Of a DNA stretch of 64,000 nt, positions 1 through 64,000 are shown one piece after another. Origin of the DNA: Ctena decussata (Eukaryota > Mollusca > Bivalvia > Lucinida > Lucinidae). Where the stretch lies: positions 34,650,993 through 34,714,992 of the forward strand of contig OZ022499.1 in assembly GCA_963989385.1 (NCBI GenBank), written 5' to 3'. Position 1 is the first letter of the stretch. The number at the start of each line of letters is the position of its first letter. The notes beneath the pieces were generated by a model that was given only the letters and a program-made list of their open reading frames with translations, searched no databases and was not told where the DNA came from. Made by a program: the position numbers and the translations under genes.

Positions 1-2010
1 TAAATATAGAGTGTCTTCATTTTATAGTTCCCGAGAAAACTGTGACGTAAAGGACCTCTGACAGTTGTCATGTTAATTTGCCTATAAAATTAGTCAAAAT
101 TAAATTTTTGATATACCTAAGAATTGGTCTTGAAATTTGTTGCTCTCAACTTCCTGTAACTGGCTATGAATTTAATTTCTGAATTTTTATCACATAGACT
201 TCAATTGTTAGTGAAAAAAGCCAAATTTTATGATTAAATTTTATAATTAAACGTAATGCAAACAGGAAAATGTTTTTAAATATACTTTCCCCCCGTACCT
301 CAGCTAGCGACTTTGCATGTATGTGTGTATTATCATAATACACATTATATGTAAGTGGCATGCTGAGGCAAGGGGGAGGGGGGGGGAAGATAGTGTTCAA
401 CTGAAAAAGTGGGTGGGGTACTTACACCCCTTATTATTGAAAAAATATTGCATAATATCAGCAACAGTAGTGTCTACGTCAATTTTAGCATAGTTATCGA
501 TTAAAATTTCTATATATTAGAAAAACAAAAAAAATGGACTTATTTTCAGAGACTGAAAACTTCACATACCCCTCTTGATAAAGTCGGTTTAAGTTAGCCT
601 AGCGGCATGATAATTGTTCAAAATCGCTGTTAAAAAGTCTTGATAGTGCATAAGTCTACATATTAATGCTACATATTTCAACTTTTGCTTCCTGAGGAAG
701 GTACAATTGTTTGTCGAAAAATAGGCAAATATGCATTGATACTGTCAGAGGTCCTTTACCTTGGAAAGAAAACATGGATAAATAAAAGGAGTAATTAAAA
801 TTAATAAATGTAATGAGCCCAATTCTCAACTTCACAATACAACAACTCATCATTCATATGTATACCAAGTTTCAAGAATCTAGCTTCAATACTTCTTGCG
901 AAAACTGTGACACAAATTTTAATGGTAACATGCAAAGTAAAGAAAGAAAGAAAACTAGATAAAATAAGGAAGTAAAATAGCAACGAGCCCGAGTCTCAAC
1001 CCCAAGATACAATCCCTCATTCAACGTATCTATAACAGGTTTGAAGATTTCGGCTTGCATAGTTCTCGTGAAAACTATGACGTAAATTAAACTTGGCAAG
1101 ACAGAATAATGGATAAATAAAGTGAAGAATAAAAGCAATAAGCCCATTCTCAATCCCCCGATACAACAAATGATTGTCCATATGTACAATGTAGAAAAAA
1201 ATCAAGATTCTAGGTTAATTTATTTTGAAAAAAAAAAAAACTCTGACACAAATTTTCTTTATTTACATACCAAAACAAAGTAAGAAAAATGGAAGAAAAA
1301 TGAAGAAAAAAATGGGCCAGAGTCCCCATCCTACGATACAACAACTCATTCTCTATATGTATACAAAAGTTGTAGCCTGCATAGTTACTGAGAATACTGT
1401 GACACAAATTTACCTTGAAAAGACAGACAGATTAGACAGATTAATGAATAAATTACGAGAAGAATAGAAGCAATGACCCCGATTTTTAATCCCACAACAC
1501 AACAACTCCTCATCCATATGTATACCAAGTTCCAAGATTCAAGCTTCAATACTTCATGAGAAAACTGTGACACGAAATTTCAAAGTTAACATGCAAAATA
1601 GGGAAAGAAACAAAAATGGATAAACATAGAAGAATAAATGCATTGAGCCTTAGACTCAGTCCCACGATACAATCACTTATTCTACACACGTATACCGCGC
1701 TTGACAATTGTTGCTTGTACAGTTCCTGAGAAAACTATGACACAAATTTACCCTGAAAAGACAGGAAAACGGCCAAATAAAAGGAAGCATATTTATAACA
1801 CTGAGTCCGATTTTCGATCTCACGATATACAACAAGTCATTGTTCATATGTACGAGTATTACAATAACAAATTTCTTGAGAAAACTGTGACACCGAAACT
1901 CTTACGGAAATTTGGAATTCCGGACAGACCAAATTCAGTATTGCCCCACTTTTCTAAAGCGGGGCCATATATACTGCACCTGTGCATATATTCTCAGCGT
2001 CAATGAAAAG
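1..2010. repeat. Degenerate satellite, units of about 150-170 bp
   Basis: The motif GAGAAAACTGTGACACAAAT and its variants recur at about 30, 895, 1065, 1235, 1387, 1557, 1725 and 1875. Each is followed by an A-rich stretch and a CACGATACAACAACTCAT-like block. The short open frames here on either strand are by-products. The array continues off the left edge. Confidence 0.75.
60..748. mobile_element. Inverted-repeat element inserted in the satellite
   Basis: GTAAAGGACCTCTGACAG (46-63) is exactly inverted as CTGTCAGAGGTCCTTTAC near 742-759; similarity continues inward (TTTGCCTAT against ATAGGCAAA). The flanks on the two sides join into one satellite unit, so this is an insertion into an existing array. 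Exact ends are uncertain by several bases because the target is itself palindromic (GTAAATTTAC-like). Confidence 0.6.
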
Positions 2011-2829
2011 GCACCACTCTTGTTTCAAAATAAATGCTCATGCTATATCTACATCATATACAGACCATGTTAAACTATGTTATTCCGCTTATGATAACAG
2101 TTTGCTGAAACAAACGCTACAGGTGCGTAACGTTACGTAGGCTCTGAAATCAAGAATCATGAAAAACCAAATGTTCTGTGGCATATTTTCTTTGCTGGTG
2201 ACTTTTGCAAGGGAACAGATAGCCTATCAAAACGACATAGTAAAGAAATCAGGAAAACCGCAAGCAAGAAACTGAATTGGAGTCGAACGTCACTCTATCG
2301 TCACGTTCATCAATAAACGGACATACGAAAGGAAATAAAAGTAAAAATATTGTCTCCTGCAACTCGAATTACTATCTGAAAAGGTAAGCTGTACAAATTG
2401 AAATTCAGACATTTCGGGGGACAAACGTCAAGCATAATCCAGCCTGAGCATGACGTTACATGACGTCGCCCTTATTTGGTAGTTACGTAATAGTTTCATA
2501 ACCCAAAATCGGTTTAAGGTCAGGTGACCTTTAAAAGAGACATTTTTTTCATAGGCGTCGCTTTTGACGTTACAATTGATAGCGCATACTGTTGAGACAG
2601 GTTTTATTTGTATTCGTCATCTAAGATCAACATCAGAAAATAAAAGGTTTATTGAAATATCTGCTACATAACACTAAAATACGAAAAAATACACCATGAA
2701 TTCTAAACTGATGCGCTCTGATTGACGCTGAATATACTGTTCAGGTACTGCTTTAAACATTCATATCGTAGATTAAAAAGGAAAACAAGACGGATATCCA
2801 ACACTGAATGGCAAGACTAAAGGAGTGGA
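2011..2829. other. No identifiable feature
   Basis: AT-rich sequence with a few TGACGT motifs around 2450-2475. No exon or repeat recognised; the missing last exon of gene C was looked for here and not found. Confidence 0.4.

Positions 2830-2886
<57 letters not shown>
2830..2886. repeat. CT microsatellite
   Basis: About 56 bp of CT dinucleotides with one TTT interruption. Confidence 0.95.
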
Positions 2887-2887
<1 letters not shown>

Positions 2888-2969
2888 GTTGCTTTAATAT
2901 CAGTGAATCCATTGTCTAGATGAAAAGAGACCTAGTGCATTATACGCAAATATAGCGCTTGTATGTAAT

Positions 2970-3154
2970 CACACCGGGTAGGCGGCAATCGAAAACGCTC
3001 CTGACAATCGATTAACGCGGATCAAAAACCGTTAGAAACAGCGTTTTCGATTGCAAATTGGCGACAATTTGCAATCGAAAACGCTGTTTCTAATGGTTTT
3101 TGATCCGCGTTCGTCGACTGCGTGAGCGTTTTCGATTGCCGCCTACCCGGTGTG
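2970..3154. mobile_element. 185-bp palindromic MITE with 5-bp target duplication
   Basis: Ends CACACCGGGTAGGCGGCAAT and its exact complement. The inner GAAAACGCTGTTTCTAA also inverts around a GCGAC spacer. Flanked on both sides by GTAAT (2965-2969 and 3155-3159). Confidence 0.85.
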
Positions 3155-3226
3155 GTAATTGAATGTAACCAATATTGAGCCTCGTACCGTATTAAAATTG
3201 TACATATCCGATCATTCATTACTTAC

Positions 3227-3374
3227 CCTCAGACACCCAGAACATACTTAAACTTGGAACATAACAAATTGCAGGTCGGCACTTTGGTAGGTATTTGCAT
3301 GTCACTGTTTCGACGTCAATCACTGTTCCAGGATTACATGTAGAAACGTCGACGTTAAGAGGAAAAGCTGTCAC
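3227..3374 (-). CDS. Gene C exon 4 (repeat 2, first half)
   Basis: A TTACTTAG acceptor precedes 3374 and a GTAAGT donor follows 3227. The 148-bp exon is phase 0 to phase 1. The start VTAFPLNVDVSTC and the end MFWVSEG align with VPDFNLPVGVVVDVDLC and RFKIGSG of gene B exon 4. It is cysteine-rich. Confidence 0.75.
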
Positions 3375-6300
3375 CTAAGTAATAATAACAACCCTGCTTA
3401 AACCAACATGGTATCATTTTCTGCAGATTGGTCAGAAACCAGTTGCATAGTTCGTGACAAAAGCATTTGCATGTATTAGTAAAACAAGTCTTCTCTTTGC
3501 ATTCTTGGAAGAGGCCAGTTTGCCAACAGAATCATAACAACATGAAATAGTTCGTTTTGGCTGACCAATGAACATAGATGATTGAAACGTATGGCCTGTC
3601 TATACTTTGTAAAAAAAAAGGTCGGTAAAATGTCTTAAATTTCTAAGTATCAACAAAGTCCTATAAATGGTTAAGTGTTGTACATCGAAATACAGACCTC
3701 AAATTTGCTCTGTTTGATAAAATATAGAAGGCAACTAATGAATATAAAGATAAAAAGTAAATTGTAAATGCAATGGAGCATAAAACAGAAAGGAAATTCG
3801 GCCTGACCCAGGTCGGATGTAGCTCAGAGGGTTTGAGAAGAAAAGAAAAGACAGCAACAGGTCAATAAAATACCTTGTGAACTAAGATTTATATTCCAAA
3901 GAACAAGAACATCAAACAGACGCACCAAAATGATTGGGATAAACTTCAAAATTCAATTGTTTTCGTATCCCTATAAGATTATTATGTATCCCTATTAAGA
4001 CATTTGATTGGTTAGTGGTATTTTCGTCATTTTTGAGAAAAAGATTGAACCCGTTTGCTTTTGAGAGCAAAAGAAGATTCTTTGCAGTGTTTCTACAAAA
4101 CACAGGGACAAAATGACAGAGACTAAAATGCTGACTGCATGTTAACTGTAATTATCGATCGTATAGAGACAGAACAGATGCGCATGGTATTTTGGCAGTC
4201 TCTAAGCAGATTGCTTTGAAAATTAGTTTTAATACGTTTGAGAATAAAACCTCTATTTGTATATGGGCAATCTTATAATCTAATCAAGGATTTATTTAGA
4301 CCTCATTTAGTGCCAGGTCATGACATACAATATCATGTCATACTGTGGTAGAAACTTACTGCAGATAAATTATAAATGTGGACAGCTTCATTCCCTATAG
4401 TATAAATTTGAAAGTGTAACTACACTTCAGGAACTGACTGAATCAGATCCCAAACCCTATCCCCAACATCAAAGGGAAAGATTGACAAAGACATCCAAAC
4501 AAACAATAAATTACAAGTGATAAGCCGAGTCAGCAGCTCTTTCCCAAATAGATGGCAACTCAGCTATCTTTATTGAACTAAATAAATATTCACCATGTTA
4601 GAGAATAATATGTTTCCGATCCAATATACTGTCATTGCGTTATGCTTTCAGTGAAATAAAATAAGAAATTATGTTCAAATTTATATGCTTGCGGCAAAAT
4701 ATGGACTTTTACTAGCGATCATAAACATTCCGTTTATCTCACCTCCTGTTCAACTGTAATAGTTACAGTATACAGCGTCACTGGTCCGCAAACTGCACCT
4801 GGAGTGGTAAAATATATTTTCAAGGTCTCGTTCAGATCCGGATCAAGATGAGATTTTGCCATTATCTGCACACGTGACTGATCATCTACAAAGAAAATCA
4901 CTAAACATTTCGTTATAAGGATCATGATAGATAGATAATCATATTGACGTAAACCATTACAGATTCTGGGCAGTACCAAGTACAAAAATACATAGTATTA
5001 TGTGACAGGCAACTACAGTAGTGTATATCACTAACATAAACTAACATATATATACATGTATACAAATACAGGTTAAGTGCCTTATTAACTGTAAATCATA
5101 CTGTGAGGGTGAACCTTATCTAGAGATAAAACCTAGTTTAATATAAACGCGATTTCCTCTAACATATTGCAAGCTTTACAAGCTCTTGCTTTCTTTTATT
5201 TTGCATCAAGCTAATGAATTTGGATATGCTTGAGTGTCTAAAAAATAAGGTTTCAAATTTTTAACGAATATTATTGTAAACAGGGCAAGCTAAAAACAAA
5301 TGCTATTCACATTCTGCATCTAAATTACAAAAAAAGTACACACTCGCTAATTTCTTTCAATTCTTGCTCGACCATATCTTCCAGTTTCTATTCTCAGTGA
5401 ATGAGAAGACAATTTAAGTTTACTTAGCGTGCTGCGAAGCCGTAAAGGCAACCAATTAAGATAGTTTTCAAATGTAAAACTAGTTTTAAAGTATTTATAT
5501 GTTATTAAAATCTATTTGTTTCTTAGCCATTCTGCTTTTTTGCATACAACAGTCAATAAATCTTTGTCTAAATTGATTATAAAACAACTTACCGTTAACA
5601 TCATACGAGTTATTCCAAACGCTACCGAACCCAAATTCAAACAGTAAATGTTCAACGTTTGTAGCCCAATTATTCAAGTCTCTCTCACAAAATTATAACT
5701 CTATAGACAGTTGAAAGAATGATATTATTTGTATTCAAAACGTTAAATCCGAACGTATTGTGAAATGTATAATGAGAATCTAGCTAAATCCCCATATACA
5801 CCGGCAGTGCTAGTAGATGATTTTACTCCTAAGATACTTTTACAAAATTTAAGATGGATGCTACAAGAGTAACTATTCATTCTTGATACTCCCTCCACAA
5901 ATCAAATGTTACACCTTACAGCGTACAGCTCATCCATGCGGTAAAAACGTTTTTATAGAAACATTTACTATTGTGCATTCTCGATATGGCATCTAAGAGT
6001 AAGCTTGTTGTGACATATTGCCTGATGCGGGTAACATGATCTAGTAACGGCAAGTTACTGGTGATACTCTGGTAATAAATTCGAAGGGACTCAACGATTT
6101 GTACCAATGTGCGCTAGATGATCCAATCAGCAATTGTAGAATATGATGAACTCCTGATCATGGTCAGGAAACAGAATCTAAGGCGATTTGGCTATGTCTG
6201 AAGGTCTTCTGGCTTAGAAAAGACGATTCTGCAGGGCACAATGAAAGAAAAAATAAAGAAGAGGTAGACTGAAGAAGAGGTGGGAAGAGAATATTAATGA

Positions 6301-9300
6301 GTGGATAGGGATAAGCTTTGCCAGCTCAGGTAGGATAAACCAGGACAAGGTTGCTTGTTGCGCAGTCATCTGTGGTGCCCCATTGATTTGCAAGACTATG
6401 GAATAGATAAAATAGAATAGAATCATGTTTGAGCCACACATCTAAAGGACGTCTCTGTTACTCATGTAGTGACAGATATATCTTTACAGAACCAACAGGA
6501 CGCTAAAAACTAAGTCTGCTGCTTGATAGAATATCATTTCATGCTTCTTCTTTTCATTCAAACTGGCATTTATTCTAAAAGGGATAATATAAAAGTTTCC
6601 GGAAAAGTGCTGTGTTCTCTTTATCATTTGAAGGGGTCATTGCAACAAGTACCTATCTCCGTTTTTCATAAAATTTCGAGAAAAACGCAAAAAACATCAT
6701 TTTTTCTTGAAACTTGAAATAATTTGTGTTTTGTTGCATAGTTGGTCAATTTGTGTTGGGAAACATTGATTTTAAGTGGTGACGCGAGTATTCCACTAGT
6801 TTTAAAGCAATAAATTGAGAAAACTGTATTTTAGCGACTTTGCTCATGCAAGAAAGGGCCTGACTCCATATTTCATAAAACTGAAATTCACATTTTAAAA
6901 GTTAATGTGGCCATATTAGTAACCAAAAGGTGCATAACATGGTGAGGATAACTTATTGCTAGCTTTAGCATTTGTCAAAATATGAATAGGTCCCGTATTA
7001 AGCAAGATTATCGCTAAAGAATTAAGATGGTGATGCTCCATCACGTAATTTTGAGATCAAATTTTTAACAATTTAAAAAAGATCAAATTTATTTGAAAAT
7101 GACTTTTGTCACCAAAAAATACTTAGATACTTTTTTTCACTCTAAACTGGTACTTTGATGAAATATAGTGAAGAACCAAATTCGATGGATTTAGTCATTT
7201 GCGGCATAATTAGTCAAAAAAGGAGATACGACCTTTCTAAAAATTTTGCAGCCTCATTAGAAACCATTTTTTGGCTGATTCTATGGTCAGAGGAGAAATA
7301 AATAGGTGAGGAAACATGTTTTATATATGATAGAGTGGTTAACTCATTTTGGGGCAAATGTGGAGGTAGGTTCCTTGTTGCACTGACCCCTTCATTTGAC
7401 TTTCGTCAATAAAATGACATCCCGTGAAACCTGAATGTATTCAGTGGTTTTGTACTTCAGCATCCTGCATCCTGAATGCACATAATTTGCTGAGGATGCA
7501 ATATTTTGAAAGATATACATCCACAGGATGCAAAGATTTGTAAAGTAAAAAATTCCTTTTAACAATTAGTCCATTGCCTAACGTATGAAATATGTTACAC
7601 TCTGCAGCCCTTTATACAGTTTTAGAGAAACAGTATGCCGAAAATGGAAAAATATTATATATTACAGAACCTGGTTAGAAACAAAATCAGTGGACCGTGA
7701 TATTTGGATCATCATGACCTGATTTTTATAAAGTCCTGTTGTACTTATAGATATAAACCCTCCACAAAATTTAAGTTGCTACAATAATAGGAACCCTAAA
7801 ATCTAACGCTTACAAAAATCTTGAAAAATTAGTCTAAGGACGAAGTCAGTGGACCGTGCCGTATGGATAACATATTCTGATTCTTGCGTTTTCCTGTTGT
7901 GCTTATACATATAAAATCGTCAATCAAAATTTCAAATTGCTACAATGATAGGAAGCGAGAACTCTACATCTTACAAAAAAACTTAACCTGAGTCTGACAG
8001 GATCACGTACGAACGTACGTAAGGATAGACGGACGTATGGACGGACGTGCGTAATAACGTATATACGTAAGCTGGTACGGACGTACGTAATAACGTATTT
8101 ACGTACGCTGTTACGCACGACCGAAACACTATCCGCCGCGGCATCATATGATGCGGGGGCATAAAATTACTGAATTTAATCAAACTGGTTTTTAGGTATT
8201 AATTTTACTTTAGTTTACTAAATAACAAGTTATAAATAATAAGACTATTTCCCTACGTGCTATAGTCTAAGACAAACAAATCAGTAAGTTACAACTACAA
8301 CAACGGAAATGTTCCGCCCGTGGGAGTTGAACTCGCGACACACTGCGTGAAAGGTAGATACCCCATCCATTAGGCCAGACGCTACTCTACGATTCGCTAG
8401 TTATTTGGTTTTCTGCTTATATGGGAATTCGGTGACAATCAGCCGATGCGTTTGTGTTTCCAATCTAAGTGGATGCCAATTGATGACCTATCAGGATTCA
8501 CTACAGGAAATCAAAATTCTAAATTCATATTTTATATGTGCTTCGTAACATTAGTTTTCCATACGTAAATAGAACATTGGCATACATTTTGTACGAGTTA
8601 CAAACGTATTGATAATCAAGGTCGGCTTGTTTTGATAGCATTATGTGCACTGTGTATCGAATTTCTCTCCAATATTTCAAGAACAGTCTTTATTTTAACA
8701 AGCTCACCAGAATTAGCCTGTATATGAAAGTACTTAGAATCCGAAGACAAATGCACGGCATATACCTGCTTAGCGTCAATAGCTGGCGCCTCGTACAGGT
8801 AAGTGCCGTTTTCTACACTTCTTTCGGCTTCTATCTCGTCCTGAATCTCTGAAATATATCAAAAACATATAATGGCACAATCAAAGAACAAGGAGATGCT
8901 CGTTGTATCATGTGGAATACAGACAAATAAACAGATAGGAATAATTTACGTTTGAAACTAACTTGCACAAATGCTAATGATATAAAAGTATCTTGGCATA
9001 ACCATCATCAGCGATTTGAAGCAGCAATGTTTGCACAAACGCTATTGGGGGTTTTGACGTTTTTGACGCTATTTATCACCATGGGCACAGGACGTTAAAG
9101 AGTCGCCAAACAAAGAACCATTGTACTGGTCTATAACACTACATGTTCACCGAAACAGAAGTCAACAACTTTTGGCATTATATGATAAGGGTAAGGTCAG
9201 TTGAGAGGCGTGCCACTTAACAAAAACTTGACTTTAGCCTCTCAACCAATAAATATCATTTTATTGATACATTGTATAATAAGTGAGTTTGTAAAACAAA

Positions 9301-9824
9301 AAATATAGAATGAAAAGTCTTCGGGACTTGCAGATGTTACATGTACAAACAAACTTTTGCTATCTCACCCGTACGTTTATCGGACTTGAAACTCTCTGGA
9401 GAAATATTTCCTGTATTTCAAACTCGAAGTTAAAAAAAACATATGCCTGCGTTTTGTCAGAAAACGGAGCTAAAGAATAAAAATCAACGAAAATTTACAC
9501 GCCGACACAGCCGGAAAATTCATATCTTGGAAGAGGCTGGCGAGACAAGTAGTGCGGATCATCTCCAGTTTGTTGTTTCACATGCCTATTGAGTGCTTGA
9601 GTTTTTTTTTATAAAAATACAATAGACTGAATGTTTATTAAAACAGCTGTATAAGTTAGCTTCAGATCATGATTACCGAGAAATTATAACTTCATACCAG
9701 TTACGTTATTAATACAATCCGTTGTCACAAGCCCAACTGTGCTTAAAGCATTCCCGCCATACACAAACTGAGTACAGCTGTAAGACAGCAAGATGCATCT
9801 CGTAAAAAGTCGCTTGTATTCCAT
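3227..9824 (-). CDS. Gene C: cadherin-like membrane/secreted protein, partial (exons 1-4, 3' end not found)
   Basis: Spliced gene on the minus strand, exons 9824-9698, 8848-8708, 4885-4743 and 3374-3227. The frame stays open across all junctions, with phases 1, 1, 0, 1, the same series as genes A and B. The product begins with a signal-peptide-like segment (MEYKRLFTRCILLSYS). A cadherin-like repeat follows, with motifs such as YFHIQA, LDPDLNETLKIYF and a final YTVTITVE strand, then the first half of a second repeat with several cysteines. Cadherin-like is inferred from the strand and hydrophobic pattern; classical calcium motifs are weak or missing. By homology a last exon should encode the rest of repeat 2, a stalk and a membrane anchor. 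I could not find it between 1 and 3226, so it is lost, very diverged, or outside the window. The gene is divergent to gene A, about 7 kb away. Confidence 0.72.
4390..4580 (-). mobile_element. Penelope-like element 3' tail fragment
   Basis: Reverse complement of the tail seen at 37200-37390, sharing AGATAGCTGAGTTGCCA, GAAAGAGCTGCTGACTC and CAATCTTTCCC. Lies in an intron of gene C. Confidence 0.6.
4743..4885 (-). CDS. Gene C exon 3 (repeat 1, second half)
   Basis: A CTTTGTAG acceptor precedes 4885 and a GTGAGA donor follows 4743. The 143-bp exon is phase 1 to phase 0. It encodes SRVQIMAKSHLDPDLNETLK followed by a CGP...YTVTITVEQE strand, corresponding to the CPS.Y.(S/T)V.V.FA end of exon 3 in genes A and B. 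Confidence 0.8.
4886..6105. other. Intron of gene C, no identifiable feature
   Basis: AT-rich; short open frames on the minus strand have no splice context or recognisable motifs. Confidence 0.4.
6107..6440 (+). pseudogene. LINE ORF2 C-terminal remnant
   Basis: Broken frames translate to pieces typical of the end of LINE reverse transcriptases: LRRFGYV, a TILQGTMKEK-like piece, then an RWEDNI.EW-like region and a final tryptophan-rich tail. Several frameshifts and stops. Intronic in gene C, antisense to it. Confidence 0.55.
6631..7392. mobile_element. 762-bp MITE with 6-bp target duplication
   Basis: AAGGGGTCATTGCAACAAGT at the left is inverted as CTTGTTGCACTGACCCCTT at the right. Flanked by CATTTG on both sides (6625-6630 and 7393-7398). 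The interior is AT-rich and non-coding. Confidence 0.75.
7660..7980. repeat. Imperfect tandem duplication, about 160 bp x 2
   Basis: CAGTGGACCGTG occurs at 7689 and 7849, each followed by a TCCTGTTGTACTTATA-like block and TTGCTACAATRATAGGAA. Confidence 0.6.
7985..8165. repeat. ACGT-rich end of a dispersed repeat
   Basis: Dense ACGTACG-type motifs, then a perfect hairpin GCATCATATGATGC (8142-8155). Probably the terminus of the same element as the preceding 160-bp duplication. Overlapping arginine/tyrosine-rich frames are composition artefacts. Confidence 0.45.
8305..8388 (-). repeat. tRNA-derived element (SINE head or tRNA pseudogene)
   Basis: On the minus strand an A-box-like TGGCCTAATGGAT and B-box-like GAGTTCAACTCCC lie at tRNA spacing with TTTCACG between, resembling tRNA-Glu. 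The acceptor stem does not close, so not a functional tRNA. Confidence 0.5.
8708..8848 (-). CDS. Gene C exon 2 (repeat 1, first half)
   Basis: A TTTCAG acceptor precedes 8848 and a GTGAGC donor follows 8708. The 141-bp exon is phase 1 to phase 1. It encodes IQDEIEAERSVENGTYLYEA and continues to YFHIQANS, matching exon 2 of genes A and B, which end YFMIQN and YFAIEN. Confidence 0.75.
9698..9824 (-). CDS. Gene C exon 1 (signal peptide)
   Basis: The ATG is at 9824-9822. 42 codons plus one base end at a GTATGA donor. The hydrophobic stretch CILLSYSCTQFVYGG is a plausible signal peptide. The phase-1 end matches exon 1 of genes A and B and joins in frame to the next exon, giving an N-glycosylation sequon NVT at the junction. 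No transcript evidence; the choice of ATG is by open frame and position. Confidence 0.55.
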
Positions 9825-9916
9825 GTACGAAAGAAGGTGTTACTGCAATCCCAAGATTCTGCACTTTCTGATAAAGCTATTTCAAATGCCTGCATTGACA
9901 GTTCTTGAGAGAAACT

Positions 9917-10138
9917 GGGGCCGTATTTATAAAAGGACTTAAGTCGTTGCTATGCTGTTGCTAAGGCTAAATTTCTATAAAGGAGATTCCCTACTACTAT
10001 GAAATTTTGTCTGGAGGAACTGTCTGAAAAAGACTGTTCCTCCAGAGCAAATTTCATAGTTGTAGGGAATCTCCTTCATAGAAATTCAGCCTTAGCAACA
10101 GCATAGCAACCGCTTAAGTCGTTTTATAAATACGGCCC
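9917..10138. mobile_element. Foldback MITE, GGGCCGTATT family, copy 1
   Basis: GGGCCGTATTTATAAAA is inverted at the right end. Inside, GGAGATTCCCTACTACTATG faces GTTGTAGGGAATCTCC, and a further arm surrounds GAGGAAC/GTTCCTC. Homologous to 26468-26640. Confidence 0.75.
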
Positions 10139-10619
10139 AGAACACTGAAGAATGGACCTCCAGTAGAACACATAAAAGCTGTAAATAAATATTTCATATC
10201 AAATCTCTACGATAGTGGTTTCAGAAACCTCTTCAAATTTACAATCAAACAAACTTTTTGTGCAAATTTGTTTTTCTTGAAATGTAACATTATCGTCACA
10301 TAATCACATAAGAGTTTTCGTGATATCGTAACACTGCATAATGAAAAGGGCAACGTGTTTTTCTCCGTTTAAATATTTCATAATTATATATGATGCCGCT
10401 CGATAAAACGAAGTTTTATTTGTTTTTCAGATTGTCATCTTACTAAATAAATAGAAGCGTCACCGTTCTGAAATTCTCTCCTTTGTTCAGATTCTGACAT
10501 AAAGATATCTGTGATTCGTTTAATCAAGCATATTTTGCCTTAGTACAAAAATTCTAAATACCATTAAAGTCTCCATAGTCTTGTCAGTGGTAAAAACGTC
10601 TAAACTCAAATCATTGTAA

Positions 10620-11080
10620 AAGTTGGTTCAACCTTCACGTTTGGTAATAAAATGTGGGTTGATGTGCATATATTGAGTCATATAACTGGCAAAAAGTAGA
10701 AAAAAAAGTTTTTGAAAAATAACAAATTGCTCCATAAATTAGAATTTCCTTTTCTGGTTTTCCGTCTAGCAATGCTCTATAAACATAGGCGGGATAGTGA
10801 TTGGGACTCCACGCCTGTACATTGTATTTTTACCATACTATTCAACTTAATGACATTAAAGTAGGTCATTTTACATATGTAGTTGCCAACTAAAAGGACC
10901 CAAATAAGTTTTCAAACCCTTTTATGCGAAAGTCAAGGATGTTTTATTTGTTTGAAGCTTATCACGGTCATTTACACTGATGAAACTTGAGTGAGAAGGT
11001 TGCGGAGATACCTCTCGATAAATTTTTTCACGCTGGTAGAGCAATGGTGCCATAAACGAAAGGAATACAATGATTTGAGA
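10620..11080. repeat. Dispersed repeat, copy 1
   Basis: Shares CACGTTTGGTAATAAAATGT, GTACATTGTATTTTTA and GGTAGAGCAATGGTGCC with 32370-32760. No coding content recognised. Confidence 0.55.
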
Positions 11081-12193
11081 AAAATAATTCGATTGATACA
11101 ACTTCAAATATTGTATACCCGACTTTACGTTACCATTTCACGGTAAATCATGTCAGTCTGCAAGGGAATATCTCGTTACATTTCATTGTTATTTCCAGTC
11201 TGCAGTGGCATAAATTGTTAACACCACTATCAGGAGCAGTCTACACTGCCATTCATTGTCAGCATTTCATTGTCAATTGCAATCTGCAAGGACATACATT
11301 GTAAACAATGTACCGTCAATTCCAGTCCACACAACCATACACTTTAACCTTTTATCGGGCAATTCCAGTCTGCAAGTGCAATGTTAACGTTTGGCTGTCA
11401 AATTTAGTCTTCAATAAACCAATGGCATACCTTGCCAACAATTCATTTTAATTCCGGTATCCGGTATGCAAGGACACACACTGTGAACATGTCACCGTTA
11501 GGTGAAATCTGCAAGAGCATATCTTAGTACCCTTGAAAGCGAGAACCCACGTCTAAATGGGCATACCTTGATTACATTTTACCTTCAATTTCTGGCTGCA
11601 ACGGCACACCGTTTCAACATCAAGTCAACAAGGACATACATTGTTACCATTTCACTGTCCAAAACAGACTGCAATGGTATAGCTAGATAACATTTTCTTG
11701 CACACCTGATAGGGATATCAACATGTTTCATCTGTAGCTACACAGCTTTCCTCGCACACCAGATAAGGATATACACGCGTTTCACCTGAACGGACACTTC
11801 TTTTTTGCCCACCAGATAAGGATATTCGCGTGTTTCGCCTGTACCAACAAATCTTATCTCACCCATGTTATCTCACCCAGGGTCGGACAAAATTCTCCTG
11901 CATTGAATGTAATGGTTGTATATGGAGCCCACTTATATACGTCGGCAAGTAGCGTGTTTTTTTCAGACGGTTACGTCAGGAAAATTGCAAAACGACGTCA
12001 CCGTATCCTACTCCTGACGTTAACGTAAGGAACCGAACGTCGGTCTTTGAAAGCGGCGGTTACTTTTGAAATTGAATAAAACCCTCTAAAACCATGAAAA
12101 CACTAAAATTTTACATTTTAAGAAGTTTTACGTTTAAAACCAAATGTTGTAAATGGAAAAGTTTACAAAAGTATCTGTCATGAGTATGAGGTA

Positions 12194-12475
12194 AAAGGTA
12201 AAGGTAAAGGTTTCCCATAGCCTAATAGCCGTAGGGGCAGTGGGGGTTAGAGACCCACTGTATCTTGGGCACAGCTGATGAAAGGCGGAGCCCATCGCTC
12301 TCCTTTCGCTGCCTTATCCTTCCCTAATTCGAAAAGGTACCCATTTAATGCTGGATTGACAGAGAGAGTTTTCCAGTCGTCGTATGGCGCCGGTGAGCCG
12401 CGAACTCACGACCTTCCGGCGACTTTCTGCACAATAACCCAGCCAATCTTACCACTCGGCTACCGCGCCTCTCAG
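12194..12475 (-). mobile_element. tRNA-derived SINE (family 2) with 10-bp target duplication
   Basis: On the minus strand: head GCGCGGTAGCCGAGTGGTAA (A box), GGTCGTGAGTTCGCGGC (B box), a body with GGGAAGGATAAGGCAGCGAA, and a tail ending CTTTACCTTTACC. Flanked by GTATGAGGTA at 12184-12193 and 12476-12485. Confidence 0.82.
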
Positions 12476-12671
12476 GTATGAGGTATGGGTGGAAAAATCC
12501 GTTACTCAGGATCACTGTTTGGCATCACGCAAGCCTTGTGATACCGAGCAGTGACCTTGAGTAAGGCATTTTTCCATCCAAACCGCATTCCCATGTAGGA
12601 TACTTATAATCTCACTCATGTTATCTCGTCCAGGTCTTTATAAAATCGCGTGTTTTCAATGCATTAGTTCC

Positions 12672-12840
12672 GCTGCCCAATTTAGATTAAGAAATTTCGG
12701 AATGCTTTTCTCTGGTTTCGTCACCAGATACTGACAGGGTCACTGATGAGGCGTTATTAACCGAAATTTCGTAGTCTGGCCTATGTTCCTTCTTCTGAAT
12801 GTATTCTCTGTTCTTGAAGGAACTCTTTAAAAGATTTTAT
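12672..12840 (+). mobile_element. Solitary retrozyme fragment with hammerhead (ribozyme at 12737-12782)
   Basis: Homologous to the ribozyme part of the array at 17199. The ribozyme has the canonical CTGATGA (12743-12749), GAAA, GTC and a full stem I (GGGTCA/TGGCCT with wobbles). Stem II is weak (GGCG against AACC). The downstream GTTCCTTC...GAAGGAAC-type hairpin is kept. Confidence 0.7.
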
Positions 12841-14679
12841 TGTATAGGAGTTTACGTATGTACTTTGTCAAGTAACTTAAAGAACCGAACGTCGGTCATT
12901 GAAAGCGCAAGCTTCTGTCAAAATTAGACAGAACCCTCTAAACCGCTAAATTTGCACATTTTAAGACGCTCTTCGTTCACAATCCAAGGTTGTAGATAGA
13001 AATAAATGCAAGAAACGGTATTAATCATAAGTACGAGGTGTAAATAGAAAAACCTGTCACTCAGGATCATTGTTTGGAATCACTCGGCACCCCCTTGTGA
13101 TACCGAGCAGTCACCCTTATTCCGGATTTTTCTGTTTACACCCCATACCCATGAAAGGTTTCAATATCCGTTTACAACAGCCTGCACTATTAACATTTCA
13201 CTGCCATTTTCATTCATTTGCAATCTTTAAGGCATATACGTAGTTAATATTTCACTGTCATTTTCAGTCTTTAAGGCATAATATACCAATTATGTTTGAC
13301 TCTCATTTTCAGTCTTTAAGGCATAATATACCGTTAATGTTTAACTGTCATTTTCAGTATTTAAGGCATAATATACCGTTAATGTTTAACTGTCATTTTC
13401 AGTATTTAAGGTATAATATACCGTTAATGTTTAACTGTCATTTTCAGTCTTAAAGGGTTAACATTTCACTGTCAGTTCCAGTCTAATACTCCAATGTTCC
13501 TAGTATTCCATCGTCAACTTCATTCGGCAAGGGGAATAGGCCTATATTGTTAAAATGTAAACTGTCGATCCCAGTCTGCAAAGGACTATCACTGTTCAAT
13601 GTAGTATGCGCTGGCATACACTATTTACATTTTGCCGCCAATTCCAGACTGGAAGTACATACTCAGCATTTCACTGTCAATTTGAGTTAGCAGTGGCAAA
13701 CCTTGTTAATATTTCTCTCTAAATTTTAGTCTACAAGGACATACCTTTTTTACGAGTTCATTGTCAGCGTCAGTATGCAAGGGTATACACTATTAACATT
13801 TCACAAGTTTACAAGACCATACATATTTGAATGCCAGTCTGCAGGGGAATATATTGTTTTAACGTTTATTTTTGATTCCATTCTACAGAGGCTAATCACT
13901 ACTTCAGTTTGCACTAGCAAACTTTGATAACATTTCAGTCATTTCCAGTCTGAAAACGCATGCACTGACAACATTTTATTTTCAGTTCTAGTCTGCAAGG
14001 GTATACATTGTCAACACTTCGTTGTTAATTACTGTTTAATAGGAAATACATTGTCAAAAGTTCATTTTAAGTTCCAGTTTGCAAGAGTATACAATATATT
14101 ATTCACATTTCACTGTCGATTCCAGTTTATAAGGTCAAACATAATTAACATTTAATGGTCAGTTTCCAGTATGTAAAGGCATTCAATGTCGATATTTCAC
14201 TGTCAGTAACGGTCTGCAAGTATAGAGTTTTATTGTTAATATTTCATTGTTGGTCCCAGGCTGCAAGGGTATATATTGTCAAGTTTTTGTGCCAGCTCCA
14301 GTTTATAAGGTCAGACATTGTTAACATTTCATTGTCATTTCCAATCTGCAAGCATTTACACTGTAAGCGTGTTTTTTTTATTGTCAGCCCCGGTCTGCAA
14401 GGTTACTTATTGTCAACACTTCACTGTCAGTTGCAGTCTGTAAAGTCAAAATTGCATTGTCAGTTCGAATCTGCAAGAGTATACACTGTTAAGATTTCAA
14501 TGACAGTTCCAGTCTGCAAGGCACATGTTGTCAATATTTTACAGTCTATTCCAGTCTGTAAAGTTATTCACTCTTAACATTTTATCGTCGGTTAAAGTCT
14601 GCAAGGTATACATTGTCAACAATTCATTGTCAGTTCCAGTCTGCAAGGGTATTAATTGGTTAACGTTTGGTGTTTGAAT

Positions 14680-15875
14680 GTTCAATGTATGATCATGTCA
14701 AATTTAATGATAGAGTTGAACTCTACCATAACTTCTATATTTACTTGAACAAGATAGAGGAACTGGTAGTGCTGAAGATACAAGGAACGTATTATTGCCC
14801 TCTAAGTCTGTCCCCTCTTCTGTATTTCAATGTTCTTTGAGTCATTAGCACCGCCATAGATATGACAAGTATTAACATGTAGTAGCTGATCGCATGTTGT
14901 TATATCATGTATAACTTGAGTATCGAATAAACTTGATAGTCGCTAGAAAAACTGACAGGGTTAGCATATCCCTGAAGAAGGTCTTGGGCATTAGTTAACA
15001 TATTTCATTTTATTTCTAAAATCGAGGAAAGTAGAGACCTTTTAAGCATTGTTCTTTACATTTTTCCAATTTTCCTTTTGTATATACACTGCTTTACAAA
15101 GACGCATTAGTATTACGATACTTTTTGTCTTTGAAGGAAACCAAAGACATTTAAGAACACTATTATTACTTACCCATCGTCCGTATATGACTGAAAGGAC
15201 TTAAAATTGAAAGTCATCCACCCAGCCAAGCAGTATAAGATTTTCCTGAGACCAGTGATACTTCAAACTTTAGAAGTCAAAAAGCAGGAATAAAGTATTA
15301 TTTTCCAGAAAGAAAAAAGGAAAAGAAAAAAAAAGAAGAAGAGAAAAATGTATGAAACATGAAAAGTAGGACGATCTTTTGTTACTGCGTAACCAAATGT
15401 ACCGATAATCACAGAAACTAGACATTTTGTGAAGAGGTGGTCAAAAGTATACTGCTCAGTTTGGTGAAAAATTGCTGCGTGAAATACCGACTGGGTAGGT
15501 ATGACCCAACAATATTCATGGCATCAGCTAGCATTTTTTCTTTGTAATTTTTAACTCGAAGAACGTAGAGGCCTATTTTCATTGTTCTGTTTCAGCTAAT
15601 CCTTTCAAACTGCTTTTCTAATTTTGCATTTATATGTAAACTTGACAAACCGCTTTACAACGGCACCTTACTGCGACACGTTTTACTTTGAAGAAAGCCA
15701 AGCACATTTGAGAACTATTTTGTGAAATGATATTAAAATTCCTTGCGTCAACAAAAGTGATAACCCTCACGATGTCATGTAGATTTCAGTCTGCTCTTGC
15801 AGCCACTTGTGCAAACAAAGTAAATACTAAGTTAAATTTAGAAAAAATAATCATATGAGAAAACTGATTAATTCT
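14680..15875. other. No identifiable feature
   Basis: AT-rich with no exon, repeat or hairpin that I could support. Confidence 0.35.
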
Positions 15876-15980
15876 TTAAGGTGACTGGATACACCTCCAT
15901 GGGTTGACCTGCATATTTACAAGGGAGACGTTTCAAGTTTCGACTGACTTATTAAAATTCATAAAGTATTGTGTGATCTT

Positions 15981-16110
15981 TTCTGGCTTTCGTCCCTAGA
16001 TATTGTCAGGGTCACTGATGAGGCTTGAGTTCCCGAAACCTCAAAGAATGTCCCATGTTCCTTCTTCTGAATATGTTCTCTGCTCTGGAAGGAAATCCCT
16101 AAGATTTCAG
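15981..16110 (+). mobile_element. Solitary retrozyme fragment with degenerate hammerhead (16009-16054)
   Basis: GGGTCA, CTGATGA (16015-16021) and GAAA are present. Stem II is short, and the stem III/cleavage region (CCTCAAAGAA) no longer offers a UH site. The conserved GTTCCTTCTTCTGAAT follows. Confidence 0.6.
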
Positions 16111-16154
16111 TTTAAAAAAAAAATATTTTCTTTCCTAATACAATCGAGAGTACT

Positions 16155-16392
16155 CGTGAGGTGTATGGATACACTTCTATATATATGTTTTTAGTATTTC
16201 TGCAAAAGGAACAACTTTTTGTGACTTTCTGTTTCCTTCCCTGGACGACTTATCCCTTCCAAATGGGGTCCACTCTTAAAGGGTAGAATTTGGTCATAGG
16301 AAGCAAATATGATCATTCAAGAAAACAAGCAAAAAAGGGAAAACAAAAAGCAGAGTTCCATCCGCTGAAAGTGTATCCATTCACCCTTATGG
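16155..16392. mobile_element. MITE with GTGTATGGATACAC-type ends
   Basis: GAGGTGTATGGATACACTTC at the left and GAAAGTGTATCCATTCACCC at the right are inverted. A related left end (AAGGTGACTGGATACACCTC) lies at 15880. Similar ends recur near 20185, 24948 and 38255, so this is a family. Confidence 0.5.
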
Positions 16393-16958
16393 AAAGAATT
16401 TGCTCCAGACGTGAGCCGAGTCTTTTATTGAAGTAGAGCAACCTAATGGAAAAGAGGCAGATATTTCGATATCAATGTGCTACCCCTTGTTTGTATATCC
16501 AGGTCTTTAAGTACGAGGCAGTCAGAGACGTTCTAATGGCTGAAAAAATGACTGAATGTAATCAACTGAGTAATAATAAGTCGGAAGTCGGGCCGTGAGT
16601 TGAAGTGCCATACGGCACTACCGATCAGTCATCTCTTCACCATTTCAAATATACGGACCCTGACGAAAATGTAAGAGTCTGATCAGTCTGCGCGGATGTG
16701 CATCTGTCTGATCTGCATCTTTGCTGTTCGCACATGCCATAATGCACTGCTGATTGGTGCCGAGTAAAAATTATTTTACATCGTGCGGGAACAATCTGAT
16801 CAAAGTTTTCTTTTCTCATAAAGAATCTATAGGCCCCAAGCCCATTAAAAACCCAAAACCGAAGTCTCTGGCCGTTTGAATTAATGAGCATACTGATTTG
16901 AAGGTTTACTGTACGAACTATACGGCTACGGTCCTTTCCCACGCGACGCCAAGCTAGC

Positions 16959-16990
16959 TATAATTTTGGTAGCACGAGTGTGTTCAGTTA
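16959..16990 (+). promoter_or_regulatory. Possible core promoter of gene A
   Basis: A TATAAT at 16959-16964 sits 27 bp before the A of an initiator-like TCAGTT at 16985-16990, giving a 5' leader of about 17 nt before the ATG at 17003. Spacing fits a TATA/Inr promoter, but such motifs are common in AT-rich DNA. Confidence 0.3.
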
Positions 16991-17002
16991 AATGGAAGGA
17001 CT

Positions 17003-17078
17003 ATGAAGCTAACTGCAGCTATACTGATGATGAATGTTTTATTAAAACATGGGGATAACTTCGTTCCTTCATGTTCAT
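17003..17078 (+). CDS. Gene A exon 1 (signal peptide)
   Basis: The ATG at 17003 opens MKLTAAILMMNVLLKHGDNF, a signal-peptide-like segment. The exon ends in phase 1 at a GTGAGT donor. The nearest upstream ATG (16992) stops after four codons. The exon aligns with gene B exon 1 up to the shared Tyr completed at the junction. Confidence 0.72.
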
Positions 17079-20000
17079 GTGAGTATACAAATTAGGTCAT
17101 AGACGTGTACCCGAAAAAATATATATGAGCGAAGTGTTATTGCGTCTTTCAAACTAAGTAAATAAAATATGTTGAGTTTTTTTTAGCAGAAATGGTTTTA
17201 AAATTAAGAAATTTCAGTCAGTCTGCTTTTCTTTGGTTTTGTCACAAGATATTGTAAGGGTCACGGATAAGGCTTAATAGGCCGAAACTACGTAGTCGGG
17301 CTTATGTTCCTTCTTATGAGTGTATTCTTTGCTCTTGAAGGAACTCTTTAAGATTTTAATTTTACTTCAGTGCAGCTGGTGTTGTGCCGTGTGGCGGCCG
17401 TAGTTAGTACGTCTCCCTGTACATTATCCATAGTGCAGATTTTATTCATTTTCGTCCTTTGGGAGCAGAGGATATATTCAGAGAGATCGGAAAATTTAGA
17501 TTGGTTTAGACTCTTATTCTAGATCATCGTCTTTTATATTATTTGGGTCCTATTTTGATACTAGCCAGTTTTTGAATCGACTGCCCAATTAAAATTAATA
17601 AATTTTAGTCTGCTTTTCTCTGGTTTCGTCACCAGATATTGCCCGGGTCACCGATGAGGCTTTATTAGCCGAAACTACGTAGTCTGGCTCATGTTCCTTC
17701 TTCTGAGTGTATTCTCTGCTCTTGAAGGAACTCTTTAAGATTTTAATCTTACCTCACTGCAGCTGGTGTTGTGCTGTGTGGCGGCCGTAGAACGTCTCCT
17801 CGTACATCATCCATAGTGCAGATTTTATTCATTTTGGTCTATTGGGAGCAGAGGATATATTCAGAGAGATCTGAAATTTTGAATTGGTTTAGACTCTTAT
17901 TCTAGATCATCGTCTTTTATATTATTTGGGCCTTTTTTTGATACTAATCAGTCTTTGAAGCGAGTGCCCAATTAAAATTAAAAAAAATAAGTCTGCTTTT
18001 CTCTGGTTTCCTCACCGGATATTGCCCGGGTCACCGATGTGGCTTTATTAGCCGAAACTACGTAGTCTGGCTCATGTTCCTTCTTCTGAGTGTATTCTCT
18101 TCTCTTGAAGGAACTCTTTGAGATTTTAATTAAAAGAGCTCTGAATTCGTAAAGTTGTACTGATATCAATCAGACGAATGGACGCAGGTTCTAATACCTA
18201 TATTTGTTCTCTCTTAGAACGTAGAATTGACTATTATTTGTCCTCGCATAAGACAGAGACTACTCGGCGAGACAATGACGTAGGCAATGTCTACATTTGC
18301 CATCTCTTAGGACATAAGCGAGGCATAAATAAGAACTACCGTAGGAACGTACGCTAGATGCTTATTAAGTAAGTAAGTATTAGACCTCTCCTAGGACGTA
18401 AGCTAGTTCTATAAAGTCTTTCTTAGGTTATAGATTATGTCTTTTTTCTCCTTTACAATGACGCAGGACTAAGTCTTTGTCCTCTCCATTACAATCACAG
18501 GAGAGTACAAATACATATGTCTAAATAAAACCTATGTAAGTTAAAAGGTAAAGGTTCTCCATAGCCTAATAGCCGTGGGGGTTAGAGACCCACTGTATCT
18601 TGGGCACGGCTGATGAAAGGCGGCGCCCACCATCTCTCTCCTTTCGCTGCCTTATCCTTCCCTGATTCGAAATAGGTACCCATTTACTGCTGGGATGACA
18701 GAGTTTTCCAGTCGTCGGATGGCGAATTATGAAATTTCTATTAAACCTAAATCAATTTCTACCAATCATTTTTTCAGATATTATTCTCAATCTTCCGCAC
18801 AATCTTACAATCGACGTTACTGTTGGGTTTGAGCAACCAATATATAGCATGATAGTTGAAGACCTGGCGGGGAATTCTGCGCCAAATATTACTGACTTCA
18901 GATATCCCTCAGATTATTTTATGATTCAGAACAGTATGTATTTTCCTTGTCCTTAGAATTATCGGTCACAAAGCACATGTCAATATATCTTTGTAGGAAG
19001 ATTATATTCTTCTGTCAGCCCAGTCAACCTTAACGTTTCAAAAATAAATGGCAAATGAACCTTGTTCGACAATACCTCCGACAGTCTGATTGGTTTACAC
19101 TGATTTCGGAAAACCTGTTTGTATTCACCTTCAAGAGACAAGTTCACTTACACCATTAAATAAAACATTAAACGTGTCATTTAAAATTAATTTATAGCGG
19201 AAGACGCCACTGGGCAGTGTTACATCTAAATCAGCTGGAACGAATTCAAAATTATCGCTGACATTTCGAGTTTCTTGAGCTTTGCATTATGACGTGTTCA
19301 TGTGCACGACAGTCGAACGTATCTTTAAGACTGCGTTGCATCAGACTATAAAATCGAATCGTTTTGCACTGGGAGTTGCCGTCATAGTAAAAATCATCAC
19401 ACCTGCGTGTTATTAGCGCGGTAGTCTAGAAACTAAATACACTGGAAAACATTCAAATGACAAAACATTATCTGGCAGAAAAATTACCATACGCGAGTTT
19501 TGACGACTTAGAAAAGCTTAATCATTGTCTTTAGTATTAAGGAGATAGAGGATTTTTTTTTCTTTCAGTGTATGATCAAAATAAATTTCATTATTGAAAA
19601 CCAGATGCTAGTTTCATTCAAGGGTATGAGTTTGGTTTTCCTTCGGAAAAAAACAAACTTATAATGTTTTATTTTGTAGATGAAGTTACAGTGAAGTCCT
19701 GCCTCCCTGTTCCTGATAATTTCAGCGGTATATTTGACCTTGAAATACTGATAGTCGGAGAAGAAACCATTTGCCCCTCTGCATATCTGACTGTTATAGT
19801 AAAATTCGCAGTAAGTTTCACATAATCATATCGTTAAAAAAGCGGCCATCTTCAACACGTCTGATACCACGAAACTAGTCAACGTAACATACGTGCTTGT
19901 ATTGCCCCTCTTTTTGGTTTCATTGGTCTTATAGAGTACTTCAGTTTCCTAAGCAAAGAGCTGGACAAAGTTGAATTATGCATGGGTTGGAAGTACTAAA

Positions 20001-23000
20001 CCAGAAAAATGTACTGCATCGTTTATAGGAAAGTTGATGCCGACAGTGACTGTCAGACAGTATTAGGATTTCCAGTAAGCAAATGAACAGCTATCTCGGG
20101 AACATGTTTTGTTTGTTTTTAACTCGATCCGGAATGGCATTGACTTCTCCTTAATGTTGCCAACGGTTTGTGTTTAAAAGTGAATGGACACACTACCAAG
20201 TTTTTCCGCTATTTTTTGTATCAAAGAGAGAGAACTTTTTTGGTGTCTGCCTACTTTACCTGGGCGACACACCCTTCAAAACAACATCTATTGAATTGGC
20301 AGGCAATAAGAGTCGCTTCTTCTGAAGGTGTCCTGGAGTGAAAGAGGGGGGGGGGGGGGGGGGGTAAATTATTTCTTTAAGAATTTTTGTCCACTGAGAT
20401 GATGGCCGATAATGAAAATGGCAGAGTTGCTTCTCCTGGAGGTTTTCCTATTCTCGTTCAATACTTATAGTTGAAAGATACCGAAAGGTACCTTGTACTC
20501 ATACCCAATGGCGTGCTGTAAAGCCACTGAATACAAACCATATTGTATGCTAATGCACACAGGGGCTGGGGGTACCAATTTAATAATCTGTGTTGTCGAC
20601 TGAACCGGCTTTTCGGCTGAGGAATAATCGCGTTTGTTTATATCTAGTAACTGTTTGGCTCGGTCGACAACCTCGCTTGGAAAACTTTTCAAGAAACGTA
20701 TGGTATAGTCTACTGGAACTTGATACTAGTTGGGCTCTAGTCTTAATGACGAAAAAGATTTTTGTAGATTCTTCATTTAGAGTATCGCCCTTAAGAAGGG
20801 AGACAAAAGCTTCCTTATTAGAATTATCTCCCTTTAAACGTCTTGCTGAAATACAACTTATTCCCAAATATAAACAGTAATTGTTGTTGCTAGTCAGAAT
20901 TGAATCAACAAGGCAGTTCCGATGAGAGATAGCAACGCTCACCTTGCAGGCGAATTAGACAAGGGAAATCTCTGAATTACATATAATCAGGAATTCTGCT
21001 TTAAAATCAAAATAGGTTCGTTCCTCAGGCCTCCTAAGGGGGAAAGATCGTTAATTGAATGAAAACATTGAACATTAAAGCAAATGACAACAGGTTATAT
21101 TTGTATGCATGCAATATTTTCCTTAAATAGGTTCCGGATTTTAACCTACGAAGCGGAGTTGTTGTGAACCTTACCTCCTGCTCACCGTCAGATGTTTTGG
21201 AAGTCAAACAGATTCAGCTTGAGAACGATGATCGCTGCAATATCACATTCAACTGTTTTGTCAGCTGTACCAATAGTGATAAGCTGTTCGTGTACGGCCA
21301 AGGTATGATAATTGTAAATCTATATAGATTAAGGCTAACCTCTTTCACTGTTTTACATAAGTGCATATGTTTTTGAAAATTTCGGCAAAACGCACATGTT
21401 ACTTTTTAAAACTCACCAGTAAGCTACTTTAGAATTTTTATGTATTTCCTCGTAGAATTCAACGATATAAAGATAAAATACTAACCAAGCAATGTCACAA
21501 CGAACAATACAAGTTGTTTTACTTACTATATAGTATTAACACGAAACATTTATTTCCATGTACGAGGGATGATAAAAAAAAAGCGTGGACTTTCGCCGTA
21601 GAAAATTATAATTAATAGTAAACCCATTAAATTTGCAGTAAATACAGATTCTTTTTTACTTGATCCAAACTTGATATCAAACATCGGGAAGTAGTCAATA
21701 TGGGTCGTCGTAGTAACCTTTTGTCGGTACTGCGGAGCACTATATAAATTGCCCTATTATTTCGAATTGTTTGTTTTATCTTCGGTTGTGTCTGATATTT
21801 GCAGTAGAGTAAAATGCTTGACATTTAGTATGCTATTACCTTATGGTTGTCGCTTTTCACTGTGAAGGAAATATTGTCGTTAACAATTATAATGCTTGCG
21901 TAAGCAGCGTAAAACATGGTATGGGCCATACAAGGGTATCAAACACGCCAAACATTATACCAGTTATTTAATGCAAGTTCCAGTTTTTGTATATAATTGT
22001 AAAACAAATGAGTAGAATCAAAGAAATGTTTAAAATGATCAAATTTCATGTTATGCAATCATTGTATGTTAGTTATGTCTGATACTGGCACTAATTCGAG
22101 GGTTGCAAAAATGCTTTTAGACACACATCACAAAACCAATGTACTTTGATACGATATTGAAAGCAAAAGCTAGACTTGAATTTATGAACCAATAAATATG
22201 AGAAGAGTAAGCTATGAAATTCTTTTAAACAATCATACTGTATTTTGATGATTCTAGAATTGGTCACAATCATGAAAAACCTGAAAAGTGGGTGTTAAGA
22301 TGTAAGAATGGTGAATGAAAAGACCCACTGCAATGTTAAACGGTACAATACGTCAATCGTAATTTTAAAATATGGTGCTCCGCTGTAGCTGTACCTACCT
22401 CATATATATAATGCAAGAAAGTACTTATTGTTTTATTGAAATTCCTTTAAAATTTCACATTACGTAGCCAAAACGTTGAAATTTTCTGCGGTATGAAATA
22501 AAGGATTATAAGTCCACAGCAAATGTCCACGTTTTTTATCACCCCTCGTACTTTGTGGTTCATGCCCATGATAGTGCCATCGGAGTAAGGTAAACGGATA
22601 CACGTCCATGTTTTAGAAATTTTCACACGTGGCAATTGTTTAGTTGACACCCTTTTGTACAAAGTATTCATATGTAATTAATGGACACAAACAATTCATA
22701 CAAAAGGGACTATAACAGTGATAGGAGCAAAGTATGTCCTTTAAGAGTAAATCGCCCATTGAGGAACATGACAGTATTGCTGCCTCTAAAATATACCAGT
22801 TCACCTTATGTCGCATATCATATTTTTATTTCACATCTTTGCAGGGGATACAATAACAACAACAGCAGCAGACATCGACTTTAACTTGACTTACGAATTA
22901 AACATTACCTGTTACGACTCTCGCGCGTCGATATCTTCTGTCGAGGCCGCGTCAGCGACACTTGACGTCAATTTAAATAACTCGTATTCGTGCATTTCGC

Positions 23001-23209
23001 CAGCAACCTCTAGTAGAACAAGGACAAACACATTCGCGACAAGAGCCAAAGATGAAGAGGAAAATGTCAACGGATTTCTTGACAGTCCAACAAATGTTGC
23101 TATTTTGTCTTCGGTAGGAGGAGTATCAGCAGCGGCTGCTTTAGGAGCAGCTGGAACATTGGCTTACTCCAAAAAATGTCGTACCGAAAGTGTAGATATT
23201 TCAGCCTAA
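17003..23209 (+). CDS. Gene A: two-repeat cadherin-like single-pass membrane protein (299 aa)
   Basis: Five exons: 17003-17078, 18778-18933, 19680-19810, 21131-21302 and 22845-23209. They join into one 900-nt frame. Predicted order: signal peptide (about 1-24), cadherin-like repeat 1 (about 26-121), repeat 2 (about 122-230), a short charged linker, a Gly/Ala-rich membrane helix (about 263-286, containing SSVGGVSAAAALGAAG), and a 13-residue cytosolic tail with a KK start. There are many N-glycosylation sequons (NLT, NIT, NNS) and paired cysteines. Internal exon lengths are identical to gene B, so the two are tandem duplicates. A cell-surface adhesion or recognition role is inferred from the architecture only. 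Intron 1 holds a sense-strand retrozyme array and a SINE remnant; intron 4 holds a mariner-like element. Confidence 0.85.
17258..17303 (+). ncRNA. Degenerate hammerhead ribozyme (copy A1)
   Basis: Aligned with the next copies, but the core reads CGGATAA instead of CTGATGA and stem I is weakened. GAAAC and the GTC site are kept. Probably inactive. Confidence 0.65.
17645..17690 (+). ncRNA. Hammerhead ribozyme with one core change (copy A2)
   Basis: Stem I GGGTCA/TGGCTC, core CCGATGA (a conserved U replaced by C), stem II GGCT/AGCC with TTATT loop, GAAA, stem III CT-ACGT-AG, cleavage triplet GTC ending at 17684. The fold is complete but the core substitution should reduce or abolish cutting. 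Confidence 0.75.
18028..18073 (+). ncRNA. Degenerate hammerhead ribozyme (copy A3)
   Basis: Same stems as copy A2 but the core is CCGATGT, altering two conserved positions. GAAA and GTC are kept. Probably inactive. Confidence 0.68.
18543..18725 (-). mobile_element. SINE family 2, truncated copy in gene A intron 1
   Basis: Shares the body with 12194-12475 (GGGCACGGCTGATGAAAGGC, CTTTCGCTGCCTTATCCTTC) but lacks the tRNA-like head. It ends about 50 bp before gene A exon 2. Confidence 0.78.
18778..18933 (+). CDS. Gene A exon 2 (repeat 1, first half)
   Basis: A TTTTTTCAG acceptor and a GTATGT donor bound 156 bp, phase 1 to 1. It encodes NLPHNLTIDVTVGFEQPIYS and ends YFMIQN, matching gene B exon 2 in length and motifs (NLPH, QPIY, PSDYF). 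Confidence 0.88.
19680..19810 (+). CDS. Gene A exon 3 (repeat 1, second half)
   Basis: A TTTTGTAG acceptor and a GTAAGT donor bound 131 bp, phase 1 to 0. It encodes VKSCLPVPDNFSGIFDLEIL, then ICPSAYLTVIVKFA. The two cysteines are conserved in gene B. Confidence 0.88.
20346..20364. repeat. Poly-G tract
   Basis: About 19 consecutive G in gene A intron 3; possible quadruplex-forming or assembly-sensitive site. Confidence 0.9.
21131..21302 (+). CDS. Gene A exon 4 (repeat 2, first half)
   Basis: A TTAAATAG acceptor and a GTATGA donor bound 172 bp, phase 0 to 1. It encodes VPDFNLRSGVVVNLTSCSPS and a C-NITFNC motif. The VPDFN linker resembles a degenerate inter-repeat calcium linker of cadherins. 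Confidence 0.88.
21563..22548. mobile_element. Mariner-like non-autonomous element in gene A intron 4
   Basis: CGAGGGATGATAAAAAAAAA at the left is inverted as TTTTTTATCACCCCTCG at the right; internal similarity GCGTGGACTTTCGCCG against GCAAATGTCCACG. TA on both sides. 986 bp; no transposase frame recognised. Confidence 0.72.
22845..23209 (+). CDS. Gene A exon 5 (repeat 2 end, linker, membrane helix, tail)
   Basis: A CTTTGCAG acceptor precedes 22845; a TAA stop lies at 23207-23209. It encodes FNLTYELNITCYDSRAS (repeat 2), a short charged linker (KDEEENV), the Gly/Ala-rich helix and the tail SKKCRTESVDISA. The linker is about 30 residues, against well over 100 in gene B. Confidence 0.9.
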
Positions 23210-23250
23210 AATGCGAGTAAGAAAACAACTGGGGCGCTTCAAACAAAACT

Positions 23251-23475
23251 ATAATTGCGCCGCGACTCATAAAAACAACAAAGTAGCATGTGCATCCAGT
23301 ATCCGCCCAGTTTGAGCAGAGTCTTTGCTGTCGGCATGGCGGTAGCTTAGACACTTAGCTACCATTTAAGTACACAGCAACTAATCTGATCAGACTGGGG
23401 ATGCCCAGGCTGATCTGAATCTTTGATCGGCGCAGATGCCTCTTTGTTAGTTTTGTTGCGTCGCGGCTAAATTAT
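23251..23475. mobile_element. MITE, GCCGCGACACG family, copy 1
   Basis: Ends GCGCCGCGACTCATAAAAAC and GTTTTGTTGCGTCGCGGC, with inner GATCAGACTGGGGATGCCCA-type inverted blocks. Starts about 40 bp after the gene A stop, so probably in its 3' UTR. Confidence 0.75.
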
Positions 23476-25049
23476 ATATCGTAGCCTGTGTACCAGGTGA
23501 CGAGTCAGATCAGCTAGTGGACAACTAAAGTTTGGTCGGAGGCTTCATCATTCGCCTCTATATTATTATCATGACTATAGATCTTTAGAGGAGTAAATGT
23601 ATATCATATAGTTGGTAACACTAACATTAGATCATTTGTCAATGACGGATACTGTCTGTCATTTGTGACTGCAAACAGCTAACGTTTAAGTGTCAGCGCT
23701 TGAATGTTCGTCCCGGATACCAGATTTGTATGAAGTCCAACGATCACTTTGGAACATTTCTTAGCATATCATAAATTAAAGTTAATGACATCAACGACCA
23801 AACAATTAAATGAAAAAGAAAAGAAAAAAAAAGAACTAAATGCATGTATGTATGATATCATTAATGTGTTAAATATGTATCAGATTCGCATGTGGTTAGA
23901 ACCACTGCCCGTCGCCCATTGTTTACCGTGCGTTACAACTCAAAATCAGTATTTTAAGTATGGAAATACAACAGACTATGAATGCACAGATCAGACTGTA
24001 GGACATCAGAGGCATGTCTGCCTCACTGCAGTTACACGCAGATTATATGACAGTTTCCGCCATTTTCGCTAGATTGTTTGTCTGGCTTTAACAGCCGATT
24101 TCGTTTTGATGAAAAAAAAAATGAAACACAACTATCCGTTTTAACTGATCGTACAAGCAAACTTTTAATATTATATTTCACAGGTACGTATACTGTTCAC
24201 AAAAAGTAGGGGATATTAAGATCTTACGATAGCAGAATCAAGAAATTTAAGCAGATGACCATTAAACTGTAATAATTCATAAAACAAATATTCATAGAAA
24301 CCTTCAGTATGAATATTGATGTTTAAGCTCGTCACGTGACCTAGATTAAATAAAAAGAAGAAAGCGGGTCGACACCCAAATTTCGCACGACACCATCACT
24401 GCAATGGCTGACCCTTTTTTTATGCAAACTGTATTAAGACAGGCGCCAAATGCCTCAATTAACAAGATACAGATACTTTTTCCATGTTGTTTTGTCATAG
24501 GACGAAATGGTAGGCGTAAATAACACCATTTTGTGGTGAGTTGTGTCACAGAAGGTGACACTTGCAAGGGCCCTTAAAAACGCAATAAAACCCACCAAAG
24601 TGGATGTTCTCAGTTTGCTGAATTATGAAGAATTTAAATATATACATAACTTGAGGGTCAAAACTAAAATATGTGAACCAAAATGTTTTAAAAAAATTGA
24701 ATGCATTATATGTGAACAAGCACCGCTTTGTCTTTCAACTTTTATAAATTGTCAGATATCACAATGAATGTATCACAGTTTAGCTGTTGGTCTTTCTGGA
24801 AAAACGGAAAACAACAAAAAATAATCATGAAAACGTTCTTACTGGGCATACAACGTGAAATCAAGCTTAATTCAACCTTGTGTGCCTGCTGGGGTTAATA
24901 ACAACAAAGAATTTCCATATCAAGAGCGGTGGAATCCATTATTTAAGGTGAATGGACTCGCTTTCAGAGCAGCAACTCTGTCAGTTTCAGTTTGTCTCAC
25001 TTCTAAAAGCCGTCAACTCAGAAAGGTGCAATTTCGCTGACAATTTGCA
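23476..25049. other. Downstream of gene A, nothing recognised
   Basis: Contains an ATTAAA at 23776, a 7-bp hairpin GTGTCAC/GTGACAC at 24543-24561, and a MITE-like left end at 24945. A 107-codon frame at 23749-24072 is Lys-rich at the start and has no recognised motif. Confidence 0.3.
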
Positions 25050-25753
25050 TTCTTCTTCCTAACGGTCTATAGATGTGCATGGAACTTAGGGATTGTTGTC
25101 AGATAATTTTCTATGACTTTTTTCGCTTTGCGAACTTAGTCATTTTCAGGATCAGAAGACCTATTGAGTACATACTTTGTGTGCAAAATTCCTCCTACGG
25201 GTTTTCATGAATCATTCTAAATCTTTGCAGGCTTCCTTTTCATGGTCTGTAGATGTGTATGTGACTTAGGAGTTATGGTTAAATGAGTTTTACAACTTTA
25301 TTGGTTTTGCAAACTTAAGTCATTTTTCAGCATCAGAAGACATTTCGAGTATGTACCTTGTGTGCGTAAACCCTCCTGAAATTTTTTATGAATCATTCTG
25401 AAACTGTGCAAGCTTCTTCTACGCGATCTGCATATGCGCATGTGACTTAGAGATTATATGCGTACACTTTGGAATTCTTATTCCCCAAAGGCGGGGGACA
25501 TAAATTCGTCGAATTTGCTCGTTGGCTCTATTCTCAATGACAATATACTCTCAAAGGAAAAAATTGTAAATTCTTTCCTTTCAGGGCAGATCCGGTTTGG
25601 AAGGGTTTGTTTGGCAAAGAGAAGCAAAGAGTAAGTCACAAAAATTGCTTCCTTTCGTAATAATGGCGTATAATCAATGGCCAGCACCCATACACCTAAA
25701 GTTGTTTGATCTTTTAAAATTTGGGAGCACGATTGTACTGGTGATGTCAAACG
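25050..25753. repeat. Duplicated block, copy 1: tandem units of about 182 bp plus flank
   Basis: TCATGAATCATTCTRAA and ATGTGACTTAG motifs repeat about every 182 bp from 25050 to 25460, followed by a segment with CCCCAAAGGCGGGGGACATA and CTAAAGTTGTTTGATCTTTT. The whole, including the adjoining MITE, matches 44240-45020. Confidence 0.7.
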
Positions 25754-25999
25754 ATTTAGAGCCGCGTCACGACGAAACCAACAAGTGACATGCCCGCCCA
25801 GCGAAGTCTGAGATCAGCCTGGTCATCTGCCCATTCTGATCGGAGTCTTTGCCGTGCGCTTAATGGGGTAGCTTAGAGACGAAGCTTGCTCCATGCTAAC
25901 AGCAAAGATTCTGATCTGACTGGGCGGATGCCCAGGCTGAGCTGAGTCCTCGCTGGGCCCATATGCAACTTTGTTGGTTTTGTCGTGTCGCGGCTAAAT
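25754..25999. mobile_element. MITE, GCCGCGACACG family, copy 2
   Basis: Ends GCCGCGTCACGACGAAACCA and TGGTTTTGTCGTGTCGCGGC, with inner AGATCAGCCTGGTCATCTGC facing ATGCCCAGGCTGAGCTGAG. Confidence 0.8.
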
Positions 26000-26467
26000 T
26001 TTATTCATAGTGTCGCTGCTTAAGTGATCAAAGGGGTAAACTGTGTAACAGCACAATAGTAACGCAGTTTCAAATACCATACGAAATTTAAACATTGAAA
26101 TGAAAGGAAATATAAACCTTGGCCCATGTGTAAGAAGAAAGTATTAGACCAACCTGCGCATTAGCTGTCTGGTCCAGAGTTTTCTGTACGCACAGACAGT
26201 ATTACATGTAATACGGAAGAATATATATTTGGGAAACAATTTAGATTATTGTAAGAGTACAGGCTTTCGCGGCTTCACTGTTTCTTTTGCCGAGCGTCGA
26301 AGCCATTTCACAATTCGGTTTACTCTAACTTGAAGGAAAGCATTTGTTCGTATTGGACCGAATTCTTTCCTTTAAGGGTTGATCCTTATTTGCAAAAATG
26401 AAAAGAGCAGAGTTGCTTCCTCTGAAAGTGTCCTCATGCATCTTAAGTATTGGTGGTTTAAGTACCT

Positions 26468-26640
26468 GGGGCCGTATTAATTAAGCCACTTAAGTCACTT
26501 AAGTCGTTGCTATGCGGTTGCTAAGGCTTAATATCTATAAAGACCAGACCAAATTTCATAATTGTAGGGAATCTCCTTCAAAGAAATTTAGCCTTAGCAA
26601 CAGCATAGCAACCACTTAAGTAGTTTTATGAATACGGCCC
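26468..26640. mobile_element. Foldback MITE, GGGCCGTATT family, copy 2
   Basis: Ends GGGCCGTATTAATTAAG and ATGAATACGGCCC; shares TAAGTCGTTGCTATGC, TTGCTAAGGC and TAGGGAATCTCCTTCA with 9917-10138. Left arm partly deleted. Confidence 0.72.
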
Positions 26641-26721
26641 CTGAACCTTTTACACTTTAAAAGGAAAAAAGGTTGTTTTCTTTACATAGGCATAGCGAGA
26701 AAAAGAGTGTTATGGAAACAA

Positions 26722-26989
26722 CAAATGAGCCGCGGCGCGACAAAACCAACAAAATAGCATGTGCACCAAGCGAAGTCTCAGATCAGCCTGGTCATCCTTT
26801 GAGTCTCAGCAGAGTCCTCGCTTGCGCTTAAAGGGTGTCTAAGGGGCTAAGATACCGCCAACCCGACAGCAAAGACTCTGATCAGACTGGGTGGATTCCG
26901 AGGCTGATCTATTCTCCCAGGCTGATCTGAGTCTTTGCATGGCGGACATACCACTTTGTTGGTTTTGTTTTGTGGCGGACGAATTATAT
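26722..26989. mobile_element. MITE, GCCGCGACACG family, copy 3
   Basis: Ends GAGCCGCGGCGCGACAAAAC and TTGGTTTTGTTTTGTGGCGG, with the same inner inverted blocks. Confidence 0.78.
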
Positions 26990-28849
26990 GAAACAAGCCG
27001 CGTCACACAAAAAAATATTTCACTATAGATAGCCCCTTAGATCCTTAAATTATCTATTCCCACTCCAATCAGTCTGCACAGATGCTTCGATCGATCTGAG
27101 TCTTTCCGGTTCACACAATTTTCACGTGGCGTCACTCAAAGTGTTACTTTGTAAAAGCACATGTATATTCCAAAACGCGCTACTGCACCCAAATTATCCC
27201 CTTCATGCTGCGACCGCTAAATGGTTAAGAGAGCTAATTCTTGACAACCAAGACTCTCGCCGCTGTGGTTTTTGAATCGTCTGGTTACGAAGTATTTCCC
27301 AGGGTATATAGCTTTTGACTTCCCGTCCGTTCGTTCGTCCACTCTTCCATTCGTCCCATCATTCTTCTGGGGGTGGTCGGGTCAGGCGATGGTGCTGGCT
27401 ATTATTAAGACTGGTGCGTTCCACTGATTTGGATAATAAACTGAGCCAAACTTATAACGCAACATGGATGTGGTCTAAGTTTCGAGGTAATTTGAAGTGC
27501 AGAACCGTCTGGCTGACATATACTGCTAAGGTACCGCCGATGCATATTTTGGGTATATTGACTTCGGTCTTCAGAGCATGGTTCACTGCACTCGAAACTG
27601 ATTGGTCAAAATGGCTATTTAGGTGCATTGCACTTCCTGAGAGATCTGAAAAGCCAAATTTGTTCATATTATCTTCGTAATTGTTAGCTCAATCAGATGA
27701 AAAGTGTCCATTGAAAAAAAAAAAAAAAAACCTCAGCATCATTGTCTCAAAATTTAACATCAACGTTCACATCATTAAAATTTAATCATGTATTACCAAG
27801 AAATTCCATATAACGGAGCACCAACGCGGCCATAATTTCTAAGATGGTATATCAGATGATGCCCTCGTGAGAAACATCTTACTTTTGATGTTTAAGATCG
27901 TTACAAAGAATAATTCAGTAGCTCCAAGTTTTCTCCAACAAATTCTGAAATCGACCGAGATACTCTAAACGCAATGTTTTTTTTTTATAATTTCTTCTTT
28001 GTTAGTGAAAAGAGGACTTCACTTTCAATCAAATTTAAGGAAAGCTCGTTTATTAAAATGAACGTTCTTTAAAGTCTTATTTATATGGCGTGAGTCTCAG
28101 AAATCGATGTGTGATTTCTGGTTTACGAAAACTTGTCACATGTCGCATTCTAAAAAATGCCAAAGCATTTTTATCAAACACCCTACCTCCAGAAAAGGGT
28201 TTGTGTCTTGAACAGCTTAAAATAGATTGTTAAAACCAATAGGCTGTCATTCGACATTTGCACCTAGTAAACAATCAGTGAGATATTATCAATACAAACC
28301 ACTGTTGCGATACAACTTTGGATAAGTATAGTAGGGCAAGGGCCTACTGTGCTTGCAGAAGGTACGGGTGAGAATTGTTTGACAGTTTTTCTCTCGCCAA
28401 TGGTTTCTCTTTTCTTTCTCCACTCTCTGGGAGACGATTCGATAGCGACTGAAATACTGTTTCAAAGAACCGTTAAATCCAAAACAATCAACCAACCAGC
28501 CCTTCCTTCATTAACATTTTCTTTGAAGGTCTGCGTTGATTCGTAATGACATATGCAAACAGCGAAAGCTCTTTAGAGTTTTCGGCAAAACGGCAGTGTT
28601 TTTGGTAGGGTAATTGCGTTGCTCATTAAAATTAAAGAGACGAAGATATCTTTTTTCCTGAATAAATATGCCTAAACACCTCCAAAATCTGGTACAATTG
28701 AAGAAACCTGGTAACCTGCGTTTGATTATATCACTAGCGTGTGCTAATAATCGATCTCGTAGGTTCAGTTTGAATAAGTTCGTGATAACATAAGGATTCA
28801 ATTACATGTAGCTGTTTTGCTTGGTTTGATTATTCAAAAAAAAAGGCAT
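26990..28849. other. Upstream of gene B, nothing recognised
   Basis: No promoter, exon or repeat I can support. A 121-codon frame at 27315-27680 overlaps an opposite-strand frame of similar length and has no motif. Confidence 0.35.
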
Positions 28850-28852
28850 GAA

Positions 28853-28934
28853 ATGACGATGATGCTTTGCTTTACGATTTTGATATTAAATTTGTTTTTT
28901 AAAGCTGGAGAAGGAAGCGCATCCCATTGCATGT
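28853..28934 (+). CDS. Gene B exon 1 (signal peptide)
   Basis: The ATG at 28853 opens MTMMLCFTILILNLFFKAGE. The exon ends in phase 1 at a GTAAGT donor, and the split codon makes Tyr as in gene A. An ATG five bases upstream stops immediately (ATG AAA TGA). Confidence 0.75.
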
Positions 28935-31900
28935 GTAAGTAAAAATAAATATTTTTTATGTTCAAATTTGACCGCACCAAGTTTACAAAATTGTCGCAAG
29001 GCACGTGGATACAGGCACTCATGAGTTCAAATCAGATAGAGCATCTGCGCCTTTTGACCACTACATTTTTTCAAAAATACAATGTATAGACTGTTAATGT
29101 GAATGGAGAATAATGCGCTCCACGCAGATGCATATCAATACTGCAGCCTAATAGCGTGTTAGAAAATAACCCTCTGTGACATCATGATATATCGGGATAG
29201 ACCCACACCACGGTATCTTTAATGTAAACATATTTGTACTATACCCCCAAAAAATATTAGGGGGTCAAACTGTGCCAGATTTAAAGGGTCACTGATGAGG
29301 CTTGAATAGCCGAAACCGCGGTATGGCCCAACTTCTTACTTATGAATGTTTTCTTTGCTCTTAAAGGATCTAAACTTTTATCATTATTTACTGTCACTGC
29401 AGCTGGATGTTGTGCCGTGTGGCGGCCGTAAAAAGTCTCCCCGCACTCATCTATAGTGCAGATTATATTTTCCTTTTGGTCCTTTGAGATCATGGAATAT
29501 ATTCTGAGAAGTCAGAAATGATCATACGTTTAGATTCATTTTCTAAACAAATTTGAAATATTTTGGTATTTTTCGACTTATATCAGTCTTTGAGACGACT
29601 GCCATGTTAAACCTGCAAATTTACTGTTTTTTTCCTCTGGCTCCTTGTGCCAGATTTAAAGGGTCACTGATGAGGCTTGAATAGCCGAAACCGCGGTATG
29701 GCCCAACTTCTTACTTATGAATGTTTTCTTTGCTCTTAAAGGATCTAAACTTTTATCATTTTTTACCCTGCGATTTCTAGAACAGTTCAAACATTTGGTA
29801 AAATAAATCATTTCTACCTTCCAGTTTATTCATTTTGCAAGTTTTGTACACATGAAGTTTGAAACTATAACCTTTGTCTTGACCAAGTCCAGGCTATAAG
29901 TCACGCTACCCCGAAAATGAGAGCTGTTTGGATTCCCATAGAGAAAGGATAGTGTGTCAGTTTGATCGGGTATAACTTCTTAAATTGCTCTAAATTTTAA
30001 ACTTGTTACAGCTTGCTGACCTTAGAAATGATTAAAATAGCTGACTATCGAGCAATTTTGCAAAAAATCATGAATTGGCGAAATCGAAAATTCTAGTGAA
30101 TTTGCTCCTTATGGACTTCTGACCACTTTGATTTTGAGGGTGGTGTGGATCGAAGTCTGGACTTGGTCAAAATAAGGGCCATGGTTTCAAACTTCATGTG
30201 TACAAAGCTTGCAAAACGAATGAAATTGAAGGTAGAAACGATTTATTTTGCCAAATGTTTGAAATGTTTCAGAGATCGCAGGGTAAAAATTTGACCCCTT
30301 AATACTTTTTCGAGTATATTTCCGATTTAGATCATTACAGTATATCTTTGGGTGAATGGGAACACTTCCAGTGTAATAATAATGAATAATAATGATTTTA
30401 TTACAAGAAGGTAACACAATTAATATAAAACTAATCTTCCTTAAATATTTACACATATGAACAAATAAACCAGAACTAGCCATTAAACACAAGATTCTCC
30501 GAATATGGATAGAATTTAGGTCGTTTCTAACAGTATTTCAGTCAAATAAGGACAACGAAAGGTTTGTGCAATGGAACTTCGTTTACAGTTGAAAAATCTT
30601 CCCCTTCCAGCAGGTATCGAACCTGGGAACGCTAGATAAGCTGACGGGCGCTTAACCTACTGAGCTACCGGAGTTTGCCCTTATATGGAAAGTACTTTCT
30701 AAGATATGGTATGTGGGAACCACCAGAGATGAGCAAATCCCAGAAACCCATCCCCAGCCGCAGAGCTAAATGGAAACAACTAAACACTAATTCTTAATGA
30801 GTGCTAATCTTGAACTACAGGTATGTTTCTCTAACAGCCGTCTATTTCGAGGGATTTGTCATCTAGGAGAACAATCAGGAAGTTCATTTTGTAGAAATGG
30901 CGGAAAAAACATGAACGCGTATCTATATCAGAACGTCATAACCGTAAAACTTGTCCATGTATGTAACTGTAAACTGATATATATTTTCAGACTTATACAC
31001 CAATCTTCCACACAGTCTCTCGCTCGATGCTAATACAGAGGTTGGACAACCGATTTACAACGTTACAATTGGTCATACAGTGGGCGGATCTGCGCCGAAA
31101 ACCGTGGATTTGAGAAATCCGTCAGATTACTTTGCGATTGAAAACAGTAAGCTCATTAAACTGAAGCATAGTAAAAAAAAACTGCGCACGTACATTTTAC
31201 AAGTAGTTGCATATAAATTATAATATTGTAATAAACGGACAAAGGGAGGCCCGTAAGAAAAACAAGATAACTTGGCATGGCAAGGCTGAAATACCTGAAT
31301 ATTTACACATATGAACAAAGTGGTTAGAGTGGCTCGGCTATTGTTCAGAAAGTCCCCGGGAGGTCGTGTGTTCGCGGCTCACCGTCGCCACCCGACGACG
31401 GGAAAACTCTGTCTGTCAACCCAGAGTAAATGGGTACCTTTTTCGAATTAGGGAAGGATAAGGCAGCGAAAGGAGAGAGATGGGCTCCGCCTTTCATCAG
31501 CTGTGCCCAAGATACAATGGGTGTCTAACGCCCACTGCCCCTACGGCTATTAGGCTATGGGAAACCTTTACCTTACAAAACGTATAAAAGTCCCGCTATC
31601 CCTCACTCCACCCAGCGCGCTGATAGTTAGCATTAGGGATTGTAGGCATTCTGGAATTTTTTCCAAGGAAATATACAACCGCGGTAGTTCACAGAACCAG
31701 AAAATATATTAAGTAAAAATCACTTTATCAAGCCTTAGGTATTTTAATTTAATGATAAACAAATAACTTCAATAAGTAAAGGGCCTTATTATAATAAGCT
31801 GATCAACGCCGGGCCGTGTGGCGCAGTCGGTAGGGTACCTGACTTATAAGTCAGAGGTCCTGGGCTCGATACCCGGTCTGGCCACATATTTTCGTTTCTC

Positions 31901-34900
31901 CTTCCGCTGATTCAAGAAGGGCAGTTGTCACCTACTGGCGAAAATATGTGCACTTATTACTGATTAACCGCTAAAGAGGTCTAAGCCTGCCCAGAATTAG
32001 TGTGGTTAGGTTAACTGACCGTCCCGACATGACCATAGCTGTTTACTGTGGACGTAAAGCAACAAATCAATTAGTTAATAAGCTGATCAGCCGACTTTAT
32101 TTTCAAGATGTGGTGATGGTGAATTCCTGCCTGCCAGCCTCTGGGCCATCTAATGCTATTATTCATCTTGAGATTGAGATAGATGGCGAGGAAATCAATT
32201 GTCCCTCTGAATATTTGAGTGTTACTGTAGAGTTCGCAGTAAGTAGTGATTACACATTATATACATCGTATTTCTTCGGTTACATAACGGAGCTTTTCCC
32301 CTGCAAAACAATTCCAAAAATCTTACCAATGGCAAACATTTCTAACAACAAATTGTTATGGACAGTGGTTCTACACTCACGTTTGGTGATGAAATGTGGG
32401 TTGATGTGCTTATATTCAACAAAATAAGTGGCATAATCTAGCTAAGGGAAACCTTGTTAAAACTTTATGAAAATTTGCTCCGCAAAACACAATTTCTTTT
32501 TTAGGTTCTTCTTCTAACGATGCAGTGTAATGAATGAGATCCTGTGTCCGTACATTGTATTTTTATCACTTTGGTTGTCAGTTGCCTACTATAATGAAAT
32601 AAACAATTTTTCAAAATCATTTTGTAAGAAACTAAATTTGTTAAAAATTGTTAACCATGGTTAGACACAATGTTGAACCCGTAGTGAAAGGCGTGCAGCG
32701 ATACTTCGCGATACTTTATACCACTGGCAGAGCAATGGGGCCTTCATTCAATATGTTCGAGACTGTGTATCCTTCTTCAAAAACAGAAAAGACATGGCCT
32801 TGCGTACGTCAAATTTTTCGAAGATTGACTGCCTCATTTTACTCATAACTATCCTCAAGAGGATAAAAATTAATACGCCTATTTGTTTACTCATCTGTAT
32901 CCCTTCGAGAAATTAGCAAGCGAAAAACAAAACACATATAAATGAAAGCAAAACAAACCAGTTGATATTTAGCTTTTGTAGCTATAATATTACTTTTGTC
33001 TAATAAATATCACGTTTGATATTATACTGTACTCTGTGACAGAAACATTTTTCAAAACATAACCACGCTGTCAGGTCACTGAAGAGTAGCCATGACGCGT
33101 CATGACGTAGATCTAAAACAACTTTGAATGGACCAATCAAGCAAAACATATGACCTGGTGACGTTATGGTAAGCAATGTGTTATCGGCTTAGCCAGCAGT
33201 GCCGTATGCGACAAGTCATATTTTCATGCTACCTATCAGCGATAATGCAGTATAGATGCACTCAGCCCTTTTAAGTCGTGTTTCACTACTGCCCTTGGCC
33301 ACTTTCAGGTTCCAGACTTCAATCTTCCTGTAGGAGTTGTGGTTGACGTTGACCTTTGCACAACTGCTGTGGAACTAGAAGTCCATCGAATCCAGTTTAA
33401 CAATGATGATTACTGCAATATAACCTTCACTTGCTCCGTGAACAACACAAATGGAGAAAAACGTTTCAAGATAGGTTCAGGTACATGTAGAAATGCTATT
33501 GTCTAAATATTTGGACAAAAATTAATATGTGCAAACAGTGCAGACTCAGATCAGACTGCTTCATGAGCAGCTTGATCAGCGTCTGCACTATTTGCCATAC
33601 CATCTGCATCTTTTAGTTACATGTTTGCATTTTAAAACCAAACTGTTTAGTTTTTAGGACAACTACGATTATCACTCAGGGTGTCCTAGTTTTTAAGAGT
33701 TTTACGCTACAGCGTTGTAGCAACGTCGTATCAGCATCGATGTAAAGCAAAGACCGTGCATCGGCGTTCAGATGACGTCGTTTCAAGCCGGGCAGCATGG
33801 CGCAGTAGGTAGCGCTTCTGACTCAAGAGCAAGAGGTCCCGGGTTCGATACTTGGGCCGGTTACATACTTTTGCTTCTATTTATTCTGATTCAAGAAAGA
33901 CAGCTGTCAGCTGTTTTCAAAAGTATGTGCACTTAGTTCTTGTTAACCGCTTCGGAGGTCTAAGCCTGCCAAGAAATAGTGTGGTTAGGTTAACTGGCCG
34001 TTCCGACAAGACCATAGCTGTTTACTGTGAACGTAAAACAACAAACAACAACAACGTCGTTTCAACAAGGTATGCCTGCTGAATAGCATTATTCCGAGTC
34101 AAAATCAGCTTTGTGCCTGGAAAGGTACTTATTCCTCTATAAACACTGAAAAATCTATAATCTAGTCTGTTTTCTGCATTCATTTATTCATTTATATATA
34201 TATAATGTTTGAATATAAGTATCACACACAGCTGCGACTTAATAAAGCGGCTGCTAATGGCAATATTATTTCCGACATAACTCACATGCGTCTGTTTCTT
34301 ATTCCTTATCTGTTAGAGCTAACATCCCACACTAGTGATATCAGATTGTTTTATTTTTCCTTTTGTTTTTCTTTTAGGAAACACCATCACAACAGCAGCT
34401 GATGACATCATCTTTAACTTGACGTACAAATTAAACATCAGCTGTTACGATTCTCGAGCTTCATTATCTACCATTGAACCCAATTCGAAACAATTTGATG
34501 TAACATTTTACAACGTAAACTCGTGTGCTTTAACTGAACCAAGTACTACAACGATAAGGTCTACCTCATTTACTTCATTTGCTTCAACTATAATGTCTAG
34601 TACCAAAACATCGACGCAGAAACCAACAAATAGTTCACTTACATCAAATTTAAGTCCTCCCATAACAATAGTCACTTCATCTACAGAAATACACGGCTCA
34701 CCTACGACAGTTTTACGTTCGTCTGTAACGTCAGTTGATAGTAGGTTCACTGCTTTCACATCAGTACCGATAGCAACTATTACTTCATCGGCAACTGTAT
34801 CTCCGACACTGTTTGTATCCCTGTCAAATGCGTCATCACATTCAACGACAAGACTAACACCTCCAGAAGTTGCTGCTGGTGGCTTAGCTATGCCAGCGAC

Positions 34901-35021
34901 TGTAGCCATATCCACGGTAGGTGGAGTGGCCGGTGTCGCTGCTATAGGAACCACGGGATCTTGTATTTACAAATCTGTGACAAGACATGCCAACAATGCA
35001 GCCATATTGGGAACCCCATAA
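28853..35021 (+). CDS. Gene B: two-repeat cadherin-like membrane protein with mucin-like stalk (394 aa)
   Basis: Five exons: 28853-28934, 30991-31146, 32108-32238, 33309-33480 and 34378-35021. They give one 1185-nt frame. Predicted order: signal peptide (about 1-26), cadherin-like repeat 1 (about 28-123), repeat 2 (about 124-230), a Ser/Thr-rich stalk of more than 100 residues, a Gly/Ala-rich membrane helix (about 353-378, ISTVGGVAGVAAIG) and a 16-residue tail. Exons 2-4 have exactly the lengths and phases of gene A. The stalk is probably heavily O-glycosylated and would hold the ectodomain away from the membrane; this is inference. Intron 1 contains a retrozyme with two intact hammerhead ribozymes. 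Introns 2 and 3 contain SINEs with intact target duplications. Confidence 0.87.
29286..29329 (+). ncRNA. Type I hammerhead ribozyme, intact core (copy B1)
   Basis: Stem I: GGGTCA (29286-29291) pairs with TGGCCC (29324-29329), one G-U. Core CTGATGA at 29292-29298. Stem II: GGCT/AGCC with a 5-nt loop. GAAA at 29312-29315. Minimal stem III: C-CGCG-G. Cleavage triplet GTA, predicted cut after 29323. All invariant core positions are present. Confidence 0.88.
29661..29704 (+). ncRNA. Type I hammerhead ribozyme, intact core (copy B2)
   Basis: Same sequence as the copy 375 bp upstream: stem I GGGTCA/TGGCCC, CTGATGA, GGCT-loop-AGCC, GAAA, C-CGCG-G, GTA. Predicted cut after 29698. Cleavage at both sites would release a 375-nt RNA (29324-29698). 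Confidence 0.88.
30604..30685 (-). repeat. tRNA-derived element (pseudogene or SINE head)
   Basis: On the minus strand GGTAGCTCAGTAGGTTAAGC (A box) and a T-arm CAGGTTCGATACCTG (B box) at tRNA spacing. The acceptor stem is imperfect. In gene B intron 1, antisense. Confidence 0.5.
30991..31146 (+). CDS. Gene B exon 2 (repeat 1, first half)
   Basis: An ATTTTCAG acceptor and a GTAAGC donor bound 156 bp, phase 1 to 1. It encodes LYTNLPHSLSLDANTEVGQP and ends PSDYFAIEN. Confidence 0.9.
31318..31577 (+). mobile_element. SINE family 2 copy in gene B intron 2
   Basis: AGTGGTTAGAGTGGCTCGGC head remnant, GGTCGTGTGTTCGCGGCTC B box, then the family body (GGGAAGGATAAGGCAGCGAA) and end GGGAAACCTTTACCTTAC. 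Confidence 0.8.
31806..32075 (+). mobile_element. tRNA-derived SINE (family 1) with 14-bp target duplication
   Basis: Head with A box GTGTGGCGCAGTCGGTAG and B box GGGCTCGATACCC; central domain with AAGCCTGCCCAGAATTAGTG, GTGGTTAGGTTAACTG and CATAGCTGTTTACTGTG; short CAACAAA tail. Target duplication TAATAAGCTGATCA at 31792-31805 and 32076-32089. Ends 32 bp before gene B exon 3. Confidence 0.9.
32108..32238 (+). CDS. Gene B exon 3 (repeat 1, second half)
   Basis: A TTTTCAAG acceptor and a GTAAGT donor bound 131 bp, phase 1 to 0. It encodes NSCLPASGPSNAIIHLEIEI, then NCPSEYLSVTVEFA. A SINE and its target duplication end only 18 bp before the exon. Confidence 0.9.
32370..32760. repeat. Dispersed repeat, copy 2 (gene B intron 3)
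   Basis: Related to 10620-11080: TCACGTTTGGTGATGAAATG, GTACATTGTATTTTTATCA and GGCAGAGCAATGGGGCC. Confidence 0.55.
33309..33480 (+). CDS. Gene B exon 4 (repeat 2, first half)
   Basis: A CTTTCAG acceptor and a GTACAT donor bound 172 bp, phase 0 to 1. It encodes VPDFNLPVGVVVDVDLCTTA, a C-NITFTC motif and ends RFKIGSG. Confidence 0.9.
33787..34053 (+). mobile_element. tRNA-derived SINE (family 1), second copy, 12-bp target duplication
   Basis: Same layout as 31806-32075: CATGGCGCAGTAGGTAGCGC, GGGTTCGATACTTGGG, the central GTGGTTAGGTTAACTGGCC and a CAACAACAACA tail. Target duplication ACGTCGTTTCAA at 33775-33786 and 34054-34065. In gene B intron 4. Confidence 0.9.
34378..35021 (+). CDS. Gene B exon 5 (repeat 2 end, Ser/Thr stalk, membrane helix, tail)
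   Basis: A TTCTTTTAG acceptor precedes 34378; a TAA stop lies at 35019-35021. It encodes FNLTYKLNISCYDSRASLST, a run rich in Ser, Thr and Pro from about 34530 to 34870, the membrane helix and a short tail. A 148-codon open frame on the opposite strand is a composition shadow of the Ser/Thr-rich run. Confidence 0.92.
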
Positions 35022-35628
35022 CATCTCTTAGGGCCTTCATCACAGTCTTGATGATGACACAAGACTGAGTAGTTCGTTAATTCAAAACGACCAGCTATCT
35101 ATGAAACGATATATTTTACATACATCAATGCTCACCTAAAGGTGACTGCTAAATACTGACCAATGACAAGTGTAGGTTTACTAAAAACATCTACTTTTAG
35201 TTTGCTTTAGTCACCCAAACTTTGATTGTTATCGAATAGAAATAATTATTTACGTCACCGGTAACTGTACACACTCCTTCTGTTTACGTAATTAGCTCAG
35301 TTTCAAGATCCACAACTTCAAATTCAAAAGTCACTTACTCCTAATATCAATTTACGTAAATTTAAAAACGACCGAGGAGAACAGTTTTTGTTGTTGGACT
35401 ATCATATAATCCAACGACTGTAGCCATAATATCCTCGAAAGGTTGAACTGCCACAAGTGCTGTTCTGTAGCTGATTTATATTCAAAAATGCCTAGCACAA
35501 CGTTTCAGCATTGCACTGGATCTACACAACTCACCATATTTTGAATCACAGCGATTTAGATACATTAAATATTACACACCTAAAATGATACTGTACAGCC
35601 TGTTCACCGGTACCACATCATACTTCTG
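35022..35628. other. Immediate 3' flank of gene B
   Basis: A hairpin CAGTCTTG/CAAGACTG at about 35043-35067 follows the stop. No clear AATAAA within 100 bp. Nothing else recognised. Confidence 0.3.
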
Positions 35629-35874
35629 TATATGAGCCGCGACACGAGAAAACCAACAATGTGGTTGTGCGCCCAGCGCTGACTCAGATCAGTCTCGGCA
35701 TCCGCCTAGCTTGATCAGACTGTTCATCAAGTGCTCAAAAGGTAGTTAAGGGTCTAGGCTACCTCCATGCGGACAGTGAAGACTCTGATCAGACTGGGCG
35801 GATGCCCAGGCTGATCGGAGTCTGCGCTGGGCGCACAACCACATTGTTGGTTTTGTCGTGTCGCGACTCATATA
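35629..35874. mobile_element. MITE, GCCGCGACACG family, copy 4
   Basis: Ends ATGAGCCGCGACACGAGAAA and TTTGTCGTGTCGCGACTCAT; the best preserved palindrome of the family here, about 600 bp after gene B. Confidence 0.82.
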
Positions 35875-36089
35875 AACATCATATACCGGTATTAAGCTTT
35901 TCTTTTTTTCACCAGCGATTCTGTTACTTACGACAACATTAAGTTTCATGTTATTTGCATCAATACATTCATAGTCTTTAGATTCCACAGAGCCATCGTC
36001 TTTGTGTATCTGACCATTTTTGGCCCTGCGACGTTTTCCACCTGTAGGCTACACTCACTGAGAATAAATATTGACTCACTAAGAGTAAA

Positions 36090-36350
36090 AAGTATGCAAA
36101 GACCAGGAACTGAAACAATCAAAATCCAAATCCAGCCCTCAAACCATAGTTGGAAACAACTAAGATTACAAATAATCAAGATACAGAGAACATATGGCCA
36201 ACCGAGTGAGCAGCTTGTTCCCAAAAGGTGGCCACTCAGCAACCCAAACCGAACCAAAAATAATAATAACATACATAAGGTAAAACATCACAGAAACTCT
36301 GACACCAAAAACAGGCAAAAAAGAACCACAACAGAACTACCGCCTCACTA
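36090..36350 (-). mobile_element. Penelope-like element 3' tail, 5'-truncated copy
   Basis: Nearly identical by eye, in reverse, to 55730-55990 (AGGCGGTAGTTCTGTTGTGG through GGTCTTTGCATACTTTTTAC). Open frames on both strands are incidental. Confidence 0.75.
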
Positions 36351-36979
36351 AGAAACGCACAAAAGACCCAGTTTACATGTCTTTGGAGGAGAATCAAGAA
36401 ATAAACTCTTGCACAAAATCTGACCAATCTTTGACTAAATGGGCTTAGCATTGTTTACTTGTTATTGAACAGGCATTTGTGTTTTGACATTGGACCCCAT
36501 GAAGCTCTGCAGTTTCAGCAGTTTAGTAACCATTGGCACAGCTACTAATTACAGGACTCGTTTAGTCCCTTTAAACATGCTGCTATCAAAGTTTCAATTT
36601 ACACAAGATGAAATGTCCGGCGAGCAATGTTGTTAAAATCTGGAATCCTATCTGGACTTATTTCAAGAATTAACACTGGCATACTGATAAGAATGATTCT
36701 GTGATCTTACCTTACCTATTGAACATGTATGGAAGATCTACATTGTATTTGGGATAAATTCAAACTTCTAATATGGAAAGACCTTATTCTATTAAGGACA
36801 GAAGCTTATAAATGTTAGGTCCACTGTATTGTGAGAAGGCCCGATACGTGAGCATCAGTGTACTTTGAACATATTTCTAGTTAAGTATGACCACAAAGGT
36901 GTCCAGGTGTTTGCCAAATCTCAATTGCAACAGCATATTAGAAAGTCAGTCAGCATATTAGAAAGCCAGTAAAACCGGT

Positions 36980-37395
36980 TTAACCCCCCCCCCCCCCCCC
37001 CCACTCCCAGTAGTTATTACTGACCGTCCCAAGGCGGTACTTTCGTTGCGATTGCATTTGTTTTATGTTCGGTGCTGTTTAATTTATTGTGTTCACATTT
37101 TAACCCTATTTACATGTAATAAAAATAGAAAATAGGTAAAAATAGTTGTTAAATGTTTTTCGTATAATTTGTTTGTCTGTTGTAACCCTTCTGTTTGTCT
37201 AAATTATTTAGTTCAGTAAAGATAGCTGAGTTGCCACCTAATTGGGAAAGAGCTGCTGACTCGCCTTATCACTTGTAATTTATTGTTTGTTGGGATGTCT
37301 TTGTCAATCTTTCCCATTGATATTGGGGAAAGGGTTTGGGATCTGACTCAGTCAATTCCTGAAGTTTAGTTACTCTTTAAATTTGACTTGGAAAG
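36980..37395 (+). mobile_element. Penelope-like element 3' tail, diverged copy with poly-C tract
   Basis: Poly-C at about 36985-37001, then TATTACTGACCGTCCCAAGG and the tail seen inverted at 4390-4580. Same GACCGT(T/C)CCAAGGCGGTA signature as after the reverse transcriptase at 55725. Confidence 0.65.
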
Positions 37396-39390
37396 ATGGG
37401 AGCAACACTGGTAAGCGGCGATGTTGGATTGGGGCAGTCCTCAGAAGCCAAAATATCCTAAATAAGTATACTTTTTTTCATTGACCCTCATGTCCGTTAA
37501 TCTATGAGTTTGCTCCCCAGCTCCTACAACTTTGGGTGAATTCTGCCGAGATTACTGAAATTAAATGTCATTGCCCCCCCCACTCCCCAAATACCCTGGA
37601 AGGGCCTTAGTATATAAGTGGCATAGCCTTTTAAAACAAGAGTACAGATCACAGAGAATCTTCTTTGTAGACACACACAATATAGGAACAACATTGTAGC
37701 AACGTTTGATGAACGCTATGACGTTGAAGCAACATTGATTTAAAGTTATGTGCATTGGTTTAATCAAAAACATATAGAAAAAACAACAACAAAAACTGAA
37801 ACCCATGTAAAGTAACAGTTGACGATTGAGTTGAATTGTATTGCAGACAAGGCGGGTGGCATAATGTCATTTGATACTCTCAGCTAACGAGACATAACAA
37901 TTAAATAGGCACATACTTGTTTACTGATATAATCAACAAACATAAAAAAAACGCATAGGAATTACCACTAGCAATGTAGACCCTAATCAGACGCCGAGTT
38001 TGAAGGTGTCTGAACTGGGTCTGCACTGTTAGTATATGTCCCCAAAACGGGTTTACTGACTTGATAAGGTCAATCTCCTCTTTGGATTGATTTAAAATCA
38101 AGAAATTTGAACTTTCTTTGCCAGGCGTTATGAAGAGACCTCCGTAATTGATCAAATTAGAGAGAGAGAGAGAGAGACCTTTCCCTTTTCAAAGAGAAGC
38201 CGCTTTAGGAAGAAAGAATCTTTCACATTTAAACACTAGCGTCAGATTTACGTTAAGGTGAATTGGTACATCTTCTTGTTTTGCAGCCATATTTACAGAG
38301 GCAAAAATTTGCTGATTTCCTGTGTGCTCTCCTGGACGACGAAAACCCTCCGCGAAAGGATAGTGCTCTTACAGGGAAACATAGTTCCTAGCAAAACGAA
38401 TTCTTTCCTTTACTTTTAGTCAGAAGGGAGGCAAAATGGAAATGGCAGAGTTGTTCCCATATAAATGTGTAACCAATCACATTACGGGTTAGGATAATGG
38501 TTGATGTGATGAAAGAAACCAAGTGTAGGAAATTATTTAGGTAAATGGATGCACATATTGGGAAACAACACTGTCATTTAAATTGGAGGGGATATATACT
38601 GAGGGGATTTAAAAACTTCCACTTTTTATTGCTAGCTGCCTAATCCTTTCGTTCGTTTAATATTTTTCTACAAAATGCTTGAAATTTATAAAATTCAAAG
38701 TTATGCAGTTTATTCGTATCATTTACTTAATGACGACAGTAAAAGAACGTTGCGTCTATGAAACGCATAAGGTGCTGACGGAGTTTTCTTACCTATTAGA
38801 GTTTGTCCTATTTTTAGTGGTGCTGGAAAATTCTGTCTTGCCCATGGGCTTGGACAGCTCACACGAGATTGAATTATGAGTACCACCGCGCGCTTTTTGA
38901 ATCTGGTGCGCCCGGCTTGGCGATTCTTTACTTTAAGGATTATTTTTCAAAGGTATGAAATTTACATAAATAAAATCCCAAGAAAGGTAATTCATTCGAT
39001 ACAATTTATTATAATGTGCTTCTATGTCGTAAAGTCGGAAAAGATCCGAAGTAGTCAATGTTTCACCGTTACAAACACTGACGAGAGTTACGCCATTTTG
39101 AAGACGTTACCAACTGGTGTTAGAAAGTATATTGACGTTACGTCACAATTAACGTCATACACGCGCTTGCTGAATTCGTCTTAATTCATTTTTTATTTAT
39201 ATGAATTTCAATTTCAAATCCAAAATAATGTGGATTTGTCAAGGACCTAGTTTTTACTTGTTTGCCTACTTCAGAGGCCATGAGGCTGATACGGTTGTAT
39301 TGCTGAAACTTGTACACGTTCGCATGAAATAGGCCTAACGTTAATAGTTCCACGCTCAATCTGAAATATTATCATAGGTAAGAAAAATAA
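37396..39390. other. No gene recognised
   Basis: Holds a short AG microsatellite (38158-38177) and a MITE-like end near 38255. Open frames of 66 and 102 codons at 38679-39184 have no recognised motif. Confidence 0.3.
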
Positions 39391-39395
39391 TCAAT

Positions 39396-39532
39396 CATTG
39401 GTCTCTGATGCAGGCAGGGAAATCCCAACCCTCGGGCATAAGGGGTGAGTGGGAAACTCGGCAAGCCTCGTTTTCGACTCACCCCGTATGCCCTCGGGTT
39501 GGGATTTCCCTGACCGCGTCGGAGACCAAAGA
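39396..39532. mobile_element. Foldback element with arms of about 55 bp
   Basis: GGTCTCTGATGCAGGCAGGG and AAATCCCAACCCTCGGGCAT at the left are inverted at the right (ATGCCCTCGGGTTGGGATTT, GACCGCGTCGGAGACC). The loop is about 30 bp. Confidence 0.8.
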
Positions 39533-39919
39533 CAGATTCTATTCATCTTATGCAACTCTCTTTTAGACGATTCCTTACCGTCTTAATACACTTACGTCAT
39601 CCACGTTGGTTTGCAATTATCATTGCAGTTGATGCTGTCTCGCAGGACCTATTACGGAGACGGCGTCGACTGAGTTAACGTCATCCCCTTTGGGTTTTAG
39701 TCTCGGTAAGCTGCTTTTCTGGCAGTCTTTTGAGCTTACTGTAAACCGTGTACGTCGTCTGAGATTGTAAATTGTTAAAATTGACACATATAATTGTGTC
39801 GCGTAGTCACTTTTTGAAATTTCAGCATTTGAGGTACTTCTAAATGTCAATATGATATGGTGCTAAAATATACGGGTGCTATGAAATTTAGGTGAAACAA
39901 GAACACTATCAAATCTTGG

Positions 39920-40552
39920 TCTGAATTACAGAAATAATAATAAAATATTCATATCATGGAATAAATTTTTGTTGTTAAATGACAAAAAGAAAATCTATTA
40001 AATAAGTCAAATATTACCTTGAACTTGGCCAAATTTTGGAAATCAAGAACATTTTCCTTTATCACAAAAATAGATTTTTTGCACCAACATATAGAGTAAT
40101 CCGTGATTTAACACAGTCGGAATGTAAAATTTCCAAAATTTATTTTTCAGTCTCACTTTTCTGCATATTTGATGGCACCAAAAACATATCTTATAGCCAC
40201 GGGCAAGTATATATATAAAGTGTAGTTTACATACTGGATAGGTGACATGTACACATGATTGTCACTGTGTGTTGTATAAACAAGTTGGGTGGAGTTCTTT
40301 AATCCATGAAAATTAGTTTTTAATGACCCTTTCGTGAACAAAAATACACTTCGTCTGCATTAGTTCATGGCTAATGCTATATATTGGTGCAAAAAATATA
40401 TTTCTGATGAAGGAAAAAGGCAGTCTACGTTTCAAAATCTGACCAAGTTCAAGGTAGTATATTACTAATTTAATCAACCTTTATTTTTCTTTCAACATCA
40501 AAAATATAATCTATAATATGCATATCATATGATTATTTATGTAATTCAGAAC
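39920..40552. mobile_element. Inverted-repeat element, arms of about 120 bp
   Basis: CTGAATTACAGAAATAATAA through ACCTTGAACTTGGCCAAATT at the left matches, in reverse complement, 40433-40552 at roughly three quarters identity by eye. Non-coding interior. Confidence 0.65.
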
Positions 40553-41084
40553 AACACTCGCATATTGTTCTTGATACACTTCAAAATACAAAGCATCCGT
40601 ATATTTTAGCCACCAAGTCATATTGACAGTTAGAAGTACCTTAACTTGCACAAATCTGCTCCTGTTAGCGATAGTTAGGCACGGTAGGCCAAACAAAGGC
40701 ACAGGCCGAGTTCAAACGTTTAAAATTCAATTTGATATAATTGTAAGAGAAATGTTTATTCAGAAAACTGTATAGATGAAGTGATTAATGTGCATGTAAA
40801 CTGTATAAAGAACACAGGGAGGGGGGCACGTGCTTATTCCTCACCGATTTAGTTAAACGATTTAAAACTCGGGATATGGACATGACATAAAAAGGTATAA
40901 GAGAATATATATGTTGTAAAATTTGGATGGACGTAGATGCATTTATTTTTTAGATATATTCAAAATTAATGGATGGACGTTTTTAAATCCCTTCAGTTTA
41001 GTATTCGGCTATCCGTGGTTCTGAAACTCCGTGGTACTTCCGAAGTTCTAAAGTTCCGCCCCCTCCCCCGCTCCCCCTTAATAG

Positions 41085-41225
41085 TGTTTACCTTGTGAGT
41101 GAATCTTCTCCTACAGTTTTTCATGAATCATTCTGAAACTTTGCAGCCGTCTTCTAAATGGTCTATAGATGTACATGTGACTTAGGGGCTAGAGTCAGAT
41201 AATCTGACCTCTTGCTAGTAGTTTT
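41085..41225. repeat. Single unit of the 182-bp repeat family
   Basis: TTTTTCATGAATCATTCTGA and ATGTACATGTGACTTAGG match the tandem units at 25050 and 44255. Confidence 0.6.
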
Positions 41226-41392
41226 TTAAAATATCCCTTGGCGGTGCAATTGGATTTGTCTAGATTTCAAAAATGTCTTTGAAATGAAAAGTCTGGGGTA
41301 TATCTGGGCTTTTAAGGTGCGTTCATATGCGATGATTTTTTTCATGTCAATTCGGTGATATAATTAGCAGGCTTGATATAGTATAAATAGTC

Positions 41393-41593
41393 TTGCTGAT
41401 GGATGGTCAGACTTTTACTCCAAATGATTGGTTAGAATATCTGAGTAGCAGCGAGAACCCGAATCAGGCTGCCCACGTTCAGTCTGGTTTGGATCTGCGC
41501 TTCTTGCAACTTGCTTTAAATATCCTGGTAGCAGTAAAAGCAGATTTATCCAAATTCAGAGAAAATATCACTGAAGTAATTAGCTTATATTGA
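41393..41593 (+). CDS. Small open frame, unknown (66 aa)
   Basis: MLMDGQTFTPNDWLEYLSSS continues for 66 residues, amphipathic and acidic, in contrast to the low-complexity frames around it. No splice context, homologue or motif recognised. It could be a fragment of a transposon protein or chance. Confidence 0.15.
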   Translation: MLMDGQTFTPNDWLEYLSSSENPNQAAHVQSGLDLRFLQLALNILVAVKADLSKFRENITEVISLY

Positions 41594-41794
41594 TGTGTTC
41601 ATGGGTGATGATTTTTAATTACAGTTAAGCTCGGTTATAGTATGTTAAACTGAGTACTACTTCACACTGTCCCGATTTGGAATTACCTGTCCCACATGCG
41701 GTATTGGTATAGATGTACCTATATAAGGGAGAAAACTCAACCATGCTTATACATATGTTCAGGCAAGTACTCAGATTGAATTGCGGGACGTGGG

Positions 41795-41858
41795 ATGGTG
41801 GTGTGCCAGTTTAGGTGTGTGTCAGCAATATTGACGCTGACTTTAACTGGCACACCAG
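41795..41858. repeat. Compound hairpin
   Basis: TGGTGTGCCAGTTT pairs with TAACTGGCACACCA, and inside it GTCAGC pairs with GCTGAC. Probably part of an unclassified element that continues to about 41950. Confidence 0.6.
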
Positions 41859-42199
41859 ATGTTTTGTCGTCTAGTCTGATGGCTTTTCTGAGCGATAAAT
41901 ATTTGTCATGGTCCCGAATTAGCCGAAACGTTACCACGCTGCGGCGACGCTGAGGTCTGTATTAATTTGTTTTTCTTTTGTTTAGCTGAACCAGCACAGT
42001 CACAGGGTTTATATTGGCGGACGAAATGTACATACATTGTATGTTTCTATTTTTTTTTTCTTTACCTTTTTATACATGGTACTCATATACGAGATGTTTT
42101 TGCGTGCTTCCATAGCATGATCGACCTTTCGACGAGCGTACATCAGGCCAATCAAGATTACAGTCTTTCCGTCATCAAAATTATCTTCTTGTGGTATTA

Positions 42200-44230
42200 T
42201 CTGCTGCCCAATGGGTTACAGTATTTATCAGTGGCGGATGAAAGTTGGCTTGTTCTATGATAAATGTCAGAGACTTCCAACCAGATGTAAGGTAAGTCTT
42301 AATATTCCATTTAATATGTTTTTCTTGTCGCTTATATCAAATATTATTTGTAAACTTACGAAAGCGTTAATATCAATAAATAAACTGGTCTTGAAAATAT
42401 ATTTTCACTTTTCATTTACGTTTTTTCTGTCGATATTAAGTGGAGACATCGAATTAATCCCTCGCCCTCTTTTTTTAGGTCATAGTTTGTCGGTACTGCG
42501 TGTTAATATTCGCAGTATAAGAAATAAATTAGAGTATGTCAAAGACCAGTTTTCGGACTTTTGATATTTGATGTTGTACAGAAACACATGTGGTCGACAC
42601 TGTTTCGTCCTCTGATTTACAAATATCTCAGAATTTCGATACTTTTAGAAAAGACTGAAATTGTCACGGTGGAGGTATTCTAGTATACTTGAACAAAATC
42701 TGGCATATAAAAGAATAGCCGAACTTAAATCTTTTTGGAGTGTATTTGGTTCAAACTCAAACAAAAGAGTCAGTTATATATATTTGGAATATTCTATAGA
42801 CTAAGCCCTAAAACTTCAGACAAATTGGTTTTTTTTTTTTGAAAGATTAAATCAAAACTTGGAAAAGGTTTATGAAATCTCGTAAACGGTTATTATATTC
42901 GGAGATTTGAATAAAGATTTACTGAATGTTAACAACCATAATTTAAAATATGTACTTTTGGTCAATTCTTTGAAAAATATTATTATCGAACCGACGAGAG
43001 GGAATGCTCTTTTGGACCCAGTAATAACTTCATTTGATCAAATGGTATTAGATAGCAGTGTTTTGGATATTGCTTCAAATATTAGTGATCATTCGGCAAT
43101 ATTATATTACAATAATAATAAATAAATAGATAAAATTCCTTTTGATTATTCTTTACATAATACTTTTAAACGAAAAATATGGTTATATAAAAGGGTTAGT
43201 TATTCAGATTTGGATAATAAAATTAATACTTTTGACTGGCCCTGACCTCATTAACCATAAAATGCTTAGATATTTTTCAAATTCTGTATCAAAACCACTT
43301 GCAATTATTTTTAATAGATCTCTAAGGTGGTTCCTATTTTTAAGGAAGGCGAACGTTGAGCTCTGTCTAATTATAGGCCTGTTTTACTATGTAGTCCCCT
43401 AGGTAAACTATTGGAGCTCATCGTTTTTAAGTGTTTATTTAATTATTTATTTACTGATGATTTATTATATAAGTATCAATCTGGTTATATCCCTGGAGCC
43501 CTAATTTGACCGATGACGACAACAGATTACTTTTTGTCGCTGTTTAGACTTATATTCAGGACACAAGACGATTGAATAACTAAACTTGACTAATACTTGT
43601 AGATAATAAGACGAACTGTTTAATTTCTTAAGATTTGCACAGGGTAAGTTCTAATCGTGACCTGATGTGCAATATATCTCTGTTTCTTTGGTCAGTTGTA
43701 AACGAATATGCTCTAGTTCCACGCTCATATGTCCTATTGTATGTAGACCTGTGGGCAGAGTTATGTTGCACGGAGTATTGTTTGTTAGAGAGTACCTGCT
43801 ATATACCAACCTCGCCTTACTATAGCTTTTGTGTTTTTCCTTTTCAGGTGAGATAAAGGAGGGGTTATCGGATGACCGCTCGTCGATGGATCGTGTTCTT
43901 GCGAGGTGCACGAGTAACATCCAGAGGGATTTTTATTATTATTATTATTTTCATTGCTATTACTATTTATTCATTTATTTTTTGTTCTATATTCATCTAT
44001 TGTTAAGATAGGTTTTTCATTACTATTACTTTGTTATATTATTATTATTATCATTATTATTATCATTAGGTATTTTAACATTTAAAATATTTGTATAGTA
44101 GTTGTAATGCCATGTTGGTCGTTTTGTATATGTTATAGGGGGAGGGCTGTAACTAATGTTGTGAGAACTTGTAGCCAAACCCAATTGTTTGTACTTTGTT
44201 GTACAAAGGCAATAACATATATTGTAATTC
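42200..44230 (+). pseudogene. Decayed non-LTR retrotransposon (LINE)
   Basis: Fragments in shifting frames. 42430-42560: LSGDIELIPRP and LSVLRVNIRSIRNKLEYVKD, the start of an endonuclease/RT ORF. 42900-43110: GDLNKDLLNVNNHNLKYVLL and NISDHSAI, the endonuclease end. 43230-43490: GPDLINHKMLRYF, SKPLAIIFNRSL, LLYKYQSGYIPG, the RT start. The rest of RT is missing. 44040-44230 resembles a LINE 3' UTR. Many stops and frameshifts; inactive. Confidence 0.75.
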
Positions 44231-44239
44231 AATAGTCAG

Positions 44240-44920
44240 ATAATATTTTCATCACTTTTTTGCTTTGCGAACTTAGTCATTTTTAGCATCAGAAGACATA
44301 TTGAGTACATACTTTGTGTGCGAAACTTCTCCTACTTCATGAATCATTCTGAAACTTTGCATGCTTTTTGTTCATGGTCTGTAAATGTGCATATGACTTA
44401 GGGTTAATGGTTAAATGTGTTTTACCACTGTTTTTCGCTTTTCGAACTTAGTAATTTTTCAGCATCAGAAGACCTATTGAGTATGTACCTTGTGTACGTT
44501 ACTCCTCCTACAGTTTTTCATGTATCGTTCTGAAACTGTGCAATCTTCTTTTACAAGGTCTGCAGATGTGCATGTAAATTAGATGTTATATTCGTATAAT
44601 TTGGCACTCTGCATCTCCCCTTCTTTTTCCCAAAGGCCGGGGACATAAATTCATAAATTCATCGAATTTGCTTGTAGCCTTAGTTCTCAATGACAATTTA
44701 CTCTCAAACGAAAAAAATTGTCATTTATTTCTTACAAATTCTTTTTTTTTAAGAGCAGACCCGTTTTTGAAGGGCTATTTGGCCAAGAGAAATGAGCAGG
44801 ACGTCACAAAAGTTGCTTCCCTTTGTGAAAATGGCATAAAAGCAATGAGATGCACCCATAGACCTAAAGTGTTTGAGCTTTTAAAATTTGGAGCACAATG
44901 TTCTTGTAATTTCAAAGGAA
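44240..44920. repeat. Duplicated block, copy 2
   Basis: Same order as 25050-25753: two tandem units (GCATCAGAAGACATATTGAG, ATGTGCATATGACTTAG), then CCCAAAGGCCGGGGACATAA and CTAAAGTGTTTGAGCTTTTA, then the truncated MITE. Confidence 0.7.
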
Positions 44921-45020
44921 TTAGAGCCGTGACACGACGAAGCCGACTAAGTGGCATGTTCGCCTAGCGAAGTAACAGATCAGCCTGGTCATTTGCCCAG
45001 TCTGATCGGAGTCTTTACTC
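44921..45020. mobile_element. MITE, GCCGCGACACG family, truncated copy 5
   Basis: Only the left half is present (GAGCCGTGACACGACGAAGC, then CAGATCAGCCTGGTCATTTG). It sits at the same place relative to the adjoining duplicated block as copy 2. Confidence 0.65.
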
Positions 45021-45189
45021 TGCCCTCCCTGAACATTTGCATGAGTCGCCTTAACAACTACTGGAAGGATCACCCCTTAAACTTCAAAGCTGCGTGCCAC
45101 ATGACAGATGATGAAGCCAGACTGGAAAAACAGCGTATAAATGCACCGATAGAAGTCTCTGTGGCTTAGAATGGTGTCGACCTCACATA

Positions 45190-46800
45190 CGACATGTAAA
45201 TCAGTCAAATGGTCCTGATGACAAATGTTTTTAAAAGTGCATACACTATTCTGGCTTGTCGGCCATGTTGGTCATGTGACCTGGACCTTTTCTACTAAGG
45301 TTTTGTTCCCTCACCCCTGGAGGCTCTATATATGAAATTTAGTTACAACTGGCCCAATGGCTCTTGAAGAGATGTTTGAAACTATCGAAATATGAGAGAC
45401 CCCGGTCAAGTCAGATAATGACCTTGACCGCTTGTACTAACAAATTTTCATGTTAGGCCAAAATCTTCAACATTTTTATGAAATATTATGCTCTATCATT
45501 TTCCCATATGAAAGCATCAGAAAACAAAGTTGATCTTGCTGTGAAAAGATTAAGGTCAACCCAAGTTCATTATTTCAACAATCTTGTTAGTTCTTGAGTA
45601 CCCAACGCTATATACCAAGTCTTTAGGCCGTCGGTTGATTGGGCATGGAGGAGAAGATTTTTAAAACTTTTTTTAACATTGATGGGCGTGGCAGCCACGT
45701 TGGTCATGTGACCTGGACCGTTTGCACAAATTTTCCTTCCCTTAGTACCTGCTGGAGTTATATGAAAGTTGGTTTTAAATGACACAGTGACTTTTATGGA
45801 GCTGTTTAAAATTTTCGAAATATGGGACACCTCAGTCAAAAATAAAAACCTCTTATACTCGAAAATCTTCATGTAATCAGTAAAATAACTATAAATATAT
45901 ACGTAATATACCAATTTTTAGGCTAAAATTCTCAACGAATTCTATGGAATCTTATGTTCTATCATCTTCCCATTTAAAAGCACCAGAAAGCAAATCTGAC
46001 CTTGCCGTTAAAGGTGTCCTGGTCAATCCAAGGTCATCATTTGAATAACCTTGGTAGTACTTGATTATCCTATGCTATATTCCAAATTCTAAGGCCGTCC
46101 GTCGAGTGGGTCAAAAGAAGATTTTTAAAGATTTTTACCATATATGAGTTTGTCGACCATGTCGATCATATAACCCGGACACATTTGTGTTCTCACAACC
46201 CCTAGAGGCTCTATATGAAATTCGGTTGCAGTTAGCCCAACGGCTTTTGAGGAGATGCTTGAAATTGTCGAAATAATGAAAGACCTTGAACAAAGAATGA
46301 CCTTGATCTTTTGTACTCACAAATCTTCTTGTACACATTAAGACGACGGTATATACTAATGTTTAGGCCATAATTTCAAACAATTCCATAAAATCCTATG
46401 TTCTAACAGTTTCCGATATATAAAAGCTCCAGAAAGTAAATGCCACCTTGCTGTAGAAAAAGTCTAGGTCAATCCAAGGTCATGATTTGAACAATCTGGG
46501 TAGCACTTAAGTAGCCGATGCTTTATGCCAAGTTTCAAGGCTGTCGGTCAGTTGATTCTGGAGAAAATGTTTAAAGGTTACCATATATTTGCATGGCGGC
46601 TATGTTGTTCATGTGACCAAGACCATTTAAACAATATTTCGCTTCGGCATGCCCTGGAGGTTTTATATGAATTTGGTCACAATCGACCCAGTGCTTTCAG
46701 AGGAGAAGTCGTTTGGAATTGTGGATGAACGACTGACGACGACATAAGACGGAGCCTGCCTATATTGTAAGCTTCCCCGGAGTCTCTGGCTCAGGCGAGC
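45190..46800. repeat. Diverged tandem repeat of about 440 bp inside a dispersed element
   Basis: The motif TTGGTCATGTGACCTGGACC and variants recurs at 45268, 45702, 46162 and 46607, each with CTCTATATGAAATT and TTTCGAAATATG(A/G)GA blocks. The right end (GAGCCTGCCTAT, TCTGGCTCAGGCGAGC) is found inverted at 56090. Confidence 0.7.
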
Positions 46801-47492
46801 TGAAATTATTTTTGTAAAATTTATGGCCCCATCAAACTTTTTTCCGGTTATAGCTAATACAGGAAGACAAGTTTGTATAATCAACTCCTCCCACTGTTTT
46901 GAGGCAATAAGTTTGAAACTTTGTACAGATACTGAAGATCTGTGTATGCCATTTTGACGAAGGATAATTCATTATTGATTAAATTACAACATTTAAAAGC
47001 GTAAATTTTAAAAAGTGAATTATGGCTAATATCGGAGAGTAAGCTCAACTCCTGCCTCAGTTTATAGCAATCAGTGTACAGACATATTACAGAGATACAT
47101 TTGACATTTTACTTTTTGAAGAGGGCGTGTAAGAAAGAGTGAGGGGAGGATGATGGGATGGTTTCCTGGGGTATACAGGTACAGCATGGGGGATGCTAGG
47201 GGGAAAGGCACAGCACGGGGGCATCATATGTGGCTTGCACACATGGTTTTCCTCTTTTTTTTTCTTAACCCTTATCATTTCTAAAATAAGAGTCATTCTT
47301 AGCCCTTATCATTTCTAAAATAAGGGAGGCATTCTATTAAAGTGTCTCGACGAGGCAATTTCCTTTATCGCAGAAAGTTTGTTGGCTACATGTAGTAAAA
47401 CATGAAATAACATAACCGTCCTCCTCAAATGCATACTAGTCTGCATTTTCTAGACAACTTGGCCGTTTGACTTAACACAAATTTTCAAGTTA

Positions 47493-47561
47493 TCATTTAC
47501 TCTCCATTTCACACTTCCATTGTCGTAATACTTCAGCTGCAGCTTCAAGTGTTTCATCTGT
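47493..47561 (-). CDS. Candidate terminal exon of an unknown gene
   Basis: A strong acceptor (TTTTATTTTATTTTCAG) precedes 22 codons, TDETLEAAAEVLRQWKCEME plus SK, then TGA. The composition looks like a genuine protein end. Which gene it belongs to is unknown; it could be the 3' end of the minus-strand methyltransferase gene whose exon lies at 58635. Confidence 0.35.
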   Translation of the reverse strand, partial: TDETLEAAAEVLRQWKCEMESK

Positions 47562-48463
47562 CTGAAAATAAAATAAAATTTAAGACACAGCTTCTAAAAA
47601 GAAGGTTGTTAAAGATATCATCTTAGACGATTAGGCACTGCCAGTTGACAACCATGTTTTACATGAATTCATTTGTCCAAACAGTTCTGTGAAAAAACGG
47701 TCCAAAGTAAGTTATCATCAGACACATACAAAGAAATCTGATCGGCCTAATATTTCAACTGAAATTATGAACTGATTAGCGCAAGTAGAGTATTACACAG
47801 GGTAAACGTATGCCAAATTATTTTTAAATTGGTCCAGAGAATATTATTTGAATGAAAAAAATAAAGTTATTTCACAGCATGATGTGTATATCCTCTTAGA
47901 GAAAAAAATACCTAAAATTTATGCCTAACTGATAATCAAAACAGATGTTTTAGCCATCCCCTAATTGTCAGTTCACTGCAGGTAACAGCAATACATGCTC
48001 TGTGAACTGCTTTTTCCGATAACTCTGGTTCCTGGTTAAAACTACAGGTAATTCTCTTAAGATTATAGTATTTTATCAGCAGTTACTGTAATAGCTCCGC
48101 TTTAAGAACGCTCTCATATAATGCTCTAGAAAATCGCATATCCAATGGTATGGTTTTGTCTTCTTTTATTCTGAATACAGTCAGTGTGTTTGAAGACATA
48201 TTTTTAAAGTACCACACGAAAATAAGTTTGCTATACTACTGGAACTATTTTTTATAAAGGCTGTAACCTAGGGGTACAGCTATTCGCTAGTTTTTTGCTG
48301 GTTGCCGTCCCAATATAAAATTGTTATATTACAAAATGCTTAAAATTTAACGGAGAGCCCCGTTCCAAACGCCTAAAATACATAACTTTTCACGAGGATT
48401 TCGACTGTCTAGTTTATCTCAACATAAAGATGCGGGATATTCATGTTTTACTTTTACCTATAG

Positions 48464-48700
48464 AAATTGGTTAACAGCGTTATCTTCACCACCAGGGGTA
48501 CTGCTGCGAAATTGCATAAGTCTGTATCATTTATTGGTATACCGGAGGATTCTACGACCGGTTTCATCAGAAGCACATGTGAAATCGATTCCCCGAGCAA
48601 CCCGAGTGTATATAGCAATAATTCGGATCGTTCGGGGGTCAATTCTCTAAGAGCATGTACACAGCATGGCACTATCAGTAGAATGTCGATTTTAAAAGTT
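48464..48700 (+). CDS. Candidate internal exon of an unknown gene
   Basis: TTTACTTTTACCTATAG acceptor and GTAAGT donor bound 237 bp, open throughout, phase 0 to 0. It encodes a Ser-rich, poorly conserved-looking segment (SNNSDRSGVNSLRACTQHGT) ending SRMSILKV. Basic ends around a disordered middle would suit a cytosolic loop of a receptor, but that is speculation. Partner exons were not found. Confidence 0.35.
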
Positions 48701-49344
48701 GTAAGTATACAGATAGTCTAATAAAAAAACACAAGTAACTCATCCTGCCCGACATGTTTCAAACAAAATCCTTTGACTGAATGCATAATAAACAATCTGT
48801 GTTGGGTTAGCAAAGAAAGAAACATTCCTGTCAATTATTGGATCAGACCAGTGGTTTACAAGAATATTTTGTTAATGGTGACAAGAATAGAAATATAAAG
48901 TTAACCTTTCCCCTAGATACTTTAGTAGAGGTGTTGCTTGAAGAAATAAGAGAGCAGACGATATGTACTCATTGTTCACATATGCACGTGATGCACAGAT
49001 GATAAAAAAATCAAACCTTAATGAAGCAGAACCGAACATATTTCTCAGCAAGACTTCTGTATTCTTTGCTGTAAAATGCCGACGGTGGAATCGCTGGCAA
49101 TTTCTAAAAAATAAATATACAACATTTAGAGCATGGTCATTTGCTTAAAACAACCATCTACAGAGAATCAGGAAATAGTATAATTTAAGTTCTGCTGAAT
49201 TACATTATATTTGATAGGGGCAATAACAGAAGCAATGGTGCATCTCATTTCCTCGCATGATGAAAAATGCTAGATACCTGAAAACATATTTGAAAAAGAA
49301 AAAAGAAAAACGATTATTTGGTTTTAGCCAGTTTTTAGATATAA

Positions 49345-49929
49345 CAGTCGCAAAACTGAAGAGAGTACTCTCCAATTCCTAGTCAGTCGCAAAACAGAAG
49401 AGAGTACTCTTCAATTCCTAGTCAGTCGCAAAACAGAGGAGAGTACTCTCCAATTCCTAGTGAGTCGCAAAACAGAGGAGAGTACTGTTCAATTCCTAGT
49501 CAGTCGCAAAACAGAGGAGAGTACTCTCCAATTCCTAGTCAGTCGCAAAACAGAGGAGAGTACTCTCCAATTCCTAGTCAGTCGCAAAACAGAAGAGAGT
49601 ACTCTTCAATTCCTAGTCAGTCGCAAAACAGAGGAGAGTACTCTCCAATTCCTAGTCAGTCGCAAAACAGAGGAGAGTACTGTTCAATCCCTAGTCAGTC
49701 GCAAAACAGAGGAGAGTACTCTCCAATTCCTAGTCAGTCGCAAAACAGAGGAGAGTACTCTCCAATTCCTAGTCAGTCGCAAAACAGAAGAGAGTACTCT
49801 TCAATTCCTAGTCAGTCGCAAAACAGAGGAGAGTACTCTCCAATTCCTAGTCAGTCGCAAAACAGAGGAGAGTACTCTCCAATTCCTAGTCAGTCGCAAA
49901 ACAGAAGAGAGTACTCTTCAATTCCTAGT
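49345..49929. repeat. 39-bp minisatellite, 15 units, with 195-bp higher-order pattern
   Basis: 585 bp of CAGTCGCAAAACAGAGGAGA + GTACTCTCCAATTCCTAGT units with no spacers. Three variants (TCTCC, TCTTC, TGTTC) follow a five-unit order that repeats. Unit length is a multiple of three, so two plus-strand frames stay open (13-residue repeat SRKTEESTLQFLV in one); this is expected from the period and is not evidence of a protein. Most units hold the palindrome GGAGAGTACTCTCC. Confidence 0.95.
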
Positions 49930-50189
49930 CTGCATAATATAATATACATTGTATTATAGCAGACGTGTTGTACGTTTCGTCTTTTATCATCAAACTGCTG
50001 TAACGACTATTCTAGTCCTGTTTGTCCTAAAACCTTGCAAGTTCGTTGGGTACCACAAATGACACATAAACGAACGATCTTTTCCCACCTAGTCCTGTTC
50101 GCAGCTTTTTAATACCGGCCATGTCCACCCGTTAATATTTCTTTCATCTGTACTTCTGTTTGACCCTTCTTCATTTTCCTTTTATTGTA

Positions 50190-50890
50190 CCTTAAAAAAG
50201 TGAGGGAGAAACTTCTGACACAGTTCAGTTTCAGATCCAACCCAAGACACCATGTGGGAAAGAGACAACACAAAACTAGTCATCACCAAAGACAACGCCA
50301 GCGGCAGCCATGTGAACAGCCATATCCGCGCAGAATCAAACAACACATAAAACAACCAAGAAGAGCCAGAACAGAACTGCCACCTTGGGACGGTCAGCAA
50401 TGAATTACTGGGGAGCTTTACCGGTTTGTGGTAAACCAACCGTCGCCCTTAGTTCTGCATTGGTTCATCAGATACTTAAATGTTCAACTCAACAAAACCA
50501 ACCACCGCCCAAACATCAGTCTAACAAAAAGCACCAACCCTGACAATAAAAACAAATTATACGTAAAAACATTAACATCTGTTTTACCTATTTTCAATTT
50601 TATAATGTCAGGGCTAGCCTTAACATAACAAACTATAAATCAAAACATCAAAACAGTCAATGCGGCAAACAACACATGAAACAATTAAGAAGAAACAAAC
50701 AGAAGTGCCGCTTTGGGACTGCCAACAATGAAATTACTTGGGGGCTTAACCGGTTTGTGGTCGAGCCCTTGGTTCTGCTTTGGTTCATCAGACACTTTGG
50801 TGTTCGTTTTGCGTGGAAAGTTCCTAACTCATAATATCTCAAGAATATAGAAATCAAGAATAAAACTAAAACAAACATGAGGACTCACAG
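50190..50890 (-). mobile_element. Two Penelope-like element tail fragments
   Basis: Two copies, 50190-50470 and 50650-50890, share CAACACATRAAACAA, ACTG(C/A)CACCTTGGGACGGTCA-like and TTACTGGGG..CTT.ACCGGTTTGTGG. These match the GACCGTNCCAAGGCGGTA tail signature in reverse. Confidence 0.6.
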
Positions 50891-50899
50891 AAATAGCAA

Positions 50900-53800
50900 C
50901 ACTGAAAATTATCTTTGCCTGCCAGGAGATGACGAGGCAAAACCATCTTAGTTTCCGTTTCTAGACTAAGGTCAGGGTTCGTCGTGTTTTTATAAAGGTA
51001 CTATAATATTTCTGGAACATCCTCATTAGCTACAGATATCTGTGAAAGTCAGTGATGTTTGGCAGCACTTCAGTATGCTTTCTAAATCTGCTGTCAAAGT
51101 TACTCTCTATCAGAAACCAAGAAAGATAAGTGGAGCAAACGAGACCTTTAATTCTTCACAGACGTACAGAAACACGGATGTGAAAGGGATAGCAACATTT
51201 TTGCTTTGGATACAAGAGATTTGATGTTAATTCTCCTAATTTGGATTCAAAATTTTAGAGCAGCAGCGGATAATGATGGGCTTGGCAGAATCTTAAGTTT
51301 GGAACAGTCATCTTAGAGACCGCCCCAAGGCTCATCATTTCTAACATGTATGCATTTACTTACCTAAGAGAGCGATAGGCATTGTTTATCACGTTTTATC
51401 GAGAGTTAGTGTTAGGCCTCGTAGTGTCTCTTATTCCTTATCAGATGTGTCAATGCCATCGGTAAATGGCTCGACTTAGACTGATAAATATGGCCTCCTG
51501 ACGCTTTCAGGGAAAGTGTTGTTCATTTGGTGTACCGTGAATTAATGTCTGTTGATGTTATATTTCTCTGAGGGCGGGAAATGGAATTTAATTGTATTAG
51601 ATCCTGATCAATGCCTATCTTTTTAGTTTTTCTGAAATTCACGAAGACAGGAAAGTGAGTGTACTACTCACAGAGCCTTGTGAAGCTGATGGTCTGCTAT
51701 GTGATACTCCTTCTGGATTTGCTTCTAGCCTTTTCTCAGTAGTTATCTCTTCAGTTCGTGATTTAAGCTTGTTTAAGGTGAGGGTTAGTACAGTTGTGCC
51801 TATAGCTCGTGATAGCGACCGATTTCTTCAGAAATGCCATCTTCTTTGGCTCCAGATCTCTTAACAGATCTTTGTTTGAATTCATTGATGATAGCACTTA
51901 TACCTGAAGGAGGTCTGGCGGGACATCTTCATCTCTTTTTCGCTTCGTCTCTTCATTGCTGCTATTGTCTCCTCAAATTACTCACAAAGGACTAGATTAG
52001 ATCTGTTTTGTGTACCGATTGTATTACAGAATTGCCTTGTATTCTGTTGTGAATGTTATTAATCTTGAAGAAAATGTCCAGGGCTGTCAAATGCAATTGT
52101 GAATTTACTGTTTATTTCCTAAAGTTAGATACGTCACCAGCTGATATGCTCGCTTGCTGTTAGATTTGTTAAGGGAATGTGTTGATCTCTTCACGTATTA
52201 ACGCCCTTTAGCTTTCTCTGTGCCATAGCTATATCTCGTTATTTTTTTTTTCAAATGTGTTTCGTTTTTGTTTTACGCATCCGCTTCCTAAAACTCCTGT
52301 TTTCATCAAACAGGTAAAGAAGCCCTTAAGTGACTTCAGTTTTTTATTGTTGTTATTTTTTCAGCATTTTTTTTCCGTGGATACCATGAGTTTATACTTA
52401 GACGATCATATCATAACTGATGCTACGTTTAGATGCCACGACCAACAGAAGGCTTTGAAACGAAACGAAACCTCATGTTGTGTATGGCACTGCTGCTGTA
52501 TTGGTGCTAATCGTGGTATCTACGTCCGTCTTGAGACTGACGAGTGTTGAGAAGTTTCCTTCTACTGTTTCTGGAAATGTTTGTGCCGCATCTGAGACAC
52601 TGAACTTCTTATTACCAAAATTAGTTTTTAGCAGAGTTAGCTTTTAGACCTTTTTTTCAGATAAACTATAATGGCAATCATCACCAGGTCATTATCAGTT
52701 TTTATTTTTGCTACATGAAAGGTTCCTTATCTAGGGAGGTTCACTTTCCATCAGGACCATTTTCGCACACAGATGGCACCAATCTAGATGAGATTGTATT
52801 CCAGATAGGCTGTGCAATGGCCATCTTATGGATGGTTGTCGGGTCCAAAGGTATTTGCCAGTAATAAGTTATTAACGATTGTAAATACTAATAATCTGTG
52901 ATCCTTTCATCTTAATACGCCAGAATAGTGTTATCATGTATTTGGTACAGGATCGCCTGGAGTTGCTGGTAGACGCTGCAAACCACCGTGTCATCCTGAA
53001 CACTAGAAAATCAAATTAATGTAACAGAGCAATCCAATTCCACATCTCACCTACGAAACCAAACGAGATTTAGTAATATGAGATAACAAACTATTAAGAC
53101 AAAACGAGCTGGTAGCAAAATAAATAACTCTTTCCTAGGTGACCACAAAGCTAACCTTAACACAACATGAATATATACTCGAGGACTTCAAAAACGCCTA
53201 ACCTGAAAAAAATCGAAATGCTGCATTTATTCAGCTAAAATAAAGCTAACGATAAATAAAAATGCATACATGTATCAAATGCATAAGATAATCATCAGTA
53301 CGATCTTAGAATTTTAAATGTTTAAATACACGCGACAAAGATAAAAGGGTGTTTTAAAACGTGGGATTTTCACCAAACGGTTATGATGCACCGTCCAAAT
53401 GCTTACCGGAGTATAGCGTGGTTCCCGTCTTCCACTAAGTTCAACAATTGCTGAATTGAATCGAGGTAAACAAAAGCTCGCGGAATGCAAAAATGGCATT
53501 TTAAACATGGCATTAAATTTCCAAACCGACAACAATAAATTCACTTAAACAATATTTTATGGCTCACAGTGGTCTACTCTAGAACCGCGTGTAGTTAAAA
53601 TGTAAAGCTTAGAGTCTGTTTAGAGTGGAATCAATGACGTTGACGTCATTTACTGCGCAGATAAACAGACGTTTGGTGCTAATATCAAACAATCCGTTGA
53701 TGTTGGCGGATGCTTAAACGGTAAATCTGTAAGATGTTTGTATCGAATACTGTTCATGTGACGTTTAAAACGTCAAATTACGTTATTTTCCCGAAAAACA

Positions 53801-54450
53801 CTTTTTTGAGATCGCAGTTTGTGTGTTCCAGTTTTCAATTTAAGCTTTCTGACAGCAAGTGAAGTCATGACGACCTTAATTTTGTGTTTTCGCTGTAAAA
53901 TATCTTTCATGTCAAAACTTGGATTGACTTCAAGGGCTGTAACATAAGGAAGCTATAAATAAAATTAAGGGGCAGTGACGTTGACCAGTTAAGTGCAAAA
54001 GTCGTCACGCATGCCATAAATTCCTTTCTTTTATTTGTTTAGTTTTACAATTTCTAATAAAACCTAGTCATATTAAATAGCTTGAAATGTGGAATTACTA
54101 AAATACATCACATTTTTGGGTGAGGCGTTTTTAAAGTCCGCGAGTATATAAAACATCAATTTTTACCTATTTTCTATTTTAGAAAATAATGTCATTTTTT
54201 TCGGATGTTCATGGTAGAATGAACGTGCCAAGTTTACTTGAACGAATGGCGGAACCCACTGCGTTCACACTTCCATGAACTAAATGAACCCCATTGACTA
54301 ATTTAACGCCAAAGAAAGGAGGACAATAGTTATTCTGAGAAGTGTTTCGTTAGGACGTTCAACAGCCGTCACTTTGACAAGACGTCCATCGAACGTTACG
54401 TCGGCAAATAAACTGCTTAAATTGTCCGTGACGTCGCTTACGCGTAACGT
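50900..54450. other. No gene recognised; decayed element remnants
   Basis: 51560-51632 resembles the end of the Penelope-like tail. Minus-strand frames at 51660-52000 give broken pieces (GISAIINEFKQRSVKRSGAK) that look like a decayed mobile-element protein. Nothing else could be supported. Confidence 0.3.
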
Positions 54451-54453
54451 CGC

Positions 54454-55383
54454 GTGAGTGAGTGTTGTTCATGGATGTATGAAAAATTATCATATCTCTT
54501 AGATAATATTTACATCAGATTTGGTAATAAGTTATACAGACAAATTGTTGGTATTCCGATGGGTACAAATTGTGCTCCTCTTGTGGCCGATTTGTTTTTA
54601 TTTTGTTATGAAAGAGATTTCATGACTTCTCTTTCTGTTGATAATCAAGCTGATATCATTGAGGCATTTAACTCAACCTCTAGATATTTAGACGATCTTC
54701 TGAATATTGATAATCCTTATTTTGAAAGCATGGTTAACCAAATTTACCCACCTGAACTTAAATTGAATAAAGCTAATACTTCAGATACCGAAGCCCCCTT
54801 TTTGGATTTACATCTATCTATTTCTAACGGTTTTGTATCTTCTAAAATTTATGATAAACGTGATGACTTTGACTTTGATATAGTTAATTTTCCATTTTTG
54901 GATGGTGACGTTCCACGTCGTCCCTCTTATGGAGTGTATATTTCTCAACTTATAAGATTTGCTAGAGTGTGTAGTCATGTAGATGACTTTAATGCTCGTA
55001 ATAAATGTTTAACTGCTAAACTTCTTCAACAGGGCTATCGGTATCATAAGCTTAGAAAGGCTTTTTCTGAATTCTATCGCAGACACCATGAATTGGTTTC
55101 AAAATTTGATGTCGGATTAAAATTTCTTTTACACCAAGGCCTATCGGAACCAGAATTTTATGGTGACTTAGTATACAAATTCAAAAAGATTAAGGGTAGG
55201 ACTGATTTTTCTGATCAATTCCGAAAAATAATAATACGTCACAAACGTATTGGCTATAATTTAAATGTTATGCGACAGTCTGCATGCTTAGTGATTAACC
55301 CAATCACGGTTGATAGCTTTGCTGCACTCTTTAATTGCACACCGGGGGATCGGTCGTCAGACTCTATGATGGCCCCGACCTAA
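54454..55383 (+). CDS. Penelope-like reverse transcriptase, 5'-truncated (309 aa)
   Basis: Contains GIPMGTNCAP (residues 33-42) followed by ADLFLF, and the catalytic RYLDDLL (77-83), then a thumb region with FLDLHLS, YDKRDDFDF, NFPFLDGD and YGVYISQLIRFARVC. The G..MG...AP..ADLF pattern is that of Penelope-like elements and unlike LINE (QGS.LGP) or LTR (GL.NAP) enzymes. The fingers and the first catalytic Asp are missing. Similarity to the family appears to begin around residue 9, so the insertion starts near 54475 and the first residues are flanking sequence. No GIY-YIG nuclease follows, so either it is lost or this is a clade with an N-terminal nuclease. Inactive copy. Confidence 0.75.
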   Translation: MSECCSWMYEKLSYLLDNIYIRFGNKLYRQIVGIPMGTNCAPLVADLFLFCYERDFMTSLSVDNQADIIEAFNSTSRYLDDLLNIDNPYFESMVNQIYPPELKLNKANTSDTEAPFLDLHLSISNGFVSSKIYDKRDDFDFDIVNFPFLDGDVPRRPSYGVYISQLIRFARVCSHVDDFNARNKCLTAKLLQQGYRYHKLRKAFSEFYRRHHELVSKFDVGLKFLLHQGLSEPEFYGDLVYKFKKIKGRTDFSDQFRKIIIRHKRIGYNLNVMRQSACLVINPITVDSFAALFNCTPGDRSSDSMMAPT

Positions 55384-56000
55384 AGCTATATATTTTAGTT
55401 GGTTGGGACCGGAGCCTTTTTGTCTGTTGCTTGGTCCACCGGGGCTCAACTGGTGACCTTCTTTTGCTTCAGATTTCCAGTGGGGTTGTTTGGCAGGACA
55501 GGGATCTCCACCTGTCAGACGGCCCGTTGTATCTGTTGAGTCCTCGTCTTTGCTTCTTCATGGTGTTGAAATTTGATTTATGTGTTTACCGTGATGATTC
55601 ATTGACGAGTTAGAGGGTTATCATGCGAACCGAACAACCAACTAAATGTTTTGTACCACTTCAGAAACTGAGGGTGAGGTTGGGCCTGTAAAATCGATTT
55701 AAGCCCCCCAGTAATTCATTACTGACCGTTCCAAGGCGGTAGTTCTGTTGTGGTTCTTTGTTGCTTGTTTTTGGTGTCAGAGTTTCTGTGATGTTTTACC
55801 TTATGTATGTTATTATTATTTTTGGTTCGGTTTGGGTTGCTGAGTGGCCACCTTTTGGGAACAAGCTGCTCACTCGGTTGGCCATATGTTCTCTGTATCT
55901 TGATTATTTGTAATCTTAGTTGTTTCCAACTATGGTTTGAGGGCTTGATTTGGATTTTGATTGTTTCAGTTCCTGGTCTTTGCATACTTTTTACTTTTAA
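55384..56000 (+). mobile_element. 3' untranslated tail of the Penelope-like element
   Basis: Follows the RT stop directly. Carries CATTACTGACCGTTCCAAGG at 55719 and ends near GTCTTTGCATACTTTTTAC. Truncated copies of this tail recur at 4390, 36090, 36980, 50190, 50650 and 62900-63600. Confidence 0.7.
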
Positions 56001-56084
56001 TATGTTAACATGCCATGAAAATATTGAAGGTGCTAGATGCCAAATTTGAGCTTTTAGTTAACTAACTTGCATTGTTTTGAATTT

Positions 56085-57070
56085 TTACCTCACCTGAGCC
56101 GAAGGCTCCGGAGAAGATAAAAGGATAGGCAGGCTCCGTCTTTCGTCGTCGTCCGTCAAAATTTTCAAACGACTTTTCTTCTGAAACTACTCTGTCGATT
56201 GTATACAAATTTCAAGCAGAGCCTCCAGGGGTCGAGAGAAAAAATGTCATTCAGAGGGTTCAAGTCACATGACCAACATGGCCCCCACTCTCATATTTGG
56301 TAAAAACCTTTAAAACCTTCTTCTCCGGAATAAAATGATCGTGCCCTTAAGACTTGGCGCGTAATCATCGGATTCGCCGGTACTACTAAAACTGTGCACA
56401 TGATGACCTTGAGTTGTCCTTGAACTTTTATGAGAAATTATAGAAGACTTTGGCATTATAATGGGTATAAACAGTCTTTCAAAAGTACTTGACGATCTCT
56501 TGAGTACAAGTGGTCAAGGTCAATCTTTGATCTTTTAACAAGGTCACTGTTATTTCGATAATTACCAACATCTCCTCAAAAGCCAATGTTCCCTTTGCAA
56601 CCAAATTTAATATAGAGCCTCCAAGAATTTGGGGAATAAAGGTTTATTCAAACGGGCTAGGGCACATGAACAGCATTGCCACCATGCCCATTATATGGTA
56701 AAAACATTAAAAGAAAACCTTTTTCCAGAACCATTTGATGTATGGCCTTGAAACTTGATATGTAGTATCAGGTACTCGAATCCTACCTCGATTGTTCAAA
56801 TGAAGACCTTGGGTTGACCTTGAGCTTTTGACGACAAGGTCAAATTTGTTTGCTGATATTTTTGTATTGGAGAAAGCTAGAATATATGACTTAGTGGAAA
56901 GTTTTGGCATACAATTTGGTATATACAGTCTTCGAAATGTATACTCAAAGATTCCCGAGGTCACTGTCAATTTTCGACCTTTGACTGAGTTCTCCCATAT
57001 TTTGCCAATTTCAAACGGCTCTTCAAAAGACACTGGGCCAACTGTGATTCATGGTCCGAGATGACTGCCT
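56085..57070. repeat. Dispersed element related to 45190-46800 (reverse orientation)
   Basis: Starts CACCTGAGCCGAAGGCTCCG, with AGGCAGGCTCCGTCTTTCGT, then GTCACATGACCAACATGGC and related blocks at about 400-bp spacing. Confidence 0.6.
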
Positions 57071-57191
57071 TCTCATATATACGTCAAATCAGGTTAGAGA
57101 CTCAGGGCCTCATGGTTATCTCAACATATACATGTCCACATTTGTAAATAAACAAATAAATAAATAGATAAATAAAATCATAATACAAGTA

Positions 57192-58313
57192 CGTGGGGTG
57201 ATCATGAAATAATGGAAACACCTTAAAGTTTGTAGGTTAGTTGATTATATACACAAATAAGTATACTTCATGTAACAGCAAAGAGTGTCTTTTTAGCTTT
57301 CGAATTCCAGTTTGAAATTGAAAGTTTCGCTTGTTACCATAGCAATATATTACGTCACGTTCATGCCGGGTACCGCGTGTTAGTTTTTCCGACTTCATGT
57401 TGGTAATAAGATGCTTGCATTATCCTTAGTATGTACGAGAGAAATTGAAAATTAAGGAGCACCTTCCGTTTAAGGTAGGTATTGGCTTTAGAAACACACA
57501 TATACATGTAATGATTTCAGAGCAGGTCATGAGTAACTATATATACTCAAAAAAAATATTAAAGGGTCAAACTTTTACCCTGCGATTTCTGTAATATTTC
57601 AACCATTTGGTAAAATAAATCATTCCTACCTTCCATTTTATTCATTGTACAAGTTTTATACACATGAAGCTTGAACCTATAGCCTTTGTCTTGACCAAGG
57701 CCAAGCTTTAAGTCAAACTACCCCTAAAATGAAAGTTGTTTGAATTCCCATAGAGAATTGATAGTGTGTCAGTTTGGTCGGGAATAACTTTTGAAATTGC
57801 TAAGAGTTTTAAACTTCTTATAGCTTGCTGACCTTAAAAATGATTAAACTTGATGACTATCGAGCAAGTTTTTAAAAAAATCATGAATTGGCAAAATCGA
57901 AAATTTTGGTGAATTTGTTCCCTATGGACCTCAAACAACTCTGATTTTGAGGGTAGTGTGAATTGAAGTCTGGACTTGGTCAAGATATTGGCTATATTTT
58001 CAAACTTCATGTGTACAAAACTTGTAAAATGAATAAAATGGAAGGTGGAAATGATTTATTTTACCAAATGTTTGAAATGTTCCAGAAATCGCGGGTTAAA
58101 AGTTTGACCCTTTAATATTTTTTTTGAGTATATTTGTTTTAGTATCTGAGACTTGCTTCAAACCATTACACAATCACACACTTTTATCCACTTTGAAAAT
58201 ATGCAAACCATTAGAGACTAAACCCTTACAATTTTATAGGCATCGTTGCCATGGCAACGAAATTCCTAAACAGTACTAAGTGCTTGTTTCCATTATTAAA
58301 TGATCAACCCGCG
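57192..58313. mobile_element. Mariner-like MITE hosting the palindromic element
   Basis: Terminal inverted repeats GGGGTGATCATGAAATAATG (from 57196) and the complementary CATTATTAAATGATCAACCC, flanked on both sides by TA. Without the nested 593 bp the host is about 530 bp. The TA duplication and repeat form fit Tc1/mariner; no transposase is left. Confidence 0.6.
57540..58132. mobile_element. Long palindromic (foldback) element, uninterrupted copy
   Basis: 593 bp, nearly all inverted repeat: ATACTCAAAAAAAATATTAA at the left against TTAATATTTTTTTTGAGTAT at the right. Serves as the empty-site reference for the retrozyme at 29271. Nested inside a mariner-like element. Confidence 0.8.
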
Positions 58314-58634
58314 TAGTACAGTTTTAGTTACTTGTATTAACTTAAACGTTAAATATTATTATGATAAAAAGCTCCATAGAAATACGCGGGCTTAATAACG
58401 ATATGAAAGTAATGTTAATCGCTATGAGGAAACCACCAAATATTTTACTGCTCGCTGAATTGATTGATTTGCTTTGATGTCAAGTCGATCATACATATTC
58501 ATTTGTTTTACAGATTTTATCTTAAAATAGGGCTGTGAATATTGTATTGGTTGATAAAAAATGTCAATTGCACTTGTTAGATTACACAATTGCATCGAAA
58601 GCAGTATTTTCAAATCAAATAATATCATACTTAC

Positions 58635-58865
58635 AAAGTTAAACATAATCGCGTCAAAAATGGCATCTTAAAATGGAAAATTTGGTAAGGTAGCATTTAT
58701 TACTTTATAGATAGTCTTATGTTTAGATTTGTCTTCGAGTTTGTCTCTTGCAATTTGCAGCATCTCTGAACTGGCATCTAACAAAGAAAGTCTTCCGATA
58801 CCAAACTGTAGCAAACCTTTTGCATACGTTCCAGTGCCACAACCAGCATCTAAAACGTGCAGATC
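58635..58865 (-). pseudogene. Class I SAM-dependent methyltransferase exon with in-frame stop
   Basis: An ATTATTTCAG acceptor precedes 58865 and a GTAAGT donor follows 58635; 231 bp, phase 0 to 0. It encodes DLHVLDAGCGTGTYAKGLLQ, the glycine-rich SAM-binding motif I, then LLDASSEMLQIARDKL (motif II acidic loop) and LPNFPF. Next comes TAA (58670-58668 on the minus strand) where the family normally has an acidic residue, then DAIFDAIMFNF up to the donor. The frame on both sides of the stop fits the family, so this looks like a recent nonsense change, a recoded codon or a sequencing error. Other exons were not identified. Confidence 0.75.
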
Positions 58866-59159
58866 CTGAAATAATCAGTTGTCGAATAAATTAATCTATT
58901 TTTACATACAGGTTATTCTATGTCAATAACTGTAGTAATGTAACCATAAGAGAGGTTATGAGAACCAACGATCTACTGGCAGAGTACAACTCGCCACATG
59001 CTACATCTTGGCATTTAAACAAACGTAAGGTCTGTATCACCATGTTACTACATACATGTACATATAAATTGAGTTCTTAAATTGGTTTTGACGGCGGGAT
59101 GTGGGATTTGATTGTATTAATTCTTGATCTTTGCCTATCTTTTTACTTTACATGAAGTC

Positions 59160-59820
59160 GTTCAAAAAGTGATTACTTAAATGAGAAAATGTGCAAAGTC
59201 AGTTTGGGAATAAAACAGGTTTCCTGTGGGTATGTGATCAAAATGACGTTACCTTCAACGGCGCTGCACAATGTACACGCAGTAGTCCAGCAATGACATT
59301 ACTTCCCATTGCAAGTAATGATTAATCGAACAGTTGTGCAAAATCTGGTGAATCATAATTAAAGTAGGTGCTCATCGTCACTTTCGAATGTGTGTAAACT
59401 GCAAAGTAAAGTAATAAAACAAATAAAACAAAACCGCATTTATGACCTCTTGTATATCGGTGGTGTAAAGTTACAGCATTTTTGAAAACTGCGGCTGTAA
59501 GGCGCGCTCATTGTGCAGGGCCCAGTTGTTCAAAGCATCGTTAGCCTACAATTTCGTAGAAGGTCAGCTCGTTCAGGGTTTTACGACAGTAAAACCAAAT
59601 GGACTGACATTTCTTGTTGAGTAACTGCTTCTAACATTTTGCAACAAAGAAATATGGCATATTTGCGATATTTACGTTTGAAATTTTAACGAACGTTAAC
59701 TAACGATGTCGTTAATTTTGAACATCTGGGCCCATGCATATTAAATCGAGGAATATTAAATTGCTTTAATGTTGTTTGATGCAGCCCGTCTAAAATTTTC
59801 TCGTTCGATATCAAACGAGA
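59160..59820. other. No gene recognised
   Basis: A Penelope-like tail end lies just before it (59090-59155). Nothing else supported. Confidence 0.3.
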
Positions 59821-59825
59821 AAGCA

Positions 59826-59905
59826 TCAATCAATGGAGCCGCGGTAGACCAAGTGTAGTGGCTAACGCACTAGACTGCATATCCAGGGGTTCGATCGATC
59901 GCTTC
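59826..59905 (+). repeat. tRNA-like degenerate sequence
   Basis: GCGGTAGACCAAGTGTAGTG and GGGGTTCGATCGATCGC resemble A and B boxes at tRNA spacing; stems are incomplete. Probably a SINE head. Confidence 0.35.
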
Positions 59906-59979
59906 TCCGATCTTTCGGTTGTGTTTTCATATATGTAATGTTGTTTGGAATTAAGACCTGGTAGTGACGTAAGATATGG

Positions 59980-61880
59980 ACAAAATACAAAACATTACTT
60001 ATGAACACAAGGGCAACAACTCTATGAAGCAGGATAGAGTTACTATTCTTTCACTCTGCACACCTTCAGATTATAATGAGTAAGCAAAATATCTCATATA
60101 ATAATTAAGGTATGGGCAGGACACGAAATCAAGATTGTGATTTAAACAAGGACCACAACTCCTGAGATAGGAAGCTAGAGTTACTTTTATTGCACTCTGC
60201 ACACCCTGAGACTATAGTTAGTAAGTATGCTAGGTTTGAGGAAAATATTTCCAAGGATGACATATATGGCACGGACATGTAAACATGACTGCGATTAAAA
60301 CTAGGAACACAACTCAATAAGGTAGGAAGGTAGAGTTACTGTTCTTAACCTGTGCACACTCTCAAGCTATGGTGAGTAAGTATGCAAGTTTTGATGGAAA
60401 TATTTCCAAAGATGACACAGATATGGCCTGGACACAAAATCATAACGGACAAAAAGACAGATAGACATGCAGACAGACGGACAAGGTGATAACTATAGAG
60501 CAATCTTCCATCATGTTGTTTCCTCATATTTAACATGTTGTTTGGAATTAAGCCTACAATAGAGTCATTTAGATGAAGGCAAAATACAAAATTATGACTG
60601 ATTAAAAAAAAGGGGCTACAACTCTGTGAAGCAGGAAGCAGGAGTAACCATTATTGCACTCTGCACACTTTCAGTCTATAATGAGTAAGTATGCAAGGTT
60701 TGTTGAATATATCCCATTGAGTCGTTAGGGTGTGGACAGGACACAAAAGTTTGACTGTATCAATGCAGGGGCCAAAACTATGTTAGATAGGGACGTAACG
60801 TTACTGTTCGTTCACTCTGCACATCCTGAAACTATAGTTGTTAAAAATGCGAATTGCGATGAAATATTTCCAAGAATGACATAGATATGGATGGAAAGGA
60901 CACGAAATCACAACTGTGATTAATCAAGGACCACTTCTCTGGGAGGAAGGAAGCTAGAATTACTGATCTTGCACTCTGCAAACCCCCAACACTGGAGTCA
61001 GTCCAAAATATATACAGTCGAACTTCACTGGCTCGAACTCGGAAGGCTCGAACACCATGTTTCGGTCGAACTGACTTTCCAGTCCCGGCAAAATCCCTAT
61101 TCATTTTAAATAAACATGCCACGCTTGGCTCGAACAACGATGGCTCGAACGCTCGAACCCCAAGTCTGGTTCCTAGAAACCACTTTCTATGTAAAAAAAA
61201 CACCGATGGCTCGCACCTATTTCCTTGTTACACATTTCCAAGTTTAATGACCTGACTAAATGTAGATCCTTCCGATTACAAGTATTGGTGATCAGGTTTG
61301 CTACGTTCATGCTTATCTTGATCTTTTCATATTGTAATTAAAATTCTGTATTGTTTTGTTTTATCTACCTGAAAGTGCAAAGGTTCAAAGAGTGACCGAT
61401 CAAAATACAGGAAGTTGTGGTAGTTATGATAGAAAAACATAATACATAAAGTTGGATCATGTGTTGCTGGTCTTCAATGGCTCGAACTACCGATCGGTCG
61501 AAGTTTTATCGGTGGTCCCGGCGAGTTCGAGCCATCGAAGTTCGACTGTATATTCATTCACTTATAAATTCCGGCCCTCTCAGATACTTTGATTTATCTC
61601 TGAATAGAATATTGATTTATAGCTATCAGAAGAAAATTCTTTTATAATGAGAAAGAAAAATGTTATGGTGTATGTTATGAATAAACAGGAAAAAATGAAT
61701 GACATTATTTCTAGTCTACACACCCCCAGGCTATGGTGAGTAAGTATGCAAGGTTAGATATAAATATTTTCAAGGATTATGCAAAATATGGCCCGGACAC
61801 GAGATCATGACGGACCGACAGACGGACCGACAAACAGACATACGGACAGACAAGATTAATAATATAGGGCCTCCACAGAC
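59980..61880. repeat. Degenerate tandem repeat, unit about 180 bp
   Basis: GAGTAAGTATGCAAGGTT, ATATTTCCAAGGATGACATA and CACTCTGCACACCCTGA blocks recur about every 170-190 bp; the right end is ACAGACTTCGTCTGGCGGGG. Interrupted by an element at 61015-61548. Confidence 0.65.
61015..61548. mobile_element. Pogo/Tigger-like MITE
   Basis: CAGTCGAACTTCACTGGCTC at the left, GAGCCATCGAAGTTCGACTG at the right, with TA on each side. Internal GGCTCGAAC motifs recur. 534 bp, no transposase. The CAGT ends and TA target fit the pogo group of Tc1/mariner. Confidence 0.7.
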
Positions 61881-61909
61881 TTCGTCTGGCGGGGCTCTAA
61901 TTACAAAGA

Positions 61910-62545
61910 TATGACTGGGCTGGATCGACTGAAAGCAGCGATCCATATTGGGCCAAGGCTTTTATTTCAAGGATGATTGAGCATAGAAAAAATATTCACC
62001 TGTAGCGGTTAGCCAGTTTCTAAATAAGCGCAAGGACTAGAGTCTTCAAACTTGCTCCATAAATACGTCTGGGAAAGATCTACCTCAAGCAGTAATGCAT
62101 ATTGGATCATGGCCCATACTTCACGATTGATTATGCATTAAAATATTCACCTGTTGCCAGAGTCTTCAGACTTGCTCAATAAAATTGTCTGGGGATGATC
62201 ATCTAAAAGCAGTGACGTATATCTTGCCATGTCCCTGAACTTTACGGTTCATTTATCATAGAATAAAATATTCATTAACATTAAATGCCGTTTCCAAGTA
62301 GCCACAAGTACAGGAGTAGTCAAACTTGCTCCATGCATCTATCTGGGGAAGATCTATCGAAAGCAGCGATGCATATTGGGCCATAACCTAAATTACACGG
62401 TTTACTGAGCATGGCAAAATATTCACCTGTTGCGTTTAGGTCAGTTTCTTAGTAACCGAAAGGGCAGAAGTCTTCAAACTTGCTCCAAAAGCTACGCATG
62501 GGGAAGATCTACTGAAAGCAGTGATGCATATTGGGCAGTGAGATA
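61910..62545. repeat. Tandem repeat, unit about 155 bp, five partial units
   Basis: GAAAGCAGCGATGCATATTG-like blocks at 61930, 62086, 62206, 62360 and 62514, each followed by AAAATATTCACCTGT and AAACTTGCTCCA. Confidence 0.7.
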
Positions 62546-62559
62546 TTTTATGATAATGA

Positions 62560-64000
62560 TTTTCCTTATATCTCATAGGCAATTTGATGTATGAAAATGA
62601 TTGCTTGGGATACCGACTCAGTATGCCCAGATGTTTGACCTCAAACTAACAGAAGGTCACAGTGATCAATATTTCATGTACCAGTAATTTTGGCTTATCT
62701 GTTGAAGACTGTTATATGATAGCTTTGGATAATGACTCAGAATGACCAAAAAGTTGACCTCAAATTAACAGAATGTCACAGTGACCTATATTTCATGTTC
62801 CAGTAGTTTTGCCTTATGTCTTGAAGACTGTTTGATGTAGAAATATGATCGCTTTGGATAATGACTCAGAATTACGCAAAGTAAAGAGATACGCAATGAT
62901 CAGGAATTATTACAGTCAAATTCCACATCCCGCTCTCTAAACCAATAGGAAAAGAAGCACACACATACGGAAAAAACTGACACAAGTTCATGAAAGGCAC
63001 GCACGGTAAACCGAATGAACAGCTCTTTCCCAAACAGATGGTCATTCATCAACCCTAATCAAAAACAGCATCAACATCTAATTTTCTCTATTTTATTTTT
63101 ACCTTACATAACAAAACAAAAAAGGCAGATTGGGTGGCAAAACAGGTGACCAAACCGCCAAAGAACATAGACAAGCGGACATAGCATAATGTAACATCAA
63201 GGATCCACAACAGAAGTACCGCCTTGGAACGGTCAGAAAAAGATTACTGGGGGGAGGGGCTTAAACTAGTTTTACTGAATCAAAACCTCGCCCTTAGTTT
63301 CCGCAATGATTCAACGCAACAAAAACACATGTACCACACAACAGACTACATAAACTATACGGAACGCATTTAACAACTATTTTTACCTTTTTTCTATTGT
63401 TATTATTATAAAACATAACGGAAAACCAAGTGGGCAGCTATACAGGTGGCCACATTGCTAGCAGAGCACAAATGAATTGACTAAGACACAAAAAGGTGAA
63501 GACCCACACAAGAAGTACCGCCTGAGCACGGTCAGCGATAAATCACTGGGGAAGGGGGGGGGTGTCTTACACTGGTTTTACCAGATCCAAAAAAACGCTG
63601 TCTGCTTCTGCAGTAGTTCGAAACATTAAGTTATTGTTTGGTCCGCATGAAGGTTTCCTAACCCATCAAAGGATCATCATCGAAAACAAACAAATCACGT
63701 ATGAGATCTACGATGAAACAGAGCTGAGGGCTCGACTGGACAGAAATAACGTATTGCGACACCAGGAGACCCCTGGGAAGTCAAACAACACCACTGAAAT
63801 ACCGGGACAAAAGAAAACCATCAGTTAAACTTCGAATAACCAAGCAGCTGTTTGACCTCAAACTAACAGTAGGTCAAATTGACTTATATGAGAGGGTCGA
63901 GTTATTTTGCCTTATATCTTGAAGACTGTTCGATGTAAAAACATGATTCTTCTGATTATGGATCAGTATGACCAGATGTTTGACATCAAACTAACAGTAG
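62560..64000. repeat. Satellite of about 128 bp split by Penelope-like tail fragments
   Basis: GTTTGACCTCAAACTAACAG, TTGAAGACTGTT and GACTCAGAATGACC blocks recur from 62560 to 62890 and again from 63838 to the window end. The middle (62890-63830) is Penelope-like tail sequence on the minus strand, with ACCGCCTTGGAACGGTCAG and ACCGCCTGAGCACGGTCAG as two truncated copies. Confidence 0.65.

Follow-up and report, generated by a model that had tools for sequence, protein, structure and literature searches.

Animal non-LTR retrozymes have been described, a mussel being one example, and their RNAs are cut, circularise and accumulate (PMC7229834). Mytilus galloprovincialis has two related families of them, with type I hammerheads, short tandem repeats of 350–390 bp and less than 45–50% GC, and thousands of ribozyme copies (Cervera & de la Pena, 2020, PMC7229834). 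Use of the circle as template for a tandem cDNA was proposed in PMC7229834 and PMC7761336; the latter, a 2020 review, describes the retrozyme repeats as lacking a conserved motif that would point to a partner. Plant LTR retrozymes (PMC4918200) share the ribozyme-made circular RNA intermediate but carry type III hammerheads, LTRs, a PBS, a PPT and 4-bp target duplications (PMC7229834). In the satellite-type hammerheads of newt and axolotl, in units of 330/350 bp, stem III is very short, its loop is palindromic and the ribozyme acts as a dimer (PMC7229834). Penelope-like elements that carry a minimal type I hammerhead start reverse transcription at a fixed site within the RNA, past the hammerhead cut, and leave tandem partial copies (PMC11167929). 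Hammerheads have also been described from introns of amniotes (PMC6155905).

We analysed a 64,000-nt stretch of genomic DNA (hereafter, the window) and found in it an insertion of family F1 and an older retrozyme of a second family, F2, whose features are collected in Table 1. The F1 element has an intact type I core, two ribozymes in short tandem repeats (150–450 bp in retrozymes) and dispersed copies, and judged by its sequence it is an animal non-LTR retrozyme of the kind published in 2020 (PMC7229834). Its resemblance to the Mytilus galloprovincialis elements extends to the hammerhead type, the GC content (37.9% in the F1 repeat), the presence of two related families with thousands of ribozyme copies in one genome, and the unit length (375 nt in F1, 383–387 nt in F2), the lengths being compared by description and not by sequence. 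On the same descriptive basis F1 is set apart by unit size from the newt and axolotl hammerheads, with which it shares the short stem III and palindromic loop, and it differs from Penelope-like elements in carrying no protein and in having, probably, a circle as its template. The original prediction had offered the family itself as new. F1 is a further family, but retrozymes of such build had already been published in mussel (PMC7229834). The kind of element is already known, and what is added here is the evidence from insertion ends and units: the available part of PMC7229834 does not say of mussel retrozymes that the 3′ end is fixed, that the 5′ ends are uniform or that units come from the same template, and the portions searched of the animal retrozyme articles report no fixed insertion end.

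Table 1. Features of the two retrozyme copies and of the host gene B in the window.
Feature	Position	Strand	Remarks
Older retrozyme, family F2, units of 387 and 383 nt	17198..18130	+	Changed ribozyme cores; ends at circle ~63
Probable exon 1, gene B	28853..28934	+	Phase 1, signal-peptide-like by eye; ORF and splice signals only
Probable intron 1, gene B	28935..30990	+	GT at 28935, AG at 30989–30990; retrozyme inside, sense
Retrozyme insertion, family F1 (locus L048)	29271..29763	+	53 nt, one 375-nt unit and ~65 nt
Hammerhead ribozyme 1, type I	29286..29329	+	Cut expected after 29323
Predicted 375-nt monomer (circle positions 1–375)	29324..29698	+	Release and closure inferred
Inferred reverse-transcription start zone (circle 61–70)	29384..29393	+	Second copy, 29759–29768, is the element's 3′ end
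Best-conserved F1/F2 stretch (circle 72–143)	29395..29466	+	Adjoins inferred start; candidate reverse transcriptase binding site
Hammerhead ribozyme 2, type I	29661..29704	+	Cut expected after 29698
Probable exon 2, gene B	30991..31146	+	In frame with exon 1; GTAAGC at 31147

The prediction of a retrozyme with two hammerheads spaced 375 nt, in sense orientation within the probable intron 1, was borne out, the introns being defined by open reading frames and splice signals. Its ends form a 121-nt repeat (29271–29391 and 29646–29766, spacing 375, 99% identity) whose sole mismatch, 29386/29761 at repeat position 116, leaves the initial 115 nt identical; the identical ends announced before therefore exist, at 115 nt and not 114 bp. 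The 3′ end of the copy is fuzzy and falls within 29759–29768, and its monomer departs at one base (circle 70, window 29393) from the sequence that most of the copies read have. Each ribozyme reads GGGTCA-CTGATGA-GGCT(TGAAT)AGCC-GAAA-CCGCGG-TA^TGGCCC, with a GUA triplet. Every core element and all three stems had been said to be kept, and the core is indeed complete and three stems are present (stem I of 6 bp, stem II of 4 bp), but stem III has only 2 bp, with a CGCG loop. A structure-aware scan for the core and three stems, on both strands of the window, returned these two F1 sites and no other, and gave 0 sites in 100 random windows drawn from a first-order Markov model of the window. The 2-bp stem III has a self-complementary sequence and so permits a dimer form: two F1 ribozyme copies could pair with each other through the 8 bases ACCGCGGU, in a predicted 8-bp helix at −14.1 kcal/mol. 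For the isolated ribozyme, the native fold was computed at −9.9 kcal/mol against a minimum of −15.9 kcal/mol, in a calculation that leaves out core tertiary contacts; the 375-nt monomer folds at −96.1 kcal/mol (z −3.6), a value equalled by 0 of 100 shuffles. The sole listed ORF (stop to stop, at least 60 aa) overlapping the unit has 76 aa and lies on the minus strand, and no frame in the unit is large enough for the reverse transcriptase and GIY-YIG endonuclease of a Penelope-like element.

The covariance check proposed with the original prediction was run on the window only. Nothing in the window scored above the Rfam gathering score, and a relaxed search returned RF00008 at only 13.9 bits (E 8.4; cut-off 48.5). 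In view of the 1,300 ribozyme matches in the genome, we judge this miss to be a limit of the models, which seem too strict for such a short stem III, and take the hammerhead motif to be real.

These matches were obtained with a 38-nt ribozyme pattern at up to 3 mismatches and divide into 649 and 651, while the reversed-pattern control gave 0. The genome assembly comprises 1.66 Gb in 245 contigs, 18 of which (C1–C18, 129.5–48.4 Mb) are chromosome-scale, unlike Mytilus with its 14 chromosomes. Among the small contigs (C19, 15,302 bp; C20, 224,039 bp; C21, 68,583 bp), C19 matches an animal mitochondrial genome in size. A search with the 375-nt unit gave 1,277 first-look candidates, 40 of which were scored, yielding 158 matches; the 39 loci found besides the window copy are spread over 9 of the 18 chromosome-scale contigs. 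No match was found to the exact ribozyme 32-mer in viral contigs, nor to the 375-nt unit in phages. Mean divergence from the F1 consensus is 0.37% (68 loci, 231 pieces), and by this sequence measure F1 is a young, recently active family and the insertion in the window is itself young.

The host gene has a tandem copy upstream, paralogue A. Exon 2 of gene B resembles it (18789–18935; 49% over 49 aa, E 4e-13) up to 31147, where the likeness stops; if unspliced, the exon 2 frame would end at 31223. The F2 copy follows the probable first exon of paralogue A (17003–17078), and the two retrozymes, of different families, both lie in sense orientation in the probable first introns of the neighbouring paralogues. 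A Pfam search of nine ORFs from the host genes and their surroundings gave 0 matches and names neither paralogue. Intron placement is ordinary. It had been put forward as a novelty, of which the sense orientation in a probable intron stands, and the site is one among the 1,300 ribozyme matches genome-wide. Intron 1 of gene B also contains, immediately 3′ of the insertion, an inverted repeat with 126-nt arms (29811–29936 and 30113–30238; 77%), perhaps a non-autonomous DNA transposon, and elsewhere in the window (49345–49930) there is a tandem array of 15 copies of a 39-bp unit (13 codons; 95% matches).

To see where F1 insertions begin and end, we read 71 copies: the window copy, the 39 loci of the unit search and 31 of 51 further loci from the ribozyme listing, which covered about 100 of the 1,300 matches, on C1 and C2. 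All were chosen by a near-consensus match or an exact ribozyme. Flanking sequences revealed duplicates (L009/L010, L023/L043 and L056/L057, the last pair 99.7% over 300 nt), and L010, L023 and L057 were dropped afterwards; L023 is a duplicate of the L043 insertion in which an interruption of about 860 bp separates circle 288 from circle 289. The 3′ end lies at circle 61–75, counted in nucleotides past the ribozyme cut, in 69 of the 71 copies, with a mode of 65, and in 66 of 68 after removal of the three duplicates; among the ribozyme-picked copies alone it lies at circle 64–75 in 29 of 31. The exceptions, L052 (circle 44) and L058 (circle 375), were also excluded wherever ends mattered, leaving 66 copies. 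In these, each of the two bases beyond circle 65 matches the circle in 61% of copies, and the start may therefore lie anywhere from about 65 to 67. The 5′ ends, by contrast with this fixed point, are uniform over the 375-nt circle (KS p = 0.85), and only 1 of the 66 starts within 3 nt of a ribozyme cut. The boundaries of the element therefore differ from the ribozyme cuts, its 3′ end lying 61–75 nt downstream of the cut, and the fixed 3′ end has the geometry of Penelope-like integration, a fixed internal start downstream of the hammerhead.

Insertions range from 104 to 4,032 nt in length, and 19 of the 28 ribozyme-picked copies with regular ends are longer than one unit; some of the copies read hold a single ribozyme, and the window copy holds two. 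Target duplications, which in animal non-LTR retrozymes exceed 4 bp where they occur, are rare and give no clear general signal: those of at least 12 nt with one mismatch were found at 2 of the 66 insertions (14 and 18 nt; control 0), and exact flank matches of at least 7 nt at 6 of the 66, as against 3.3% in the control. Two loci, L013 and L032, have near-equal flanks on both sides and differ in 5′ start (circle 88 and 152) and in unit number (1 and 3); they represent either separate insertions into the same site of a repeat or a single locus that was duplicated and altered in its number of units.

We then asked whether the units of one element descend from a shared template. Mean divergence within and between elements hardly differs (0.78% and 0.85%) and is uninformative as a test, as the copies are nearly identical, and we used shared substitutions instead; a first sample of 40 copies had almost no shared variants to test. 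Among 150 variant cells with at least two covering units, 132 have the variant in a single unit, 5 in part of the units and 13 throughout. When only substitutions are counted, every covering unit shares the change in 12 of 92 cells, distributed over 8 elements, and 2 cells are partial; random reassignment (500 trials) gave on average 0.17 and at most 2 fully shared cells. Put differently, of 14 cells with a substitution in more than one unit, 12 have it in every covering unit; the partial cases are L037 (2 of 3 units) and L042 (2 of 5 units). Length variants of the T tract are also partly shared, in L012, L017 and L037. Two of the shared substitutions, those at circle 51 and circle 289, also turn up in other elements and hence mark subfamilies, and the one at circle 303 lies inside a T tract. 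One template circle per insertion fits the shared substitutions, and so could a linear transcript of a pre-made array.

A cut linear monomer copied from about circle 65 would yield at most about 65 nt of product, and such pieces would inflate the count of a pattern from circle 4–48. This 45-nt pattern gave 1,421 matches and the 38-nt ribozyme pattern 1,300, with no large excess of short run-off pieces from cut linear monomers by this rough test, in which the patterns differ in length.

The second family points to the same start. The window copy of F2 would be cut after 17297, 17684 and 18067, although all three ribozymes have core changes; genome-wide, F2 gave 3,742 candidates (40 scored) and 7,331 ribozyme matches at up to 3 mismatches (reversed control 0), and the core is standard in 44 of the best 48 matches, a biased view, as they were ranked against a standard-core pattern. 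The 3′ end of the F2 window copy coincides with that of F1, immediately ahead of the stretch in which the two families are most alike: starting at F1 circle 72, 65 of 75 alignment columns are identical, compared with 45–53 of 75 in the other full blocks. This stretch is a candidate binding site for a reverse transcriptase, by analogy with the anole Penelope enzyme, whose minimum RNA extends past its start site (PMC11167929). Its predicted hairpin (−23.1 kcal/mol, z −1.7) was equalled by 12 of 200 shuffles. Across three sequences, 4 of the 21 predicted pairs have a one-sided change that keeps the pair, none is changed on both sides, and 3 are broken or gapped in one sequence.

We consider it quite probable that the window carries a young non-LTR retrozyme insertion made by reverse transcription of a circle from a fixed start, with the host gene a bystander. 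The hammerheads would cut a read-through RNA, read-through transcription being the proposed source of retrozyme RNA, and a host RNA ligase would close the 375-nt monomer to a circle, as PMC7229834 leads us to expect. A reverse transcriptase from another element would bind the circle, probably at circle 72–143, and, with cut target DNA as the likely primer, begin copying at the fixed point near circle 65 to which the insertion ends point. It would round the circle one or more times and drop off anywhere, as the uniform 5′ ends and same-template units indicate, and would leave a tandem insertion whose 3′ end is fixed. The fixed 3′ ends, the uniform 5′ ends, the same-template units, the lack of a large excess of short run-off pieces, the low divergence and the matching end of F2 speak for the rolling-circle reading. 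Weighing against it are the rarity of target duplications, the partly shared variants, the subfamily status of two shared substitutions, the two misfit ends of L052 and L058, the way the copies were chosen and the native ribozyme fold, less stable than the computed minimum. With somewhat less assurance, we lean towards seeing the insertions as the footprint of copying round a ribozyme-made circle from one start, beside a module of about 70 nt recognised by a Penelope-like or other enzyme.

The template could instead have been linear: a multimeric transcript of an array already present, left uncut and primed at that internal site, with circles as a by-product. Such transcripts would give similar 3′ ends, and a fixed 3′ end with a free 5′ end is expected likewise; the few elements with mixed units speak for them too, and an array made earlier from a circle could pass on the same all-unit pattern. 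Against them, the substitutions shared among units extend to all covering units nearly throughout, and we regard a linear template as rather unlikely. Tandem repeats are also what satellite DNA would leave if it spread by unequal crossing-over and recombination with the ribozymes as passengers, and the newt ribozyme satellites were first described so (PMC7229834), but the insertions are dispersed, the 39 loci of the unit search lying on half of the chromosome-scale contigs, they have a single fixed 3′ end and uniform 5′ ends, and the predominance of single-unit variants means that units were not homogenised after insertion; this origin is very improbable. We give as little credence to the idea that gene B has taken over its intronic copy and that cutting regulates splicing. 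The sense orientation in intron 1 would suit it, as would the F2 copy behind exon 1 of paralogue A, and intronic hammerheads of amniotes have been proposed to act in mRNA biogenesis (PMC6155905). However, a copy one base away from the majority is too young to show selection, the paralogue A ribozymes have changed cores and belong to the other family, and many dispersed copies probably make a chance hit likely.

As to the enzyme behind circle copying, we searched the genome for GIY-YIG domains and obtained 926 candidates; 150 were scored, all 150 over the cut-off, many of them in frames of 766–774 codons at a spacing of 3,681 bp. The loci L092–L096 (on C2, C1, C4 and C11) represent this Penelope-like family with its 3,681-bp tandem period, and its many copies of equal domain score suggest recent activity. 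The internal stretch L092 contains an upstream frame and a minimal hammerhead recognised by eye, with the cut after nt 115, and the start of another frame, which by its motif we take for that of a reverse transcriptase; Pfam found no reverse transcriptase or other match over the cut-off in two L092 frames. We call the family Penelope-like on account of its GIY-YIG domain, its arrays, both tandem and inverted, the hammerhead seen by eye and this motif. Four array ends (L093–L096) lie about 55 nt (one) or about 99–101 nt (three) past an L092-type cut, and each is followed by TA repeats, short in the case of L093. A second GIY-YIG family (C4 and C5, spacing about 3,895 bp) was read at an internal stretch (L097) and an end (L098); that end, too, leads into TA repeats, and the 280 nt read contained no hammerhead core. 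Between the retrozyme and L092 there are only weak sequence matches, the best being 25 nt at 84% (E 0.07). Neither the 3,681-bp nor the ~3,895-bp family was retained as an obvious partner, given their ends in TA repeats and no convincing common sequence; the start geometry of the retrozyme is Penelope-like, and a partnership with the two families read is unsupported.

A LINE might mobilise the retrozyme in place of a Penelope-like element, an alternative that concerns the partner only and is compatible with circle copying from a fixed start. In its favour, all five ends read from the two Penelope-like families run into TA repeats, whereas F1 shows no TA-repeat target: at least 4 TA units within 30 nt of the 3′ end were found in 1 of 66 flanks, away from the junction. 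Initiation inside the RNA, like the scarcity of target duplications, nevertheless suits Penelope-like elements better (PMC11167929), and one of the families has a minimal hammerhead, seen by eye, with ends at the distances past its cut given above. We hold a LINE partner to be possible, though doubtful.

Retrozymes are thought to spread by copying of RNA circles, and F1 gives the start site to within a few bases. With a family as young as F1, the start site and the enzyme become testable, and a candidate recognition element adjoins the start. If the reading of circle copying from one start is true, the circle-copying step that the published model assumes would be readable from dozens of young copies, and the module of about 70 nt would be a handle on the partner enzyme.
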